Source of the DNA: Stenotrophomonas indicatrix
GTDB lineage: Bacteria > Pseudomonadota > Gammaproteobacteria > Xanthomonadales > Xanthomonadaceae
DNA: 64,000 nucleotides
NCBI RefSeq assembly: GCF_002750975.1
Contig: NZ_PEJS01000001.1
Span: forward strand, 1 to 64,000
Direction: 5' to 3'
This document shows, one piece after another, positions 1-64,000 of the stretch. Numbering within the stretch: position 1 is the first letter of the stretch; each line of letters begins with the position of its first letter. Under the pieces are notes generated by a model. It made no database searches. It saw only the letters and a list, made by a program, of their open reading frames with translations, and was not told the DNA's origin. Made by a program: the position numbers and the translations under genes.

Positions 1-118
1 CTCCCTGGTGAAATTAGCGCTATGGAACCACCCGATCCCATCCCGAACTCGGAAGTGAAACGTAGCTGCGCCGATGGTAGTGTGGCCTAAGCCATGCGAG
101 AGTAGGTCATCGCCAGGG
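1..118 (+). rRNA. rrf: 5S ribosomal RNA, first tandem copy (5' end at window edge)
   Basis: 5S rRNA of the large ribosomal subunit. The conserved core (ggaaccacccgatcccatc, then gaactcggaagtgaaacg) is visible, and the first bases (ccctggtg, 3-10) pair with the last (cgccaggg, 111-118) to form helix I. It is identical to the second copy at 248-365 across the whole stretch. The first one or two bases may lie outside the window. It presumably closes an rRNA operon to the left. Confidence 0.95.
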
Positions 119-127
119 TTTATACCC

Positions 128-160
128 AAAAACCCCGCTGCTCACGCAGCGGGGTTTTTT
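128..160 (+). terminator. Rho-independent terminator after first 5S
   Basis: Eight-base stem (133-140 with 147-154, ccccgctg/cagcgggg), six-base loop, flanked by A5 upstream and T6 downstream. The same stem recurs after the second 5S copy. Confidence 0.9.
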
Positions 161-247
161 CTATTAAGTGAAGGCTCTGCTTTTTTGAGTTCCTTCCGCC
201 CCAAGGGCAAGTACGCGAGCTGGCGCTGCAAGCGCTGCTGCAACCGT

Positions 248-365
248 CTCCCTGGTGAAATTAGCGCTATGGAACCACCCGATCCCATCCCGAACTCGGA
301 AGTGAAACGTAGCTGCGCCGATGGTAGTGTGGCCTAAGCCATGCGAGAGTAGGTCATCGCCAGGG
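248..365 (+). rRNA. rrf: 5S ribosomal RNA, second tandem copy
   Basis: Complete 5S rRNA, an exact repeat of bases 1-118. Helix I is formed by ccctggtg (250-257) and cgccaggg (358-365). About 85 bases of unrelated spacer separate the terminator of copy one from this gene. The rrn operon therefore appears to end in a 5S-terminator-5S-terminator series. The last bases could extend one or two positions further. Confidence 0.95.
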
Positions 366-374
366 TTTACATCC

Positions 375-410
375 AAAAACCCCGCTGCTCACGCAGCGGG
401 GTTTTTTTTT
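375..410 (+). terminator. Rho-independent terminator after second 5S
   Basis: Stem ccccgctg (380-387) with cagcgggg (394-401), followed by a run of nine T. It is a copy of the terminator at 128-160 with a longer T tract. Confidence 0.9.
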
Positions 411-428
411 GCGCGCGAGAAACCGAAG

Positions 429-505
429 GTAGTGCCGGCCGGTGGCCGGCAACCTCATGAACATCACGCGGCTGCACGTGCCAGCCGGCCAGCGGCCGGC
501 ACTAC
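429..505. repeat. SMAG REP pair, inverted
   Basis: Two GTAGTGCCGGCC-type palindromes in opposite orientation (429-451 and 485-505, outer ends gtag and ctac) separated by about 33 bases. This fits the S. maltophilia GTAG (SMAG) REP family. It lies between the rrn terminator and the terminator of the convergent M28 peptidase gene. Confidence 0.85.
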
Positions 506-526
506 CGGGTCCCAGCACTCACGCAC

Positions 527-556
527 AAAAAAGCGGCGCCCAAGGGCGCCGCCTTC
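527..556 (-). terminator. Terminator of the M28 peptidase gene
   Basis: On the minus strand a ggcggcgccc/gggcgccgc hairpin with a ttg loop is followed by six T (complement of aaaaaa at about 527-532). It sits 25-55 bases past the stop codon at 581. Confidence 0.8.
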
Positions 557-580
557 TTTGGAACTCAACGGCTGGGGGAC

Positions 581-2299
581 TTACTTCGCCGCAGCGGCCG
601 GTGCCTTGGCCTTCATCATCGTGTCGCGGGCAGCCTTGAACGGATTGCCTTCGTACCAGTTGGGCCAACGATCGCCGCCGGCCAGTTCCTTGCCGACGCC
701 ATACATCAGCTGCAGGTCCTCGACCGTGCCATCCAGCTTCCAGGTGGCCGGGTCATACTCGTCCTTCGGGCCGTGGTAACGGTTGGAACCGTAGTCGGCG
801 GCCGCCTTGCGGCCAGCCTCGACACCGCCGTCGCGCAGGTCCTCACCGCCGTCGGCGTACAGCGCCGGCACACCCGCCTTGGCGAAGTTGAAGTGATCCG
901 AACGGAAGTAGAAGCCGCTCTGCACCGAGGTCTCGCCGTGCAGGGTGCGATCCTGGGCTGCAGCCAGCGGCTTGAGGATGTCTTCCAGCTCCGAACTGCC
1001 GAAGCCGGTCACCGTCACGTCCTTGGCACGACCGGCCACCGACATCGCATCGATGTTGATGACACCAGCGATCTTGTCCAGCGGGAAGGTCGGGTGGGCG
1101 ACGTAGTACTTCGAACCCAGCAGGCCGGATTCTTCCAGGGTCACCGCCAGGAACGCCACCGAACGTTCCGGCTTCGGTTCCTGATGGGCCATCGCTTCGG
1201 CCACCTCAAGGATGCCGGCCACGCCGGTCGCGTTGTCGACGGCACCGTTGTAGATGTTGTCGCCCTGTTCGCCCTCGTGCTTGCCGAGGTGATCCCAGTG
1301 CGCCATGTACAGCACGGCCTCGTCGGCACGCTTGCTGCCAGGCAGCACGCCCACCACGTTGCGCGACTGCTTCTGCGCGACCTTGCTTTTCAGGTCCACC
1401 GAAGCGGTTGCCTTCAGCGGTACCGGCTTGAAGCCGGGCTTGCTGGCGTCCTTGTAGGCCCGGTCCAGATCCAGCCCGGCGCCGGCGAACAGGGCCTTGG
1501 CCGCGTCGGCGCTCAACCAGCCCTGTACCGGCAGGCGCGGCTCCGCATCGTCCTTGGCCGGCAGGTCGTACTGCGGGCCGGTCCAGGAGTTCTTCACCAC
1601 GTCCCAGCCGTACGAAGCGCCTGCGGTGTCATGCACGATCAGCGCGGCAGCAGCTCCCTTGCGCGCAGCTTCCTCGAACTTGTAGGTCCAGCGGCCGTAG
1701 TAGGTCATGCGCTTGCCGTCGAACAGCTTTTCGTCATCGACATGGAAGCCTGGGTCGTTGACGAACATGACCACCGTCTTGCCCTTCCAGTCCTGGCCGG
1801 CGTAATCGTTCCACTTCTGCTCCGGCGCATCCACGCCGTAGCCGACGAAGACGAGGTCGCTGGCATCGACCTTCACTTCTGTCTGGCCGGTACGGGTGCC
1901 CACCACCATGTCGGTGCCGAACTTCAGTTCGCGGGTCTTGCCGCCCTGGGTGAGGGTGAGCACGGTCGATTCATCGGCCGTGGTCTCGGTCATCGGCACG
2001 TCCTGGAACCAGCTGTCGCCGTTGCCGGGCTGCAGGCCGATGCGCTGCATCTGGTCGCGGATGTAGTTGACCGTCAGTTCTTCGCCCTTGCTGCCGGGCG
2101 AGCGGCCTTCGAACTCGTCAGAGGCCAGGGTCTTCACCATCTCGGCGAAGTCGGCGGCGTTGATCGCCGCTGAGAAGGTGTGCGTGGCCGGCTTGGCGGC
2201 GCTGTCGACGCTGGGCGCCGGAGCCGGGGTGTCTTCGCCTTTGCAGGCGCTGAGCGCGGCCGCGGCGGCCAGGCACAGGAGGAGTTTGCGGGGCATCAT
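581..2299 (-). CDS. M28-family zinc aminopeptidase, predicted lipoprotein
   Basis: Predicted zinc-dependent exopeptidase acting outside the cytoplasm. The 572-residue product begins with a lipoprotein signal ending in a lipobox (LSAC, about residue 20). A PA-type insert follows, then the M28 metal-binding core: HWDHLG (about 334), VDNATG (about 354), LEESGLLGS (about 387) and a late SDHFNF carrying the last ligand. These fit the His-Asp-Glu-Asp/His ligand set of the family. I chose the tandem ATG at 2299/2296 rather than the longer frame to 2365, because AGGA lies just upstream and the signal peptide starts there. The VNG-repeat gene lies 75 bases upstream on the same strand, so they may be co-transcribed. 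Substrate is unknown; it probably trims peptides for nutrition. Confidence 0.9.
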   Translation of the reverse strand: MMPRKLLLCLAAAAALSACKGEDTPAPAPSVDSAAKPATHTFSAAINAADFAEMVKTLASDEFEGRSPGSKGEELTVNYIRDQMQRIGLQPGNGDSWFQDVPMTETTADESTVLTLTQGGKTRELKFGTDMVVGTRTGQTEVKVDASDLVFVGYGVDAPEQKWNDYAGQDWKGKTVVMFVNDPGFHVDDEKLFDGKRMTYYGRWTYKFEEAARKGAAAALIVHDTAGASYGWDVVKNSWTGPQYDLPAKDDAEPRLPVQGWLSADAAKALFAGAGLDLDRAYKDASKPGFKPVPLKATASVDLKSKVAQKQSRNVVGVLPGSKRADEAVLYMAHWDHLGKHEGEQGDNIYNGAVDNATGVAGILEVAEAMAHQEPKPERSVAFLAVTLEESGLLGSKYYVAHPTFPLDKIAGVINIDAMSVAGRAKDVTVTGFGSSELEDILKPLAAAQDRTLHGETSVQSGFYFRSDHFNFAKAGVPALYADGGEDLRDGGVEAGRKAAADYGSNRYHGPKDEYDPATWKLDGTVEDLQLMYGVGKELAGGDRWPNWYEGNPFKAARDTMMKAKAPAAAAK

Positions 2300-2374
2300 C
2301 GGTTCCTGGAAACACAAGGGACGGCCACGCAGCACGCGCGACCGGTAGCGGGGAGTATCGCCCAAGCCGCAGGC

Positions 2375-3037
2375 TCAGTCGGCCGGGGCGGTATCGGTAT
2401 CGAAGGGGATCGGATCGGCGCCGGTGACCGGGCCGATGCGCGCACTGCGGTGGACGTACAGCACCACCTCGCGCTCGAACAGCAGGCTGCCGTTGACCAC
2501 GGCATTCGGCCCGATGATGACCCGCGGCTTGCGACTGGCCGTCAGCGAGACACTGAAGTTCGGCTTGCGCACATGCACGCCACCGCCGACCTGTGAGCCG
2601 ATGCCGACGGTGATGTCGCCGTTGACGGTCTCCACGTCCTTGCGCACGCGGCTGCCGACCAGGCCGATACCACCGTTGACGGTTTCCACGCCGCCTTCGA
2701 TCTGGCTGCCCTGGTCGCTGAAGACGCTGCCGTTGACCGTGCTGACATCGCCGTGGGCCGTCACTTCGCGACCCAGGCGGATGCCGCCGTTGACGGTCTC
2801 GATGCTGCCCGTGCGCGCACGATCGGCGACCTTGACGCCGCCGTTGACGGTGTCGATGCTGCCGGTTTCCACGCCTTCGCCGACACGGATGCCACCATTG
2901 ACGGTGTCCAGCTTGCCGTAGCGCTGGCCCGGATCGGCGCTGATGCTGCCGTTGACCTTGCTCACGTCTGCCTGGGCCCAGGCCGGGCCACTGGCCAGCG
3001 CAATGCTCAACAGCAGCGGAATGGAGAGAGCTTTCAT
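2375..3037 (-). CDS. Secreted VNG-repeat protein, uncharacterised
   Basis: 220-residue protein with a clear signal peptide (MKALSIPLLLSIALASGPAWA, cleaved near 21). The mature part is built of about seven imperfect repeats of 17-20 residues, each containing (D/E)TVNGGI or a close variant followed by a short variable strand. Such regular short-strand repeats suggest a beta-solenoid or stacked beta fold, similar to bactofilin or polymer-forming domains; this is inference. The C-terminal 60 residues lack the repeat and resemble a closing strand domain. The start at 3037 has GAGG eight bases upstream and gives the signal peptide. It is divergent from envC and upstream of the M28 peptidase. Function unknown; an envelope role is likely. 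Confidence 0.8.
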   Translation of the reverse strand: MKALSIPLLLSIALASGPAWAQADVSKVNGSISADPGQRYGKLDTVNGGIRVGEGVETGSIDTVNGGVKVADRARTGSIETVNGGIRLGREVTAHGDVSTVNGSVFSDQGSQIEGGVETVNGGIGLVGSRVRKDVETVNGDITVGIGSQVGGGVHVRKPNFSVSLTASRKPRVIIGPNAVVNGSLLFEREVVLYVHRSARIGPVTGADPIPFDTDTAPAD

Positions 3038-3131
3038 GGGAACCTCGTTGTTGTGCGGCTGGCAGGCCGCGTGCGGAGATGTCACCATTCCCTGCACGTC
3101 TCCGCATCTGCCTGAAGTCACTGGAAAGCCC

Positions 3132-4436
3132 TTGCGCAACAACGTCTTCCCCTCACGCCGGCATCACATCGCCACCCTGCGCGGTGGACGTTGCCTGTTG
3201 CTGGGAATGGCGCTGGCCCTGGCGCTGCCATTGCCGGGTGCGGCGCAGACCTCTTCGGCCCGCGAGGCCGAGCGCAAGCTGCAGAAGCTGCGCACCGAAC
3301 TGAAGGGCGTGGCGCAGGAGCGCCGGCAGATCGAGGGCCAGCGCGGACAGGCGTCGCAGCAGCTGCGCGAGGCCGATGAAAAGGTGGCACGCAGTGGTCG
3401 TGCGCTGGCCCAGACCGAATCGGCGCTGCGCGAGCAGACCCAGGCGCTGGCCCAGGCCGAACAGCGGCGCAATGCACTGCAGTCCAACCTGGAAAAGCAG
3501 AATCGCGAACTGGCCGGACTGCTGCGTGCGGCCTACCAGCTTGGCAACCACGCGCCGTTGAAGCTGCTGCTTTCGCAGGACACGGTGGCCGATGCCAACC
3601 GTGCGCTGGCCTATCACCGCTACCTGCAGCGCGAGCGCGCGCAGCGTATCACCACGCTGACGGCCGACCTCAAGGAACTGGAGACGCTGCAGGCACAGAT
3701 CGCCCAGCGCCAACAGCAGTTGCAGGGCACTCACCGCGACCAGAAGCAGCAGGTCGCCACGCTCGCGTCGGACCGTCGCGAGCGTGCGCAGACCGTCGCT
3801 TCGCTGGAAGAGCGCTTCAAGGACAAGCGCGAGAAGGAACAGGCACTGGGCCAGGACGCCAAGGCGCTGGAAACCCTGCTGGCCAACCTGCGCGCTGCCG
3901 CGGCCCGTGCCGAGGCCGAGCGCCGTGCCGCCGCCCGCAAGGCCGCTGCGGAGAAGGCCGCTGCCGAAAAGGCCGCACGCCAGGCCAAGGCCGAAGGCCG
4001 TCCGGCACCGGCAACCAAGATCCCGCCGGCCGTGGCGTCGGCACCAGCGCCCAAGGTGGGTGGCCTGGGCTGGCCACTGTCGGGCAATCTGCTGGCCCGC
4101 TATGGCGGCAAGCTGCCGGATGGCCGTACCAGCAGTGGCGTGTTGATCGGCGCCCCCGCCGGAAGCACCGTCACCGCCGTGGCCGACGGTACGGTGGTGT
4201 TCTCCGATTGGATGACCGGCTACGGCATGATCCTGATCGTCGACCATGGCAACGGCTACATGAGCCTGTACGCGCACAACGACACCCTGCTGAAGGATGC
4301 CGGTGCGCGGGTCAGCCGTGGCGATGCAGTGGCCAAGGTCGGCAACTCCGGTGGCCAGGGCGTGACGGCGCTGTACTTCGAACTGCGCCGCGGCGGGCAA
4401 CCGGTCAATCCGGACAGCTGGCTGCAGCGGCGCTGA
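3132..4436 (+). CDS. envC: EnvC-like murein hydrolase activator
   Basis: Periplasmic activator of cell-division amidases. A basic n-region and hydrophobic core form a signal peptide ending near GAAQT. Long coiled coil (about residues 40-240) is followed by an Ala/Lys-rich linker and a C-terminal LytM domain (about 310-434). The LytM site is degenerate: the HxGxD position reads SSGVLIG and the last HxH reads LYFEL, while VDHGNGYMSLYAH remains. That is the pattern of EnvC, which binds amidases rather than cutting. I prefer a TTG start at 3132 (GGAAAG upstream, basic n-region); an ATG at 3207 would leave an unusually short signal. Divergent from the VNG-repeat gene and 107 bases upstream of ctpA, a common envC-ctpA pairing. 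Confidence 0.92.
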   Translation: MRNNVFPSRRHHIATLRGGRCLLLGMALALALPLPGAAQTSSAREAERKLQKLRTELKGVAQERRQIEGQRGQASQQLREADEKVARSGRALAQTESALREQTQALAQAEQRRNALQSNLEKQNRELAGLLRAAYQLGNHAPLKLLLSQDTVADANRALAYHRYLQRERAQRITTLTADLKELETLQAQIAQRQQQLQGTHRDQKQQVATLASDRRERAQTVASLEERFKDKREKEQALGQDAKALETLLANLRAAAARAEAERRAAARKAAAEKAAAEKAARQAKAEGRPAPATKIPPAVASAPAPKVGGLGWPLSGNLLARYGGKLPDGRTSSGVLIGAPAGSTVTAVADGTVVFSDWMTGYGMILIVDHGNGYMSLYAHNDTLLKDAGARVSRGDAVAKVGNSGGQGVTALYFELRRGGQPVNPDSWLQRR

Positions 4437-4543
4437 ATTCCGCCTGGCCGCAGCAGGGCGGATTCAACGGGAATTTAGCCACGCTTCGCGCATAATCGGT
4501 GCATGTGCCTTGGGCACGATGCCATCGTCGACAGGAGTGATCC

Positions 4544-6025
4544 ATGCGCGCAGCCCGTACCGCCACCCTCTTGCTGGCTCTGTTGCCGGCCCTGTCCTGG
4601 GCACAGCAGACCGCCCCCGTCCCGTTGAAGGAAACTCCCGGGAAGGCGGCGAGCAGCGAGGAGGCGGTGACCTCGAAGGTGCCGCTGGACGATATCCGGC
4701 GCTTCGTGGCCGTCTACAACGCGGTGCGCGCGGCCTACGTCGATCCGGTCGATGACAACAAGCTGATGCAGTCGGCTGTGCGTGGCCTGCTGCTCGACCT
4801 CGATCCGCACAGCACCTACTTCAACAAGGAAGATGCCGAGGCGTTCGACGAACAGGCCAATGGCGCCTATGAAGGCATCGGCGTGGAGCTGCAGCAGCAG
4901 CCGGACAACGCCAGCATGAAGGTGATCTCGCCGATCGACGACACGCCGGCGGCCAAGGCCGGCATCCTCGCCGGCGATCTGATCATCGCCATCGATGGCA
5001 AGCCGATCAGCGCGATCGACGCCAGCGAACCACTGCGCGGCCCGGCGGGCAGCAAGGTGGTGCTGACCATCGTCCGCGACGGCAAGCCCAAGCCCTTCGA
5101 CGTCAGCCTGACCCGGCAGACGATCCGCGTGACCAGCGTGCGCAGCCGCCTGCTGGAACCGGGTTATGGCTACATCCGCCTGAGCACGTTCCAGGCCGAC
5201 ACCGGCTCTGATTTCCAGAAGCACCTGCAGCAGCTGCAGAAGCAGTCCGGCGGCAACCTCAAGGGGCTGGTGCTGGATCTGCGCAGCAATCCGGGTGGTC
5301 TGCTGACCGCTGCGGTGCAGGTGGCCGATGATCTGCTCGACAAGGGCAACATCGTCAGCACCCGCGGCCGCATCAGCATCAGCGATGCACGCTTCGACGC
5401 AACCCCGGGCGACCTGCTGAAGGGCGCGCCAGTGGTGGTATTGGTCGATGCCGGTTCGGCCAGTGCATCGGAAGTGCTGGCCGGCGCACTGCGCGACAAC
5501 AAGCGCGCGCGCGTGATCGGCAGCCGCACCTTCGGCAAGGGCTCGGTGCAGACTGTGCTGCCGCTGGACAACGGCGATTCGGTGAAGCTGACCACGGCGC
5601 GCTACTACACACCCAGCGGTAAATCGATCCAGGCCACCGGTATCGTGCCGGAAGTGGAACTGAAGGCAGCACCGCGTCCGGAAGACGAGGCATTGCCGGC
5701 CAGCCTGAGTGACTACAGTGAGGCGACGCTGCCGGGCCACCTGCGCGGTGATGAGGAAGGCACCGAGGGCTACCACGCAGGCGCCGTGTTGCCGGGCGAT
5801 GGCCCGATCAACGATGCACTGGCCGAACTGAAGAACCCGGGTTCGGTTGCGGCGCGCTTGAAGGCAGAAGCTGCGAAGGCCGAAGCGGACAGGGCAGCAA
5901 AGGCCGCCGCCAAGCCTGCACCGAAGGCGGAGCCCAAAGCTGAAGCGAAGCCGGAAGCCAAGCCCGAAGCCAAGCCCGAAGCCAAGCCCGAAGCCAAGCC
6001 TGCAGAGATCCCGGCCAAGCCTTGA
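4544..6025 (+). CDS. ctpA: S41 carboxy-terminal processing protease
   Basis: Periplasmic serine protease that removes C-terminal tails. 493 residues: signal peptide (cleaved near SWAQQ, about 21), helical N-domain, PDZ domain (about 100-180, GIGVELQ through VRDGKPKPF), then the S41 core. The catalytic serine lies in GSASASEVLAG (about 307) and the lysine in FGKGSVQT (about 332), the usual Ser-Lys dyad. The C-terminal 50 residues are Ala/Lys/Pro-rich and end in KPEA repeats, probably a disordered tail. Start ATG with AGGAGTG six bases upstream. It follows envC on the same strand, consistent with joint work in peptidoglycan remodelling. Confidence 0.95.
   Translation: MRAARTATLLLALLPALSWAQQTAPVPLKETPGKAASSEEAVTSKVPLDDIRRFVAVYNAVRAAYVDPVDDNKLMQSAVRGLLLDLDPHSTYFNKEDAEAFDEQANGAYEGIGVELQQQPDNASMKVISPIDDTPAAKAGILAGDLIIAIDGKPISAIDASEPLRGPAGSKVVLTIVRDGKPKPFDVSLTRQTIRVTSVRSRLLEPGYGYIRLSTFQADTGSDFQKHLQQLQKQSGGNLKGLVLDLRSNPGGLLTAAVQVADDLLDKGNIVSTRGRISISDARFDATPGDLLKGAPVVVLVDAGSASASEVLAGALRDNKRARVIGSRTFGKGSVQTVLPLDNGDSVKLTTARYYTPSGKSIQATGIVPEVELKAAPRPEDEALPASLSDYSEATLPGHLRGDEEGTEGYHAGAVLPGDGPINDALAELKNPGSVAARLKAEAAKAEADRAAKAAAKPAPKAEPKAEAKPEAKPEAKPEAKPEAKPAEIPAKP
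5948..6000 (+). repeat. 12-bp tandem repeat in ctpA coding KPEA
   Basis: About four copies of a 12-base unit (gaagccaagccc and near variants), in frame, encoding KPEA repeats at the end of CtpA. Copy-number variation would keep the frame. Confidence 0.85.
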
Positions 6026-6029
6026 TTGC

Positions 6030-6086
6030 GTAGCGTCGAGCCATGCTCGACTGATGTGCGGACACCGCCCGAGCATGGCTCGGGCG
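6030..6086. repeat. SMAG-like REP plus GC palindrome between ctpA and rhomboid gene
   Basis: A GTAGCGTCGAGCCATGCTCGAC element (6030-6051) and a 21-base palindrome (6066-6086, cgcccgagc/gctcgggcg around atg) fill the gap between the convergent genes. The second dyad is followed by ttt on the plus strand and may also stop transcription. Confidence 0.7.
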
Positions 6087-6111
6087 TTTCGCAGATTGCA
6101 GCAAGCGGACG

Positions 6112-6804
6112 CTAGAACCCGTGCCGCTTGCGCAGACGCCGCGCGATCGCCGCGCGCACGTACATGCCGTACACCACGCCGAACACGAAGCCCCCGATGT
6201 GCGCCCACCAGGCGACCATGCCGAAGGTCGGGCCGATGTAGGCGAACACCACCTGCAGCGCCGCCCACACACCGATCAGAAGATAGGCAGGGGCGCGCAC
6301 GAACTCCAGGAACAGCCCCAGCGGGATCACCACGCCCAGGCGCGCGCCGGGGAACAGTGCCAGATAGGCACCGATCAGCGCCGACACCGCACCGCTGGCG
6401 CCGATGATGATCTGGTCCGGGCTGCCCATGGTGTAGATCGCGACCAGGTTGGAGATCGCCCCGCCCACCAGGAACAGCAGCAGCAACCGCCACGGGCCCA
6501 GCACCCGCTCGGCGGGCAGGCCGAAGATCAGCAGGAACACCAGGTTGCCCAGCAGGTGCGACCAGTCAGCGTGCAGGAACAGGGCGGTGAACAGGCGCAG
6601 CACGCTGCCGTCCTGCAGCGTTGCCCACCAGTCCAGCGGGTGGGTCAGGCCGGTGGACAGGGCGCCCCAGTCCAGCCACAGGCTTCCACGGGCATCGTCC
6701 GGGCGCGAGATCGACCACAGGAATGCCAGCCACAGTGCCGCAAACAGCACGGGTGTAGCCCAGCGCAGGGTCGCCTTCTTGCGCGAGGGGAGGGAGACAA
6801 ACAT
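6112..6804 (-). CDS. Rhomboid-family intramembrane serine protease
   Basis: Six-to-seven-helix inner-membrane protease of 230 residues that cuts transmembrane substrates. Visible family marks: WSHLLGNLVFL in the second helix, the catalytic serine in GASGAVSAL, and the catalytic histidine in HIGGFVFG near the C-terminus. Length is usual for compact bacterial rhomboids. No cytoplasmic extra domain is present. The ATG at 6804 is the only sensible start; the upstream AGG is weak. It is convergent with ctpA and divergent from the fadL-type gene. Confidence 0.9.
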   Translation of the reverse strand: MFVSLPSRKKATLRWATPVLFAALWLAFLWSISRPDDARGSLWLDWGALSTGLTHPLDWWATLQDGSVLRLFTALFLHADWSHLLGNLVFLLIFGLPAERVLGPWRLLLLFLVGGAISNLVAIYTMGSPDQIIIGASGAVSALIGAYLALFPGARLGVVIPLGLFLEFVRAPAYLLIGVWAALQVVFAYIGPTFGMVAWWAHIGGFVFGVVYGMYVRAAIARRLRKRHGF

Positions 6805-6886
6805 GGCACTAGCCTAGCGTGCGGGCGCTTTTGGCGGGGAAGGAGCCTGTTCAGCTTTTGCGACGAAGAATGCGCCAGCGCTGTTA

Positions 6887-6914
6887 TTGTTTCATTAACG
6901 GCTCTGGGTAATAC
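6887..6914 (+). promoter_or_regulatory. Candidate promoter of the FadL-type porin gene
   Basis: TTGTTT (6887-6892) and TAATAC (6909-6914) are spaced 16 bases apart in an A/T-rich patch about 120 bases before the start codon. Read by eye only. Confidence 0.4.
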
Positions 6915-7030
6915 TCGCATACGGCGTCGTATGTCGGGAGGGGAATCCGGCGCGCTTCGAAAGGCCATCCGGCCTGTCGGGCGCAGGCGCACTTAGAGCA
7001 CCATCACCGCTTACCGGAGAGAGAACTACG

Positions 7031-8458
7031 ATGCAAACTGCTTCTACCATTGCCCGCCTGACCCTGCTGGCCGTCGGCGTTGCCGGTGCGCTGGCCGCCG
7101 CCGACGCCAATGCCGCCGCCTTCCAGCTGAAGGAAAACAGCGCCAAGGGCCTGGGCCGCGCCTTCGCTGGTTCCACCTCTGCCGAAGGCGATGCCTCGGT
7201 GGTCGCCACCAACCCGGCCTCGATGCGCCTGCTGGAAGGCACCCAGATCCAGGGTGACGTCAGCGCCATCAGCTTCGGCGCCAAGTTCCGCGGCGAAGGC
7301 CGCTATGCCAACGGCGCTCCGATTTCCGGCGGCAACGGCGGCGACGCCGGCATGATCGCTCCGGTTCCGGCCGCGTACTTCCACGTGCCGTTCGGCGAGA
7401 AGGACAACATGCACTTCGGCGTGTCGCTGACCGTGCCGTTCGGCTTCAAGACCGAATACGACCGTGACTGGGTCGGCCGCTACAACGGCGTCAAGACCGA
7501 ACTGCAGGCCATCGACCTGGGTGCGGCCTTCTCCTACGACGTCAACCCGTACCTGTCGTTCGGTGCGTCGGTGTTCGCCGAGCGCCTGAATGTCGACCTG
7601 ACCAGCGCCGTTGACGGCGGTACCGCCATCAACGCCAGCGCCCAGCAACGCGCTGCCGCCGCTGCACTGGCCGCTGGCCGCACCCCGGCACAGGCCCAGG
7701 CCGCTGCCCAGGCCGCTGGCCGCCAGGCCGCACAGCTCGGCTTCTCGCCGGGTACCGCTGATGGTTACCTGCGCATCAAGGGCGACGAAGTGTCCGTCGG
7801 CTACACCCTGGGCATGACCGTCAGCCCGGTGGAAGGCACCAACATCGCCTTCAGCTACCGCTCGGAAGTCGAACACAAGATCACCGACGGCAAGGCCGAC
7901 TTCACCATGACCCCGGCTGCTGCCGCGTTCCTTGCGCAGGCTGCCCCGGGCACCTTCGTCGACAGCAACGGCCGCGCGACCATCACCCTGCCGGCCAGCG
8001 CCACCGTCAGCTTCACGCACCGCGTGAATGACCAGTGGAAGATCATGGCCGACGTGTCGCGCACCGCATGGAGCAAGTTCGACGAAGTGCGCGTCGACTA
8101 CGACTCCAACCAGCCCGACAGCGTGCTGCCGTTCCACTACCGCGACACCACCTTCGCTTCGATCGGTACCGAGTACCGTCTGAACGAGCAGCTGACCCTG
8201 CGTGGCGGTCTGGCCTATGACCAGACCCCGACCACCGACGCCCACCGTGACGTCCGCGTGCCGGATACCACCCGCAAGTGGCTGTCGCTGGGCCTGACCT
8301 GGGCGCCGTCGGAGAAGATGGAATACAGCGTGGGCTACACCCACCTGTTCACCAAGGATCCGAACATCAACTCGACCTCCGCTACCGCCAACAACGTTGT
8401 CGGCAAGTACAAGGTCACCGGCGACGTGCTGGCTGCGTCGATGCAGTACAAGTTCTGA
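7031..8458 (+). CDS. OmpP1/FadL-family outer-membrane transporter
   Basis: Outer-membrane beta-barrel for long-chain fatty acids or other hydrophobic compounds. 475 residues with a signal peptide cleaved near ADANA/AAFQL (about 28). The mature N-terminus has FQLKENSAKGLGRAFAG, followed by DASVVATNPASM, the hallmark start of FadL/TodX proteins that forms the hatch. An Ala/Gln-rich stretch at about 200-235 may be an extracellular loop. The protein ends with aromatic F (MQYKF), as barrels do. Start has GGAGAGAG upstream. It stands alone between its own promoter and terminator. Confidence 0.93.
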   Translation: MQTASTIARLTLLAVGVAGALAAADANAAAFQLKENSAKGLGRAFAGSTSAEGDASVVATNPASMRLLEGTQIQGDVSAISFGAKFRGEGRYANGAPISGGNGGDAGMIAPVPAAYFHVPFGEKDNMHFGVSLTVPFGFKTEYDRDWVGRYNGVKTELQAIDLGAAFSYDVNPYLSFGASVFAERLNVDLTSAVDGGTAINASAQQRAAAAALAAGRTPAQAQAAAQAAGRQAAQLGFSPGTADGYLRIKGDEVSVGYTLGMTVSPVEGTNIAFSYRSEVEHKITDGKADFTMTPAAAAFLAQAAPGTFVDSNGRATITLPASATVSFTHRVNDQWKIMADVSRTAWSKFDEVRVDYDSNQPDSVLPFHYRDTTFASIGTEYRLNEQLTLRGGLAYDQTPTTDAHRDVRVPDTTRKWLSLGLTWAPSEKMEYSVGYTHLFTKDPNINSTSATANNVVGKYKVTGDVLAASMQYKF

Positions 8459-8492
8459 TTCCGGCGATTGCCTGAAGCAGTACGAAGGAGGA

Positions 8493-8522
8493 GGCCCCGC
8501 GCAAGCGGGGCTTTCTTTTTTC
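8493..8522 (+). terminator. Terminator after FadL-type gene
   Basis: Stem gccccgc (8494-8500) and gcgggg(c) (8505-8511) with a short loop, followed by tttcttttttt. Confidence 0.88.
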
Positions 8523-8532
8523 CGGGGATCTG

Positions 8533-8582
8533 CATCCACGCATGGCGTGGATCTACTGGAGCCATCCACGCACGTCGTGGAT
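8533..8582. repeat. Two ATCCACG-type REP dyads before pnuC
   Basis: Palindromes atccacgcatggcgtggat (8534-8552, followed by ctac) and atccacgcacgtcgtggat (8564-8582) stand in tandem. They are the ATCCACGC subtype of the GTAG REPs seen elsewhere here. The second ends 16 bases before the pnuC start and would fold in its leader. Confidence 0.8.
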
Positions 8583-8598
8583 CCGCGACAATAGCGCG

Positions 8599-9207
8599 AT
8601 GAACCTGTCCGATCCGAATTTCCAGCTGGAGCTGGCTGCCAACATCGCCGTTGCCGGCTCGATACTGCTGGCCGGCCGCAACAACGTGCATACGTGGTGG
8701 CTGGGCATCGTCGGCTGCGCGTTGTTCGCCGCGGTGTTCGAGCGCTCGCACCTGTACGCGGACATGGTCCTGCAGTTCTTCTTCGTGGTCATCAGCGTGT
8801 TCGGCTGGTGGCAGTGGCTGCGTGGTGACCATGGCGCGCCGTTGCCCATCACCCGCTTGCCAGCACGCGCGTGGAGCTGGCTGCTGCCGTTGGCGGTGCT
8901 GGCGACCTTCGGTTACGGCTGGATGCTGACCCGGCTGACCAATGCGTATGCGCCCTACATCGACTCGGCGGTGCTGGTGCTGAGCGTGATCGCACAGATC
9001 CTGATGATGCGGCGCAAGCTGGAATCGTGGTGGGTGTGGCTGCTGGTCAACACCATCGCGGTGCCGCTGTACTACAGCCGCGGGCTGCACCTGACCTCGA
9101 TCCTGTACGTCGGTTTCTGGATCAACGCGCTGGTGGCGCTGCGTCACTGGCGGCACCTGATGCGCGCCGAAGCGGATACGGGCAGGGCGGCCGATGGCAT
9201 TGCCTGA
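8599..9207 (+). CDS. pnuC: PnuC-type nicotinamide riboside transporter
   Basis: Inner-membrane facilitator for nicotinamide riboside (or a related vitamin). 202 residues, about seven hydrophobic helices, with PnuC marks: ANIAVAGSILLAGRNNVHTWW near the N-terminus, FGWWQW in mid-protein, and WWVWLLVNTIAVPLYY near the end. I used the ATG at 8599 rather than an upstream in-frame ATG inside the REP. The next gene encodes the matching kinase/adenylyltransferase and overlaps by 14 bases, which supports nicotinamide riboside as cargo. Confidence 0.9.
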   Translation: MNLSDPNFQLELAANIAVAGSILLAGRNNVHTWWLGIVGCALFAAVFERSHLYADMVLQFFFVVISVFGWWQWLRGDHGAPLPITRLPARAWSWLLPLAVLATFGYGWMLTRLTNAYAPYIDSAVLVLSVIAQILMMRRKLESWWVWLLVNTIAVPLYYSRGLHLTSILYVGFWINALVALRHWRHLMRAEADTGRAADGIA

Positions 9208-10264
9208 GCGGGTACCGCGCGGGTTGGTGGTCGGCAAGTTCTGCCCGCTCCACCTCGGCCACGAGCGCCTGATCGAATTTGCTTCTGCCCGCTGCACCCA
9301 GCTGCTGGTGATCGGCTGGTCGCAGCCGGGCTTTGCCGGCTACAGCGCAGAGCGCCGCGAGCGCTGGCTGCGCGCGCGCTTTCCGCAGGCGACGGTGGCG
9401 GTGCTGGATGATGCGCGGCTGGCGGCGTTGTGCAGGCAACAGGGCATTCCCGTACGTGCGCTGCCGCAGGAAAAGGACAGTGAGCAGGTGCAACGCGCGT
9501 TCACCGCATGGCTGTGCGTGGCGCTGCTTAGCGGACCGGTGCAGGCTGTTTTCACCGGTGAAGACTACGGCGATGGTTTCGCTGCAGCCCTGGCGCAGCA
9601 TTTCAATGCGCCGGTGCAGCACCATCGGCTGGAGCGTTCGACCGACATCGGTCAGGCCAGTGGTACCGAACTGCGCGCCGATCCGCATGCGCATCGACAG
9701 GGCCTGAGCCGGTCGGTCTATGCCGACCATGTGCAACGGGTGGCCTTCATCGGCGGTGAGTCCACGGGCAAGAGCACGCTGGCGCGGGTGCTGGCCGAAC
9801 GCCTGGGTACGGCATGGGTGCCGGAGTTCGGGCGTACGTTGTGGGAGCAGCAGGGCGGCGAGCTGCAGGCGCAGGATCTGCTGCGTATCGCTGCGACCCA
9901 GCCGCAGCACGAGCACCAGGCTGCGCAACATGCGCATCGCTGGGTGTTCTGCGATACCACGCCGTTGGTGACGCTGGGCTACAGCGGCTGGATGTTCGGC
10001 ACTGCACCCGAACCACTGCAGCGGGCCGCGGCGCGTGCGTACGACCTGTTGTTCCTGTGCGCCCCGGATATCCCGTTCGAGCAGGATGGGACGCGTGTGG
10101 GCGAGGAGTTCCGCATGCGCCAACACGCGTGGTATCTGCAGCAGTTGCTGGCGCGAGGAGTGGCGTACGTGCTGCTGGAAGGCGACCTGGAGATGCGTAT
10201 CGCGCGGGTGCTGGAGGAGTTGGCGAGGCGTGCGGACAACCGGTTCAGTGTGCTGGCGGAATGA
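9194..10264 (+). CDS. nadR: NadR-like NMN adenylyltransferase / nicotinamide riboside kinase
   Basis: Bifunctional NAD-salvage enzyme of 356 residues. The N-terminal nucleotidyltransferase starts at once with GKFCPLHLGH (about 14-23, the (T/S)xxHxGH-type motif) and converts NMN to NAD. The C-terminal kinase has a Walker A, GGESTGKST (about 185-193), and phosphorylates nicotinamide riboside to NMN. The N-terminal helix-turn-helix of enterobacterial NadR is absent, so a repressor role is not expected. Overlaps pnuC by 14 bases, indicating coupled translation of importer and trapping enzyme. Confidence 0.92.
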   Translation: MALPERVPRGLVVGKFCPLHLGHERLIEFASARCTQLLVIGWSQPGFAGYSAERRERWLRARFPQATVAVLDDARLAALCRQQGIPVRALPQEKDSEQVQRAFTAWLCVALLSGPVQAVFTGEDYGDGFAAALAQHFNAPVQHHRLERSTDIGQASGTELRADPHAHRQGLSRSVYADHVQRVAFIGGESTGKSTLARVLAERLGTAWVPEFGRTLWEQQGGELQAQDLLRIAATQPQHEHQAAQHAHRWVFCDTTPLVTLGYSGWMFGTAPEPLQRAAARAYDLLFLCAPDIPFEQDGTRVGEEFRMRQHAWYLQQLLARGVAYVLLEGDLEMRIARVLEELARRADNRFSVLAE

Positions 10265-10302
10265 GTTGCCAGGGGCTGGCAGGCCCGCATCCGCCCAACA
10301 TG

Positions 10303-10330
10303 AAAAAACCCCGCTTTCGCGGGGTTTTTC
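10303..10330. terminator. Bidirectional terminator between nadR and putA
   Basis: Stem accccgc/gcggggt with a ttt-centred loop, flanked by aaaaaa on the left and ttttt on the right. It can serve the convergent nadR (plus) and putA (minus). Confidence 0.88.
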
Positions 10331-10352
10331 GTTTACTGCATGACGCCTGGGA

Positions 10353-13300
10353 TCAGTCGCCCAGGGTCAGCAGCGAGGCATTGCCGCCGGCAGCGGTGGT
10401 GTTCACCGTCACCGTCTTTTCGGTGGCGAAGCGCAGCAGGTAGTGCGGGCCGCCGGCCTTGGGGCCGGTGCCGGACAGGCCCTGGCCGCCGAACGGCTGC
10501 ACGCCGACCACCGCACCGATCTGGTTGCGGTTGACGTAGACGTTGCCGACGTGGACGCCGTTGCTGATGCGGTCGACGGTTTCGTCGATGCGCGAATGCA
10601 CACCCAGGGTCAGGCCATAGCCGGTGGCGTTGATCTGGTCGATCACCGCGTCGAGCTGGTCGCCCTTCCAGCGGATCACGTGCAGCACCGGCCCGAAGAT
10701 TTCCTTCTGCAGCTGGCCCAGGTCTTTCAGTTCGTACGCACGCGGTGCGAAGAAGGTGCCGTTGGCCGCTTCGGCGGACAGTTCCGCCGCAGCGATCAGG
10801 CGCGCTTCGCGGTCCATGCGCACGGCGTGGTCCTGCAGGATCTTCAGTGCATCGGCGTCGATCACCGGGCCGACGTCGGTGGACAGCAGACCGGGGTTGC
10901 CGACCTTCAGTTCCTTCATCGCACCGGCCAGCATGGTCATCACCTTGTCGGCGATGTCGTCCTGCACGAACAGCACGCGCGCGGCCGAGCAGCGCTGGCC
11001 GGCCGAGGTGAAGGCCGAACCGATGGCGTCCTTGACCAGCTGTTCCGGCAGCGCCGAGGAGTCGGCGATGAAGGCGTTCTGGCCGCCGGTCTCGGCGATC
11101 AGCACGCCGATGGCGGCATCGCGTGCGGCCATCGCGCGGTTGATCGCACGGGCGGTGTCGGTGGAGCCGGTGAAGGCCACACCGGCCACGCGCGGGTCGG
11201 CGGTCAGCGTGGCGCCGACGGTAGCGCCATCGCCCGGCAGGTACTGCACCACGTCAGCCGGCACGCCGGCATCGTGCAGCAGCTTCACTGCGTAGTAGCC
11301 GATCAGGTTGGTCTGCTCGGCCGGCTTGGCGATCACGCTGTTGCCGGCGGCCAGTGCGGCAGCCACCTGGCCCAGGAAGATCGCCAGCGGGAAGTTCCAC
11401 GGGCTGATGCAGACGAACACGCCGCGGCCATGCAGCTGCAGTTCGTTGGATTCGCCGGTCGGGCTGGGCAGCTTCTCGGCGTGACTGAACTGCTCGCGTG
11501 CCTGCTTGGCGTAGTAGCGCAGGAAGTCCACGGCTTCGCGTACTTCGGCGATGCCGTCGGGCAGGCTCTTGCCGGCTTCCTTCACGCACAGCGCCATGAA
11601 TTCGGGCATGCGCGCTTCCAGCTGGTCGGCGGCGTGCTCGAGGATGGCGGCGCGGCTGGCGGCCGGGGTGCGGTTCCAGGCCGGCTGTGCGGCCACGGCA
11701 TTGGCCAGCGCCTTCTGCACGGTGGCGGCATCGGCCGCCTGCCACTGGCCGACCACTTCACGGGTGTCGGCCGGGTTGGTCACCGGCAGCGAGGCACCGG
11801 TCGGGTTCGCGCCCGGCACCAGCGGTGCGGCCTGCCAAGGCTTCACTGCAGCGTTGAGCTGCTCGGCCAAGGCGCGCAGTTCGTTGTCGTTGGCGAGGTT
11901 GGCGCCCATGGAATTCTTCCTGTCGTGGTTCTGGCTGCGCAGCAGGTCAACCGGCAGCGGGATCTTGGGATGCGGAATCGATTCGAACGAGGACACCATC
12001 TCAACCGGATCGCGGACCAGGTCGGCGATCGGCACGCGCTCGTCGGTGATGCGGTTGACGAAGCTGGAGTTGGCGCCGTTTTCCAGCAGGCGACGCACCA
12101 GGTACGGCAGCAGGTCTTCATGCGAACCGACCGGCGCGTACACGCGGCAGGGCAGGCCAAGGCGATCGGCCGGCACTACTTCGGCGTACAGGTCATCACC
12201 CATGCCGTGCAGCTTCTGGTGCTCGTAGACGCCACCGTTGGCGATGCTGCGCACTGCGGCGATGGTGTGTGCGTTGTGCGTGGCGAACATCGGGTAGATC
12301 GCGTCGGCATGGGTAAACAGACGCTTGGCACACGCCAGATAGGACACGTCGGTGTTCTGCTTGCGGGTGAACACCGGGTAGCCGGCATAGCCTTCGATCT
12401 GCGCGCGCTTGATCTCGGCGTCCCAGTAGGCACCCTTGACCAGGCGCACCTGCAGGCGACGACCGGCGCGACGCGCCATGTCGGCCAGGTGGTCGATCGT
12501 GTACGGCGTACGCTTCTGGTAAGCCTGCACGACCACGCCGAAGCCATCCCAGCCGGCCAGCGAGGCATCGCAGAACACCTGCTCGATGATGTCCAGCGAC
12601 AGTTCCAGGCGATCGGACTCTTCGGCGTCGACGGTGCAGCCGATGCCGTAGCTCTTGGCCAGCTGCGCCAGTTCCAGCACGCCGGGCACCAAGTCCTTCA
12701 GCACGCGCGCGCGCTTGGCGTGCTCGTAGCGCGGGTACAGCGCCGACAGCTTGATCGAGATGCCCGGTGCGTTGTTGACGTCGCTATCGGCACGGCCACC
12801 GCGCGCCTTGTGGTCACCACCGATGGCGTGGATCGCACGACGGTAGTCTTCCAGGTAACGCAGGGCGTCCTTCATGGTCAGCGCGCCTTCGCCGAGCATG
12901 TCGAACGAGTAGCGATAGCTGGCGCTGTCGCCCTTGTGCGAGCGTGCCAGCGCTTCGCCGATGGTGCGGCCCATGACGAACTGGTGGCCCATGATCTTCA
13001 TCGCCTGGCGCACGGCCAGGCGTACCACCGGCTCACCGACGCGGCCGACCAGGCGCTTGAACGCGCTGGGTGCATCGGCGCGGGTGGCGTCGTTCATCTG
13101 CACCAGCTTGCCGGTCAGCATCAGGCCCCAGGTGGAGGCGTTGACCAGCACCGAGTCGCTGCCGCCCAGGTGTTTTTCCCAGTCGGCATCGGCCAGCTTG
13201 TCGCGGATCAGCTTGTCGGCGGTCTCCTGGTCCGGAATGCGCAGCAGCGCCTCGGCCACGCACATCAGCAGCACGCCTTCCTCGCTGCCCAGGTCGTACT

Positions 13301-13571
13301 GGCGCATGAAGGCTTCGATCGCGCCCTGGTCCTTGGCGCGCACACGCACCCGGGCGACCAGGTCGGCGGCCAGCGCCTGCACCTTGGCCTGCTCGTCGGC
13401 CGGCAGGCGCGCCTGCGCCAGCAGTTCGCGCACATGGCTGGCCTCGTCCTTCAGCCAACCATCGGTAATGGCCTGGCGGAACGGGTTGGGGGACGCCGGC
13501 AGTTCCGGCGACAGCAGCGCCGAGTGACGCGGGGCGTCGCTGGCGGCAATGGGAGAGGAGGGTGCGTTCAT
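10353..13571 (-). CDS. putA: PutA: proline dehydrogenase / P5C dehydrogenase
   Basis: Two-step oxidation of proline to glutamate at the inner face of the membrane. 1072 residues. The FAD-dependent proline dehydrogenase barrel shows YQKRTPY, RLVKGAYWDAEIKRAQ and TRKQNTDVSYL (about 350-430). The NAD-dependent aldehyde dehydrogenase half shows the conserved glutamate in IAETGGQNAF and the catalytic cysteine in SAGQRCSAARV (about 860-880). No ribbon-helix-helix DNA-binding domain is present at the N-terminus (E. coli PutA has about 1320 residues), so this is the short, non-repressor form. The ATG at 13571 is chosen; a longer frame to 13757 runs through non-conserved sequence. Confidence 0.96.
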   Translation of the reverse strand: MNAPSSPIAASDAPRHSALLSPELPASPNPFRQAITDGWLKDEASHVRELLAQARLPADEQAKVQALAADLVARVRVRAKDQGAIEAFMRQYDLGSEEGVLLMCVAEALLRIPDQETADKLIRDKLADADWEKHLGGSDSVLVNASTWGLMLTGKLVQMNDATRADAPSAFKRLVGRVGEPVVRLAVRQAMKIMGHQFVMGRTIGEALARSHKGDSASYRYSFDMLGEGALTMKDALRYLEDYRRAIHAIGGDHKARGGRADSDVNNAPGISIKLSALYPRYEHAKRARVLKDLVPGVLELAQLAKSYGIGCTVDAEESDRLELSLDIIEQVFCDASLAGWDGFGVVVQAYQKRTPYTIDHLADMARRAGRRLQVRLVKGAYWDAEIKRAQIEGYAGYPVFTRKQNTDVSYLACAKRLFTHADAIYPMFATHNAHTIAAVRSIANGGVYEHQKLHGMGDDLYAEVVPADRLGLPCRVYAPVGSHEDLLPYLVRRLLENGANSSFVNRITDERVPIADLVRDPVEMVSSFESIPHPKIPLPVDLLRSQNHDRKNSMGANLANDNELRALAEQLNAAVKPWQAAPLVPGANPTGASLPVTNPADTREVVGQWQAADAATVQKALANAVAAQPAWNRTPAASRAAILEHAADQLEARMPEFMALCVKEAGKSLPDGIAEVREAVDFLRYYAKQAREQFSHAEKLPSPTGESNELQLHGRGVFVCISPWNFPLAIFLGQVAAALAAGNSVIAKPAEQTNLIGYYAVKLLHDAGVPADVVQYLPGDGATVGATLTADPRVAGVAFTGSTDTARAINRAMAARDAAIGVLIAETGGQNAFIADSSALPEQLVKDAIGSAFTSAGQRCSAARVLFVQDDIADKVMTMLAGAMKELKVGNPGLLSTDVGPVIDADALKILQDHAVRMDREARLIAAAELSAEAANGTFFAPRAYELKDLGQLQKEIFGPVLHVIRWKGDQLDAVIDQINATGYGLTLGVHSRIDETVDRISNGVHVGNVYVNRNQIGAVVGVQPFGGQGLSGTGPKAGGPHYLLRFATEKTVTVNTTAAGGNASLLTLGD

Positions 13572-13844
13572 GCCGGTCCGGCCAGTGGAAAACTTGGCGA
13601 TTTTAATCATTTTTTCGACTTCAGGAAGGCCCGCGCAGCCACCTTCATGAATGCTGATAGCCCCTAGCGGTGGTGGATTCAGCGTGTTCAGCAAAGTCGG
13701 GCCCTTTTGTGCCGAATTCGTCATTCGTTCCGCTGGGTCCATGCTGTATTGCAGCATCGGAAAAAGTGTGAATGCACCCTTGCTACCGGCGAGAGGGCAG
13801 GGCTACCATCGAGACGTTTCCCGCGGCAGGAACGCGGTTGCGAC

Positions 13845-14321
13845 ATGATCGAGGTGCTTACAGCTCCGGATGGGTCAGGTACGCAGCTGCGACTGCGTCC
13901 CCCACGGGCGCTCGATGCCCGGCAGTTCGTCCTGTTGTTTGCTGTGTTGTCGGGAGTGATGTGGCTGGTGTCCGCCTTCGGGTGGGTGGCCGGCAATGCA
14001 TTCGCCCCCCTGTTCGCGCTGCTGTACAGCCTGTTGCTGGCAGCTGCGTTGCGCGCGTTGTGGCGCAGTGGTGAACGGCAGGAGGAAATCCGGGTAGTGC
14101 CGGCGTGCGTGGAGGTCATCCCCGTGCCCGGTGGATCGCCGGTGTTCCGGGCTCATCCGCACTGGGTGCGCCTGCTCACCGACGACCAGAGGGTCCGGCT
14201 GGCATCCAGCGGCCGGCAGGTGGAGGTGGGGAGTTTCCTCGCGCCGGCCGAACGTCAAACGCTTGTTGAAACGCTTGAAGATTTGCTCGCCGCCAGCGAT
14301 GGCGGCAACCGACGACGCTAA
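13845..14321 (+). CDS. DUF2244 integral membrane protein
   Basis: 158-residue protein with two adjacent transmembrane helices (about 27-65: FVLLFAVLSGVMWLVSAFGW, then FAPLFALLYSLLLAAALRAL) and a cytosolic C-terminal domain carrying conserved-looking FRAHPHWVRL. This matches the DUF2244 family, commonly encoded next to cytochrome oxidase genes. coxB starts 11 bases after its stop, so it probably leads the cox operon. Biochemical role unknown. AGGA lies 13 bases upstream of the start, a rather long spacing. The 273 bases before it, back to putA, hold the two promoters but no other gene I can see. Confidence 0.85.
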   Translation: MIEVLTAPDGSGTQLRLRPPRALDARQFVLLFAVLSGVMWLVSAFGWVAGNAFAPLFALLYSLLLAAALRALWRSGERQEEIRVVPACVEVIPVPGGSPVFRAHPHWVRLLTDDQRVRLASSGRQVEVGSFLAPAERQTLVETLEDLLAASDGGNRRR

Positions 14322-14332
14322 GGGTCTAGGCA

Positions 14333-15289
14333 ATGAAGCAAAGCAGAGGGTGGGGCACGAAGTGCGTTGCAATGGCCGCCGCGATGGGGGCCCTGCTGTC
14401 GATGCCGGGGACGGCGCTGGCCCAGGCGGCCGATCCAAAACCGTGGCAGTTGAACATGGGCAAGGGGGTGACCCAGACCTCGCGCCTGGCCTGGGAATCG
14501 AACAACCTTTCGCTGATCGTCTGTACGGTGATCGGCGTGATCGTGTTCGGCGCGATGGCCTACGCGATGTTCAAGTTCCGCAAGTCCAAGGGCGCGGTCG
14601 CTGCCACCTTCAGCCACAACACCAAGGCCGAAGTCATCTGGACGGTGATCCCGGTGATCATCCTGGTGGTGATGGCGTGGCCGGCAACGGCCAACCTGAT
14701 CAAGATGTACGACACCCGCGATGCCGAGATGACGGTCAAGGTCACCGGCTACCAGTGGATGTGGAAGTACGAGTACCTGGGCGAGAACGTGACCTTCACC
14801 AGCCGCCTGGACCGCGAGTCCGACCGCATGCGGCAGAGTGGCAAGGTACCGACCCGCGAGAGCCATCCGCACTACCTGCTGGATGTCGACAACCGGCTGG
14901 TGCTGCCGGTGGACACCAAGGTGCGCTTCGTCATCACCTCCGACGATGTGATCCACGCTTGGTGGGTGCCGGCGCTGGGCTGGAAACAGGACGCCATTCC
15001 CGGCTTCATCAACGAAGCCTGGACCAGCATCGAGCAGCCCGGTGTCTACCGCGGCCAGTGCGCGGAGCTGTGCGGCAAGGACCATGGCTTCATGCCGATC
15101 GTGGTCGAGGCGGTGTCCAAGGAAGAATTCAAGCAGTGGCTGGCGCAGCGCAAACCGGCGCCTGCACCGGCAGCCCCTGCCGCGCCCGCCGAACCCACCG
15201 CACCTGCCAGTGAAACGCCGGCGCAGCCGGCGGCACCGGCAGCCGCCGAGGCCGGCAACACGCCTGCGGCGGCGGCCAGCGGAGCCTGA
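14333..15289 (+). CDS. coxB: Cytochrome c oxidase subunit II
   Basis: CuA-bearing subunit of aa3 oxidase; takes electrons from cytochrome c at the periplasmic face. 318 residues: signal sequence (cleaved near ALAQA, about 30), two transmembrane helices (about 60-80 and 100-122), then a cupredoxin domain. CuA ligands are visible: His in DDVIHAWW (about 207), the two Cys of CAELC (about 243 and 247), His in GKDHGFM (about 251) and the following Met. The last 45 residues are an Ala/Pro-rich tail, longer than usual. Start has AGG just upstream. Confidence 0.97.
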   Translation: MKQSRGWGTKCVAMAAAMGALLSMPGTALAQAADPKPWQLNMGKGVTQTSRLAWESNNLSLIVCTVIGVIVFGAMAYAMFKFRKSKGAVAATFSHNTKAEVIWTVIPVIILVVMAWPATANLIKMYDTRDAEMTVKVTGYQWMWKYEYLGENVTFTSRLDRESDRMRQSGKVPTRESHPHYLLDVDNRLVLPVDTKVRFVITSDDVIHAWWVPALGWKQDAIPGFINEAWTSIEQPGVYRGQCAELCGKDHGFMPIVVEAVSKEEFKQWLAQRKPAPAPAAPAAPAEPTAPASETPAQPAAPAAAEAGNTPAAAASGA

Positions 15290-15350
15290 TGTAACTGCCC
15301 GCGGCCGTATCGCGGCTGCGGCGACAACCGATCCTGAGAGGTGTTTTGCA

Positions 15351-16958
<1,608 letters not shown>

Positions 16959-16966
16959 GGTGGTGC

Positions 16967-17164
16967 ATGCATAACGAGAGCCCGATCACCCCGGCCAGAG
17001 CCGAGCCACGCGTGGCCGCAAGCGCATCGCCAGGCCTGCGGCCGGGCACCGCGCCGCTTTATGCGGAGCAGCGCCAGCGCGCCAAGCGCACCGCGTTGTG
17101 GGTGGGCGCGATCGCCGTGCTGGTGTACGTCGGCTTCATCCTCAGCGGCGTGATCGGTCGATGA
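16967..17164 (+). CDS. Small single-helix membrane protein of the cox cluster
   Basis: 65-residue protein with a polar N-terminal half, a basic stretch (QRQRAKRT) and one C-terminal transmembrane helix ([19 protein letters not shown]). It starts 8 bases after coxA with GAGG in the gap, and its stop overlaps the ctaG start (ATGA at 17161), so it is translationally coupled. The position, size and topology suggest a small oxidase subunit or assembly factor. I do not recognise a named family. Confidence 0.8.
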
Positions 17165-17751
17165 GCGAAACACCGGCCACCGCTCCGTCACGCAGCGCCG
17201 GCCTGCCGCGCCTGATCGGCGTTGCGGTGGTGGTGTTCCTGCTGACGTTCTCGCTGGTACCGCTGTATCGCATCGCCTGCGAGAAGGTATTCGGCGTGCG
17301 CCTGGAACGTGGCCCGGGCAGCGAAGCCAGTACCGGTGCTGCCACCGGCAAGCGCACCGTGCGGGTGGAATTCGATGGTGGCGTCAATTCGCGGCTGCCG
17401 TGGTCGTTCCATCCCGAGCAGCTGACCATGGATGTGGTGCCTGGCGAGCTCAACGAGGCGCTGTACTTCGCCCGCAACGACAGCCAGCAGGCCGTGGTCG
17501 GCAGCGCGGTGCCGTCGGTGGCGCCGGCACGCGCGTCCGGGTTCTTCAGCAAGACCGAGTGCTTCTGCTTCACCGCGCAGACCCTGCAGGCCGGCGAGAA
17601 GCGTGACATGCCGGTGCGCTTCATCGTCGATCCGGACCTGCCGCCGGAAATCCGCACGATCACCTTGTCCTACACCTTCTACCGCAACGATGCGTTGTCC
17701 GATCGGCTGGCGCCCGCCGCCACGTCGGAAGGCGCCCACGCTGCTCCCTGA
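17161..17751 (+). CDS. ctaG: Cytochrome c oxidase assembly protein CtaG/Cox11
   Basis: Copper chaperone that delivers CuB to subunit I. 196 residues: one N-terminal membrane anchor (about 15-37), then an immunoglobulin-like periplasmic domain. Family marks seen: [14 protein letters not shown] after the helix and the copper-binding CFCF motif (about 137-140) in [12 protein letters not shown], followed by the conserved [12 protein letters not shown]. Start overlaps the preceding small gene by four bases. Confidence 0.96.
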
Positions 17752-17765
17752 CCCGGATACCGACC

Positions 17766-18641
17766 ATGGCCCAGACACCTACCGACGCCAACGTGTACTT
17801 CGTCCCGGCCCAGAGCAAGTGGCCGTTCGTCGGTTCCATCGCGATGATGGTGACCATGGTCGGCGTGGCCAGTTGGCTCAATGACGCCAGCTGGGGCCGC
17901 TGGACGTTCTACATCGGCGTGGCGATGCTGGTGCTGACCCTGTTCTGGTGGTTCAGCGATGTGGTGCGCGAGTCGCAGGCAGGCAACTACAACCGGCAGG
18001 TGGATGGTTCGTTCCGGATGGGGATGGTCTGGTTCATCTTCTCCGAAGTGATGTTCTTCGGTGCCTTCTTCGGTGCCCTGTTCTACACCCGCCACCTCGG
18101 CCTGTCGTGGTTGAGCGGCGAAGGGCGCGGGGTGATGACCAACGAGCTGCTGTGGCAGGGCTACTCGGCCGGCTGGCCGACCAATGGCCCGGCAGCGATC
18201 GGTGGCGCGTTCCAGACGATCCCGGCCTGGGGCCTGCCGCTGATCAATACGCTGATCCTGCTGACCTCGGGCGTGACCCTGACCATCGCCCACCATGCGC
18301 TGAAGGCGGGCAACCGCCGCCAGCTGTTGATCTGGCTGGGCCTGACCGTGCTGCTCGGCTTGGGCTTCCTGACCCTGCAGGCCGAGGAGTACATCCACGC
18401 CTACAAGGAATTGAACCTGACGCTCGGCTCGGGCATCTACGGTTCGACCTTCTTCATGCTGACCGGCTTCCACGGCGCACACGTGCTGCTGGGAACGATC
18501 ATGCTGATCGTGATGTGGCTGCGGTCGGCGAAGGGACACTTCACCCGCGACAACCATTTCGGCTTTGAAGCGGCCGCGTGGTACTGGCACTTCGTCGACG
18601 TGGTGTGGCTGATGCTGTTCCTGTTCGTCTACGTGCTTTGA
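17766..18641 (+). CDS. coxC: Cytochrome c oxidase subunit III
   Basis: Core subunit III of aa3 oxidase, 291 residues with seven hydrophobic helices. Conserved pieces include FRMGMVWFIFSEVMFFGAFF, the GFHGAHVLLGT histidine motif and the terminal AWYWHFVDVVWL. It lies 14 bases after ctaG, in the same transcription unit. The facing DUF2909 gene begins the next block on the other strand. Confidence 0.97.
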   Translation: MAQTPTDANVYFVPAQSKWPFVGSIAMMVTMVGVASWLNDASWGRWTFYIGVAMLVLTLFWWFSDVVRESQAGNYNRQVDGSFRMGMVWFIFSEVMFFGAFFGALFYTRHLGLSWLSGEGRGVMTNELLWQGYSAGWPTNGPAAIGGAFQTIPAWGLPLINTLILLTSGVTLTIAHHALKAGNRRQLLIWLGLTVLLGLGFLTLQAEEYIHAYKELNLTLGSGIYGSTFFMLTGFHGAHVLLGTIMLIVMWLRSAKGHFTRDNHFGFEAAAWYWHFVDVVWLMLFLFVYVL

Positions 18642-18694
18642 CCGCGCAGGCGTCGGCAGCGTCAGCCGCCAGCGCTGCCTGGCCTGATGGGGCG

Positions 18695-18913
18695 TCAGCC
18701 GCCGATGCCGTGCGGTTTGATCCAGCCCATGTAGATGCTGACGATCACCAGTACGATCAACGCCACCGACACTCCGATGCGGCGGGTCAGTGCATTGACC
18801 GTGCGCTTGGTCTGGCCGCGGTCCACCAGCAGGTAATACAGGCCGGCGCCCAGATTCCAGACGATGACGATCAGAAACGCGATTACCAGCAGGGTCTTCA
18901 GCGAATCACTCAT
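18695..18913 (-). CDS. DUF2909 / twin transmembrane protein
   Basis: 72-residue protein with two transmembrane helices (about 6-30 and 48-64) joined by a basic loop (DRGQTKRTVNALTRRIG). It matches the small twin-TM DUF2909 family found in cox clusters of gamma- and betaproteobacteria. It is the only minus-strand gene within the cox block. The much longer frame over the same bases is an artefact of high GC. Function unknown. Confidence 0.85.
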   Translation of the reverse strand: MSDSLKTLLVIAFLIVIVWNLGAGLYYLLVDRGQTKRTVNALTRRIGVSVALIVLVIVSIYMGWIKPHGIGG

Positions 18914-18970
18914 GCGCGGCTCGAGGGCAGGGTGGATGTGCCTATCTGACCGCGTTTGCGCGGACTTGTC

Positions 18971-19687
18971 ATGATGCGCCAGCACACGCGCCTGATCGGC
19001 TGGCTGATGGCGTTGCTGGCGATGGCCGGATTCACCGCGCTGGGGCTGTGGCAGCTGCAGCGGATGCAGGCCAAGCAGGCGTTGCTGGATGCACAGGGGC
19101 CAGCCGTGGCGCAGGCGCTGCCGTTGGCGCAGGCGCTGGCGGCGCAGGGCGCGCTGCATGGCGTGGCCGATCACGGTCGCTTCCTGCCGGGCGTGGTGCT
19201 GCTGGACAACCAGACCCGCCACGGCCGCGCCGGAGTGAAGATCTATCGTCCGTTCCGCAGCGATGCGGGCAGCTTGTTGCTGGTGGACCTTGGCTGGCGC
19301 GCGCTGCCGCCGGACCGCAGGTTGCCGGTGGTGCCGGCACCGCCGTCGCCGGTGGCCGTGCGAGGCCTGTTGGCGCCGCCCCCTTCGTCCGGGCTGGCGC
19401 TGGGGCCGGCGTTCACTACCACCGATGTTGCAGGGCGCTGGCTGGCCAGTCGCCTTCCCGCCGATGGCCTGGCTGCGGCACTGGGCCTGCCATCGTTGCC
19501 CGAGCGCGTGCTGCGGCTGGACCCGGCGCTGCCGTTCGGCGATGAGCGCGATCTCGACCTGCTGCCGAACACGCTGCCGCCGCAGCGCCACCTGGGTTAC
19601 GCCGTGCAGTGGTTCGGGCTGGCGCTGACCGTGCTGGTGGTGGCGCTGGTACTGGAATGGCGCAGAAGACGGTCCGTTGCCCGGTAG
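18971..19687 (+). CDS. SURF1-family oxidase assembly protein
   Basis: Assembly factor that aids heme a insertion into subunit I. About 238 residues with helices at both ends (about 8-28 and 213-232), the SURF1 layout. Motifs seen: GLWQLQRMQAKQALL, LLDNQTRHGRAG, VLLDLGW-like LLLVDLGWRALP and HLGYAVQWFGLAL near the C-terminus. Tandem ATGs at 18971 and 18974; the ribosome site is weak. Its TAG stop (19685-19687) is supplied by the GTAG head of a REP element. Confidence 0.92.
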   Translation: MMRQHTRLIGWLMALLAMAGFTALGLWQLQRMQAKQALLDAQGPAVAQALPLAQALAAQGALHGVADHGRFLPGVVLLDNQTRHGRAGVKIYRPFRSDAGSLLLVDLGWRALPPDRRLPVVPAPPSPVAVRGLLAPPPSSGLALGPAFTTTDVAGRWLASRLPADGLAAALGLPSLPERVLRLDPALPFGDERDLDLLPNTLPPQRHLGYAVQWFGLALTVLVVALVLEWRRRRSVAR

Positions 19688-19706
19688 TGCCGGCCGCTGG
19701 CCGGCA
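19684..19706 (+). repeat. SMAG REP overlapping the SURF1 stop codon
   Basis: GTAGTGCCGGCCGCTGGCCGGCA palindrome. Its first bases read cggTAG and end the SURF1 gene in frame. Confidence 0.88.
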
Positions 19707-19737
19707 TCCCTTTCCCAACCATGAGAAAATGCCCTGC

Positions 19738-20307
19738 ATGAACACTGCTACCTCCCCGCAGGCGCGCGGCAACGGCCGCCGGACCCTGGTGCTGCTGTTC
19801 GCCGTTTTCTTCGGGGCGATGGCGCTGGCCGCCCTCCTGCGTTTCTCCGGCTGGCAGCCAACCGCGCACCGCAATGCAGGGCAATTGCTGAAGCCGCCGG
19901 TGGATCTGCGCCAGCAACCGCCGACGCTGGCCAATGGCGCGGCCTACCCCTGGAACCCCGAGGCGCGCACATGGCGCCTGTTGGTGGCCCCGGCCGGAGC
20001 CTGCGACGCGCAGTGCGTCACTTTGTCGCAGGGACTGGGCAAGGTGTGGCAGCTGTTCGGCCATAACGCCGATAATGTCGAGATCCTGTGGCTGGGAACG
20101 CCACCGGCGTCGATCGCCTCGCTGCCCGCGCTGCGGCCGCTGGCCCCGTCGCCAGCCCTGCGCGCGGCGCTGCCTGGCGTCGATGATCCGGCGGGTCTGC
20201 CGGTCTACGTGATCGATCCGAACGGCTTCGTGATCATGCGTCATGCCCCCGGGAGCGATCTCGGCGGTCTGCGCAAGGACATGGCCACGTTGCTGAAACT
20301 GAAGTGA
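19738..20307 (+). CDS. Membrane-anchored thioredoxin-fold protein, SCO-like
   Basis: 189 residues: N-terminal anchor (about 20-42), a short linker and a thioredoxin-like domain (about 85-189). A Cys-X3-Cys (CDAQC, about 91-95) follows a strand, and the C-terminal half has GLPVYVIDPNGFVIMRHAPG and DLGGLRKDMATLL, all at the places expected in SCO/SenC proteins, which carry copper to CuA. The usual proline-rich CPxxC context is missing, so it is at best a divergent SCO. Position between SURF1 and ctaA supports an oxidase assembly job. The ATG at 19738 is preferred over one at 19729. Confidence 0.75.
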   Translation: MNTATSPQARGNGRRTLVLLFAVFFGAMALAALLRFSGWQPTAHRNAGQLLKPPVDLRQQPPTLANGAAYPWNPEARTWRLLVAPAGACDAQCVTLSQGLGKVWQLFGHNADNVEILWLGTPPASIASLPALRPLAPSPALRAALPGVDDPAGLPVYVIDPNGFVIMRHAPGSDLGGLRKDMATLLKLK

Positions 20308-20317
20308 GTCCCGTTTG

Positions 20318-21481
20318 ATGAGCCTTTCCGCGCGTCCGGCGCTGCACCGCAATTTCCACCGCCTGGCGTGGTTCGCCATGATCATGACCGCGAGCACGAT
20401 CATGTTCGGTGCCTTCGTGCGCCTGTCCGATGCCGGCCTGAGCTGCCCGGACTGGCCGACCTGCTATGGGCAGGCAACCTGGCCGCAGCACGTGGAAGAG
20501 ACCATCGGCCACCCGGCAGCGGAGATCCGTCCGCTGGAAACACACAAGGCCTGGCGTGAGCAGGTGCACCGCTTCCTGGCCGGCGCGCTCGGCATCGAGA
20601 TCCTGACCCTGGCCCTGCTGGCCACGCGCAAGCGGCGTTTCGGAAGCACGGCGGTGGTCACCGCCTGCGTGCTGGTGGCCGCGGGCATACCGCTGTACAT
20701 GATGGGCTGGCATGGAACCGCCAGCGCACTGGCGCTGGTCGGCGAGGCCATCCTGCTGATCGCGGCGCTGCGCTGGAGCAACATCGACCTGGCGCGCGCT
20801 GCGCTGCTGACGTTGGCGGTGGTGATCTTCCAGGCGCTGCTGGGCATGTGGACGGTGACCCTGCTGCTCAAGCCGATCGTGGTGATGGGTCATCTGCTGG
20901 GCGGCATGCTGATGTTCGGCCTGCTGGTGTGGATGGCCTGGCGTGCCACGCACATGCCGATCACCCTGGCCGAGGCGCCGAAGCTGAAGTGGCTGCTGCG
21001 CATTGGCGTGGCGGTGCTGGTCACCCAGATCGCGCTGGGTGGCTGGGTCAGCGCCAACTACGCGGCGCTGGCGTGCGGCGGCGGCAGCGCCTCGCTGGAC
21101 AACTTCCCGCGCTGTGCCAACCAGTGGTGGCCGCAGCACAACTTCGCCGAGGGCTTCACCCTGTGGCGCGGTATCGGCGTGGACTACGAAGGCGGCGTGC
21201 TCGACGGTGCCTCGCGCATCGCCATCCAGATGGCCCATCGCCTGTTTGCCATCGTCGTTGCCGTTTACCTGCTGTGGCTGGGCCTGCGCCTGTTCCGGCT
21301 GCCGAGCATGCGCGGCTGGGCTTCGGCCCTGGTCGCGCTGCTGGTGCTGCAGGTCACCCTCGGCATCCTCAACGTGAAGCTGGCGCTGCCGCTGGAAGTG
21401 GCAGTGGCGCACAACGGCGTTGCCGTTGCCCTGTTGTTTGTATTGGTCAGCCTGCTGGCCCGCCTGCGTGCCCCGGACTGA
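20318..21481 (+). CDS. ctaA: Heme A synthase (COX15/CtaA)
   Basis: Inner-membrane enzyme that oxidises heme O to heme A. 387 residues, eight helices. Conserved histidines and motifs: HRLAWFAM (helix 1), [12 protein letters not shown] with its Cys pair, [18 protein letters not shown] and [10 protein letters not shown]. This is the long alpha/gammaproteobacterial type. ATG at 20318 is used; the in-frame TTG three bases before is less likely. It lies 10 bases after the SCO-like gene. Confidence 0.96.
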
Positions 21482-21485
21482 TCCC

Positions 21486-22379
21486 ATGTTTTCCAACTAT
21501 CGCCAGTACTGGGACCTGACCAAGCCCAAGGTCGTCGCCCTTATCGTCTTCACCGCCCTGGTCGGCATGGTCCTGGCCATTCCCGGCGTGCCCAGCTGGG
21601 AGCAGGTGCGTGCCGGCCTGCTCGGCTTCCTCGGCATCTGGCTTGCCGCGTCCGCCGCTGCAGCCATCAACCAGCTGCTGGATGCGCACATCGACGCGCA
21701 GATGGCGCGCACCTCGTGGCGTCCGCTGGTGGTGGGCAAGGTCAAGCCGTGGCAGGTGCTGGTGTTCGCCGGCGTGCTGATCGTGCTGTCGATGGCGATC
21801 CTGGTGCTGTGGGTGAACTGGATCACCGCGGTGCTGACCTTCGCCTCGCTGATCGGTTATGCGGTGATCTACACCGTCTACCTGAAACGTGCGACCTCGC
21901 AGAACATCGTCATCGGTGGTCTGGCCGGTGCGATGCCGCCGATGCTGGGGTGGGCGGCGGTGACCGGCATGCAGGGGCAGTCGGACTGGGCGTACTCGTC
22001 GCTGCTGGTGCTGATCATCTTCATCTGGACGCCGCCGCACTTCTGGGCGCTGGCGATCTTCCGTCGCGAGGATTACGCCAAGGCGGAAATCCCGATGCTG
22101 CCGGTCACCCATGGCGTGGTGCACACGCGCAAGCAGATCATGGCGTACTCGGTGGTGCTGGCGCTGGTCTGCCTGCTGCCGTACCTGGTTGGCATGAGCG
22201 GAGCGTTCTACCTGGGCGGGGCGATCGTGCTCAACGCGGTGTTCCTCTGGTACGCCTGGCGCATGCTCAACCCGCCGGACGAGCTGTTCTCGATGAAGAT
22301 GTTCAGTTACTCCATCGTCTACCTGATGGCGCTGTTCGCCTTCCTGCTGGTGGACCACTGGATCCTGCCCTGGTTGTGA
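21486..22379 (+). CDS. cyoE: Protoheme IX farnesyltransferase (heme O synthase)
   Basis: UbiA-type prenyltransferase that adds a farnesyl group to heme B, giving heme O for CtaA. 297 residues, about nine helices. The first Asp-rich site reads [15 protein letters not shown] (about 60-75), and the second region includes YTVYLKR and [10 protein letters not shown]. It starts four bases after ctaA and ends the cox cluster. Confidence 0.96.
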
Positions 22380-22390
22380 CGGGGTGACGC

Positions 22391-22447
22391 CGCCGGGCAT
22401 GGCCCGGCGCTACCACCGCGTCAGGTAGCGCCGGGCCATGCCCGGCG
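22391..22447. repeat. SMAG REP pair, inverted, after cyoE
   Basis: CGCCGGGCATGGCCCGGCGCTAC (22391-22413) and GTAGCGCCGGGCCATGCCCGG (from 22425 to 22447) face each other. The pair lies between convergent genes and could fold as one long hairpin, acting as a two-way barrier to transcription or mRNA decay. Confidence 0.88.
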
Positions 22448-22459
22448 ATGTTCCACAGG

Positions 22460-23431
22460 TCAGGGCGCGCGCTTGGCATACCGTTGCGCGATCACGCCGC
22501 AGACGATCAGCTGGATCTGGTGATAGATCATCACCGGCAGCACGATCGCGCCGAGGCTGCCCCCAGCGAACAGCACCTTGGCGATCGGAACGCCGGTGGC
22601 CAGGCTCTTCTTCGAGCCGCAGAACACGATGGCGATCTCGTCTTCGCGGTTGAAGCGCAGGCGGCGGGCGATGAAGGTGATCAGCGGCATGGCGATGCCC
22701 AGCAGTACCGCCGCCACCACCGCCACCGCGAACAGTGACAGCAGGGGCGTCTTGCTCCACAACCCCTCGGTAACCGCTTCGCCGAATGCCGAGTACACCA
22801 CCAGCAGGATCGTGGCCTGGTCGGTGTAGCGCAGCAGCGCGCGCTGTTTCTCAACCCAGCCGGCGATCCACGGGCGCAGCAGGTGGCCGGCCGCGAACGG
22901 CACCAGCAGCTGCAGCATGATGCCGCCGATGGCATGCAGCGGGTCATGCACGCCGCCGGAGGTACCGGCCAGTGCGGTCAGCAGCAGGGGCGTGAGGAAC
23001 ACGCCGAGGATGCTCGACAGCGAAGCACTGCACACGGCCGCCGGCACGTTGCCGCGCGCCATCGAGGTGAACGCGATGGACGACTGCACGGTGGAGGGCA
23101 GGGTGCACAGGAACAGCACGCCCAGGTACAGCTCAGGTGTCAGCAGCCAGCCGGACAACGGCTTGAACAACAGCCCCAGCAGCGGGAACAGGATGAAGGT
23201 GCAGGCGAGGATCGTCAGGTGCAGGCGCCAGTGCAGCATGCCGCCGATGATCGATTCGCGTGGCAGGCGCGCGCCGTGCAGGAAGAACAGCGCGGCGATG
23301 GCGACGGTGGTGACATCGTCGAGCACCAGGGCGGCGGCGCCTTTCATCGGCAGCAGCGAGGCCAGGCCGACGGTGCACAGCAGGGCGAGGGTGAAGTTGT
23401 CCGGTCGCAGGCGCGACCACCAGCGGGTCAT
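22460..23431 (-). CDS. SBF-like bile acid:sodium symporter family protein
   Basis: 323-residue inner-membrane protein with about ten helices. It fits the YfeH/SBF_like branch: PDNFTLALLCTVGLASLLP near the start, then LFFLHGARLPR, LPSTVQSSIAFTSMARGN and FCGSKKSLATGVPI, the crossover-helix motifs of the family. Substrate is not known for this branch (bile acid names are historical). AGGAG lies ahead of the ATG at 23431. Ends 12 bases from the REP pair. Confidence 0.88.
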   Translation of the reverse strand: MTRWWSRLRPDNFTLALLCTVGLASLLPMKGAAALVLDDVTTVAIAALFFLHGARLPRESIIGGMLHWRLHLTILACTFILFPLLGLLFKPLSGWLLTPELYLGVLFLCTLPSTVQSSIAFTSMARGNVPAAVCSASLSSILGVFLTPLLLTALAGTSGGVHDPLHAIGGIMLQLLVPFAAGHLLRPWIAGWVEKQRALLRYTDQATILLVVYSAFGEAVTEGLWSKTPLLSLFAVAVVAAVLLGIAMPLITFIARRLRFNREDEIAIVFCGSKKSLATGVPIAKVLFAGGSLGAIVLPVMIYHQIQLIVCGVIAQRYAKRAP

Positions 23432-23471
23432 GGTGGATGGGCTCCTTGGTGCGGGGGGATTACCCCGGGAA

Positions 23472-23972
23472 TCAGGGGGTGGGAGAAGGGATCGCCAGAC
23501 GCTCGCGGGTGGCCGCTTCCAACGACTTCAGGCCGGCTCGCTGGCCCAGTTGCAGCGCCTGTTCCGGGCTGGCGTGTTCGTAGCGTGCGTTGACCAGGCC
23601 GAGCACGGCACCGGCGCGGTTGCCGGAAGCGCAGTGCAGCAGCACCGGCCCCTGGCTCTGCTGCAGCGCCTGGTGCACGGCGCGCAGGTTGGTGGCATCC
23701 AGGCCCTCGGCGCCGGCTACCGGGATGCGCACATAGCGCAGGCCGAGCGCTTCGGCCTCGCGTGTTTCATCGAAGCCGCGATCTTCATCGGGTTGGCGCA
23801 GGTCGATTACCGTGCGCACGCCTTGGGCAGCCAGTTCGTGCAGTTGCGCGGCCGTGGGCTGGCCACCGGCGTAGAGGCCGGGGCGGACTTCAGCAAGAAC
23901 AGGGTCCGCAGCCCAGGCCGGCAGGATCGGGCAGAGCGACAACAACAGCAGGCAGGTCAGGCGCAGCAGCAT
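23472..23972 (-). CDS. Periplasmic dual-specificity-like phosphatase
   Basis: 166 residues with a signal peptide (cleaved near AWAAD, about 21). The phosphatase loop HCASGNRAG (about 109-117) has the Cys-X5-Arg signature, and RTVIDLRQPDEDRG (about 50-63) matches the BLH/DSP-like family (DUF442) that also occurs fused to persulfide dioxygenases. It is secreted here, which is unusual for the family and leaves the substrate open. GGAGAG precedes the start. It lies downstream of dnaG on the same strand, 26 bases away. Confidence 0.82.
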   Translation of the reverse strand: MLLRLTCLLLLSLCPILPAWAADPVLAEVRPGLYAGGQPTAAQLHELAAQGVRTVIDLRQPDEDRGFDETREAEALGLRYVRIPVAGAEGLDATNLRAVHQALQQSQGPVLLHCASGNRAGAVLGLVNARYEHASPEQALQLGQRAGLKSLEAATRERLAIPSPTP

Positions 23973-23998
23973 GCTCTCTCCGGGAATGTGTTCTGCCG

Positions 23999-25738
23999 CT
24001 ACAGGCGCAGATTGGCGCGTGCCTTCAGCAGCTCGCGCATCTCGTACTTGTCAGTATCGTCCAGACCCTGTTGTCGCTGCTTGGCGTTGAGGTCGTCGAT
24101 CCGCTGGAACAGCAGCTGCTTCTCCAGCTGGCCGACCGCGTCATGCAGTTCCACCGTCCACATCGCTTCATCGCCCGCCAGCGTCTGCGCGGCCAAGGTG
24201 TGCAGCGAGGCCTGTTCTTCGCGGCCGTCGAAATGCTCCAGCAGGGCGCCGGTACTGATGTCCGGGCGCTGTTCGACCAGCCCCAGCAATTCCAGCAGCA
24301 GCTCAACGCCCGGCAGGCGCAGGCCCTGGAAGTGGTGCTTGCCGCCCAGGGTCAGGGCCAGCGACGGCTGCTGCAGCAGGACGGCGATCGCGCCACGCAC
24401 CAGGCTGCGCTTGGCCGCCGGCTGGATCGTGCGCGGAGCGGCGCGTTGTGGCATCTGCGGCCGGCCCGCCTGCGCGTTGCCGCCCAGGCCGGTCAGCTGT
24501 GCCAACTGCTGCTTCATCAGATCGCCGAAGGCACCATCGGGAATCTGCGCCAGCATCGGCTTGGCGCGCTCGGCCAGCCGTGCCTTGCCATCCAGCGTGC
24601 CCAGGTTGATCTCGCGGGTCAGCTCGTCGAAGAAGAACTGCGACAGCGGCGTGGCCTGCTTCAAGCGTTCGTCGAAGGCCTCGGCGCCTTCCTTGCGCAC
24701 GATGCTGTCCGGGTCTTCGCCGTCGGGCAGGAACAGGAAGAAGGCCTGGCGGCCGTCCTTCATGCGTGGCAGCACCGATTCCAGCGCCTTCCAGCCGGCG
24801 CGGCGGCCGGCGGCGTCGCCATCGAAGCAGAAGAACACGTCCGGCGCGTTGCGGAACAACAGTTCGGCGTGGTCCGGCGTGGTCGCCGTGCCCAGCGTCG
24901 CCACCGCCTGGGTGACGCCGAACTGGAACAGCGAGACCACGTCCATGTAGCCCTCGACCACGATCAAGCGCTCGATCCTCTGGTTGGCCTGGCGCACCTG
25001 CCACAGGCCGTACAGCTCGCGGCCCTTGTGGAACAGCGCGGTCTCGGGCGAGTTGAGGTACTTGGGGCCGTCATCCTTCTCGAACACGCGCCCGCCGAAG
25101 GCGATCACCCGGCCACGGCGGTCGAAGATCGGGAACATCACCCGGTCGCGGAACTTGTCGTAGACGTGGCCGCGGTCGTTCTTTGAGAACAGGCCGGCGC
25201 GGTCGAGCAGCTTCATCCGCCGCTCGTCCTTGCCCAGTGCGTCGCGCAGGCCGCTGTAGCCATCAGGTGCATAGCCGATCTGGAAGCGCGCGCGGTTCTC
25301 TTCATCCACGCCGCGGCCATCGAGGTAGCTGCGGGCTTTCTCGCTGCCCTCAAGGTTCTTCTGGAAGAACTTGGTTGCCGCGTCCAGCGCCGAATACAGC
25401 TCGCGGCTGTCATCCTGCTGCTGGGCACTGCGTGGGTTCTCGCTGCGCGGCACTTCCATGCCGGCACGCTTGGCCAGTTCATCCACCGCGTCGAGGAATT
25501 CGAGGCGGTCGTAGTTCATCAGGAAGCTGATGGCCGTGCCGTGCGCGCCGCAGCCGAAGCAGTGATAGAACTGCTTGGTCGGCGAGACGGTGAACGAGGC
25601 CGAGCGTTCGTCATGGAACGGGCAGCGCGCGGCGTACTCCTTGCCCTGGCGCTTCAACGGCACGCGGCTGCCCACCACCTCGACGATGTCGGAGCGGGCC
25701 AGCAGGTCGTCGATGAAAGCGTCGGGGATACGGGCCAT
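23999..25738 (-). CDS. dnaG: DNA primase
   Basis: Makes RNA primers for replication with the DnaB helicase. 579 residues. N-terminal zinc domain: CPFHDERSASF then FYHCFGCG (ligands Cys-His-Cys-Cys at about 40-64). TOPRIM core: VVEGYMDVV (about 265) and CFDGDAAGRRA (about 307). The C-terminal helicase-binding domain covers about 430-579. The start is the ATG at 25738 (MARIPDAF); the frame extends six bases to a TTG. The gene belongs to the rpsU-yqeY-yihY-dnaG series; rpoD does not follow. Confidence 0.97.
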   Translation of the reverse strand: MARIPDAFIDDLLARSDIVEVVGSRVPLKRQGKEYAARCPFHDERSASFTVSPTKQFYHCFGCGAHGTAISFLMNYDRLEFLDAVDELAKRAGMEVPRSENPRSAQQQDDSRELYSALDAATKFFQKNLEGSEKARSYLDGRGVDEENRARFQIGYAPDGYSGLRDALGKDERRMKLLDRAGLFSKNDRGHVYDKFRDRVMFPIFDRRGRVIAFGGRVFEKDDGPKYLNSPETALFHKGRELYGLWQVRQANQRIERLIVVEGYMDVVSLFQFGVTQAVATLGTATTPDHAELLFRNAPDVFFCFDGDAAGRRAGWKALESVLPRMKDGRQAFFLFLPDGEDPDSIVRKEGAEAFDERLKQATPLSQFFFDELTREINLGTLDGKARLAERAKPMLAQIPDGAFGDLMKQQLAQLTGLGGNAQAGRPQMPQRAAPRTIQPAAKRSLVRGAIAVLLQQPSLALTLGGKHHFQGLRLPGVELLLELLGLVEQRPDISTGALLEHFDGREEQASLHTLAAQTLAGDEAMWTVELHDAVGQLEKQLLFQRIDDLNAKQRQQGLDDTDKYEMRELLKARANLRL

Positions 25739-25798
25739 GGGCAACGAGGCAGGGCGCGGCGGCAGCCACGCGGAAGGGGGGAAGTCAGTCCCCCTAGT

Positions 25799-26758
25799 TT
25801 ACCCCTTGCCGGCCACGTTCCCGGGCGCGTTCGCCGCAGTGCCAGGGTCGATGCCGGCAGCGAGCAGATGATGGCGTGCGCGCAGGCGTTCATCGATCAC
25901 CGCGGTCATCAGCGCGCCGACGAAGAAGACCACGGTGGCGTAGTAGATCCAGACCAGCGAGATCACCAGCGCACCCATCGAGCCGTAAGCGCTGCCCGGT
26001 GCGACGGTGGCGATGTACACGCCGATGCCATAGCGGCCGAGTGCGAACAGCGCCGAGGTGATGAGGCCGCCGATGAAGGCCTGGCGCCACGCCACGCGCC
26101 GGTCCGGCAGGTAGTGATACATGAAGGCGAAGCCGACCGCGTACAGCAGCAGGCTGGTCAGGTAGCCGATGGCCGGCAGGATCGAGGGCAGCTGCGCAAA
26201 GGCCACCTGCAGCACGGTGGTGGCGGTCATCGACAGGATCAGCAGGAAGCCCAGCGCCAGCACCACGCCGAAGGAGAACACGCGCTTGCGCAGCCACGCC
26301 TTGATGCCCTCCAGGCGTTCGCCGCTGGTGCGGAAGATCAGGTTCAGTGCGTTCTGCAACTGGGCAAACACCGCAGTGGCGCCAACGAACAGCAGCAGCG
26401 TGCTCCACAGCCCGGCCAGCGATCCGACGTCGGGCTGGTTGTCGGCATTCTTCAGCACGGTTTCGGCCACGGTCGCGGCACTGCTGCCGGCCACCGAGCT
26501 GATCTGGTCGACCAGGGCCTGCTGTGCCGGCGGATACAGCGATGCGGTCAGCCACAGCAGCAGCACCAGCAGCGGCGCCATCGACAGCAGGGCATAGAAG
26601 GAAACCGAGGCGGCCTGGGTCAGCACGTCGATTTCGACGAAGCGCTTGACGACGGCCATCGGGAAACTGTCCTGCAGGCGCTTGATGTACTTGTGCAGGG
26701 ACGCGGGGCCGCCGTGCGGCGCGCTGTCTTCGGGGGCGTGGGACGTTGGATCAACCAT
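25799..26758 (-). CDS. YihY/BrkB-family inner-membrane protein
   Basis: 319 residues with six hydrophobic helices and a soluble region after helix 2. Family marks include ASVSFYALLSMAPLLVLLLW near the N-terminus, RTSGERLEGIKAWLRKR in the middle and SAYGSMGALVISLVWIYY near the end. Long named for ribonuclease BN or serum resistance, but the true role is not settled. It lies between yqeY and dnaG on the same strand, where enterobacteria have no gene. Confidence 0.88.
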   Translation of the reverse strand: MVDPTSHAPEDSAPHGGPASLHKYIKRLQDSFPMAVVKRFVEIDVLTQAASVSFYALLSMAPLLVLLLWLTASLYPPAQQALVDQISSVAGSSAATVAETVLKNADNQPDVGSLAGLWSTLLLFVGATAVFAQLQNALNLIFRTSGERLEGIKAWLRKRVFSFGVVLALGFLLILSMTATTVLQVAFAQLPSILPAIGYLTSLLLYAVGFAFMYHYLPDRRVAWRQAFIGGLITSALFALGRYGIGVYIATVAPGSAYGSMGALVISLVWIYYATVVFFVGALMTAVIDERLRARHHLLAAGIDPGTAANAPGNVAGKG

Positions 26759-26827
26759 GCCGGAGTTGTAGCAGCACCACGTCGAAGACGCGGTGAAGCA
26801 GGTGCGCAGGAGCGCGTCCCGCAGTCC

Positions 26828-26853
26828 CTTCGCAGTGCGGAAGGGACCCGGGT
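26828..26853 (-). other. Hairpin between yqeY and yihY
   Basis: gtcccttc/gaaggac-type dyad (gtcccttcgcagtgcggaagggac) just past the yqeY stop. No T tract follows, so it is not a classical terminator; it may stabilise the yqeY message. Confidence 0.45.
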
Positions 26854-26863
26854 CTGGCGTTGC

Positions 26864-27307
26864 TTACGACAGCGCCTGCTTGACCAGCTTGGACACCAGG
26901 CCCATGTCGGCCTGGCCGGCCAGCTTGGGCTTCAGCGCGCCCATCAGCTTGCCCATGTCGGCCGCGCTGCTGGCGCCGGTTTCGGCGATGGCCGCCTGGA
27001 TGGCCGCGACAATCTCGGCTTCGCCCATCTTGGCCGGCAGGTAAGCTTCGATCACCACGATTTCGGCGCGCTCGATTGCCGCCAGGTCTTCGCGGTTGGC
27101 CGCTTCAAACTGGCTGACCGAGTCCTTGCGCTGCTTGACCATCTTGTCGAGCACCGCGATCACGGCGGTGTCGTCGAGCTCGATGCGCTCGTCGACTTCC
27201 TTCTGCTTGATGGCGGCGTTGATCAGGCGGATGACGCCCAGCTTGTGCTTCTCGCCGCCCTTCATGGCGGCCTTCATGTCTTCGGTGAGCTGCTGCTTCA
27301 TGCTCAT
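26864..27307 (-). CDS. yqeY: GatB/YqeY domain protein
   Basis: 147-residue cytosolic protein made only of the YqeY domain, which in GatB binds the tRNA acceptor region. Seen: MKGGEKHKLGVIRLINAAIK, DTAVIAVLDKMVKQRKDS and YLPAKMGEAEI. Stand-alone YqeY proteins have no firmly known role. GAGG seven bases before the ATG at 27307 supports that start. It follows rpsU on the same strand after a terminator-like hairpin. Confidence 0.93.
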   Translation of the reverse strand: MSMKQQLTEDMKAAMKGGEKHKLGVIRLINAAIKQKEVDERIELDDTAVIAVLDKMVKQRKDSVSQFEAANREDLAAIERAEIVVIEAYLPAKMGEAEIVAAIQAAIAETGASSAADMGKLMGALKPKLAGQADMGLVSKLVKQALS

Positions 27308-27359
27308 GACGAACCTCGTGGTGGTAGTGGGGCAGGGCGGATGCCCGGGCCCGGAAACG

Positions 27360-27392
27360 CAAAAAGCCGGCGACGCTCGCGCGTGCCGGCTT
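27360..27392 (-). terminator. Terminator downstream of rpsU
   Basis: On the minus strand, aagccggc...gccggc with a 16-base loop is followed by ttttt. Placed about 50 bases past the rpsU stop and 50 bases before yqeY, it likely limits read-through, keeping S21 synthesis above that of the downstream genes. Confidence 0.75.
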
Positions 27393-27440
27393 CGACTCCA
27401 TCGCGGCAGGGAATGCCCACCGCAATGAAGATGCGTCCGA

Positions 27441-27656
27441 TCAGTACAGGCGCTGACGCTTGGTAACGTCGCGCGACGAGCGGCGCAGCTGACGCTTCAC
27501 AGCAGCGGCGGCCTTGCGCTTGCGCTCCTGGGTCGGCTTTTCGTAGAACTCGCGCTTGCGGGTTTCGGCCAGCACACCGGCCTTTTCGCAAGTGCGCTTG
27601 AAGCGGCGAAGAGCAAACTCAAAGGGTTCGTTCTCGCGGACTTTGACGCTGGGCAT
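27441..27656 (-). CDS. rpsU: 30S ribosomal protein S21
   Basis: 71-residue basic protein of the small subunit platform, required for initiation on native mRNAs. The sequence ([20 protein letters not shown] at the start, [22 protein letters not shown] basic end) is near the E. coli form in length and composition. GGAGA precedes the start. Strong promoter upstream at 27705-27732. Head of the rpsU-yqeY-yihY-dnaG series and divergent from tsaD, a conserved arrangement. Confidence 0.98.
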
Positions 27657-27704
27657 GGAATCTCCGGGACACAGTAGAACCGGGTCACGCCCGGCGAGCC
27701 GCAC

Positions 27705-27732
27705 ATTATAGTGGCGAATAAACAAACTGCAA
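27705..27732 (-). promoter_or_regulatory. rpsU promoter
   Basis: Minus strand TTGCAG (27732-27727) and a perfect TATAAT (27710-27705), 16 bases apart, about 50 bases before the rpsU start codon. Confidence 0.75.
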
Positions 27733-27822
27733 GCCACAAATCCTGAATAGGGGCAAGTTGTTGGATTGCAGTGAGGCCTGCCAGTTCCCCGAGGGGTTGG
27801 CAGGGGCGTCATAATAGCAGGC

Positions 27823-28848
27823 ATGCGAGTCCTTGGCATCGAATCTTCCTGTGACGAGACCGGCGTGGCGGTGTATGACACCGACCTGGCCGGCAGCGCT
27901 GCCCTGCGCGCCCATGCGGTCTACAGCCAGATCGCCCTGCACGCCGAGTACGGCGGTGTGGTGCCTGAACTGGCCAGCCGTGACCACGTGCGCAAGCTGC
28001 TGCCGTTGATCCGGCAGACGCTGGCCGAGGCCGGGCTTGGTGTGAACGACATCGACGGGGTGGCCTACACCGCCGGCCCCGGCCTGGTCGGGGCGCTGCT
28101 GGTGGGCGCCGGCGTGGCCCGGTCGCTGGCCTGGGCGCTGGAGATCCCCGCCGTGGGCGTGCACCACATGGAAGGTCACCTGTTGGCGCCGCTGATGGAA
28201 GACGATCCGCCGCAGGCCCCGTTCGTGGCCCTGCTGGTGTCCGGTGGCCATACCCAGCTGGTGGCCGTCGATGCCATCGGCCAGTACCGGCTGCTGGGCG
28301 AAACCCTGGACGACGCCGCAGGCGAAGCCTTCGACAAGACCGCCAAGATGATGGGCCTGCCGTACCCGGGCGGGCCGCAGCTGGCCGCGCTGGCCGAGCA
28401 GGGCACGCCGGGCGTCTACCGCTTCACGCGGCCGATGACCGACCGCCCGGGCCTGGATTTCAGCTTCTCCGGCCTGAAGACCCAGGTCCTGATGGCCTGG
28501 CGCGACAGCGACCAGAGCGAGCAGACCCGCGCCGACATCGCCCGTGGCTTTGAAGACGCCGTGGTCGAGACCCTGTGCATCAAGTGCGAACGCGCGTTGG
28601 AAGCGGCCGGCACCAATGTGATCGTGGTGGCCGGCGGCGTGGGTGCGAACAAGCGCCTGCGCGCCCGCCTGCAGCAGATGGCCGAGCGCCTCGGCGGCCG
28701 CGCCTGCTTCCCGCGGCCGGCGTTGTGCACCGACAACGGCGCGATGATCGCCTTCGCCGGCGCGCTGCGCCTGCTGGCGGGCCAGCACAGCCCGCCGAAG
28801 GTGGACGTCACGCCGCGTTGGGACATGGCGACGCTGCCGGCGGTGTGA
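27823..28848 (+). CDS. tsaD: tRNA N6-adenosine threonylcarbamoyltransferase
   Basis: Transfers the threonylcarbamoyl group to A37 of ANN-decoding tRNAs with TsaB and TsaE. 341 residues of the ASKHA fold: [15 protein letters not shown] at the N-terminus, metal-binding HHMEGH (about 110-115), and the nucleotide-binding [13 protein letters not shown] (about 268-280). Full length and intact. A CATAAT box just upstream hints at a very short leader. Confidence 0.97.
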
Positions 28849-28861
28849 AGCCCCGCAACCG

Positions 28862-28884
28862 GTAGCGCCGGGCCATGCCCGGCG
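28862..28884 (+). repeat. SMAG REP after tsaD
   Basis: Single GTAGCGCCGGGCCATGCCCGG element between the convergent tsaD and HEPN-like genes, 13 bases past the tsaD stop. Confidence 0.88.
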
Positions 28885-28890
28885 GACGCA

Positions 28891-29550
28891 TTATGGACGC
28901 CCTGCCAACGGCGAGGCCGCCAGCACCGTGGTGGCCCGTTCATGGCGCTGCAGCCATGCCAGCGTGTGCGGGCACCGGGCGTGGATCAGCCGCCCGATCG
29001 CGGCCAGGTCGGCGCCGATGTCGCGCTCAAGGATCGGTTCGTGGTGGGCGATGCGGTTGCGCAGGTGGCGGATGCGTCCGATGTCTGCGTGGATGGCTTT
29101 CCTGGTGACGCTGGGATGGGCCGAAGGCGCATGGCGTAGAACACCGCTGAGTGCTGGTATCCACAGCGAAGCGTCGAAGCGGCAGGTGAAGAGCTGCTGC
29201 CAGAAAACCATCGGCAGGTTGGCGACGATCTCGGGCGTGTCGGTGGTACGGCCGGTGACCAGTTCCAGTGCGGTTCTCGCCGAAGCGGATGAAGATGCCG
29301 GCAGCCTGCGTCGGAAGGCATCATTCCACGGCCATCGAGGCCCATGTTGCCGGGCCAGCGCCGATGCGGCTGCGTTGCGGATGACAACTTCGCATAGATG
29401 CAGCGGCATCATCAGCGCACCGCACATCCGCATGTTCCACAGGTACAGGGATTCGGCGGTGACACCCGGGCTGCAGGCCGATGCAATTCTCTCGTAGGTC
29501 GACAGGCGCTCCGCTGACAGAGCGCGCCTCAATGCATCGTATGCAGCCAT
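28891..29550 (-). CDS. Abi-like protein with HEPN motif
   Basis: 219 residues, mostly helical. The N-terminal part LYLWNMRMCGALMMPLHLCE followed by VVIRNA matches the Abi-like family seen beside many bacterial genes. The C-terminal RNRIAHHEP (about 164-172) is an R-X4-H HEPN motif, the usual RNase active site. Such proteins are often toxins or abortive-infection effectors, but no antitoxin or partner is coded next to it. ATG at 29550 is chosen because homology begins there; a longer frame to 29787 would cross the candidate small RNA. No strong ribosome site. Confidence 0.7.
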   Translation of the reverse strand: MAAYDALRRALSAERLSTYERIASACSPGVTAESLYLWNMRMCGALMMPLHLCEVVIRNAAASALARQHGPRWPWNDAFRRRLPASSSASARTALELVTGRTTDTPEIVANLPMVFWQQLFTCRFDASLWIPALSGVLRHAPSAHPSVTRKAIHADIGRIRHLRNRIAHHEPILERDIGADLAAIGRLIHARCPHTLAWLQRHERATTVLAASPLAGRP

Positions 29551-29914
29551 CGTGATGTGCGGTGGTGAAGGAAGGGTCGATGCTGGCCAGAGACGGCGGC
29601 GATCACCATCGGGGAACGCCGTTGCCTGCGTGACCGATTTCCTGTGTTTCGGCTCGGACGTTTCCGTGAGTTGCTTTGTCGCAATTGGCCTTGACCGGCG
29701 ATTGGGTCCTTGCCTAACCTCAGTGCCTGCGCCACCGGGACCCGCGGCTTGAGAAAGCTCCCCCCGGGGACAAAACGGTAGTACCAAAGGGCCCCGCTAG
29801 CAGGGCCCTTTGTCTTTTCCAGACCTTGCGAATGCCTGGCGACCCGCCTCCGTTCCGGGCAGGCTCACTGCCGTCCCGTTACCATGGCCGCCTGTTTTCC
29901 GGCTGGTAACCGCA
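29551..29914. other. Intergenic region between HEPN-like gene and folB
   Basis: 364 bases without a supported protein gene. The right half holds a promoter-like pair and a strong orphan terminator (see the candidate small RNA). The left half is presumably the promoter region of the HEPN-like gene; no clear boxes seen. Confidence 0.6.
29727..29818 (+). ncRNA. Candidate small RNA upstream of folB
   Basis: A textbook intrinsic terminator (ten-base stem CAAAGGGCCC/GGGCCCTTTG at 29785-29794 and 29803-29812, then tctttt) has no plus-strand gene in front of it. About 60 bases upstream stand TTGACC (29691-29696) and TAACCT (29715-29720), 18 apart, giving a start near 29727. The transcript would be about 92 nt, with a small GGCTT-gaga-AAGCT hairpin and a C-rich single strand (gctcccccc). 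C-rich loops are known in the Xanthomonas sRNA sX13; kinship is not shown. It might instead be a folB leader. Confidence 0.45.
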
Positions 29915-30268
29915 ATGGACAAGGTTTTCATCGAAGGGCTGACGATCGACGCCCTGATCGGCATCTACGATTGGGAGCGTCGGATCCGCCAGGACCTGGT
30001 GTTCGATCTGGAGATGGGGTTCGACAACCGTCGCCCGGCCGCCAGCGATGACATTGCCCATACCCTGAACTACAAGGCAGTCAGCAAGCGCCTGGAGCAG
30101 TTCGTGCGCGAATCGGAATTCGGCCTGGTGGAGACCCTGGCCGAGCGCTGCGCGCAGATCGTGCTGGACGAGTTCGACGTGAAGTGGCTGCGCCTGAAGC
30201 TGAGCAAGCCCGGGGCGGTGCGCGGTGCACGTGCGGTCGGCGTGATCATCGAACGCTCGCGGGACTGA
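29915..30268 (+). CDS. folB: Dihydroneopterin aldolase
   Basis: Folate synthesis enzyme that cleaves 7,8-dihydroneopterin to hydroxymethyl-dihydropterin. 117 residues, the usual size. MDKVFIEGLTIDALIGIYDWER with its conserved glutamate and tyrosine context starts the protein, and LSKPGAVRGARAVGV carries the conserved Lys near the end. The ATG at 29915 gives the family start. No other folate gene lies nearby. Confidence 0.95.
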   Translation: MDKVFIEGLTIDALIGIYDWERRIRQDLVFDLEMGFDNRRPAASDDIAHTLNYKAVSKRLEQFVRESEFGLVETLAERCAQIVLDEFDVKWLRLKLSKPGAVRGARAVGVIIERSRD

Positions 30269-30275
30269 CACGCCG

Positions 30276-30328
30276 GTAGCGCCGGCCGTCGGCTGGCAAC
30301 CCCCGGTAGTGCCGGCCGCTGGTCGGCA
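30276..30328 (+). repeat. Two SMAG REPs in direct orientation
   Basis: GTAGCGCCGGCCGTCGGCTGGCA (30276-30298) and GTAGTGCCGGCCGCTGGTCGGCA (30306-30328), same orientation, seven bases apart. Both have imperfect arms. Confidence 0.85.
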
Positions 30329-30359
30329 ACCTCAACAGCAATGAAGAAGGAGACAACCG

Positions 30360-31631
30360 ATGGTGGACGCAGTGGTGGCGGTACAGTGGCTGGAAAAGCT
30401 GCAGAACACACTGGAACCCTATCCTGGCGCCTACCTGGCGTTGATGATCTCGGCGCTGCTGGTTGCCGCCGGCCTGGCCAACTGGGTGACCAAGCGCATC
30501 CTGCTGCGCGGCCTGCGTCGCCTGCTCAACCGCCTGCCCGGCGCCGATACCGGCCGCGGCAGCCATCTGATGCGGGTCATTTCGCGGCTGTCCAACGTGG
30601 TGCCCAGCCAGGTGATCGCCTCGGGCATCCGTATCGTGCCGGACCTGCCGCCGGGCCTGGTCGGCTTCATCATCGGTGCCTGCCAGGCGTGGGCGATCCT
30701 GACCGTGGTGCTGGCGCTGTCGCATGCGCTGGATGCGGCCAACGACCTGTACGAACGTCGCCCCGAGGCGCGCAACAAGCCGATCAAGGGGTACCTGCAG
30801 GTCGCCAAGATCATCATCTTCGTGATCGCCGGGCTGTCGATCGTTGCCACCCTCGCCGGTGTCGACCTGCGCTACCTGGTCACCGGCCTGGGCGCGGCCA
30901 CCGCAGTACTGATGCTGATCTTCCAGGACACCATCCTGTCGCTGGTGGCCAGCGTGCAGATCAGTGGTGATGGGCGTATCCGCATCGGCGACTGGATCGA
31001 GATGCCCAGCCAGAATGCCGACGGCGATGTCATCGATATCGCCCTGCATACGGTGACGGTGCAGAACTTCGACAAGACCATCACCACCATCCCGACCAAG
31101 AAGCTGGTGACCGAGTCGTTCAAGAACTGGCGCGGCATGCAGGAGGCCGGTGGCCGCCGGATCAAGCGCGCGCTGTTCCTGGACCAGCACAGCGTGCGTT
31201 TCATGGAGGAACAGGACCTGGCCTTCCTCGGCCAGTTCGCCCTGCTGGGCGACTACCTGCGCGGCAAGCAGCAGGAGCTGGGCCAGTGGAACGGGCGCCT
31301 GCGCGAGCAGGGCGTGGCCGAGGTCAACAGCCGCCGGGTGACCAACCTGGGCACCTTCCGCGCCTACGTGGAGCGTTATCTGGCCAGCCACCCGGGCATC
31401 CATACCGATATGACCCTGCTGGTGCGCCAGCTGCAGCCGACCACCGAAGGCCTGCCGCTGGAGCTGTACTGCTTCACCCGCAGCACCGCCTGGGGCGAAT
31501 ACGAAGCGGTGCAGTCGGACATCTTCGACCACCTGCTGGCGATCCTGCCGGCCTTTGGCCTGCGGGTGTTCCAGGCGTCCAGCGACGCGATGTTGATGGC
31601 CGGGCAGCGCCAGTTGGCCGGCTCGGAGTAA
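30360..31631 (+). CDS. MscS-family mechanosensitive channel
   Basis: Inner-membrane channel of the YbdG-like branch, 423 residues. Helices at about 22-42, 98-118 and 140-165 precede the pore helix region (VTGLGAAT then LMLIFQDTILSLVASVQI), followed by the beta domain (IGDWIEMPSQNADGDVIDIA) and a cytosolic C-terminal domain. AAGGAGA eight bases upstream of the ATG supports the start. It would release solutes on hypo-osmotic shock. Confidence 0.93.
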   Translation: MVDAVVAVQWLEKLQNTLEPYPGAYLALMISALLVAAGLANWVTKRILLRGLRRLLNRLPGADTGRGSHLMRVISRLSNVVPSQVIASGIRIVPDLPPGLVGFIIGACQAWAILTVVLALSHALDAANDLYERRPEARNKPIKGYLQVAKIIIFVIAGLSIVATLAGVDLRYLVTGLGAATAVLMLIFQDTILSLVASVQISGDGRIRIGDWIEMPSQNADGDVIDIALHTVTVQNFDKTITTIPTKKLVTESFKNWRGMQEAGGRRIKRALFLDQHSVRFMEEQDLAFLGQFALLGDYLRGKQQELGQWNGRLREQGVAEVNSRRVTNLGTFRAYVERYLASHPGIHTDMTLLVRQLQPTTEGLPLELYCFTRSTAWGEYEAVQSDIFDHLLAILPAFGLRVFQASSDAMLMAGQRQLAGSE

Positions 31632-31718
31632 GCTGCGATGCCCCCGGCCAGACCGTACGGATCCGGCTGGTGGCTGAAACTGAATGACGAAACCTCTCGC
31701 CAAATCGTCCGGGATCGC

Positions 31719-31746
31719 TAGAATGCCGGGCTTGTAAACGTTTTCA
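31719..31746 (+). promoter_or_regulatory. Candidate -10 box and LacI-type operator before the GH3 gene
   Basis: TAGAAT at 31719-31724 is followed by TGTAAACGTTTTCA (31733-31746), which fits TGNAANCGNTTNCA, the operator form of the LacI/GalR family. It would cover the transcription start, 14 bases before the GTG start codon, so binding should repress. Confidence 0.55.
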
Positions 31747-31759
31747 TCAAGGACTGCCG

Positions 31760-33934
31760 GTGGCCTCCGATCGCATCGAATCCCTCATTGCCCAGATGAC
31801 CGTCGAGGAAAAAGTCGGCCAGCTGGGTGTCTTCGCGGACATGGTCCGCCCGTTCGCCCCGGATGTGAACCCGGAAGCCAACGTGCGCAATGCCGACCAG
31901 GTGCTGCAGCAGGTGCGCGAGGGCAAGGTCGGCTCGCTGTTCAACGGTGTCGGCGCCGAGCTCGGCCGCCGCATCCAGCAGGTCGCCACCGAGGAGAGCC
32001 GCCTGGGCATCCCGGTGATCCTGGCGGCCGACGTCATCCACGGCATGCGCACGGTGTTCCCGATTCCGCTGGGCGAGGCCGCCAGCTTCGAGCCGGACCT
32101 GGCCGAGCGCACCGCGCGCGCCACTGCGGTTGAAGCCACCGCTGCCGGCCTGCACTGGACCTACGCACCGGCAGTGGACATCGCCCGTGACCAGCGCTGG
32201 GGCCGCGGTGCCGAAGGTGCCGGTGAGGACGTGGTACTGGGCTGTGCCTTCGCCGCTGCCCGCGTGCGTGGCTTCCAGGGCAGCGACCTGCGGGCCGCCG
32301 ACTCGCTGCTGGCCACGCCCAAGCACTTCGCCGCCTATGGCGCGGTGATGGCCGGCATGGAATACAACATGGTGGACATCTCGCCGCAGACCCTGCGCGA
32401 TGTGCACCTGCCGCCGTTCAAGGCGGCCTTCGACGCTGGCGCGATCACCGTGATGTCCTCGTTCAACGACATCAACGGCGTGCCGGCCAGCGCCAACGCC
32501 GAGCTGCTGACCGACATCCTGCGCGGTGAATGGAAGTTCCCGGGCGTGGTGATCTCCGACTACACCGCCGACATGGAACTGGTCGCGCACGGTTATGCCG
32601 CCGACGACCGCGATGCCACCGCCAAGGCGTTCACCGCCGGCCTGGACCTGAGCATGCAGAGCGGCTTCTACGCCGAGCACCTGCCGGGCCTGGTGGAGAG
32701 CGGCGAGGTGCCGATGAGCGTGCTGGATGAAGGCGTGCGCCGCATCCTGTGGCTGAAGGAAGCCATCGGCCTGTTCGACGACCCGTACCGCTCGCTGGAC
32801 CCGGCGCGCGAAGCCGATACCTCCCATATCGACGCCCATGACGAACTGTCGCGCGATGCCGCGCGCCGTTCGATCGTGCTGCTGAACAACCGCGACAACG
32901 TGCTGCCGCTGCAGAAGAACGGTCAGAAGATCGCGCTGATCGGCCCGTTCGTGCAGGACCGCGACAACATCGAAGGCTGCTGGACGCTGTTCGGCGACAA
33001 GCAGCGTTACGTGGATCTGGAAACCGGCGTGCGCGCGGCCATCGGCGATGACGCGCTGCTGGAAGTGGTGCCGGGATGCGAACTGGAAGCCGCCATTGCC
33101 GGTGGCACCGAGGCGGCCGTGGCCGCTGCGCTGCGCGCCGACGTGGTGGTGCTGGCGCTGGGCGAGCCGCAGCGTTACAGCGGCGAGGCGCAGTCGCGCG
33201 TGGAGATCACCCTGCCGCCGGCACAGCAGGCGCTGGCCGAAGCGGTGGCGATGACCGGCAAGCCGCTGGTGGTGCTGCTGCGCAATGGTCGCGCGCTGGC
33301 CCTGCAGGGCGCGGTGCGCAATGCGCATGCCGTTGCGATCACCTGGTACCTGGGCACGCAGACCGGCCATGCCGTGGCCGATGTGCTGTTCGGCGATTAC
33401 AGCCCCTCCGGCCGCCTGCCGGTCAGCTTCCCGCAGGTGTCCGGCCAGCAGCCGTACTTCTACAACCACCCGCGCACCGGTCGCCCGGAACTGCCGACGA
33501 TGTCGGAATTCAAGGCACGCTGGCGCGAGATTCCGAACGAGCCGTTGTACCCGTTCGGCCATGGCATCGGCTACACCACCTTCGCCTACGGCGTGCCGCA
33601 GCTGAGCACTGCGCGCGTCGGCTGGGACGACACCCTGACCGTGACCACCACGCTGACCAATACCGGCAGCGTGGCCGGCGAGGAAGTGGTGCAGCTGTAC
33701 ATCCACGACCGCGTGGCCAGCCGCGTGCGGCCGGTGCGCGAGCTGAAGGACTTCCGCAAGGTGGCCCTGCAGCCGGGCGAGTCGGCCGAGGTGGTGTTCA
33801 CCCTGACCCGTGAACAGCTGGCATTCACCGGCCGCGACGGCGTGCTGCGTGCCGAGCCGGGCCTGTTCGACGTGTGGGTGTGCGCCTCGTCGATGGCCGG
33901 TGACGCGGTGCAGTTCGAACTGCTGAAGGCCTGA
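31760..33934 (+). CDS. GH3 family beta-glucosidase
   Basis: Exo-acting glycosidase, probably on beta-glucosides or xylosides. 724 residues: the GH3 barrel (about 1-320) with GRGAEGAGED, TPKHFAAYG and the nucleophile Asp in VVISDYTADMEL (about 266); the alpha/beta sandwich (about 360-590); and a fibronectin-III-like C-terminal domain (VAGEEVVQLYIHD onward). BglX-like order. No signal peptide is seen, so it is probably cytosolic and acts on imported sugars. Starts with GTG; AAGGA seven bases upstream. Likely controlled by a LacI-type regulator coded elsewhere. Confidence 0.93.
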   Translation: MASDRIESLIAQMTVEEKVGQLGVFADMVRPFAPDVNPEANVRNADQVLQQVREGKVGSLFNGVGAELGRRIQQVATEESRLGIPVILAADVIHGMRTVFPIPLGEAASFEPDLAERTARATAVEATAAGLHWTYAPAVDIARDQRWGRGAEGAGEDVVLGCAFAAARVRGFQGSDLRAADSLLATPKHFAAYGAVMAGMEYNMVDISPQTLRDVHLPPFKAAFDAGAITVMSSFNDINGVPASANAELLTDILRGEWKFPGVVISDYTADMELVAHGYAADDRDATAKAFTAGLDLSMQSGFYAEHLPGLVESGEVPMSVLDEGVRRILWLKEAIGLFDDPYRSLDPAREADTSHIDAHDELSRDAARRSIVLLNNRDNVLPLQKNGQKIALIGPFVQDRDNIEGCWTLFGDKQRYVDLETGVRAAIGDDALLEVVPGCELEAAIAGGTEAAVAAALRADVVVLALGEPQRYSGEAQSRVEITLPPAQQALAEAVAMTGKPLVVLLRNGRALALQGAVRNAHAVAITWYLGTQTGHAVADVLFGDYSPSGRLPVSFPQVSGQQPYFYNHPRTGRPELPTMSEFKARWREIPNEPLYPFGHGIGYTTFAYGVPQLSTARVGWDDTLTVTTTLTNTGSVAGEEVVQLYIHDRVASRVRPVRELKDFRKVALQPGESAEVVFTLTREQLAFTGRDGVLRAEPGLFDVWVCASSMAGDAVQFELLKA

Positions 33935-33937
33935 TCG

Positions 33938-34041
33938 GTAGAGCATCCACGCATGGCGTGGATCTACTGGCAATGAGTAGCGCCGGGCCATCCCCGGCGT
34001 CCTCACCCATGGCGAACACGCCGGGCACGGCCCGGCGCTAC
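33938..34041. repeat. Cluster of three REP elements
   Basis: gtagagcatccacgcatggc through ctac (33938-33967, the ATCCACGC subtype), GTAGCGCCGGGCCATCCCCGG (33977-33999) and the inverted CGCCGGGCACGGCCCGGCGCTAC (34019-34041). Two subtypes stand side by side between the GH3 and lipoprotein genes. Confidence 0.85.
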
Positions 34042-34071
34042 CATCGGAGCCTGATCCGATGGAGACCGCGC

Positions 34072-34665
34072 ATGCGCACGATGGCCTACCTTGTTCCTGT
34101 CCTGTTGCTGGCCGCGTGCTCGCAGCCGGCACCGCCGCCCGAACCTGCCGCCGATGCGCCTCCGCCGATGACGGGCGCGACGCCGGCCGAGGCGGCCGCC
34201 AGCACCACGCCCGATGCGGTCGCCGCGCCACAGGCTGCGGCGGAGCACGCCAAGGATGCGGCTGCGACGCCGGCCGATGCTGCCAACCCCGCAGCACCTG
34301 CGGCGGCAGACGACGCCCGCGCGCGCATCGAGACGCTGCTCGGCGATGCGGCGCAGTATGAAAAAGTATTCACTGCCTTCAAGACCGCAGTGGTCGGTGG
34401 CGATCGCGCGGCGGTGGTTGAAGAAGTGCGTTTCCCGTTGAACATCAGCGGTGGCAGGAAGATCACCGGGCCCGGTGAATTCCAGCGCAACTACGAAAAG
34501 ATCATCACCCCGGCGGTGGTCAAGGCGGTGTCCGCGCAGGACTTCGGCACGGTGTTCGTCAACCAGCAGGGCGTGATGATCGGCGATGGCCAGGTCTGGC
34601 TGACCGGCCAGTGCTTGGACAAGGCCTGCACGCGCACCGAGGTGAAGGTCGGCACCATCCAGTAA
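34072..34665 (+). CDS. Lipoprotein of unknown function
   Basis: 197 residues. A lipoprotein signal ends in LLAAC (Cys about 15). A 70-residue Ala/Pro-rich linker follows, then a small C-terminal domain (about 85-197) with YEKVFTAFKTAVVGGDRAAV, FPLNISGGRKITG and a CLDKAC pair. The layout (helix, then VRFPLNI, then twisted strands) recalls NTF2-like folds, but I do not recognise a family. GGAG eight bases before the ATG. Flanked by REPs on both sides, so probably a single-gene unit. Confidence 0.75.
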   Translation: MRTMAYLVPVLLLAACSQPAPPPEPAADAPPPMTGATPAEAAASTTPDAVAAPQAAAEHAKDAAATPADAANPAAPAAADDARARIETLLGDAAQYEKVFTAFKTAVVGGDRAAVVEEVRFPLNISGGRKITGPGEFQRNYEKIITPAVVKAVSAQDFGTVFVNQQGVMIGDGQVWLTGQCLDKACTRTEVKVGTIQ

Positions 34666-34671
34666 CGAAAA

Positions 34672-34695
34672 CGGCCCCGTATGCAGGGCCGTTCC
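34672..34695 (-). terminator. Terminator of the sugar dehydrogenase gene
   Basis: acggccc/gggccgt hairpin; on the minus strand it is followed by tttt. It may also end the lipoprotein message from the other side. Confidence 0.65.
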
Positions 34696-34701
34696 AGATC
34701 G

Positions 34702-34763
34702 GTAGTGCCGGCCGCGGGCCGGCAACCAGGGCTCCTGCAGGTGCCGGCCAGCAGCCGGCACCA
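34702..34763. repeat. SMAG REP pair, second copy degenerate
   Basis: GTAGTGCCGGCCGCGGGCCGGCA (34702-34724) and an inverted relative (ggtgccggccagcagccggcacc, about 34740-34763) that has lost its GTAG end. Confidence 0.78.
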
Positions 34764-34771
34764 CCCGGCCG

Positions 34772-35938
34772 TCAGGCCTTCGGCGTGAGCTTCAGCAGCC
34801 GTGCCTTGCTGCCGTCTTCCAGCAGCCACAGCGCGCCGTCCGGGCCCTGTTCCACTTCGCGGATGCGCTCGCCCATGTTGAAGCGTTCGGCCTCGCGCGC
34901 GCTGTCGCCGTCGAAGGCAACCCGCACCAGCGAGGTGGACGACAGCCCGCCGATGAAGGCGCTGCCCTTCCACTGCGGGAACAGGCTGCCGCTGTAGAAC
35001 ATCAGGCCGGCCGGGGAAATGACCGGGTTCCAGGTCACCTTCGGTGCGGCGAACTCCGGGCGGGTGTCATGGTCGGGAATCGGACGGCCGTCGTAGTGGT
35101 CGCCGTTGGACACGATCGGATAGCCGTAGTTGGCACCGCGCACGATCAGGTTCAGCTCATCGCCGCCGGCCGGGCCCATCTCCTGCGCCCACAGCTTGCC
35201 GTTGGCATCGAAGGCGATGCCCAGCACGTTGCGGTGGCCGAGCGACCACACCTGCGCGGCCACACCGCCCTGCGAGGCGAACGGATTGTCGGCCGGCAGG
35301 CTGCCGTCGTCGTTGAGGCGGATGATCTTGCCCAGATTGCCGCTCATGTCCTGCGCAGGATCGAACTTCTGCCGTTCGCTCGAACTGATCCACAGCTTGC
35401 CGTCCGGGCCGAAGGCCAGGCGGTGGCCGTAGTGACCTTCGCCACTGACCTTCGGCGTCTGCCGCCAGATCACCTTCAGGTCCTTCAGCTGGCCGCCACC
35501 GTTGGCATCGAGGGCGAGGGTGGCACGGGCCACGGCAGCGCCGCGCGTGTCCAGCGTGCCTTCCTCGGCGTAGCTGACGTACACCACATGGTTGCGGGCG
35601 AAATCCGGATGCAGGATGACGTCACCGAACCCACCCTGGCCGCCGTAGGCGACCTTCGGCACACCGGTGATCTCATGTTTCTGGCCGCTGGCCAGGTCCA
35701 GGTGCTGCAGCTTGCCGCGCTTTTCGGTGACCAGCAGGCTGCCATCGGGCAGGAAGGTCATCGCCCACGGCTGGTCGAACCGGCTGACCTCGGTGGCGGT
35801 GAAGGGACGTTGGTCTGCGCTGGCCGCGGCGGTCGCCGGGGCCTTCTGGCCAGACGCATCAGGGCCGGCCGCGTTGCAGGCGGTGGTGGCGAGGATCGGC
35901 AGCAGGCCGAGGGCGAGCAGCAGGGGCGTGCGGGTCAT
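34772..35938 (-). CDS. PQQ-dependent sugar dehydrogenase, lipoprotein
   Basis: Soluble-type aldose dehydrogenase of the GdhB/YliI fold: six-bladed propeller using pyrroloquinoline quinone. 388 residues. Lipoprotein signal with ILATTAC (Cys about 21). Blades show [59 protein letters not shown] and [12 protein letters not shown]; the last two carry residues of the PQQ pocket. Start at 35938 has GGAGA upstream. PQQ synthesis genes are not in the window. Confidence 0.9.
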
Positions 35939-36110
35939 GGGTATCTCCAGCGGAAGGGGATGCGGATGGCCAGGCTCTCCCTTGTATACCACCGGGGCGG
36001 TGACGGTCGTGGCCCGAAGGTCCTGCTCCCCCCTGTGCGGCATGGCGCGGATCGTCTAGGGTGTTGTCGCCCGGGCAAAGCATTGCCCGCCTGTCTGCCA
36101 AGGACCTGCA

Positions 36111-36563
36111 ATGAACGCACCCCTCATCCATCGACCCTCGCCCGCCTTCATCGCCGCCTCGTGGGTGGCCCTGCTGCTGGGCGCGGTGGCCTACCTGGTC
36201 GGCCTGTTCAATGCCGAGATGCCGCTGAACGAAAAGGGCTATTACCTGACCCTGCTGCTGTTCGGCCTGTTTGCAGCGGTATCGCTGCAGAAGAGCGTGC
36301 GCGACCGCGTCGAGGCCATTCCGGTGAGCGGCCTGTACTACGCGCTGTGCTGGTTCGCACTGCTGTCGGCGCTGTTGCTGCTGCTGGTCGGCCTGTGGAA
36401 CGCCACCCTGGTGCTGAGCGAAAAGGGCTTCTACGGCATGGCATTCGCGCTGTCGCTGTTTGGCGCGGTGGCGGTGCAGAAGAACACCCGCGACCTGATT
36501 GCCGCCAACGCGGCCGAGCCCAAGCGCGCTTCGTCGATCCCGCCGCTGCCGGAACAGGAATGA
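36111..36563 (+). CDS. YiaA/YiaB-family inner-membrane protein
   Basis: 150 residues formed of two similar halves, each with two helices and a closing motif: (N)[21 protein letters not shown] and [22 protein letters not shown]. This is the duplicated YiaAB domain of E. coli YiaA. The role is unknown; a part in stress response has been proposed for the family. Stands alone between the divergent sugar dehydrogenase and a convergent small gene. Confidence 0.9.
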
Positions 36564-36616
36564 CCGGCTGAGGCAGCGCCGAGCGCCTGCCCGGCCCAGG
36601 CCTGCAACGCAGAAGG

Positions 36617-36640
36617 CGCCGAGCAGGGGCTCGGCGCTAC
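36617..36640 (-). repeat. SMAG-type REP after YiaA gene
   Basis: CGCCGAGCAGGGGCTCGGCGCTAC, minus-strand orientation (GTAG at its 36640 end), with a CGAGC variant arm. Confidence 0.75.
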
Positions 36641-36670
36641 TGGGCCTGCATCAGTCAACTGCTGGAGGGG

Positions 36671-37018
36671 TCAACCGTGGCGCGTCAGCCGCGGATCGGC
36701 TACATGGGCTTCATCCCAACCGCGGCGGACAGCGGCGCGGGCCTGATCCCATTCCAGGCGGCTCTTGCCGCGCTCCGTCGCCCAGCGGGACTGCAACTCC
36801 GCTTCGACCTGTTCGTAGGCGCGGATCACCTGATCGGCGCGGGTTTCGTTGAAGCGCGCTGCGTGGCCGATCTGATAGGCCGGCTCGTAGTCATCGAACA
36901 GCAGGCTGGCGTCGTAATACGGTTCGGCGCTGTAGCGGTCGCGCCAGTAGTCGGAAATGGCCTCGCGCGGGGTGCTGTCTTCCGGCACGCGACCGGGGAT
37001 CTGGTAATCGGGGCTCAT
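36671..37018 (-). CDS. Conserved small protein of unknown function
   Basis: 115 residues, acidic and rich in Tyr, Trp and Arg: YWRDRYSAEPYYDASLLFDD, then YEPAYQIGHAAR and RSKSRLEW-like KSRLEWDQARAAVRRGWDE. No signal or membrane segment. The DDYEPAYQ(Y/I)G and late W-D-x-A-R pattern is familiar from unnamed proteins in stress-gene neighbourhoods, but I cannot assign a function. ATG at 37018 fits the conserved start; upstream sequence in the same frame is not convincing. Confidence 0.72.
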   Translation of the reverse strand: MSPDYQIPGRVPEDSTPREAISDYWRDRYSAEPYYDASLLFDDYEPAYQIGHAARFNETRADQVIRAYEQVEAELQSRWATERGKSRLEWDQARAAVRRGWDEAHVADPRLTRHG

Positions 37019-37100
37019 GGACAGAAGGCTCCGTAGTGGACGAAGCCTGATCGTGCCCATCGGCCGGTTAACGCGCCGGACCGGCAGCGTGATCGGCAGG

Positions 37101-38402
37101 TCAATCAGCAGCGGCATCCTTGCGCGGCAGCTTGTAGATCACCGCGCCAACGGCGAAGGCGACCAGCGCCGCGACGATGTTCTGCCAGCTGGCACTGGCA
37201 AACAGGGCCACGCACAGCAGCAGGGCCAGCACCGGAATCAACGGGCCGCCGGGCAGCTTCAGCGCGCCGGGACGGTCGGCATAGCGCTTGGCCAGCACCA
37301 GCACTGCGGCGGCCGTGCCGATGTAGGCGAACAGGCGTGTGGTCATCGACAGCAGTGCCAGCTGCACGAACGACCCGGACAGCGCCAGGCCGAGGGCGAT
37401 CAGGCCCTGGCAGAAGATCGCCGCGGCCGGGGTACGGAAGCGCGGGTGCACCTGCGCCAGCACCTTCGGGCCGTAGCCATCGCGGGCCAGGGCGAACAGG
37501 AACCGCGGGCCCATCATCATCGTGTTGCTGTTGGTGCCGAGGATGGAGATGGTCGCGCCCACGGTGAGGATCAGCGCCAGCGCCTCGCCGCCGAAGCTGG
37601 AGGCCGCATCGGCCAGTGGCGTGGCCGAGTTGGCCAGGCCGGGCAGCGTGCCCTGCGCCACGATCTGCACCGCCGCGTAGATCACGGTGACGGTGACGAT
37701 CATGGTGATCAGCGCGAACGGGATGTCGCGGCGTGGGTTGCGGTATTCACCGGCTGCGGCCGGAATGTTCTCGAACCCGGCGTAGGCATACAGCAACAGC
37801 AGCGCCGCCTCGCCCATGCGCTGCAGGTCGTGCGGGTCCGGGCGCTGGCCGGAGAAGGCCAGCTGTGGGTCGATGTAGAACGCGCCGATGGCCACGAACA
37901 ACAGCAGCGGCAGCATCTTGCCGATCACCAGCACGATGCCGGTGCGGGCGGCCGAACGCACGCCGATGATGTTCACCCCGGTGAGGAAACCGAGCGAGAC
38001 AACGATGATCGCGATACGGCCCATGCCTGCGCCTGCCCACGGCCAGAACCGCGCCACAGCGTCGGCCAGCGCATTGCTGAGCGCTGCGGCCGAGCTGATG
38101 CGGGTCAGCCAGATCATCCAGCCGATCTCGAAGCCGGCGAAGCGGCCAAAGGCTTGGCGCGCGTACAGGTAGCTGCCACCGGGTTCATCGAAATAGCTGG
38201 CCGCCTGCGCGTAGCACAGCACCAGCAGGGCGACGACGATGCCGGCGGCGACCACGCCCCACAGGCTGAAGGGGCCGAGCAGGGCGACCGTGGCCGCCGG
38301 CAGCAGGTAGATGCCGCTGCCGACCACATCGTTGATGGACAGGCCGACGATCTGCCAGCGGCTGACCGCGCGCTGCAGTTGGGGTTCGTCGGCGGCGCTC
38401 AA
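37101..38402 (-). CDS. APC-family amino acid permease
   Basis: Inner-membrane transporter of 433 residues with 12 helices. N-terminal substrate loop: INDVVGSGIYLLPAA (the GSGIF-type motif of helix 1). Other APC marks: GGSYLYARQAFG and FGGEALALILTVGATISILG. A TTG start at 38402 with AAGGAG seven bases upstream overlaps the stop of the YkuD gene (TTGA), so the pair is translationally coupled. In this neighbourhood the likely cargo is an amino acid or small peptide product of murein, which is inference. Confidence 0.88.
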   Translation of the reverse strand: MSAADEPQLQRAVSRWQIVGLSINDVVGSGIYLLPAATVALLGPFSLWGVVAAGIVVALLVLCYAQAASYFDEPGGSYLYARQAFGRFAGFEIGWMIWLTRISSAAALSNALADAVARFWPWAGAGMGRIAIIVVSLGFLTGVNIIGVRSAARTGIVLVIGKMLPLLLFVAIGAFYIDPQLAFSGQRPDPHDLQRMGEAALLLLYAYAGFENIPAAAGEYRNPRRDIPFALITMIVTVTVIYAAVQIVAQGTLPGLANSATPLADAASSFGGEALALILTVGATISILGTNSNTMMMGPRFLFALARDGYGPKVLAQVHPRFRTPAAAIFCQGLIALGLALSGSFVQLALLSMTTRLFAYIGTAAAVLVLAKRYADRPGALKLPGGPLIPVLALLLCVALFASASWQNIVAALVAFAVGAVIYKLPRKDAAAD

Positions 38403-39163
38403 CGTACGGCTCCTTCAAGCGCGGGCAGCTTCCACTGTGCCTGCAGGCGCTGGTATTCGGCCCTTGGCAACAGGACGAAGCGTGGCGTGTCCTGCGGGCG
38501 CAGCCAGTCCAGCAACGCCTGCATGCGCACCTCTGGCATCGCAGTGCAGCCAGCGGTGGCCTCGCCGGGCTGGCGCCACAGATGGGCGAAGATGCAGCTG
38601 CCCTTGCCGGGTTGGTTGTCCGGGTTGTGCGCCATCACGAAGCCTTCCCGGTAACGCACGTCACCCTGGTTGTGCAGGTCCAGCCGCATCGGTTCGGTGG
38701 AACCGGCGATGGCGGCGCTGCCCACCTTCTTCGCATCGACGATGCGGTTGTAGAACGGCGATGCTGGCACGTCCATGCAGTAGCTGCTCTCGAGCATCGG
38801 CTGATAGGTCATCGCCGTGCCGGGCCGGGTGATGGCATAGCCGAACGCGCTGCCCAGCGCGAACACACCGGCCGGACTGCGGCCATCGCCTTCCTGTTTC
38901 TGCGGACCGTCGTTCTGGGCAGGATGCAGGCCCAGGCCCCAGGCACTGCCGGTGCGACCCAGCGCCACCGGGAAGGCCTGGCCGTGCCTGCGCCAGTGCT
39001 TGCCGTCGCGCACGAAGGCCTGCAGCTGGCCCTGCGTGCTGTCCCAGGTCTCGCTGGTGACCACGATCAGTTGGCGAGCGTTGTCCAGTGGGGCAGCGTG
39101 GAGAGCAGCTGCGGCAACGAGCAGCAGCGCGGCAGATGCAAGGCGGGCCAGCAGCAGGTTCAT
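38399..39163 (-). CDS. YkuD-domain (L,D-transpeptidase-like) secreted protein
   Basis: 254 residues, signal peptide cleaved near LHAAP (about 23). The YkuD active site reads FAHLWRQPGEATAGCTAMPE (about 196-215), with His and the nucleophile Cys (about 210) in the COG3786 style. Such proteins cross-link, or cut at, the meso-diaminopimelate end of murein tetrapeptides. Starts 12 bases after the RpiR-type regulator and overlaps the permease, making a three-gene unit. Confidence 0.88.
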   Translation of the reverse strand: MNLLLARLASAALLLVAAAALHAAPLDNARQLIVVTSETWDSTQGQLQAFVRDGKHWRRHGQAFPVALGRTGSAWGLGLHPAQNDGPQKQEGDGRSPAGVFALGSAFGYAITRPGTAMTYQPMLESSYCMDVPASPFYNRIVDAKKVGSAAIAGSTEPMRLDLHNQGDVRYREGFVMAHNPDNQPGKGSCIFAHLWRQPGEATAGCTAMPEVRMQALLDWLRPQDTPRFVLLPRAEYQRLQAQWKLPALEGAVR

Positions 39164-39175
39164 CGGGCGCTCCGG

Positions 39176-40024
39176 TCAGGAATCCAGCAGGTGGTCGATC
39201 CGTTCCAGGTTCACCGCCAGCTGCTGCTGGCGATCCGGATTGGCGTGGCAGAGCAGCACGAACAGGAAATCGAGCAGGGCATGCATGGCGCTACGGTACA
39301 GCAGCTGCGCCACCTGCGGCGCGCGGTCGTGTGCGCACACCACCAGTGCTGCATCGGCATGCGCACGCAGCGGGTTGGCGGTGTGGCGGGTGATCGACAC
39401 CACTTTGCCGCCCATGTCCTGGAACTGGCGCGACAGCTGCGAAAGCTGTGGCAACTTGCCGAACTCGGAGAACATCAGCAGCACATCGCCCGGGCGCGCG
39501 GCGGACAGGTTGGCCAGCATCAGGATCGGATCGGTATGCGGCACCACCAGCAGGCCGAGCAGCGACAGCCGCATGGCGAATTCGCGCGCGTACAGGCCAT
39601 CGTCACCGAGGCCATGCACAAACAGCTTGGGCGCGCCGTCGAGCAGCTGAACGATGCGCTCGATCTCCTCGCGTGGGTTGGCCTGGCGGGTTTCTTCCTC
39701 GGCCTGGGCCTTGCTGCGGCGCAGGGCGTCGCCCAGGCGCAGGTAGTCATCGCTGATGTCTGGTTCGGCGGGCGCCTGCTGTGGGTCGGCACCGGCGCGG
39801 GCGACGTCCTCGCCGATGGAATATTTCAGGTCAGGGTAGCCCTTGAAGCCGAGCTTCTGGCTGAACTTGACCACGCTGGACTGGCTGATGCCCAGCGCGC
39901 TGGCCAGCTGCTGCGAGGAGTAGTCGCGCAGCAGGTGCGCGTTGTCGAGGATGAAGTCGGCGATGCGGCGTTCGATGGCCGACATCTGCCCGCGCTCGGT
40001 GCGGATTTTCAGCAGGGGCGGCAT
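39176..40024 (-). CDS. MurR/RpiR-family transcriptional regulator
   Basis: 282 residues. N-terminal helix-turn-helix (about 18-60: RRIADFILDN, then SSQQLASALGISQSSVVKFS) and C-terminal SIS sugar-phosphate sensor domain (about 125-255: KLFVHGLGDDGLYAREFAMR, then GDVLLMFSEFG). The family includes MurR, which senses N-acetylmuramate 6-phosphate. First gene of the regulator-YkuD-permease unit. It probably controls this unit and the nearby peptidase genes. ATG at 40024; the upstream frame passes into repeat-like sequence. Confidence 0.93.
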   Translation of the reverse strand: MPPLLKIRTERGQMSAIERRIADFILDNAHLLRDYSSQQLASALGISQSSVVKFSQKLGFKGYPDLKYSIGEDVARAGADPQQAPAEPDISDDYLRLGDALRRSKAQAEEETRQANPREEIERIVQLLDGAPKLFVHGLGDDGLYAREFAMRLSLLGLLVVPHTDPILMLANLSAARPGDVLLMFSEFGKLPQLSQLSRQFQDMGGKVVSITRHTANPLRAHADAALVVCAHDRAPQVAQLLYRSAMHALLDFLFVLLCHANPDRQQQLAVNLERIDHLLDS

Positions 40025-40160
40025 GCGGGGCGTCCGATGGTCGTGCGCTGGAGCATAGAGGACCGCGTTGCGGTTGGCGGCGTAGAGCAGAGTATGTGGT
40101 GGCTCGGGCGGGTGCCAGCCGCGAAGGGGGTACGGAGTGGGGAAAAAGCAGGAGCAAGGG

Positions 40161-40184
40161 CATCCACGCATGGCGTGGATCTAC
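40161..40184. repeat. REP, ATCCACGC subtype
   Basis: catccacgcatggcgtggat followed by ctac; same dyad as at 8534, 33944 and 50250. Confidence 0.85.
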
Positions 40185-40360
40185 CCGGAGCTGCAGTTGA
40201 GTCCGCCTTCAAGCGAGCCGAGCACCGCAGGTCCGGCGAGGGCGAAGAGGCGCGGGTGTCTGAGCGCAGCGAGTTCCGCGCCGTCCCTCGGCGGACCGAG
40301 GAGCGCAGGGCACCGGCGTGCGCAGCACGTCGGCTCGCGGCCGGCGGAGCGTTTCTTTTG

Positions 40361-40392
40361 GTTACTTTTCTTTTCGCGAAAAGAAAAGTAAC
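40361..40392. repeat. Perfect 32-bp palindrome
   Basis: gttacttttcttttcg directly followed by its exact reverse complement (centre at cg|cg, 40376/40377). A/T-rich arms in a GC-rich setting. Lies at the end of the repeat-like stretch, 48 bases past the epimerase stop, and could serve as its transcription end. Confidence 0.85.
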
Positions 40393-40439
40393 GCCCGACC
40401 CAACGTCAGTTGTACGCCAAGCCAGCCGCAAGGCAGAAA

Positions 40440-41534
40440 TCAACCCAGCATCTCCAACCCCCGCACTTCGGTGATGCCCAACCCCGGCACATCGCTGATG
40501 CTGATCTCCGACTCGTTGAAGCGCACCCCGCCGCTGACCGGATCGAACTGCCCCAGCGAGGGGCCATCCAGGTCGACCTTGGTGATCACATCGCTCTTGG
40601 CTACCGCCAGGTGCACCGCTGCGGCCACGCTGATGCTGGATTCGATCATGCAGCCGATCATGCACGGCACGCCGTAGATGCCGGCGATGTCGGCAATGCG
40701 GATTGCGTTGGACAGGCCACCGGTTTTCATCAGCTTGATGTTGATGATGTCGGCGGCACGCTGCTGGATCAGGTCCATCACCTGGCTCGGGCTGAACACG
40801 CTCTCGTCGGCCATCACCGGGGTGTTGACCCGATCGGTCACGTACTTCAGGCCGCTGATGTCGGCGGCCTTGACCGGCTGCTCCAGCAGTTCCAGCACCA
40901 CACCTGCATCTTCCAGCGTGCGCATCGCATGCACCGCCTGCTTGGCGGTCCAGCCCTGGTTGGCATCCAGGCGCAGCAGCGCGCGGCCTTCGACGGCGGC
41001 ATGGATCGCCTTGACCCGCTCGATGTCCACGCCGATGTCCTTGCCGACCTTGATCTTCAGCGACTCGAAGCCGCGTTCGATCGCCGACAGCGAATCGGCC
41101 ACCATCTTGTCGATGTAGTCCACGCTGATGGTGATGTCGGTGGTGATCACCGGGTCGCCACCACCGAGCATCTGGTACAGCGGCGCGCCATGCAGCTGCG
41201 CCCACAGGTCGTACAGGGCGATCTCCACCGCCGCCTTGGCGCTGGTGTTGCGCTCCATCGCGGTCTGCACCAGCGTGCACAGGCGGTTGAGGTTGACCAC
41301 CTCCTGGCCGATCAGGCGCGGGGCAATGAAGTGCCGGATCGCTTCGATGATCGAGCCGTGGGTGTCACCGGTGATCACCGCGGTGGCAGGCGCCTCGCCG
41401 TAGCCGGTGTGGCCGCTGTCGGTGCGGATCAGCACCACCACGTCCTCCACGGTTTCCACCGTGCGCAGCGCGGTCTTGAAAGGGGTCTTCAGCGGCACGC
41501 GCAGCATGCCCAGTTCGATGGCGGTGATCTTCAT
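40440..41534 (-). CDS. Dipeptide (L-Ala-D/L-Glu type) epimerase
   Basis: Enolase-superfamily enzyme of 364 residues that inverts the alpha carbon of the second residue in murein dipeptides. N-terminal cap (about 1-125) and barrel. Catalytic and metal residues seen: KIKVGKD (KxK, about 162), LRLDANQGW (metal Asp, about 192), ELLEQPVKAAD (metal Glu, about 220), MADESVFSP (metal Asp, about 245) and INIKLMKTGG (catalytic Lys, about 268). This matches YcjG/YkfB. Its ATG directly abuts the stop of the NlpC/P60 gene, with no gap. Confidence 0.92.
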   Translation of the reverse strand: MKITAIELGMLRVPLKTPFKTALRTVETVEDVVVLIRTDSGHTGYGEAPATAVITGDTHGSIIEAIRHFIAPRLIGQEVVNLNRLCTLVQTAMERNTSAKAAVEIALYDLWAQLHGAPLYQMLGGGDPVITTDITISVDYIDKMVADSLSAIERGFESLKIKVGKDIGVDIERVKAIHAAVEGRALLRLDANQGWTAKQAVHAMRTLEDAGVVLELLEQPVKAADISGLKYVTDRVNTPVMADESVFSPSQVMDLIQQRAADIINIKLMKTGGLSNAIRIADIAGIYGVPCMIGCMIESSISVAAAVHLAVAKSDVITKVDLDGPSLGQFDPVSGGVRFNESEISISDVPGLGITEVRGLEMLG

Positions 41535-42980
41535 TCAGGGGTTCTTGGCACGCAGGCGTTGGATGTTGGTGATGCGATCGATGTAGCGGACGCTGTCGCT
41601 GGCCATCATCGGCTCCAGCGGGGTGACCGATACGCCATTGAGGTGGGCCTGCACACGCTTGCCGTCGGCGCCGAACCAGCTGCCGCCCGCGGTATCGTGG
41701 ATCACCCAGGTGCGGCCATCGACGTGGCCGATGGCCATCATCACGTGGCCGGGGATGTAGACCAGGTCACCCACCTGCAGATCGGTGACAGCGCGGTCGC
41801 GCACGGCCTTGCCGTCCTTGGCGGTGAACGGCAAGCGGTCCAGCGCGGGACTGACCGCCTGTGCGCTGGTATTGCGTGGCAGCAGCACGCCGAAGCTGCG
41901 GTAGATCTCCGATACGAATCCACTGCAGTCGCGGGTGTCGTAGTCGTGGCCCCAGCCGTAGCGCTCGCCGAGGAACTTGAACGCTTGCTGCAGCAGCTGG
42001 CGCGGAGTCAGCGGCAGGTAGTCGGCGGCGGTGTCCTGCGAGCGCGGCAGCAGCGCCGGCACCAGCTTCAGGCGGCCATCGGCCTCGCGCACCGGCAGCT
42101 GCACCACCCAAGAGGCGTGCGCCTGTTGCCCGTTCACCGGCTCAGCGGCGGGCCAGTCGGCCAACACCGGCAGGCGCATGCCCATGTCCAGCTGCAGGCG
42201 CGATACGCGCGGTTCTTCGGGTGTGTAGGCGGTGTGCGCTGTGGCGGCGGTGACGATGCGGTACGGGCCCTTCGCGCCGTAGCCGAGCACCGTGGCCTTG
42301 TCACCGCTGGCCACCGCGTCGGCTTCGATCCATGCGCTGTAGCGCTCGCTGTGCACGAACAGCCAGCGGCCGTCGGTGCTGCGGTGGACGACGGCAACCT
42401 TGTCGCCGGGGAACAGTGCCGACTCCTGGAAGCGGTCGATGTCGGTATCGCCGACGGTGCTGAAGACACGCTGGCGGGTGGGGAAGGTGCGCAGCGCGGC
42501 GCGCTTCACCACCAGGGCGTAGTCCGGCGACACCTGCGACGGAACTGCATCGAGACCGAGGTTGGCTTCGATCGCGCTGCGCACGTCCGGTGCGATGGCG
42601 CGGCCCTTGTCGTCATACAGCGCCCGCGTGGGCCAGCTCGACAGCGTGGTGATGCTGTCACGCACCTGTGCCGCGCTGAGCTGCGCAGGCAGGGTGGCGA
42701 TGTCCTGGATGTGCTTGTCCTGCGCGCGCATCCGTGCGTTCTGCGCCTCGATCTGCGCGCGGTCCAGGATAGGTGCGTCGGCATTGTCCAGCCGTGCCGC
42801 CCAGTAGTCCGCGGTGAGGTAGGCCTCGTGCAGGCCGATCACGTAAGGCAGCGGGGCGCCGGGGTCGGGTACAGGCGTGGCCGCCTGGGTGAATGCGGGT
42901 GCGCCCAGCAGGCCCAGGGCCAGTGCCAAGGTCAACCGGTGCGGCCAGTGCCGACGCGGTTCGCGGGAAGCCAGGATCAT
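41535..42980 (-). CDS. NlpC/P60 peptidase with SH3-like domains, secreted
   Basis: Predicted gamma-D-glutamyl-L-diamino-acid peptidase of 481 residues. Signal peptide (basic n-region REPRRHWPHR, core, cleaved near FTQAA, about 34). Bacterial SH3-like segments (about 150-320) precede the NlpC/P60 domain: GWGHDYDTRDCSGFVSEIYR with the nucleophile Cys (about 358), then GHVMMAIGHVDGRTWVIHDT with the His. This is the YkfC layout, but YkfC is cytosolic. AGGAGG stands 11 bases before the ATG at 42980; a GTG nine bases earlier is too close to it. Co-transcribed with the epimerase. Confidence 0.9.
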   Translation of the reverse strand: MILASREPRRHWPHRLTLALALGLLGAPAFTQAATPVPDPGAPLPYVIGLHEAYLTADYWAARLDNADAPILDRAQIEAQNARMRAQDKHIQDIATLPAQLSAAQVRDSITTLSSWPTRALYDDKGRAIAPDVRSAIEANLGLDAVPSQVSPDYALVVKRAALRTFPTRQRVFSTVGDTDIDRFQESALFPGDKVAVVHRSTDGRWLFVHSERYSAWIEADAVASGDKATVLGYGAKGPYRIVTAATAHTAYTPEEPRVSRLQLDMGMRLPVLADWPAAEPVNGQQAHASWVVQLPVREADGRLKLVPALLPRSQDTAADYLPLTPRQLLQQAFKFLGERYGWGHDYDTRDCSGFVSEIYRSFGVLLPRNTSAQAVSPALDRLPFTAKDGKAVRDRAVTDLQVGDLVYIPGHVMMAIGHVDGRTWVIHDTAGGSWFGADGKRVQAHLNGVSVTPLEPMMASDSVRYIDRITNIQRLRAKNP

Positions 42981-43009
42981 GCGCTGCACACCCTCCTCGA
43001 ATGCCTGTT

Positions 43010-43080
43010 GGAATATTTATTCCTTTCGGCCCCGAAAGCAAGAATAAATTATTGACCGGTCTTCCGGCCCGTGTTACACA
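43010..43080. promoter_or_regulatory. Divergent promoters with operator-like dyads
   Basis: Three adjacent dyads: GGAATATTTATTCC (43010-43023), TTTCGGCCCCGAAA (43024-43037) and GAATAAATTATTG (43042-43054). The first overlaps a minus-strand -10 (TAAATA, with TTGCTT 16 bases upstream) for the NlpC gene. The third overlaps a plus-strand -35 (TTGACC 43052-43057, then TACACA 43075-43080, 17 apart) for the transglutaminase gene. The A/T-rich dyads resemble published MurR/RpiR sites of the GAAAT(A/T)-N-ATTTC kind. Confidence 0.5.
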
Positions 43081-43112
43081 GCCGTTACCACCCGCGCTTG
43101 GGAAGTGTCGCT

Positions 43113-44585
43113 GTGGATCCTGCCGTTCGCAAACCGTCTCTGCCTGCCGCTGCCGGCCTGTGTGCCGCGCTGCTGCTGTGGGCGTCGGCGGCACCGGCCG
43201 CGGATCCGCGCAGCGCCACTGATCGCGAACGGGAAACGCAGCTGATCGATCTGGTCGACAGCGGTCGTTTCAGCGATGCCGATGCGTTGCTGGCGACCGC
43301 AGGCGATGCTGCCGAAAGCGCGTTCCAACGCGAGCGCATGCGCCGCATCAAACTGGATTTCTCCCTTGACCAAGCCGCAGCCAAAGCAGCGGTACGCCGC
43401 TGGATTCCCGACCTGACCGACGAGGAATTCGCGCGCTGGGACCAGCTTGGCCTGATCGAACATCTCGACATCGATGGCACGCGCTGGTACTTCAAGCGCG
43501 CACCATCGAACCTGTTCCTGCTCAGCGATGAAGCGCGTGCACGCCGCCGCGCGGATGCGCCGATGCCGGCGCCGGGCCCCAACGAGGTGCTCAACGCGCA
43601 TCACGCGCGCGTGGTTGCCGCCGCCGAACAGAGCGGCATGGCATCCGTGCTGGCGCAGCGCATCGAATTCACCCAATCGTTGACGGTCAAGGCGGATGCC
43701 GTACCGGCCGGCGAAACCGTACGTGCCTGGATTCCGTACCCGCGCGAGATTCCCGGCCAGCAGGAGCGCGTGCAGTGGATCGGCAGTGCACCAGGCAAGG
43801 CTCGAGTCGCCCCGGCCAGCACCCAGCAGCGCACCGCCTACCTGGAAGCCAAGGCGGTGGCCGGGCAGCCGACGCACTTTGAAATCCGCTATGCGGTGAC
43901 GATCTTCGCGCGCCACACGGCAATCGATGCGACGAAGGTGCAGGCCACGCCGAATGATCCAGCATTGAAGCCCTATCTGGCCGAGCAGCTGCCGCACGTG
44001 CGCTTCACGCCGGCGCTGAAGCTGTTCTCCGCCCAGGTGCTGCAGGGCGAGACACGCCCGTATGAAGTGGTACGCAAGCTGTTCGCCGCGGTCGACCGCA
44101 TTCCATGGGCCGGTGCGCGCGAGTACTCGACCCTCAGCAACATCAGCGACTACGCGTTGCGCGCCGGTCATGCCGATTGCGGGCAGCAGACACTGCTGTT
44201 GATCGCCCTGCTGCGCATGAACGGCATTCCCGCGCGCTGGCAGTCGGGCATGGTGTTCTCCGACGATGGCAGCGGCTACAACAACCTGCACGACTGGGGC
44301 CAGGCCTACCTGGCGCCCTATGGCTGGCTGCCGATGGATGTGACCACCGGCGCGTTGGCCAGCGACACGCCCGCGCTGCGTGACTTCTACCTCGGTGGCC
44401 TCGATGGCTACCGCATCGCCTTCAACGACGATTTCGGCCAGGCGTTCGTGCCGGCCAAACAGCACTACCGCTCGGAAACGGTCGACTCGCAGCGCGGCGA
44501 GGCCGAGTGGTCAGGCGGCAACCTGTACTTCGACCAATGGAGCTACGACTTCCAGTGGCGGGTACTGCCAGCCGGGCAACGCTAG
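43113..44585 (+). CDS. Secreted transglutaminase-like protein
   Basis: 490 residues, signal peptide cleaved near APAAD (about 33). A helical region (about 40-190) precedes a strand-rich part and a transglutaminase-like domain (about 310-440). The papain-like triad is visible: Cys in HADCGQQTLLL (about 353), His in NNLHDWGQAYL (about 395) and Asp in GWLPMDVTTG (about 410). Bacterial members of this family are mostly peptidases or amidases. GTG at 43113 with GGGAAG upstream is preferred to a GTG at 43071, which lies inside the likely promoter. First gene of the four-gene plus-strand series. Confidence 0.85.
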   Translation: MDPAVRKPSLPAAAGLCAALLLWASAAPAADPRSATDRERETQLIDLVDSGRFSDADALLATAGDAAESAFQRERMRRIKLDFSLDQAAAKAAVRRWIPDLTDEEFARWDQLGLIEHLDIDGTRWYFKRAPSNLFLLSDEARARRRADAPMPAPGPNEVLNAHHARVVAAAEQSGMASVLAQRIEFTQSLTVKADAVPAGETVRAWIPYPREIPGQQERVQWIGSAPGKARVAPASTQQRTAYLEAKAVAGQPTHFEIRYAVTIFARHTAIDATKVQATPNDPALKPYLAEQLPHVRFTPALKLFSAQVLQGETRPYEVVRKLFAAVDRIPWAGAREYSTLSNISDYALRAGHADCGQQTLLLIALLRMNGIPARWQSGMVFSDDGSGYNNLHDWGQAYLAPYGWLPMDVTTGALASDTPALRDFYLGGLDGYRIAFNDDFGQAFVPAKQHYRSETVDSQRGEAEWSGGNLYFDQWSYDFQWRVLPAGQR

Positions 44586-44635
44586 CGCGACACACCACCC
44601 CACCACCATTCAATTCTTGCAGGAGAGAGCAGGGG

Positions 44636-47635
44636 ATGAAGGCTTACAACATCAAGCGGGCGGCCTTGTGCGTCGCCCTCGGCGCGTGTCTGGCCACGCT
44701 GGCGCCCAGCGCATTCGCGCAGGACGGTGCCGTGGTCGGCCGCCTGACCAGCAATGCCGGGCAGGTGCCTGCCGGTGCCACCGTTACCGTGCGCAACCCC
44801 GCCACCGGCTTTGTGCGTTCGGTGCAGGCCGACAGCAAGGGCAGCTACCGCATTCCGTTGTTGCCGGTCGGCACCTATGACATGGAGGTCAGCCTGCCGG
44901 GCGGTGCTGCCAGCCGCGTCGGCCAGGTCACCGTTAGCCTGGGCAGTGCAACCACGGTGAATGTGCCGCTGGGCGCGGTCAGCACGTTGGGCACCGTGGA
45001 AGTGCGCGCGCCGCAGGTGGTGTCGATGGTGGACGTGAAGTCCACCGAGTCGGCCACGAACATCACCCGCGAGGAACTGTCGCGGCTGCCGGTGGACCGT
45101 GACATCACCGCGGTGGCGCTGCTGGCGCCCGGCGCGGTGAAGGGCAAGGGCTCGTTGGGTGGACAGGGCATCTCCTTCGGTGGTTCGTCGGTGGCGGAGA
45201 ACACCGTCTACATCAACGGTCTGAACGTCACCGATTTCTACAACCGGGTCGGGTTCTCGTCGGTACCGTTCTCGTTCTACCAGGAGTTCCAGGTGAAGAC
45301 CGGCGGCTACTCGGTGGAGTTCGGTCGCAGCACCGGCGGCGTCATCAACGCCGTCACCCGCTCGGGCAGCAACGACTTCAAGGCCGGTGCCGAACTGGTT
45401 TTCGAGCCACGCGCCTGGCAGTCGCAGGCGCGCGACCGCTATGACGGCGACGGCAGCCGTTACATCACCGCCAGCCGTGACGACTACTCGCGCAGTGCGC
45501 TGAATGTGTTCGCCTCCGGTGCGCTGGTGCAGGACCGGCTGTTCTTCTTCGGCATGTACGAAGCGCGCGACTACACGCCCAATTCGACCAATGATGCCGG
45601 TACCGTGTTCAACCGGGGTACTGCCGATGATCCGTTCTGGGGCGGCAAGCTGGATTGGCAGATCACCGACAACCAGATGCTGTCGCTGTTCGGATTCTCC
45701 GACAAGAGCGATACCGTCACCGACGTCTATCGCTACGACCATGACACCGGCACTGTCGCAGCCGAGCGCAACAACCAGATCTACAACACGGTGGGCGGCA
45801 GGAACTGGTCGGGCACCTACAGCTGGCAGGTCAACAACGATCTGACCATGAAGCTGATGTATGGTGAGAACAAGCGCAACCGCACGCAGAGCTCGTTGAT
45901 GGACGAGAACTGCAACCGCGTGTTCGACAACCGCACTGCCAGCCAGGGCGTGCCTTCCAACCTGCAGGGTGACCGCAGCTGCACCAGCAGCTCGCAGCTG
46001 GAGTCGGCGCTGGATACGCGCAAGGCCGCGCGCGCCGACTTTGAATGGTCCATCGGCAACCATCTGCTGCGCTTTGGCCTGGACCGCGAAGAAAACACCT
46101 CCGACTACGAGCGCGCCTATCCCGGTCCCGGTGGCCTGCGCTACGACATCTACTACCGCACGCCGGGCAGTTCACTCAACGGCGGCACCGTGCCCGCCAG
46201 CGGCCTGGTCGCGCGTACCCGCCGCTACGAAGTGGCCGGTTCGTTCGAGACCATCAACTCAGCCTACTACCTGGAAGACAACTGGCAGGTCACCCCGAAC
46301 TTCCTGCTCAACATCGGCGCGCGCGTGGAAGGGTTCGACAACAAGGGCGGCGACGGCGACAGCTACATCAAGATAGACAACATGATCGCGCCACGCCTGG
46401 GCTTCGCCTGGGACGTGCGTGGTGATGGCACCACCAAGGTGTTCGGCAACCTGGGTCGTTACTACCTGCCGGTGGCCAACGTCATCAACATCAAGCAGGC
46501 CGGTGGCTTCCTCGATGAGCGCACCTGGTATGAGTTCCTGGGCTACACCGGCGCCGCCAACAACGTGCCGAACCTGGGCGGCCAGATCGGTCCGGTCGAC
46601 AATTCGCAGGGCGATGGCAGCGTGCCGGACCTGCGCGCCGAGGTGAACCGGGACATGGATCCGGTCTATCAGGATGAGGCGATTCTAGGCTTCCAGCACA
46701 TGCTGAGTGAATCGTGGTCGGTTGCCGCCAGCGTCACCTACCGGCGCCTGAGCAACGCCATCGATGACATGAACATCACCGCCACCGGCCAGTGTGGTGC
46801 GATCGACGGCGTCTGGATCATGGGAAACCCCGGGCGCACGAACACAGTCTGGGGGGACACCAATTGCGATGGCAGCAACGATGGCTGGATCGACATCGAC
46901 ACCTCCAAGGAAGGCTGGGCGCTGTATGACGACGACGGCAATTACGTGGGCCAACGCGGCTGGGTGAAGCCCAAGCGTGACTACAAGGCGCTGGAACTGC
47001 AGGTCGATCGCGCGTGGGATGGCAAGTGGGGCTTCAATGCGTCCTATACGCTGGCCTATGGCCGCGGCAACGCCGAAGGCCCGGTCAACTCCGATACCGA
47101 CTTCGCCGACGCTGGCCGCACCGAGAACTTCGACAACCCATGGGTGAACTACCGCGGTTATGGCTATCTGGCCAATGACCGCCGCCACCAGTTCAAGTTC
47201 CGCGGCAGCTACGCGCTGACCGAGAACCTCAGCGTGGCCGCCACCCTGGGCGTGCAGTCGGGCAGCCCGATCACCCGCTTCGGTGCGGGTAATCCCTTCG
47301 ACGACACCGACTTCCACAGCTATTACGTGTGTGTGTCCAACTGCCAGTCGACGGTCCCCTCCGAACGCGTGTTCGTGCATTCGCCGCGCGGTGGCGATGG
47401 CCGTACCCCGTGGACCTACGATCTGGACGTCAGCGTTTCCTACAAGGTGCCGATCCCCACTGACCTGCGCCTGAAGCTGGCGGTGTACAACGTGCTCAAC
47501 CAGCAGCGCGTGGTCACCGTGGACCAGGACTACGAGCCGCAGGACAGCATCGGCACGCCGAACCCGATGTATGGTTATGGCACGGGATTCCAGTCGCCGC
47601 GCTATGCGCAGTTGACGGTGACCTGGAATTACTGA
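44636..47635 (+). CDS. TonB-dependent receptor, Oar-like
   Basis: Outer-membrane receptor of 999 residues for active import. Signal peptide cleaved near SAFAQ (about 23); a carboxypeptidase-regulatory-like domain (about 25-110: GAVVGRLTSNAGQVPAGATV); plug domain (about 125-260, with ITREELSRLPVDRDI and FGRSTGGVINAVTRSG); 22-stranded barrel ending in aromatic WNY. No TonB-box-proximal sigma-signalling domain. The Oar-type build is frequent in peptide or protein uptake. AGGAG lies ahead of the ATG. In this setting, murein peptides are a reasonable guess for the cargo. Confidence 0.93.
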   Translation: MKAYNIKRAALCVALGACLATLAPSAFAQDGAVVGRLTSNAGQVPAGATVTVRNPATGFVRSVQADSKGSYRIPLLPVGTYDMEVSLPGGAASRVGQVTVSLGSATTVNVPLGAVSTLGTVEVRAPQVVSMVDVKSTESATNITREELSRLPVDRDITAVALLAPGAVKGKGSLGGQGISFGGSSVAENTVYINGLNVTDFYNRVGFSSVPFSFYQEFQVKTGGYSVEFGRSTGGVINAVTRSGSNDFKAGAELVFEPRAWQSQARDRYDGDGSRYITASRDDYSRSALNVFASGALVQDRLFFFGMYEARDYTPNSTNDAGTVFNRGTADDPFWGGKLDWQITDNQMLSLFGFSDKSDTVTDVYRYDHDTGTVAAERNNQIYNTVGGRNWSGTYSWQVNNDLTMKLMYGENKRNRTQSSLMDENCNRVFDNRTASQGVPSNLQGDRSCTSSSQLESALDTRKAARADFEWSIGNHLLRFGLDREENTSDYERAYPGPGGLRYDIYYRTPGSSLNGGTVPASGLVARTRRYEVAGSFETINSAYYLEDNWQVTPNFLLNIGARVEGFDNKGGDGDSYIKIDNMIAPRLGFAWDVRGDGTTKVFGNLGRYYLPVANVINIKQAGGFLDERTWYEFLGYTGAANNVPNLGGQIGPVDNSQGDGSVPDLRAEVNRDMDPVYQDEAILGFQHMLSESWSVAASVTYRRLSNAIDDMNITATGQCGAIDGVWIMGNPGRTNTVWGDTNCDGSNDGWIDIDTSKEGWALYDDDGNYVGQRGWVKPKRDYKALELQVDRAWDGKWGFNASYTLAYGRGNAEGPVNSDTDFADAGRTENFDNPWVNYRGYGYLANDRRHQFKFRGSYALTENLSVAATLGVQSGSPITRFGAGNPFDDTDFHSYYVCVSNCQSTVPSERVFVHSPRGGDGRTPWTYDLDVSVSYKVPIPTDLRLKLAVYNVLNQQRVVTVDQDYEPQDSIGTPNPMYGYGTGFQSPRYAQLTVTWNY

Positions 47636-47718
47636 GGATGCATCTGCGCGCCGCCCTGCGGGGCGGCGTGGTTTGATGAACGCCGTACCTGCCTGCGCGC
47701 TGCCTGACGGAGACTGAC

Positions 47719-49275
47719 TTGCATCGTCTGTTGCTACTGGCTGCAGCACTGGCCAGCCCCACCGCCCCAGCAGGGGCGGTGGACACCGCACGCCTGGACG
47801 CCGACATCGCCTTCGTGGGCCAGCACGAGCACCTGCCGGGGCTGGCGATGGCGGTGGTCGAGGATGGCCAGGTGGTCTATCGCCACGCCGAAGGCGCGCG
47901 CGGTGACGGCGGCCGCATCGATGAAGACACGCTGTTCAAGATCGCCTCCAACAGCAAGGCGATGACCGCCGCGCTGCTGGCCACGCTGGTGGAGCAGGGC
48001 AAGCTGCGCTGGGACGACCCGGTACGCCGTCATCTGCCGGCGTTCCGCATGCATGACCCGTGGGTGGGCGAACACCTGCAGGTGCGCGATCTGCTGATTC
48101 ACAACAGCGGCCTCGGCCTGGGTGCCGGTGACCTGATGCTGTGGCCTGAGCCCAATGCCTTCACCCGCAGCGATGTCATCGCCGGGCTGGCACACCTGAA
48201 GCCGGTCACCAGTTTCCGCAGCGGCTACGCCTACGACAACCTGATGTACGTCGTTGCCAGTGAGGTGGCTGCGGCCGCCGGTGGCAAGCCCTATGACCAG
48301 CTGATGCGCGAGCGGGTGTTTGAACCGCTGGGGATGACCCGTTGCCAGGTGGGCGCATGGTCGGTGAAGCAGGTCGGCAATGTCGCCCAACCGCATGTGC
48401 GTCGCGATGGCCGCAATGTGGTGGCCGGTGCCGATGGAACGCTCAGCCCCGATCTGACGTCGATGGCGGCCGGTGGCATCCGCTGTTCGCTGCGCGACAT
48501 GACGCGCTGGATGCAGGTGCTGCTGGACCCGGCGCTGGCACCGGCGTGGTTGGGCGCCGAGCAACGCCGCATGCTGTGGACGCTGCACATGCCGATGCCA
48601 TTGGGCGAACGCCAACGCAAGTGGGACAACGCCCACTTCTATGGCTATGGGCTGGGCTGGCGGGTGTCGGACATGGACGGGCACTGGAAGGTCGCGCACA
48701 CCGGTACGCTGTCGGGCATGTATTCCTCGCTGGCGCTGCTGCCGGATCGCAAGGTCGGCGTGGTGATGCTGATCAACGGCGAGGCCGAAGAAGCCCGCAC
48801 CGCGTTGATGCAGTCGACGCTGAAACAGTTCACCGCGCCGGATGACGCGCAACCTGTGGGGTACTACCTGGCCGAGCTGAAGGCCGATCAGGCCGCGCGT
48901 GCCGCCACGGGAAGTCGTGCACCCTCTACCCGGGCTGCCCGACCGGCTGCAGCAACCGATCTGGCGCATTGGCAGGGGCGTTACCGCGATCCCTGGCTGG
49001 GCCCCGCCTCGCTATGCCCCACCAGCAATGGCCTGCGCTTCAGCGTGGACAAATCGCCCGCGCTGCAGGCAACGGTGCAGCAGCTGCAGGGTCGCTGGCT
49101 GTTGCAGTGGGATACGCTGGAACCCGCGGCACAGGCGTGGCTGAATCCCGATGCAGGCACGCCGACGCTGGAACTGCGCGCCATCGATCCGGAGATCGAC
49201 TTCAGCTATGACTTCCAGGACCTGCATTTCACTCGTACTGGCGATTGCCCTGGCAGCGGCGGCCCACGCCGCTGA
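47719..49275 (+). CDS. Serine beta-lactamase-like hydrolase (class C fold)
   Basis: 518 residues with a signal peptide (about 1-21). Active-site motifs of the penicillin-binding/AmpC fold: SNSK (S-x-x-K, about 76-79), YAYDN (Y-x-N, about 172-176) and KVAHTGTLSG (the HTG in place of KTG, about 322). An extra C-terminal beta domain (about 400-518, GRYRDPWLGPASL) is DUF3471-like. Such proteins are often D-amino-acid peptidases or esterases, not resistance enzymes. TTG start with GGAG seven bases upstream. Follows the receptor by 83 bases. Confidence 0.88.
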   Translation: MHRLLLLAAALASPTAPAGAVDTARLDADIAFVGQHEHLPGLAMAVVEDGQVVYRHAEGARGDGGRIDEDTLFKIASNSKAMTAALLATLVEQGKLRWDDPVRRHLPAFRMHDPWVGEHLQVRDLLIHNSGLGLGAGDLMLWPEPNAFTRSDVIAGLAHLKPVTSFRSGYAYDNLMYVVASEVAAAAGGKPYDQLMRERVFEPLGMTRCQVGAWSVKQVGNVAQPHVRRDGRNVVAGADGTLSPDLTSMAAGGIRCSLRDMTRWMQVLLDPALAPAWLGAEQRRMLWTLHMPMPLGERQRKWDNAHFYGYGLGWRVSDMDGHWKVAHTGTLSGMYSSLALLPDRKVGVVMLINGEAEEARTALMQSTLKQFTAPDDAQPVGYYLAELKADQAARAATGSRAPSTRAARPAAATDLAHWQGRYRDPWLGPASLCPTSNGLRFSVDKSPALQATVQQLQGRWLLQWDTLEPAAQAWLNPDAGTPTLELRAIDPEIDFSYDFQDLHFTRTGDCPGSGGPRR

Positions 49276-49921
49276 GCCACCACGCATCTCGCCCGCCACC
49301 GACGTCACTGCGGCGGGACTGGTGGAGATCCGCACGCTGTCACCGCGCATCGAGATGGACATCCGCTACGCCGGTGCCAACAACTTCACCGCTGCGCGCG
49401 TGCCCGGCTATGAGGCGCCCGCGTGTTATCTGCTGGCGCCGGTGGCAAAGGCGTTGGCTGCTGTGGAAGCCGACCTGCGCGCGCAGGGTTTTGGCTTGCG
49501 TCTCTACGATTGCTATCGCCCGGTGCGCGCGGTGCAGGCGTTCATGGCCTGGGTAAGTGATCCGCAGGAACAGTCGCGCAAGGCGCTGCAGTATCCGGAT
49601 CTGGACAAGCCGCAGCTGCTGAGCGACGGCTACATCGCCGAGCGCTCCGGCCACAGCCGTGGTGCCACCGTGGATCTGGGCCTGCTGGATTGCCGCAGCG
49701 GGCGCTGTACGCCGATGGACATGGGCACCGATTTCGATTTCTTCGGCCCGCGCGCGCATACGCAGACGCCCGGCCTGAATGACGCACAGAAGGCCAACCG
49801 CCAGCAGCTGGTACAGGCGATGGCACGGCGTGGTTTCGCCAACTATGCGCAGGAGTGGTGGCACTACACGCTGCAGCCCGAGCCGGACTCCGGTACCGCC
49901 TACGACGTGCCAGTGCGGTAA
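49208..49921 (+). CDS. VanX-type D-Ala-D-Ala dipeptidase, secreted
   Basis: Zinc metallopeptidase of family M15D, 237 residues. Signal peptide (about 1-22). Motifs: GLRLYDCYRPVRAVQ (about 78-92), the metal site SGHSRGATVDLG (His and Asp, about 135-146) and EWWHY (catalytic Glu and last His, about 207-211). It splits D-Ala-D-Ala, here probably as a periplasmic nutritional or salvage enzyme, as in DdpX, rather than in vancomycin resistance. Overlaps the preceding gene by 68 bases in another frame, so it is co-translated. Confidence 0.92.
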   Translation: MTSRTCISLVLAIALAAAAHAAEPPRISPATDVTAAGLVEIRTLSPRIEMDIRYAGANNFTAARVPGYEAPACYLLAPVAKALAAVEADLRAQGFGLRLYDCYRPVRAVQAFMAWVSDPQEQSRKALQYPDLDKPQLLSDGYIAERSGHSRGATVDLGLLDCRSGRCTPMDMGTDFDFFGPRAHTQTPGLNDAQKANRQQLVQAMARRGFANYAQEWWHYTLQPEPDSGTAYDVPVR

Positions 49922-49963
49922 GGGGTTGTCGGCAGGGCTGCGCCCTGCACCCGCCGAATTGAC

Positions 49964-49996
<33 letters not shown>

Positions 49997-50012
49997 GGGC
50001 ATTCCGTGGGAT

Positions 50013-50114
50013 GGCGGGGTGGGTCCGGTTGCGGGGGCCGCTGCAAGTACGTCCATGTAAGCTCGGTCGCCGCATCCATGCGGCTCACGCCCCCGCAACC
50101 GGACCCACCCCGCC
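50013..50114. repeat. 26-bp perfect inverted repeat with 50-base spacer
   Basis: Arms 50013-50038 (starting ggcggggtgggtccgg) and 50089-50114 are exact reverse complements. The spacer includes a gccgcatccatgcggc hairpin (about 50069-50084). It looks like a compact dispersed element or a long transcribed hairpin. Confidence 0.85.
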
Positions 50115-50185
50115 TTCGACAGATTTCCGCGATCTGTCGGAATGGCTTGGCGTGCTCCTGGTGGGTGTCGACCTTGGTCGACACG

Positions 50186-50274
50186 GTAGGTCCACGCCAT
50201 GCGTGGATGTTCTTCGTTCAATTGTCGAAATATTCGATTCGATGGAAATCCATCCACGCATGGCGTGGATCTAC
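50186..50274. repeat. REP pair, ATCCACGC subtype, inverted
   Basis: gtaggtccacgccatgcgtg (from 50186) and catccacgcatggcgtggat with ctac (50250-50274) face each other across 41 A/T-rich bases. Confidence 0.82.
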
Positions 50275-50477
50275 TGAAGCCGCCGGTACTCGTCTGGGGA
50301 AGAGCCCCCTGAGTCAGGGGGCGGCCGCGAAGCGGCGGGGGTGTGGAAGCTGGTAAGGGGGGCCCGCGGTTCGCGCAGCGAAGCGTGGGAGCGACAGCGC
50401 GTATGCGATGGCGCGTACCAGAGCGCAGCCCTGCCGATACCCCTTACACTGGCCGCCTTCTCCTGCGTCCCCGCCCG

Positions 50478-50849
50478 ATGAACCTTCCCCTGCATTTCGG
50501 CCTGCTCGGTACGCTTGAGGCGGGCCTCATCGCCCTGCTGGTCGGCCTGCTGGTGTATTTCCTGTGGCACCACCTGTGCCGGGTGCTGCACTGGACCGTG
50601 GGCCATGCGATCGGCTGGTCGTGCGTGATCGCGGTGATCATCTCCGCCGGCATCGACGCCTGGAAGCTGTTCTACATGGGCATCGTGCGGCTGGAGTCGC
50701 CGCTGTATGCGCGCCTGTTCCTGTCCACCATCCACGATCCGAACGAACTGGGCAGCCGCGTGGTGCTGGAGATCGCCGGTGCGCTCTCCGGTGTTGCATT
50801 GGGATGGGTGTTGTTCAGTTCGCGGTCATCGGAAAAAACCGTCGACTGA
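50478..50849 (+). CDS. Small membrane protein of unknown function
   Basis: 123 residues with three hydrophobic stretches: about 8-28 (LLGTLEAGLIALLVGLLVYF), 43-60 (AIGWSCVIAVIISAGIDAW) and 95-113. A WHHLCRVLHW segment lies between helices 1 and 2, and a DPNELGSRV loop before helix 3. It resembles short inner-membrane proteins with no name. Start ATG at 50478; no strong ribosome site, so the start is less certain. Confidence 0.65.
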   Translation: MNLPLHFGLLGTLEAGLIALLVGLLVYFLWHHLCRVLHWTVGHAIGWSCVIAVIISAGIDAWKLFYMGIVRLESPLYARLFLSTIHDPNELGSRVVLEIAGALSGVALGWVLFSSRSSEKTVD

Positions 50850-51076
50850 CGCAGGTTTTTCGTTCGTTGCCGGTTAAATCGTGCAGCGCTGAATGCTCGT
50901 CTTACTACCTGCTCACTTCGCACTAACCACCGCGCTAACGCATGCGTCTGCGCCAGTGGTTAACCATGCGTGTTCGAGGGAATCGCGGCGCAAAATCGAT
51001 TCAGAAACGCGGTGGCAGGGTAGGTGCCGTGCGGAGACAACGACCGCGCACTACCACCCTTCAGGAGACACCCCAG

Positions 51077-51496
51077 ATGACTATTCGCAACCGCAAGCCC
51101 CTGATCGCCCTGATCGTCGCCGCCGGCAGCGTGTTGGCCATCCCGGCGATGGCGCAGTCGGCCAAGCAGCAGGCCGCGCATGCACAGAACGAAGCGGCGC
51201 AGGCCCAGCAGGCGGCGGCACAGGCAGGCCAAGCGGCTGACCAGGCCACCGACGCGGCCGCAGCAGCCTCGGCGCAGGCCAACGGCGGCGGCCAGACGTG
51301 GGCCAGCATCGATACCGATGGCAACGGCACCATCAGCAAGAGCGAGTCGCAGGTGAATGCGGGCCTTGCGCAGGTGTTCGACCAGGCGGATGCCAACAAG
51401 GACGGCCAGTTGAGCGCCGACGAGTACAAGGCCTACGTGGCCGCCCAGCAGGCGGGTGCCGGCGCGGGTGGCACGGCCGCGGGCCAGGGTCGCTGA
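51077..51496 (+). CDS. Secreted EF-hand protein
   Basis: 139 residues. Signal peptide cleaved near AMAQS (about 24). An Ala/Gln-rich helix (about 25-70) is followed by two calcium-binding EF loops, DTDGNGTISKSE (about 77-88) and DANKDGQLSADE (about 103-114), each with the full set of acidic ligands. It ends in a Gly/Ala-rich tail. AGGAGA 10 bases before the ATG. Probably a periplasmic or exported calcium-binding protein; partner unknown. Confidence 0.88.
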   Translation: MTIRNRKPLIALIVAAGSVLAIPAMAQSAKQQAAHAQNEAAQAQQAAAQAGQAADQATDAAAAASAQANGGGQTWASIDTDGNGTISKSESQVNAGLAQVFDQADANKDGQLSADEYKAYVAAQQAGAGAGGTAAGQGR

Positions 51497-51531
51497 TCCA
51501 CGGTTGAATTCGGGACAACCGGTGCATGGGC

Positions 51532-51565
51532 AACCCGGGTGGCTTCGGCCACCCGGGTTTTTTTC
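51532..51565 (+). terminator. Strong terminator after EF-hand gene
   Basis: Twelve-base stem aacccgggtggc/gccacccgggtt with a ttcg tetraloop and T7 tail. Confidence 0.92.
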
Positions 51566-51593
51566 GTCATCGCCGCGCCTGTATCCTAGGGCG

Positions 51594-52346
51594 ATGAACA
51601 CCTCCACGCCTGCGCCCTCGCGCGCCATCGGCCTGGTCGGTTTTGACGGTGACGACACGCTGTGGAAGAGCGAGGACTACTACCGCAAGGCCGAGCAGGA
51701 TTACCTGGACCTGCTGTCGCGCTACATCGACGTCCACGACACCCAGACCGCCCGCCACCTGCTGGAAGTGCAGCAGCGCCACCTCGGCGTGTTCGGTTAC
51801 GGGGTGAAAAGCATGACGCTGTCGATGATCGAAGCGGCCATCGAGATCACCTCGCAGCGGATCGAGGCCAAGGACATCCAGCGCATCCTCGACATCGGCC
51901 ATGACACCCTGCGCCACCCGGTCGAACTGATCGACGGCGTACGCGAGTCGGTGGCCGCCATCGCCGCGCAGTACCCGGTGGTGCTGATCACCAAGGGCGA
52001 CCTGTTCCACCAGGAAGCCAAGATCAAGGTCGCGGCGCTGGCGGACCTGTTCCCGCGCATCGAGATCGTGTCCGAGAAGGACCCGGAAACCTATGCCCGC
52101 GTGCTGGCCGAATTCGACCTGCCGATGCAGCAGTTCGTGATGGTCGGCAATTCGCTGCGCTCGGACATCGAACCGGTGATCACCCTCGGCGGCTGGGGTA
52201 TCCACACCCCGTACGCGGTGACCTGGGCGCACGAGACCCAGCACGGCGTGGCTGACGACGAACCACGCATGGTCAACGCCGATACCGCCTGGGACTGGCC
52301 GGCGGCGCTGGCGACGATCGAGGCCAAGGCCGCTGCCGCGGCCTGA
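51594..52346 (+). CDS. HAD-family hydrolase
   Basis: 250-residue cytosolic phosphatase-type enzyme. HAD motif I FDGDDTLW (nucleophile and acid Asp, about 18-25), motif II VVLITKGD (about 129-136), the conserved Lys in PETYARVLAEF context (about 165), and motif IV GNSLRSDIEPV (about 184-194). A helical cap (about 28-110) marks it as type C1. Substrate is unknown. Stands alone after the EF-hand terminator. Confidence 0.88.
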   Translation: MNTSTPAPSRAIGLVGFDGDDTLWKSEDYYRKAEQDYLDLLSRYIDVHDTQTARHLLEVQQRHLGVFGYGVKSMTLSMIEAAIEITSQRIEAKDIQRILDIGHDTLRHPVELIDGVRESVAAIAAQYPVVLITKGDLFHQEAKIKVAALADLFPRIEIVSEKDPETYARVLAEFDLPMQQFVMVGNSLRSDIEPVITLGGWGIHTPYAVTWAHETQHGVADDEPRMVNADTAWDWPAALATIEAKAAAAA

Positions 52347-52377
52347 CACGGCGCGGCCGCTGCGGCAGAATCGAAGC

Positions 52378-52866
52378 ATGAAACTGCCACTGCGCGCCCT
52401 GCTGTTGTCCCTGCTGCTGGCGCCGGCCATCGTGCTGGCGCAGCAGACCGCCGAACGTTCGGCGACCTATGAGGTGGATACCGGCGATGCCTGGGTCGAC
52501 ACCCAGCTGGCCGACATCAACCACTACGCCGAGCGTTACCCCGATGCCTTCCTCGACGAGGTATCGCGCTATGCCGGTGTACCGCGCGGTTACATCGCCG
52601 CGCTGGCAACCACCCACCGGTGGCAGGCCGGCGACATCTATTTCGCCTGTTTCTGGGCCAAGGCCAGTGGCCAGACCTGCCGCGACAGCGTGCGTGCCTT
52701 CAGCCAGGACCCCGAGGGCGGCTGGGCCGAGGTGGTGAAGCGGATGCCGGCCAAGCCGCAGAACCTGCACTACCGGGCCGTTCGCCACGCCATCGTGGCC
52801 AGCTACGAGCACTGGGATCGGCCGATCACCCTCGATGCCACGCTGAAGCGGCAGTTGAAGCGGTAG
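52378..52866 (+). CDS. Secreted protein of unknown function
   Basis: 162 residues. Signal peptide cleaved near IVLAQ (about 21). The mature part has DINHYAERYPDAFLDEVSRY, GDIYFACFWAKASGQTCRDS with two Cys able to form a disulfide, and HYRAVRHAIVASYEHWDRP. I do not recognise a family. The TAG stop (52864-52866) is the GTAG head of a REP. It lies 31 bases after the HAD gene and may be co-transcribed with it. Confidence 0.75.
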   Translation: MKLPLRALLLSLLLAPAIVLAQQTAERSATYEVDTGDAWVDTQLADINHYAERYPDAFLDEVSRYAGVPRGYIAALATTHRWQAGDIYFACFWAKASGQTCRDSVRAFSQDPEGGWAEVVKRMPAKPQNLHYRAVRHAIVASYEHWDRPITLDATLKRQLKR

Positions 52867-52933
52867 CGCCGGGCCACGCCCGGCGAGCGCGCAGCGCGGC
52901 CCTGGGGATTCGCCGGGCATGGCCCGGCGCTAC
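52863..52933. repeat. SMAG REP pair overlapping a stop codon
   Basis: GTAGCGCCGGGCCACGCCCGGCG (52863-52885) and the inverted CGCCGGGCATGGCCCGGCGCTAC (52911-52933). The first supplies the TAG stop of the upstream gene. Confidence 0.88.
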
Positions 52934-53029
52934 CGATGTTCTTCATGTTGCTCTGCGTATCGCCGCCGCCGCGCGCTCCGGCGACAATACGGGTCCGAGC
53001 TGTTCCCCGTTCCCGTAATCGAGTGACTG

Positions 53030-54391
53030 ATGAGCGCCTCTTTCGTTTCGCCTGATGTGATCCGCCGCCTGTTCGCCCAGGCCATGTCCCGCATGTACCG
53101 CACCGAAGTGCCGTTGTACGGCACGCTGGTGGAACTGGTGGAGCGGATCAACACGCAGGTCCTGGCGCAGGACCCGGCGCTGGCCGCGCAGCTGCTGCGC
53201 AACGACGAGCGTGCCCGCCTGGATGAAGAACGCCATGGCGCGATCCGCGTCGGTACCCCGCAGGAACTGGCAACCCTGCGCCGCCTGTTCGCGGTGATGG
53301 GCATGTACCCGGTGGGCTACTACGATCTGTCGGTGGCCGGCGTGCCGGTGCATTCCACCGCCTTCCGCCCGCTGACCGCCGCTGCGCTGGCACTGAACCC
53401 GTTCCGCGTGTTCACCTCGCTGCTGCGCCTGGAGCTGATCGAAGACGAGGCGCTACGCGCACAGTCGGCCGAGATCCTCGCCCGCCGCCGCATCTTCACC
53501 GACGACGCACTGGCGCTGATCGACCAGGCCGAGCGTGACGGTGGCCTGACCCAGGCCGATGCCGAGCGCTTCGTCGAACAGGCGCTGGAGACCTTCCGCT
53601 GGCATGGCGATGCCACCGTCGACCTGCCGACCTACCATGCCCTGCACAAGGCGCACCGGCTGGTGGCCGACGTGGTCAGCTTCCGTGGCCCGCACATCAA
53701 CCACCTGACCCCGCGCACGCTGGACATCGACGCTGCGCAGGCGGCGATGATCGAGCACGGCATGGCCGCCAAGGCGGTGATCGAGGGCCCCCCGCGTCGC
53801 GCCTGCCCGATCCTGCTGCGGCAGACCAGCTTCAAGGCGCTGGAAGAGGCGGTGCACTTCCCGGGCAACGAAGGCGGCGACGCCGGTACCCATACCGCGC
53901 GCTTCGGCGAGATCGAGCAGCGCGGCCTGGCGCTGACCGCCAAGGGCCGCGCGCTGTACGACCAGCTGCTGACGCAGGCGCGCGATGCCGACGGCGCGGG
54001 CAGCACCGGTGGTGATTATGGGCAGCGCCTGCAGGCGGTGTTCGCCAGCTTCCCGGATGACCACGACACCCTGCGCCAGGAAGGCCTGGGGTATTACCGC
54101 TACCAGCTGACCGACGCTGGCCGCGCCGCGCCGGAGCGCGTGGCCGATCTGCCGGCCGAAGTGCTGGTTGCCGCTGGCCTGGCCACGGCCGACCCGATCG
54201 TCTACGAGGACTTCCTGCCGGTCAGCGCCGCAGGCATCTTCCAGTCGAACCTGGGCGGCGGTGAGCAGCGCGCGTACGCCGCCCATGCCAATCGCGAGGC
54301 CTTCGAACAGGCGCTGGGTGCGGCGGTGAACGATGAGTTCGAGATCTACGAGCGCATCCAGGCCGAATCGCTGGCGAGCCTGCGCACCTGA
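53030..54391 (+). CDS. 2-oxoadipate dioxygenase/decarboxylase (DUF1338, HglS-type)
   Basis: Iron-dependent VOC-fold enzyme of 453 residues that turns 2-oxoadipate into 2-hydroxyglutarate in lysine breakdown; formerly DUF1338/YdcJ. Conserved sites: GYYDLSVAGVPVHSTAFRP (metal His, about 107-110), VSFRGPHINHLTPRTLD (about 216-232) and YEDFLPVSAAGIF (metal Glu, about 390). The other steps of the D-lysine/2-aminoadipate route are not in the window. Start at 53030, weak ribosome site. Confidence 0.9.
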   Translation: MSASFVSPDVIRRLFAQAMSRMYRTEVPLYGTLVELVERINTQVLAQDPALAAQLLRNDERARLDEERHGAIRVGTPQELATLRRLFAVMGMYPVGYYDLSVAGVPVHSTAFRPLTAAALALNPFRVFTSLLRLELIEDEALRAQSAEILARRRIFTDDALALIDQAERDGGLTQADAERFVEQALETFRWHGDATVDLPTYHALHKAHRLVADVVSFRGPHINHLTPRTLDIDAAQAAMIEHGMAAKAVIEGPPRRACPILLRQTSFKALEEAVHFPGNEGGDAGTHTARFGEIEQRGLALTAKGRALYDQLLTQARDADGAGSTGGDYGQRLQAVFASFPDDHDTLRQEGLGYYRYQLTDAGRAAPERVADLPAEVLVAAGLATADPIVYEDFLPVSAAGIFQSNLGGGEQRAYAAHANREAFEQALGAAVNDEFEIYERIQAESLASLRT

Positions 54392-54551
54392 TGCGGAACA
54401 CCCGCCGGGCATGGCCCGGCGCTACCAAGGTGTGATGCGGAACACCGCCGGGCATGGCCCGGCGCTACCAAGGTGCGATGCGGAACACCTGCCGGGCATG
54501 GCCCGGCGCTACCAAGGTGCGATGCGGGGTAGCGCCGGGCCATGCCCGGCG
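54391..54551. repeat. Tandem array of four SMAG REPs
   Basis: Three direct copies of a 43-44-base unit (atgcggaacacc, then CGCCGGGCATGGCCCGGCGCTAC, then caaggtg), starting at 54391, 54435 and 54478, followed by one inverted GTAGCGCCGGGCCATGCCCGG (54529-54551). The array fills the gap between the convergent HglS and CoA-transferase genes. Confidence 0.9.
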
Positions 54552-54563
54552 AACCGGCAATAC

Positions 54564-56078
54564 TCAGGCCTTCATGGTCCCCGTATCCAGCCACCGCTGG
54601 TGCCACGACAGCGCCTCCGGCAGCAGGTGCGGGGTGTGCTTGCCGTAGCTCTCGCGGCTGGCGCGGTCGAAGTAGTCCTGCAGCTGCGCGCGGAAATCCG
54701 GGTGCGCGCAGTTGTCGATCAGCACCTGCGCGCGCTTGCGCGGGGTCAGGCCACGCAGATCGGCCAGGCCCTGTTCGGTCACGATCACCGACACGTCGTG
54801 CTCGGTGTGGTCGACATGGCTGGCCATCGGCACGATCGCCGAAATGGTGCCGTTCTTCGCCGTCGACGGGCTCAGGAACGCAGACAGGAAACCATTGCGC
54901 GCGAAGTCGCCCGAACCGCCGATGCCGTTCATGATCCGCGTGCCCATCACGTGCGTGGAATTGACGTTGCCGTAGATGTCCACCTCGATCATGCCGTTCA
55001 TGCCGATGCAGCCCAGGCGGCGCACCAGTTCCGGATGGTTGGAGATTTCCTGCGTGCGCATGATGATGCGCTCGCGGTAGAAATCGATGTTCTCCTTGAA
55101 CGTCTCGTTGGCCTGCGGGCTCAGTGCGAAGCCGGTGCACGAGGCATAGCTCAGCACGCCGTCGCGCAGCAGGTCGAGCATGCCGTCCTGGATCACTTCG
55201 GTGAACGCGGCCAGGTCGCGGAAACCACTCTTGGCCAGGCCGGCCAGCACCGCATTGGGGATGTTGCCCACGCCCGACTGCAGCGGCAGCAGGTTGGCCG
55301 GCAGGCGGCCGCGCTTCACTTCGTGCTGCAGGAACTCGATCAGGTGCGCGGCAATCTGTTCGCTGGTCGCATCGATCGGGCTGAACGGGCTGTTGCGGTC
55401 GGGGCCGTTGGTGCGCACCACGGCCACGATCTTGTCCGGGTCGCAGCGCAGCGCGGTCTCGCCGATGCGGTCGTTGGCATTGACCAGCGGAATCGGCTTG
55501 CGGTGCGGCGGCAGCGCGGTGCCGTAGTAGATGTCATGCATGCCGTCCACGCCGGCCGGCTGCCACTCGTTGACCTCGATGATCACCTTCTTGGCCAGGT
55601 CCAGCCAGGTCTTGTTGTTGCCCAGCGAGGTGGACGGCACCAGCGAGCCATCCTCGCGGATCGCCGAGACCTCGACCACGGCGGTATCGATCTCACCGTA
55701 GAAGCCGAACCAGACGTGCTGGGCGACGTGGCTGAGGTGGATGTCGATGTAATCCAGCTTGCCCTCGTTGATGCGGTTGCGCGCATCCGGGTCGCTCTGG
55801 AACGGCATGCGCATGGCGATGCCATCGGCCTTGGCCAGCGCGCCATCGAGTTCCGGCGCGGTGGAGGCGCCGGTCATCAGGCTGATCTGGAAGGGCAGGC
55901 CCTGGGCATGCACCGATTCGATGCGGCGGGCCAGCTCAACGGGAACGGCCTTGGGGTAACCGGAGCCGGTAAAGCCGCTCATGGCCACGGTTTCACCGGG
56001 CTGGATCAGCGCGGCTGCGGCCTCGGCGGAGACCACGCGGTCACGAAGACGCGCGTTGGCGATGCGATCAACAGTCAT
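54564..56078 (-). CDS. Acetyl-CoA hydrolase/transferase family, succinyl-CoA:acetate type
   Basis: 504-residue cytosolic CoA-transferase. Family marks: SGFTGSGYPKAVP near the N-terminus, LSHVAQHVWFGFYG, IPLQSGVGNIPNAVLAGL, and the catalytic Glu region FTEVIQDGMLDLL (about 295). GGSGDFARNG lies in the C-terminal domain. This matches AarC/ScpC/Cat1 enzymes, which shift CoA between succinate, acetate and propionate. Isolated gene; a possible detour of the citrate cycle in acetate-rich conditions. Confidence 0.9.
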   Translation of the reverse strand: MTVDRIANARLRDRVVSAEAAAALIQPGETVAMSGFTGSGYPKAVPVELARRIESVHAQGLPFQISLMTGASTAPELDGALAKADGIAMRMPFQSDPDARNRINEGKLDYIDIHLSHVAQHVWFGFYGEIDTAVVEVSAIREDGSLVPSTSLGNNKTWLDLAKKVIIEVNEWQPAGVDGMHDIYYGTALPPHRKPIPLVNANDRIGETALRCDPDKIVAVVRTNGPDRNSPFSPIDATSEQIAAHLIEFLQHEVKRGRLPANLLPLQSGVGNIPNAVLAGLAKSGFRDLAAFTEVIQDGMLDLLRDGVLSYASCTGFALSPQANETFKENIDFYRERIIMRTQEISNHPELVRRLGCIGMNGMIEVDIYGNVNSTHVMGTRIMNGIGGSGDFARNGFLSAFLSPSTAKNGTISAIVPMASHVDHTEHDVSVIVTEQGLADLRGLTPRKRAQVLIDNCAHPDFRAQLQDYFDRASRESYGKHTPHLLPEALSWHQRWLDTGTMKA

Positions 56079-56204
56079 GACGACAGCGTTTCTGGGGGGA
56101 ATCCCGATTATCGGCCATCCCCCGCCGTACGGGGGGTTCTACCTTCGTGGAATGGTGTTTCCGGCAAGGCCTCTCCCATACCCGTCAGTTTTGTTTTGCA
56201 GTGC

Positions 56205-56303
56205 AGCGTGCAAAGTACTTTCGTACACCGCACGATGGCCCTGCATCCCGACGTGGGGGAGGGAGCAGAGCCCGCTGGCAGTTCGCTGCAAGCGGGCTTT
56301 TTT
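56205..56303 (+). ncRNA. Candidate small RNA upstream of glnE
   Basis: A strong plus-strand terminator (AGCCCGCT 56269-56276 with AGCGGGCT 56291-56298, an inner GCAG-ttcg-CTGC tip, then T6) has no plus-strand gene before it. The upstream stretch has a gtacgaaagtac-like small hairpin (gtac-tttc-gtac, about 56216-56227) and several A/T-rich stretches that could be a promoter (ttttgttttgcag about 56187-56200). The 5' end given is a guess. It may also be a leader attenuator for glnE. Confidence 0.4.
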
Positions 56304-56344
56304 ATTGCCTGTCGCCCAAGATGAATGCGCGGATTCCATTTTCG

Positions 56345-56367
56345 GTAGTGCCGGCCGCTGGCCGGCA
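56345..56367 (+). repeat. SMAG REP upstream of glnE
   Basis: GTAGTGCCGGCCGCTGGCCGG element, identical in its arms to those at 19684 and 62129. Confidence 0.88.
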
Positions 56368-56453
56368 ACCCCAGCAACCTCCGGCGATATCGCAGCAAGC
56401 GGTCACAGCCCTTCGCCGTTGGCAAAGGGATGCGACCCCGCGAGAATCAGTGC

Positions 56454-59249
56454 ATGACCCTCGCCCCCGCCGAATTGCCCGCCACCCTGCAGCCCCTCGT
56501 CCACCGCGCGCTGACGCGCCTGGCCCAGGCAGTGCCCGATCCCATCCCGGCCGAACTGCAGCCGATGCTGGTGCAGCTGGCCATCAGCAGCGACTTCGCC
56601 CTGGACACCCTGGTGCGCCAGCCCGGCCTGCTGGCGCAGCTGGCCGCGCCGGGCTGCCCGCCGCTGCCGGCGCCGGTGCTCGACCCGCTGCAGCCCAGCG
56701 ACTGGCCGGCACAACTGCGACGCTGGCGCACGGCGATGTCCACCCGCTTGATCTGGCGCGACCTGGCCGGGCTGGATGACGTGCCGCAGACCCTGGCGGG
56801 CGCTACCGCGTTGGCCGAGGACTGCCTGCGCTTGGCGCTGGACGCCCTGCAGCAGGAGTTCGCCCAGCGCCACGGGGTGATCGCCGATGACCACGGCCAA
56901 CCGCAGCAGCTGGTGGTGTTCGGGCTGGGCAAGCTGGGCGGTGGCGAGCTCAACTTCAGTTCCGATGTCGATCTGGTCTACGCCTACGTGCAGGGCGGTG
57001 AATCCGACGGTCCGCGCGCGCTGGCGGCCGAAGAGTACTTCGCCCGCCTCGGCCAGCGCCTGGCCAAGCTGCTGGATGAAACCACCGTCGATGGCTTCAG
57101 CCATCGCGTCGACCTGCGCCTGCGCCCGTTCGGCAGCGCAGGCCGCGTCGCGCTGTCATTTGCCGCAATGGATCAGTACTTCCAGCGCGAAGGCCGTGAC
57201 TGGGAGCGCTATGCCTGGTTGAAGGCGCGCGCGGTGGCGGGCGATATCGCCGCTGGCGAGGCCTGGCTGCAGACCCTGCGTCCGTTCGTGTACCGCCGCT
57301 ACCTGGATTTCACCGCGCTCGACGGCCTGCGCGAGATGAAAGCGGCGATCACCGCTGAAGTCGCCCGCCGCGAGATGCACGACGACATCAAGCGCGGTGC
57401 CGGTGGCATCCGCGAGATCGAATTCCTGTGCCAAGCGCTGCAGCTCATTCGCGGTGGCCGTGAGCCGGTGCTGCGTGAGCGGCGGTTGCTGGTCGCGCTG
57501 GACGCGCTGGTGGCTGCCGGGCAGATCGCCCGCGATGATGGCGCCGCACTGCGCGAGGCCTATCTGTTCCTGCGCCGGCTGGAAAACCGCCTGCAGATGC
57601 TGCGCGATGCGCAGACCCACGTGCTGCCCAGCGATGCGCTGGATCGCCAGCGGATTGCCGTCGGCCTCGGCTATGCCGATTGGGATGCGCTGCGCGACGC
57701 ACTGCGTGTGCAGCAGCAGCGTGTCAGTACCGAGTTCGGTGCGCTGCTGGCACCACGCAAGGGCCAGGCAGCGCCGGATGCGCTGGCCAATTACTGGCGC
57801 AGTCTGCCCGAAGGCAGCAACGCGCCGCTGCTGGCCGAGGCCGGTTTCCTCGATGCCAATGGCGCCGATCAGTCACTGCGCGATTTCGCCCAGGGCACGG
57901 GCGTGAAGTCGCTGTCCGATGCGGCGCGTGCGCGCCTGGACCGCGTACTGCCGGCACTGCTGCACGCCGCCACCCGTTCACCGCAGCCCGATGCCGCACT
58001 CAAGCGCGTGCTCGGCCTGCTGCAGGCAGTGCTGCGCCGTACCAGCTACCTGGCGCTGCTGGACGAACAGCCCAGCGCGCTTGCGCGACTGGTCGACGTG
58101 CTGGCACGCAGCGCGCTGCTGGCCGAGCGCCTGGCCGCGTATCCGCTGCTGCTGGACGAACTGCTGGACGTACGCGTGTCCGGGCCGATGCCCGACGCCG
58201 ACGGCATGCTGGCCGAATGCCGGCAGGTGCTGCCGGTGGAAGATCCCGAATCGCAGCTGCGCTGGCTCAATGAAACTCGCCTGGCGTTGAGCTTCCGCAT
58301 GGCCATGGCCACGCTGGATGGCCGCCAGGGCGCGGTCGACAGCACCCGGCAACTGGCCGAACTGGCGCAGGCGGTAGTCATCACCGTGTTGGCGATGGCC
58401 GAGGCCGATATGCACGCCGCGCACGGCGCTATCGCCGGCGGCCGCTTCGCGATCATCGGTTACGGCAGCCTGGGCGGCCTGGAGCTGGGTTTCGGCTCGG
58501 ATCTGGACCTGGTGTTCCTGCACGATCACCCGCCGGGTGTGGAAGCCAGTGACGGCGCGCGCCCGCTGGAGCCGGGCCGCTGGTATGCGCGCCTGGCCCA
58601 GAAGGTGATGGCGCTGCTGGCTGCAGTCACCGCCGCCGGCCGCCTGTACGACATCGACGTGCGCCTGCGTCCGGATGGTGGCAAGGGCTCGCTGGTGTCT
58701 TCGCTGGCCAGCTACACCGAGTACCAGCGCGATCGCGCATGGACCTGGGAGCACCAGGCGCTGGTGCGCGCACGCGGCGTGGCCGGCGATGCCAGCCTGC
58801 TGCAGGATTTCGAACAGGTACGTGCGCAGACCCTGGGCCGCGAACGTGATCGCGCAACGCTGTATGCCGATGTGGTGAAGATGCGCGGACGCATGCGCAC
58901 CGAACTGGACCGCAGCGATGCCGCGCGACTCGACCTGAAGCAGGGCGCGGGTGGCGTGGTCGACCTGGAATTCCTGCTGCAGACCGGCGTGCTGGCATGC
59001 AGTGCGCAAACCCCTGCATTGCTGCAGCCGCGTGCCACGCCTGCATTGATCGACGCGCTGGCCGCGGCGGAGTTCCTGCCCGAAGCCACCGCACAGGCGC
59101 TGCATCGCGCGCATGCCACGCTGCTGGAGGTCGGGCTGGCCTGCACGCTGGATCGCCGGCCGCGCTTGGCACCGACCACGCCGGCCATCGAAGAGGCGTG
59201 TGCGGCGATCCGCGCCGCGTGCATCGCCGCGGAGCTGCCGTTCGCCTGA
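56454..59249 (+). CDS. glnE: Glutamine synthetase adenylyltransferase/deadenylase
   Basis: Controls glutamine synthetase by adding and removing AMP in response to PII. 931 residues with two nucleotidyltransferase domains: the N-terminal deadenylase with [18 protein letters not shown] (about 155-172) and the C-terminal adenylylase with [18 protein letters not shown] (about 668-685). A regulatory helical domain lies between and at the end. Both catalytic D-x-D pairs are intact. ATG at 56454 is preferred to an in-frame ATG 24 bases earlier. Confidence 0.96.
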
Positions 59250-59261
59250 CCGCCTGCAATG

Positions 59262-59491
59262 GCGGTAGCAGCTTTGGGTGGGTGCCGATCTCTGGCACCC
59301 ACCGGGTCAATGGCTCGGCGATGGCCTTCCATTGGTAGGTGCCGACCGTTGGTCGGCACAATCTCTCAGCTGCGATGAACCCTGGAGAAGCGTGCCGACC
59401 AACGTTCGGCACCCACCGGGTTCAGGGAGTGTGCCAACCAAGGTTGGCAGCTACCGGGTTCAGAGAGTGCGCCAACCAAGGTTGGCACCCA
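59262..59491. repeat. Array of GTAG-like palindromes with varied arms
   Basis: Five imperfect dyads: gtagcagc...gggtgccgatc...ggcacccacc (about 59265-59303), gtaggtgccgaccgttggtc... (59335-59359), gtgccgaccaacgttcggca (59392-59415), gtgccaaccaaggttggcag then ctacc (59431-59455) and gcgccaaccaaggttggcac (59469-59491). The arms (GCCGACC, GCCAACC) differ from the common SMAG arms, so this may be a diverging subtype. Confidence 0.7.
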
Positions 59492-59503
59492 CCGGTGAGG
59501 CGG

Positions 59504-60064
59504 TCAGCCCGCTGTACGCAGCGGCGCCATCTTCCACAGCAGCGCGCGGAACGGGGCCAGCAGGCACACGCCGATCGCCAGCTTCACCGCCAGGTCGCCC
59601 GCCGCCCAGCTCACCCACGGCAGGGTGGAACCGGCGAAGGCGATCGACCAGAAGATCGTGGTGTCCACCGTGGCGCTGCAGGTGGTGGCCACCATCGGTG
59701 CGCGCCACCAGCTGCCGCGGCGCAGGCGATCGAATACGGTGATGTCCAGCAACTGGGCCACGATGAAGGCCGAGCACGAGGCGATCGCAATGCGCGGCGT
59801 CGCCACCCACACCGACAGCAGCACCGCCACCGCAAACCCGATCCACGCCACGCGGCGGGCCGGGCCCGGGCCGAAGCGGCGGTTGATCAGGTTGCTGACC
59901 AGAAAGGCCACCGGGTAGCTGAAAGCACCCCAGGTCAGCCAGTCATTGATCGGGTACTGCACCAGCACGTTGGACAGCAGCACCACCGCGCCCATGGCCA
60001 GCACCGCCAGCACCAGGGCGCGGGCGGTCAACGGGGCAAAAACAGGCGCAGGACGCACGGACAT
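59504..60064 (-). CDS. VUT-family (YhhQ-like) queuosine precursor transporter
   Basis: 186-residue inner-membrane protein with six helices. Conserved text: GAFSYPVAFLVSNLINRRFG (about 46-65), ATPRIAIASCSAFIVAQLLD (about 88-107) and TTCSATVDTTIFWSIAFAG. E. coli YhhQ imports the queuosine precursors preQ0/preQ1; the same role is likely here. No queuosine-synthesis gene or preQ1 riboswitch seen nearby. Confidence 0.88.
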   Translation of the reverse strand: MSVRPAPVFAPLTARALVLAVLAMGAVVLLSNVLVQYPINDWLTWGAFSYPVAFLVSNLINRRFGPGPARRVAWIGFAVAVLLSVWVATPRIAIASCSAFIVAQLLDITVFDRLRRGSWWRAPMVATTCSATVDTTIFWSIAFAGSTLPWVSWAAGDLAVKLAIGVCLLAPFRALLWKMAPLRTAG

Positions 60065-60138
60065 GGCGAGCCAAGGGACAAAGGGGATCGCCCATTATCC
60101 GCCCGGCCCGCCGCAAAGCCAAAAACGGCCGTTCAGTT

Positions 60139-60654
60139 TTACAGCTGCTCGCTCAGCGCGTCGCCGGCGGCATAGGCGGTCGGCACATAGGCCAGGGCCT
60201 TGCCGTCACTGTTCTTCACTGTCCAGCCGGCACCGGCATCGGTCGGGTCGAAGCGCACCTGCTGGCCCACTACGAAACCGGCCACCGGGTCTTCGCCCTC
60301 GATCGCCGGCCACTGCAGGGTGGCGGTCTGGTCGGCCTTGTCCGGCACCTGCAGCTGCACCTGGCGCTCGCCAGCGGCGGTGGTCGCCACCTGCTTCACT
60401 TCCATCGGCGGCAGCGGCACTGCCGGAGTGCGCTCGGCCACCCGGCCATTGCGCTCGCTGGCCTTGAACGGCGCCTTGGACAGTGCGGCCAGGCCCATCG
60501 AGGTGGCCAGTGGAACCGACACCACGATCAGCGAAGTGACCAGCACGCTGGCCTGGCCGCTGTTGATGTGCGGGGCGGCACCAGCGTGCACGGTCGGCAC
60601 CGTCAGGGCCGAGAGCAGCAGGGCGGCGGCGGGGGCGCGCAGGGAACGAAGCAT
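60139..60654 (-). CDS. Secreted protein, paralogue B of the DUF2145 operon
   Basis: 171 residues. Signal peptide cleaved near VHAGA (about 24), then a second hydrophobic segment (about 36-60, SVLVTSLIVVSVPLATSMGL) that may anchor it. The C-terminal domain (about 85-171) shares a pattern with its upstream neighbour: VQLQVPDKADQTATLQWP, then DPVAGFVVGQQVRFDP, then GWTVKNSDGKALAYVP. Function unknown. AGGAGG five bases before the ATG. Third gene of a minus-strand operon, 32 bases after paralogue A. Confidence 0.8.
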   Translation of the reverse strand: MLRSLRAPAAALLLSALTVPTVHAGAAPHINSGQASVLVTSLIVVSVPLATSMGLAALSKAPFKASERNGRVAERTPAVPLPPMEVKQVATTAAGERQVQLQVPDKADQTATLQWPAIEGEDPVAGFVVGQQVRFDPTDAGAGWTVKNSDGKALAYVPTAYAAGDALSEQL

Positions 60655-60686
60655 GGTGACCTCCTGGTCAGGATGAAGGCAGCGGC

Positions 60687-61181
60687 TCAGCGCTGCGTAT
60701 CGAAAATGTCGCGGGGGCCGGTGGCCTCGGGCAGGTACTCCAGCGGCCGGCCCTGGTTGTCGCTCACCCGCCAGCCGTTGCCCGATTCAGCAGGCTCGAA
60801 ATTCACGGTCTGGCCCACGTTGAACTGCACGGCCGGGTCACCGGGGCGCTTGGGCCATTGCATGGACGCGGTGTTCTGCGGGTTGGCGGGGTCCTGCAGC
60901 AGCACTTCACGGCGACCATCGACGGTGGTGGAGATGGCGCTGACCTGCATCTGCGGCAGCTTCACCCGCGGGCCCTGGCCGGGGGGCATGCCCGCATCGT
61001 TGGTTTCACCAGCCGCGGCTGCGCGCGCCCGTTCCACCATCGGCGCGGACATCTCCAGGCTCGGCCCCTCGGGCACGCTGTTCTGGATGATCACGATGCG
61101 GCGCTCGGCATGTGCCGGTGCTGCAGACAACAGGCTGCCGCACAGAAGCACGGCCAACGCGGAAAACTGCAGGTTGCGCAT
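60687..61181 (-). CDS. Secreted protein, paralogue A of the DUF2145 operon
   Basis: 164 residues. Signal peptide cleaved near AHAER (about 25). A polar middle with Gly/Pro is followed by the domain shared with the next gene: REVLLQDPANPQNTASMQWP, DPAVQFNVGQTVNFEPAESG and GWRVSDNQGRPLEYLP. Unlike its relative it has no second hydrophobic segment. Two ATGs (61184, 61181); the second has better spacing to GGAG. Starts 18 bases after the DUF2145 gene. Function unknown. Confidence 0.8.
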   Translation of the reverse strand: MRNLQFSALAVLLCGSLLSAAPAHAERRIVIIQNSVPEGPSLEMSAPMVERARAAAAGETNDAGMPPGQGPRVKLPQMQVSAISTTVDGRREVLLQDPANPQNTASMQWPKRPGDPAVQFNVGQTVNFEPAESGNGWRVSDNQGRPLEYLPEATGPRDIFDTQR

Positions 61182-61199
61182 CATCTTCTCCTTGCCAGG

Positions 61200-62048
61200 T
61201 CAGGGCGCAGCGGCGGCAGTGTCGGCCGTCGCATGCGCAATGGTCAGTTCCTGCTGCAGCTGGCTGCGCTGGTGCAGGAAGTCGAATACCGATTCCACCG
61301 TCACCACCGAGTAGTTGCCGGAAATGCGTTCGCTGGCCGGATGGTCGGTGGTGGTGGCGTTGGCCACGAACAAGCGCGCACCCACGCGCTTGCCCAGGCC
61401 GATATGCAGCACGCTGGGCTGGTACTTCTGCGCGCGCAGCCATTGCTGTGCCTGTTCGCGCTTGACGATGACCGGGCCCCCTTCGGCCTGCGCCATCGCT
61501 GCGGCCAGCACTTCCAGGATCCACTGGTTGGAATTCTGGAAGTCGGTAGCGAACGGATAGGCCACGACGTTGTAGTTCGATTCGTGCAGCGCCTTGGGCT
61601 GGATCGCCGGCGCTGCCAGCATCCGCTTCAGTGCAGCCTGCAACGCCGGGGGCGGCACGCCGATGCGCAGATCGGTATGGGTGCCGCTTTCACCGACGAA
61701 ATTACCCAGGCCCTCGCGGTACAGCTGCGAGCTGTCGGTCTTGCAGCGGTTGAGCAGGTGCATCGCGCGCCAGCGGCCGTCGTCCTCGCGCAGCAGGAAG
61801 GCCAGGTGGCTGTGGCGCAGGCCGTAGCGGCTCAGGTCCTGGCCGCCACGCGCGGCGATCACCACGTCCACGTCGGGCAGCGCATCCAGGCGCTCGGCCG
61901 TGGTCCACGCCACATCGAACATCGCCGCCTGCGCGGCCACGCTGGGGTAGCGCTCGCGGCAGGTACCGCTGTCGGCCCATGCCGGCACGGTGGCCAGCAG
62001 GCCCATCGACAGCAGCAGGGCGCAGCGCAGGCGATGCAGACGTTCCAT
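61200..62048 (-). CDS. DUF2145 family secreted protein
   Basis: 282 residues. Signal peptide cleaved near AWADS (about 26). The DUF2145 pattern is clear: VVIAARGGQDLSRYGLRHSH near the N-terminus, NRCKTDSSQLYREGLGNFV, NYNVVAYPFATDFQNSNQW and a long helical end. RxGxDLS, SHxAF and NCGT/NRCKT positions suggest a cysteine-peptidase-like (NlpC-related) fold; that is inference. First gene of the three-gene secreted operon. Confidence 0.82.
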   Translation of the reverse strand: MERLHRLRCALLLSMGLLATVPAWADSGTCRERYPSVAAQAAMFDVAWTTAERLDALPDVDVVIAARGGQDLSRYGLRHSHLAFLLREDDGRWRAMHLLNRCKTDSSQLYREGLGNFVGESGTHTDLRIGVPPPALQAALKRMLAAPAIQPKALHESNYNVVAYPFATDFQNSNQWILEVLAAAMAQAEGGPVIVKREQAQQWLRAQKYQPSVLHIGLGKRVGARLFVANATTTDHPASERISGNYSVVTVESVFDFLHQRSQLQQELTIAHATADTAAAAP

Positions 62049-62128
62049 GTAAACCGCTCCAGACGCGGGCAGGCCCGCGCGCCGATCATACCCGCATCGC
62101 TGGAATCAGCGCTCCACGGGTGGGTGAG

Positions 62129-62204
62129 GTAGTGCCGGCCGCTGGCCGGCATCCGCATATACGTCGCCGAAGATCATGAGTTGCCGGCCAGCGGCCGGCA
62201 CTAC
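62129..62204. repeat. SMAG REP pair overlapping a stop codon
   Basis: GTAGTGCCGGCCGCTGGCCGGCA (62129-62151) and the inverted TGCCGGCCAGCGGCCGGCACTAC (62182-62204). The second supplies the minus-strand TAG stop of the ELM1-like gene. Confidence 0.9.
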
Positions 62205-63160
62205 CGTGATGCCAGGCGTGCTTTGACCTCGGCGGCAATCCGCGTGGTTTCGCGCAGCGGTTCGATGCGGTCGTACTGCCAGTCCAGCCAACGCGGCTGC
62301 AGGCGCCCGCGTTCGCGCAGCTGCTGCTGGAAGCGCGCCAACCGTCCCTGTGCGGTATCGGCCAGGGCCACCATCACCGGCATGCGGGTGGCACTGGCCT
62401 CGGACAACAGGTTCACCGAATCGGGCGACACCACCACGCGGTTGGCCCAGCCGAGCAGGCCGGCATACGGGTTCACGCCATCGCCGCCATCGCCCCAGAT
62501 CACATGCGGCAGATCGGCGAACTTCGCGCGCAGGATCTCGGCCAATGCCGGCGGCGTGCGCCGCGACGTCGTCGCCAGCAGGCTGCCGCCCTCGCTGCGG
62601 ATCTGCTCGGCCAGCGCCTGGAATACATGCACCATCGCGGTTTCGTCCCACGGCGCCAGCGGCGTCGGGCCGCCCACCAGCAGCGCGGTGCGCGGGCCGG
62701 GCAGGGTGCTGAAGCTGGCGAACGCCGCGCGGCCCCAGGCCAGCCAGTCATCGTCCACCGGGTTCAGGCTGCCGATCAGGGTCAGCACGTTGCTGCCGCG
62801 CAGCGCGTCATGTTCGGGCACCACCACCACATCCCAGTGACGCGAGCCGATGCGCGGGTCGAGGATCTGCACCACCTGGCTGCCGCGCGCACGCAGTACG
62901 CGCAGCGCGCCGGCGGCCTGGCGGCCACAGCCGATCGCCAGCGCGGGCGCATCGGCGGCGAGGGTTGCCAGGGCTTGGCCGTAGCCGTGCACATCACCGG
63001 GCAAGCGCCGCGGTGCCAGCCAGCGCCATGGCGCCCGGGGCTGCAGGATCAGGGGGCGGTGGGTGCCCTGGCGCAGCGCCGAGGCCAGCGCGACCGCCTG
63101 CCGGACATTACCGGCACGGCCGTCGGTGACCGTCCAAGGCGCGCTCGATCGTTTCACCAT
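62201..63160 (-). CDS. ELM1-like (DUF1022) protein
   Basis: 319 residues of the mitochondrial-fission ELM1 family, which has a GT-B glycosyltransferase-like fold. Seen: [20 protein letters not shown] at the start, [18 protein letters not shown] (about 157-174), [12 protein letters not shown] and [20 protein letters not shown] (about 245-264). Bacterial members often lie near lipopolysaccharide genes but the role is open. Start ATG at 63160 or 63166; neither has a clear ribosome site. Stop TAG comes from a REP. Confidence 0.85.
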
Positions 63161-63282
63161 TGGCATTAATTCGTTTCAGCCCTGCTGGGTGTTGCAACAG
63201 TCGCGACACTCTACACTGCGGATCGACGTTTCGCCCCGCGCCGCCCGCGGGCACAGACCTTAGCCGCCCTGGAGATCCACCG

Positions 63283-63873
63283 ATGTCCCACGCGCTCGAC
63301 GCTGCTGCACTGGACCAGTTGTTCCGCACTGCCCGTACCCAGAACGCCTTCCTCGACAAGCCGGTCGAAGACGCCCAGCTGCACGCCCTGTACGACCTGC
63401 TGAAGTGGGGCCCGACCGCCGCCAACGGCAGCCCGGCGCGCTTCGTGTTCGTGAAGTCGGCCGAAGCCAAGGCCAAGCTTGCCCCGGCCCTGTCCGAAGG
63501 CAACCACAACAAGACCCTGGCTGCCCCGGTCACCGTCATCGTGGCCTTCGACCAGGACTTCCACGAGAAGCTGCCGTACCTGTTCCCGCACACCGACGCC
63601 AAGGCCTGGTTCGACGGCCCGCGCGAAGGCCGCCATGAAGGCGCGTTCCGCAACGGCAGCCTGCAGGGCGCTTACCTGATCCTGGCCGCACGCGCGCTGG
63701 GCCTGGATGCCGGCCCGATGTCCGGCTTCGACAACGCCAAGGTCGACGAAGCCTTCTTCGCCGGCACCAGCATCAAGTCGAATTTCCTGGTCAACCTGGG
63801 GTACGGTGACGATTCGGGCCTGTTCCCCCGTCTGCCGCGTCTGTCCTTCGACGAAGCGGCGCGCATCGCGTAA
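63283..63873 (+). CDS. RutE/HadB-like nitroreductase family protein
   Basis: 196-residue FMN- and NAD(P)H-dependent reductase close to malonic semialdehyde reductase RutE. Seen: [18 protein letters not shown] at the N-terminus, [19 protein letters not shown] (FMN loop), [20 protein letters not shown], and [16 protein letters not shown]. Other rut genes are absent, so the pyrimidine pathway link is not supported; general aldehyde or quinone reduction is possible. GGAG ten bases before the ATG. Confidence 0.9.
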
Positions 63874-63895
63874 GTCGCTGTATCGGTTTCGGGCC

Positions 63896-63912
63896 CGCCC
63901 GCCGTGGCGGGC
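63896..63912 (+). other. GC hairpin after nitroreductase gene
   Basis: gcccgcc/ggcgggc dyad 23 bases past the stop; no T run, so termination is doubtful. Confidence 0.4.
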
Positions 63913-63958
63913 CATTGCTGCACTGTGTTCCCACCCTACGATCCGGAGAGTTCCTGAG

Positions 63959-64000
63959 ATGAGCGCCACCCGTAAACTGCTGCTGCCGCTGGCCCTGACC
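63959..64000 (+). CDS. Start of a secreted or membrane protein (cut by window edge)
   Basis: ATG with GGAGAG nine bases upstream opens MSATRKLLLPLALT, a basic then hydrophobic start typical of a signal peptide. Only 14 codons are in the window, so the product cannot be named. Confidence 0.65.
   Translation, partial: MSATRKLLLPLALT

Follow-up and report, generated by a model that had tools for sequence, protein, structure and literature searches.

The window is a stretch of 64,000 nucleotides from Stenotrophomonas indicatrix (contig NZ_PEJS01000001.1), and the locus described here occupies positions 37101..49921 within it. Nine gene families had been assigned to this locus in a first-pass annotation, and all nine were recovered at the places claimed by profile searches (Pfam, NCBIfam). 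The genes form a conserved, probably jointly switched set which appears built for the uptake and breakdown of cell-wall peptides as food. Gene starts were refined by the author's reading to 40024 (RpiR), 42980 (NlpC/P60), 43113 (transglutaminase-like), 44636 (receptor) and 49208 (VanX). For comparison, 100 neighbourhoods were fetched around relatives of the epimerase, among them loci of three families (f1, which includes the window's genus, f12 and f7); these loci are mutually related, so counts taken from them are not independent.

Gene products and active sites

The L-Ala-D/L-Glu-type dipeptide epimerase of the MR_MLE family (40440..41534, minus strand) was judged cytosolic, no signal peptide being seen by eye. 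Its closest solved relative was Bacillus subtilis YkfB (PDB 1jpm/1tkk, 3.7e-106). Residues R24, K160, K162, K267, D321 and D323, whose roles we take to be those of the YkfB active site, were conserved in 100-101 of 101 sequences; the score of 250.9 bits lay below the NCBIfam equivalog cut-off of 500. The adjoining gene (41535..42980, minus strand) encodes an exported NlpC/P60 endopeptidase with an SH3_6 domain (PF00877, 3.4e-11; PF12913, 2.1e-15). The closest structure, 3m1u (1.9e-25), is a putative gamma-D-glutamyl-L-diamino acid endopeptidase, residues R350, D351, C352, H412 and H428 were conserved in 99/99 sequences, and the protein is proposed to be a gamma-D-Glu-DAP endopeptidase. The YkfB-type active site and the presence of the endopeptidase gene in 98/100 epimerase neighbourhoods favor the earlier likening of this pair to ykfABCD.

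Next to the APC-family amino-acid permease (37101..38402, minus strand; AA_permease_2, 2.4e-47) lies a YkuD-domain protein (38399..39163, minus strand), predicted by eye to carry a signal peptide for export. The YkuD match was weak, although over the Pfam cut-off (PF03734, 1e-6), and a profile search of solved structures returned nothing useful; H194 and C206 were conserved in 84/84 sequences. No S66 LD-carboxypeptidase was matched in the window's own genome, and YkuD was found in 0/6 of the f7 loci, as against 6/6 for S66. YkuD thus seems to replace the LD-carboxypeptidase, and we propose that it may be a periplasmic L,D-carboxypeptidase. A precedent for a YkuD protein acting in this way where LdcA is missing is ElsL of Acinetobacter baumannii, a species without apparent LdcA (PMC9239154); ElsL is cytosolic, whereas the YkuD protein of the locus has a predicted signal peptide.

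Rightward of the promoter region, the first gene encodes an exported transglutaminase-like cysteine peptidase (43113..44585, plus strand; PF01841, 1.1e-15) in which C356, H393 and D409 were conserved in 74/74 sequences. Its nearest PDB entry in the profile search of solved structures was 3isr at only 0.0022. Among the best 120 of 3534 homologs most were unnamed; those with names were mainly from Stenotrophomonas, with single ones from Bacillus subtilis, Flavobacterium and Pseudomonas. It is followed by a TonB-dependent receptor (44636..47635, plus strand) with CarboxypepD_reg and Plug domains (Plug, 1.2e-9; OMP_b-brl_4, 1.8e-26) and by an exported S12 serine hydrolase (47719..49275, plus strand; PF00144, 7e-61; DUF3471 below cut-off). 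The S12 residues S77, K80, Y172, N174 and H327-T-G were conserved in 77/77 sequences, and the enzyme is proposed to be a DD-carboxypeptidase or D-aminopeptidase. Neither the transglutaminase-like nor the S12 enzyme had a close characterised relative among solved structures. The first-pass description of the latter as a beta-lactamase-fold hydrolase was right as to the fold; by NCBIfam it was S12 peptidase-like and not a recognised beta-lactamase. A class C reading was rejected on its score (85.1 against 415 bits) and its HTG motif, the class C motif being KTG.

The last gene encodes an exported VanX/DdpX-type D-Ala-D-Ala dipeptidase (49208..49921, plus strand; PF01427, Peptidase_M15/VanX, 5.2e-39; PDB 1r44, 5.2e-41). 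Alignment to 1r44 placed the zinc ligands, the catalytic Glu and the Arg71-equivalent, roles which we presume to hold here; R104 and H149 were conserved in 68/68 sequences, D156 in 67/68, and E216 and H219 in 65/68. Scores were below the NCBIfam equivalog cut-offs for VanX (179.1 against 320 bits) and PRK10178 (114.8 against 176).

Conservation, layout and exchange of parts

The complete set, with either permease accepted, was present in 53/100 loci. Gene order and divergence were kept in 70/71 loci having the NlpC, transglutaminase-like and receptor genes, and the outside neighbour at 34772-36043 was retained in 31/100. The layout is not due to chance, given this retention of order and of the full set and the near-constant NlpC/P60 gene. 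Neighbourhood comparison, suggested earlier as a check that would refute the proposal if the units were never found together, showed them together across two families. The division of the nine genes into three units stood less well. The RpiR and epimerase matches were 60 bp or less apart in 47/79 RpiR-bearing relatives, so two divergent operons were probably the original layout. Most loci of the window's own genus have a wide gap here (60 bp or less in only 3/22), and in the window this gap contains a palindromic element (40362-40391).

APC alone filled the permease slot in 35 of the 100 loci and a Na+/dicarboxylate symporter (SDF) alone in 46; no locus had both, and 19 had neither. The receptor occupied its slot in 22/22 loci of the genus, 41/55 other f1 loci and 12/16 f12 loci; a receptor of this type was absent from the fetched stretch in 25/100 loci, of which five, all in f7, carried another receptor. 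Receptors fell in two deep clades and were swapped between them at least 14 times on a tree on which permease and receptor changes were mapped without a shuffled-label control. Relative to loci L012 and L014, identity dropped over about 44500-47500 while the flanking genes stayed, a pattern which points to exchange of the receptor as a cassette.

The third family, f7, has a cluster of different composition with further murein enzymes. Besides the S66 enzyme, a peptidoglycan amidase was found in 6/6 f7 loci and an alanine racemase in 4/6, and 5/6 carried another kind of receptor that has a CarboxypepD_reg domain. For L227, the single f7 cluster taken to fuller annotation, an S12 protein related to that of the window and an M14 peptidase lay beside RpiR, as did a sub-cut-off Asp/Glu-racemase match. 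Amidase_2 relatives lay inside the fetched stretch in 12/93 f1 and f12 loci.

The divergent promoter and its regulator

Two putative operator copies lie between the operons. O1 (43010..43023, GGAATATTTATTCC) is usually 31 bp before O2 (43041..43056, AGAATAAATTATTGAC), and the exact sequence GGAATANNTATTCC occurs only at O1 in the 4.56-Mb genome. O2 overlaps the -35 element of a proposed rightward promoter for the transglutaminase-receptor operon (TTGACC-N17-TACACA, 43052..43080, plus strand), which was kept in the consensus of 78 loci. This promoter was not listed by a simple sigma-70 scan, whose single match (1 found, 0.3 expected) was leftward at 43077-43048 with its -10 inside O2.

In a narrow test of 450 bp beside NlpC, the operator pair was found in 53/78 loci with RpiR and 0/20 without. 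Since a DUF819 gene lies between NlpC and the operator region in many f12 loci, the search was then extended over each entire locus. In this form the O2 pattern was found in 77/79 RpiR-bearing loci, a count partly fitted in that its letters had been loosened after f12 and f7 sites were viewed; it was found in 1/15 loci lacking RpiR, and seven control patterns in 0/100 loci each, neither of these being fitted. As the presence of RpiR tracks the operator in the divergent promoter, the units are probably one regulon. Comparative sequence evidence thus supports the pairing of regulator and operator, through which the protein would bind and repress.

Apart from the regulator (39176..40024, minus strand; HTH_6, 1.1e-20; SIS, 1.3e-12), no HTH_6 gene turned up in the genome at E values up to 1e-5. 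The label RpiR/MurR given to the regulator at first held for its HTH_6 and SIS domains, its 31% identity to Escherichia coli MurR and its similar recognition helix; it did not hold for the phosphosugar site. The MurR motif GLGGSAL is GLGDDGL here and SYSG is SEFG, acids replacing serines which presumably form the phosphate site in MurR. In these columns D and E were invariant in 80/80 RpiR relatives, with an added Arg-His. No MurQ etherase was found above cut-off in the window's own genome (best 28.6 bits, cut-off 302). Sensing of murein sugars was set aside on these two grounds, by which the ligand is probably a peptide or amino acid breakdown product rather than a phosphosugar. They also distinguish the locus from the E. 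coli MurR-MurQP regulon (L192), in whose murR-murQ stretch every match to the operator core had 3 or more mismatches.

The f7 regulators retain the serines, so the putative change of ligand is not common to all relatives. Among ten class-level control RpiR proteins outside f1 (loci L207 and L208 were excluded for want of an alignable match), the serine motifs were kept in six and not in four (L205, L209, L211, L212). Drift of the SIS site as such is therefore not unique; the acid/Arg-His set was found in 0/10.

Proposed pathway and alternatives

We consider it likely, with some reserve, that the locus is an inducible murein stem-peptide utilization system. The earlier claim of a murein substrate is well supported at the sequence level by the YkfB-like epimerase, the conserved catalytic residues and the murein enzymes of f7, and murein stem peptide is the best candidate. 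The receptor would bring peptidoglycan-derived peptides into the periplasm, as its linkage suggests, linkage not being proof of substrate. Stem peptides may be freed or opened by a lipoprotein amidase encoded outside the locus, perhaps also by the transglutaminase-like enzyme. From family knowledge and conserved active sites, S12 would remove D-Ala, YkuD the D-Ala of tetrapeptides and VanX D-Ala-D-Ala, and NlpC/P60 would cut gamma-D-Glu from DAP to give L-Ala-D-Glu. The APC or SDF permease may import L-Ala-D-Glu or freed amino acids, and the cytosolic epimerase, by strong homology, would convert L-Ala-D-Glu to L-Ala-L-Glu for ordinary dipeptidases. The RpiR protein on O1 and O2 would repress both operons until released by a breakdown product.

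In B. subtilis, ykfABCD is a murein-peptide operon in which YkfA is an S66 LD-carboxypeptidase and YkfD an oligopeptide ABC transporter component. Both loci join a YkfB-type epimerase to an NlpC/P60 endopeptidase. Here, however, YkuD stands in place of S66 and a secondary permease (APC or SDF) in place of ABC parts, no oligopeptide ABC transporter component being found by Pfam among the nine genes; exported enzymes are present, and VanX, transglutaminase-like and S12 enzymes, receptor and RpiR regulator are added. TonB-dependent receptors serve sugar uptake in the MurNAc uptake locus of Tannerella forsythia and in Xanthomonas carbohydrate utilization loci. In those loci, too, a receptor stands together with enzymes of catabolism and a regulator of their own, whereas murein peptides would be the cargo here. 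In E. coli, murein peptides are salvaged by MpaA, YcjG, MppA-Opp, LdcA and PepD in the cytosol after import by AmpG or Opp. The chemical steps from tripeptide to L-Ala-L-Glu are the same, but most of the predicted peptidases here carry signal peptides. Some of the E. coli steps are described in PMC6448482. No description of the whole locus was found among the open-access papers searched, as judged by titles, openings of abstracts and selected passages; in PMC6090828, a Xanthomonas 'dipeptide epimerase' is merely a table entry.

If the proposal is right, active outer-membrane import would give Gram-negative bacteria of soil, and opportunists, a route for feeding on the wall peptides of other bacteria. 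The locus offers single-gene tests of murein-peptide uptake, and it points to roles for YkuD, S12 and transglutaminase-like enzymes of the exported kind, which are usually left unnamed.

The locus might instead recapture stem peptides from the cell's own wall in place of the cytosolic LdcA route, the receptor recovering leakage only. Its periplasmic enzymes sit where turnover happens, and the genome, without an S66 match, has two Amidase_2 genes, one a lipoprotein (lipobox by eye) and one AmpD-sized without a signal peptide. We regard self-recycling as unlikely, since a dedicated and repeatedly exchanged receptor with a local regulator better fits an external, variable substrate. General scavenging of ordinary or D-amino-acid peptides, with murein incidental, would suit the breadth of the transglutaminase-like, S12 and APC/SDF families and the sub-equivalog epimerase score; it is made quite improbable by the conserved R24 and D321/D323 pair of the epimerase, the VanX active site and the murein-specific partners in f7 loci. 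A bystander receptor, serving for example a siderophore or some other nutrient and sharing the promoter by chance, is the least probable case, for although distant alleles replace the receptor while neighbours stay and a quarter of the loci lack this type in the fetched stretch, its slot is kept over two families, its presumed operon places it downstream of O2, and most f7 loci have a different CarboxypepD_reg receptor.

Beyond murein-peptide utilization itself, we advance tentatively, at rather less than even confidence, a wider reading: a SIS repressor of the MurR lineage may have shifted from a phosphosugar to a zwitterionic murein peptide product (e.g. L-Ala-D-Glu), controlling what would be, for peptides, the full equivalent of a polysaccharide utilization locus, with a TonB-dependent receptor that imports stem peptides and passes between species as a cassette. 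The regulator would then be a candidate for a SIS protein no longer reading phosphosugars. A receptor exchanged at one constant position suggests that it is under pressure, which phages, toxins or differences in murein type, for example, might exert.

Gene content and conservation of the locus

All nine families named in the first-pass annotation were recovered in Pfam and NCBIfam scans; gene starts are our own reading of the sequence. Genes for an NlpC/P60 peptidase (41535-42980), an epimerase (40440-41534), an RpiR regulator (39176-40024), a YkuD protein (38399-39163) and an APC permease (37101-38402) were located on the minus strand. Those for a transglutaminase-like protein (43113-44585), a TonB-dependent receptor (44636-47635), an S12 serine hydrolase (47719-49275) and VanX (49208-49921) were located on the plus strand. 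Signal peptides were recognized by eye at the N-termini of the NlpC/P60, YkuD, transglutaminase-like, receptor, S12 and VanX proteins, and the epimerase was judged by eye to be without one. Two 5S rRNA genes of equal score were found in tandem at 4-118 and 251-365 of the window.

With weak kin counted (E up to 0.001), the epimerase query found matches in 31 of 41 relatives. At stricter cut-offs it found them in 90 of 149 family genomes (1e-60) and in 45 of 151 order genomes (1e-70); the 4/369 class genomes matched at 1e-70 were the source genome and three others from the same family. The best named matches were Stenotrophomonas, with epimerases 98% identical to that of the window. A contig titled Bacillus subtilis SK7B5 (locus L153) carried this epimerase at 91% and is probably Stenotrophomonas contamination.

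Neighbourhoods of up to 20 kb were compared at 100 loci (22 of the same genus, 55 of other genera in the window's family, f1, 16 of family f12, six of f7 and one of f3), with near duplicates, short contigs and some other epimerase matches left out. Contigs named Fulvimonas and Frateuria were among the epimerase matches, which makes Rhodanobacteraceae the probable identity of family f12. Retention in the genus, other f1 and f12 loci, respectively, was 22/22, 53/55 and 16/16 for NlpC/P60; 22/22, 44/55 and 13/16 for RpiR; 21/22, 45/55 and 16/16 for YkuD; 20/22, 40/55 and 13/16 for the transglutaminase-like gene; 22/22, 41/55 and 12/16 for the receptor; 22/22, 42/55 and 12/16 for S12; and 20/22, 33/55 and 16/16 for VanX. 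As the loci were picked via the epimerase and some fetched stretches stop early, real absences may be fewer than counted. The neighbour outside the set (34772-36043) was kept in 21/22, 10/55 and 0/16. The neighbourhood comparison proposed in the first-pass annotation found the units together: the whole set, with either an APC or an SDF (Na+/dicarboxylate symporter) permease, was present in 53/100 loci (genus 18, other f1 24, f12 11), and the order of the NlpC, transglutaminase-like and receptor genes was unchanged in 70 of 71 testable loci. At L083 (genome G119) the epimerase match lay in two adjoining pieces, possibly through a frameshift or assembly error. In genome G096 the cluster is apparently split over L067 and L070; both parts have a copy of the epimerase, 80% and 75% identical to that of the window, and RpiR was found in just one of them.

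Murein stem peptides as the probable substrate

The epimerase was nearest to the B. subtilis L-Ala-D/L-Glu epimerase (1jpm/1tkk, 3.7e-106) and scored under the NCBIfam equivalog cut-offs. Its R24, catalytic lysines and D321/D323, whose roles we take to be those known from the YkfB structure, were conserved in 100-101 of 101 sequences. For the NlpC/P60 protein the nearest solved structure was 3m1u, a putative gamma-D-glutamyl-L-diamino acid endopeptidase; R350, D351, C352, H412 and H428 were present in 99/99 sequences and S353 in 94. The VanX active site was covered by the alignment with 1r44.

The strongest argument for a murein substrate comes from family f7. The epimerase and NlpC/P60 are retained there, accompanied in 6/6 loci each by an amidase of the Amidase_2/PG_binding type and by an S66 LD-carboxypeptidase, in 5/6 each by a sodium symporter and by a TonB-dependent receptor other than the window's, and in 4/6 by an alanine racemase; two of the six stretches stop early. 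In the one f7 cluster annotated further (L227), RpiR is followed by genes for a DUF3471-bearing S12 protein and for an M14 carboxypeptidase, and by one whose Asp/Glu-racemase match fell below Pfam's cut-off. Amidase_2 relatives lay inside the fetched stretch in 12 of the 93 f1 and f12 loci. The partner enzymes in these three families are of the kind expected for dismantling murein stem peptides.

The proposal of murein-peptide salvage is supported and can be made sharper. The sequences themselves show the gene families, the synteny, the conservation of active sites, the pairing of regulator and operator, the replacement of parts and the exchange of receptors. The receptor would transport murein peptides, the step given to each enzyme is a prediction, and the pathway would serve feeding on foreign murein rather than recycling. 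No description of this locus was found among the matches listed for the open-access literature, coverage of which is incomplete.

The RpiR regulator and its candidate operators

The RpiR protein, encoded by the only HTH_6 gene found in the genome, aligned with E. coli MurR at 31% identity (266 columns, four gap positions). MurQ was not found above cut-off in the window's genome (28.6 vs 302 bits). SIS-domain serines bind phosphate. In the window's protein the MurR motifs GLGGSAL, SYSG and SLTDSPLR read GLGDDGL, SEFG and RHTANPLR. When the window's regulator was compared with those of 79 loci (80 sequences in all), the first motif always had its second acid and the second motif its Glu (80/80 each), and the third motif had Arg in 80/80 and His in 79/80; Arg-Asn in the L075 regulator fits the one row without His. 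Serine or related hydroxyl motifs were kept in E. coli HexR (YebK) and AlsR and in six of ten class-level control RpiR proteins, and not in the other four. The acidic residues and Arg-His would suit an amino group and carboxylates, from which we infer a peptide-like ligand. The f7 regulators retain the Ser residues, so the SIS change belongs to the f1/f12 branch; this counts against a simple ligand-switch story.

Two operator candidates, O1 (43010-43023) and O2 (43041-43056), lie in the divergent promoter. The O2 pattern AGMATAAWTTATTSW, sought across the whole fetched stretch with one mismatch permitted, was found in 77/79 loci with RpiR, 1/15 without it and 5/6 of those in f7; six shuffles and the reversed version each gave 0/100. 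The RpiR-bearing loci without O2 were L075 and L088; the one RpiR-less locus with O2 was L070, and the genome that it comes from encodes RpiR elsewhere, at L067. Placed exactly -31 bp from O2, O1 matched at a mean of 9.76 of 12 positions in 78 loci, against a background of 3.01 (SD 1.01). Exact O1 occurred once in the genome, at this locus; with at most one mismatch it occurred at three places, versus two for a control pattern, which leaves just the exact match as informative. Of the six f7 loci, five contained two or three sites resembling AGAATAAWTTATTCT. RpiR lay 9-11 kb from the epimerase in three of the six f7 genomes (G040, G030, G631), and the remaining three had RpiR matches on other contigs. 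Eight genomes with RpiR-less loci were searched (G155, G103, G058, G608, G099, G026, G617, G574); four were without an HTH_6 gene and four had one of another make (L218, L220-L222). This pairing, read from the sequences, points to the locus being one regulon.

The proposed rightward promoter has its -35 (TTGACC) overlapped by O2. The promoter scan gave a single match, which is leftward and has its -10 within O2, and the position of the leftward promoter is uncertain. Both operons are likely repressed by the RpiR protein. O1 agrees with GGAA-N6-TTCC, a motif of Caulobacter inositol genes under the RpiR-family IolR and a putative binding site for it (PMC2597717). A perfect palindrome, TTACTTTTCTTTTCGCGAAAAGAAAAGTAA, was noted between the epimerase and RpiR genes (40362-40391) as the sole copy in the window; the spacer holding it varies in length among relatives.

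Replacement of the permease, YkuD and the receptor

Among the 100 loci the permease slot was occupied by APC in 35, SDF in 46, both in 0 and neither in 19; a tree built from the epimerase, NlpC/P60 and RpiR requires at least eight changes of permease. DUF819 membrane proteins, possibly a further transporter of this pathway, were encoded in 24/100 loci, 21 of them with SDF. The DUF819 gene adjoins NlpC/P60 at many of the f12 loci and at some of those in f1 (L089-L101; L098:9014-10162).

None of the six f7 loci, all of which have S66, contained YkuD, and S66 had no match in the window's genome; from this complementary pattern we infer that YkuD performs the LD-carboxypeptidase step. According to PMC9239154, the YkuD protein ElsL acts as an LD-carboxypeptidase in A. 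baumannii, where no LdcA is apparent; ElsL is cytosolic, whereas the window's YkuD has a signal peptide by eye. The YkuD proteins of L009 and L016 were 82% identical to each other and 63-68% to those of the window, L010-L015 and L017, another local replacement.

The receptors fell into two deep clades, one of 35 rows and one of 41, and the clade changed at least 14 times on the neighbouring-gene tree, a quick tree with long branches flagged. In comparison with L012 and L014, a DNA identity of about 90% gives way to 59-71% between about 44500 and 47500, the 47500 bin being low also in unswapped pairs, and is back at about 82% from 48000. The receptor is replaced and the enzymes stay. Within the genus loci (L009-L030) the receptor was exchanged between the deep clades, and in the closest strains the genes flanking the exchanged receptor were still about 75-94% identical.
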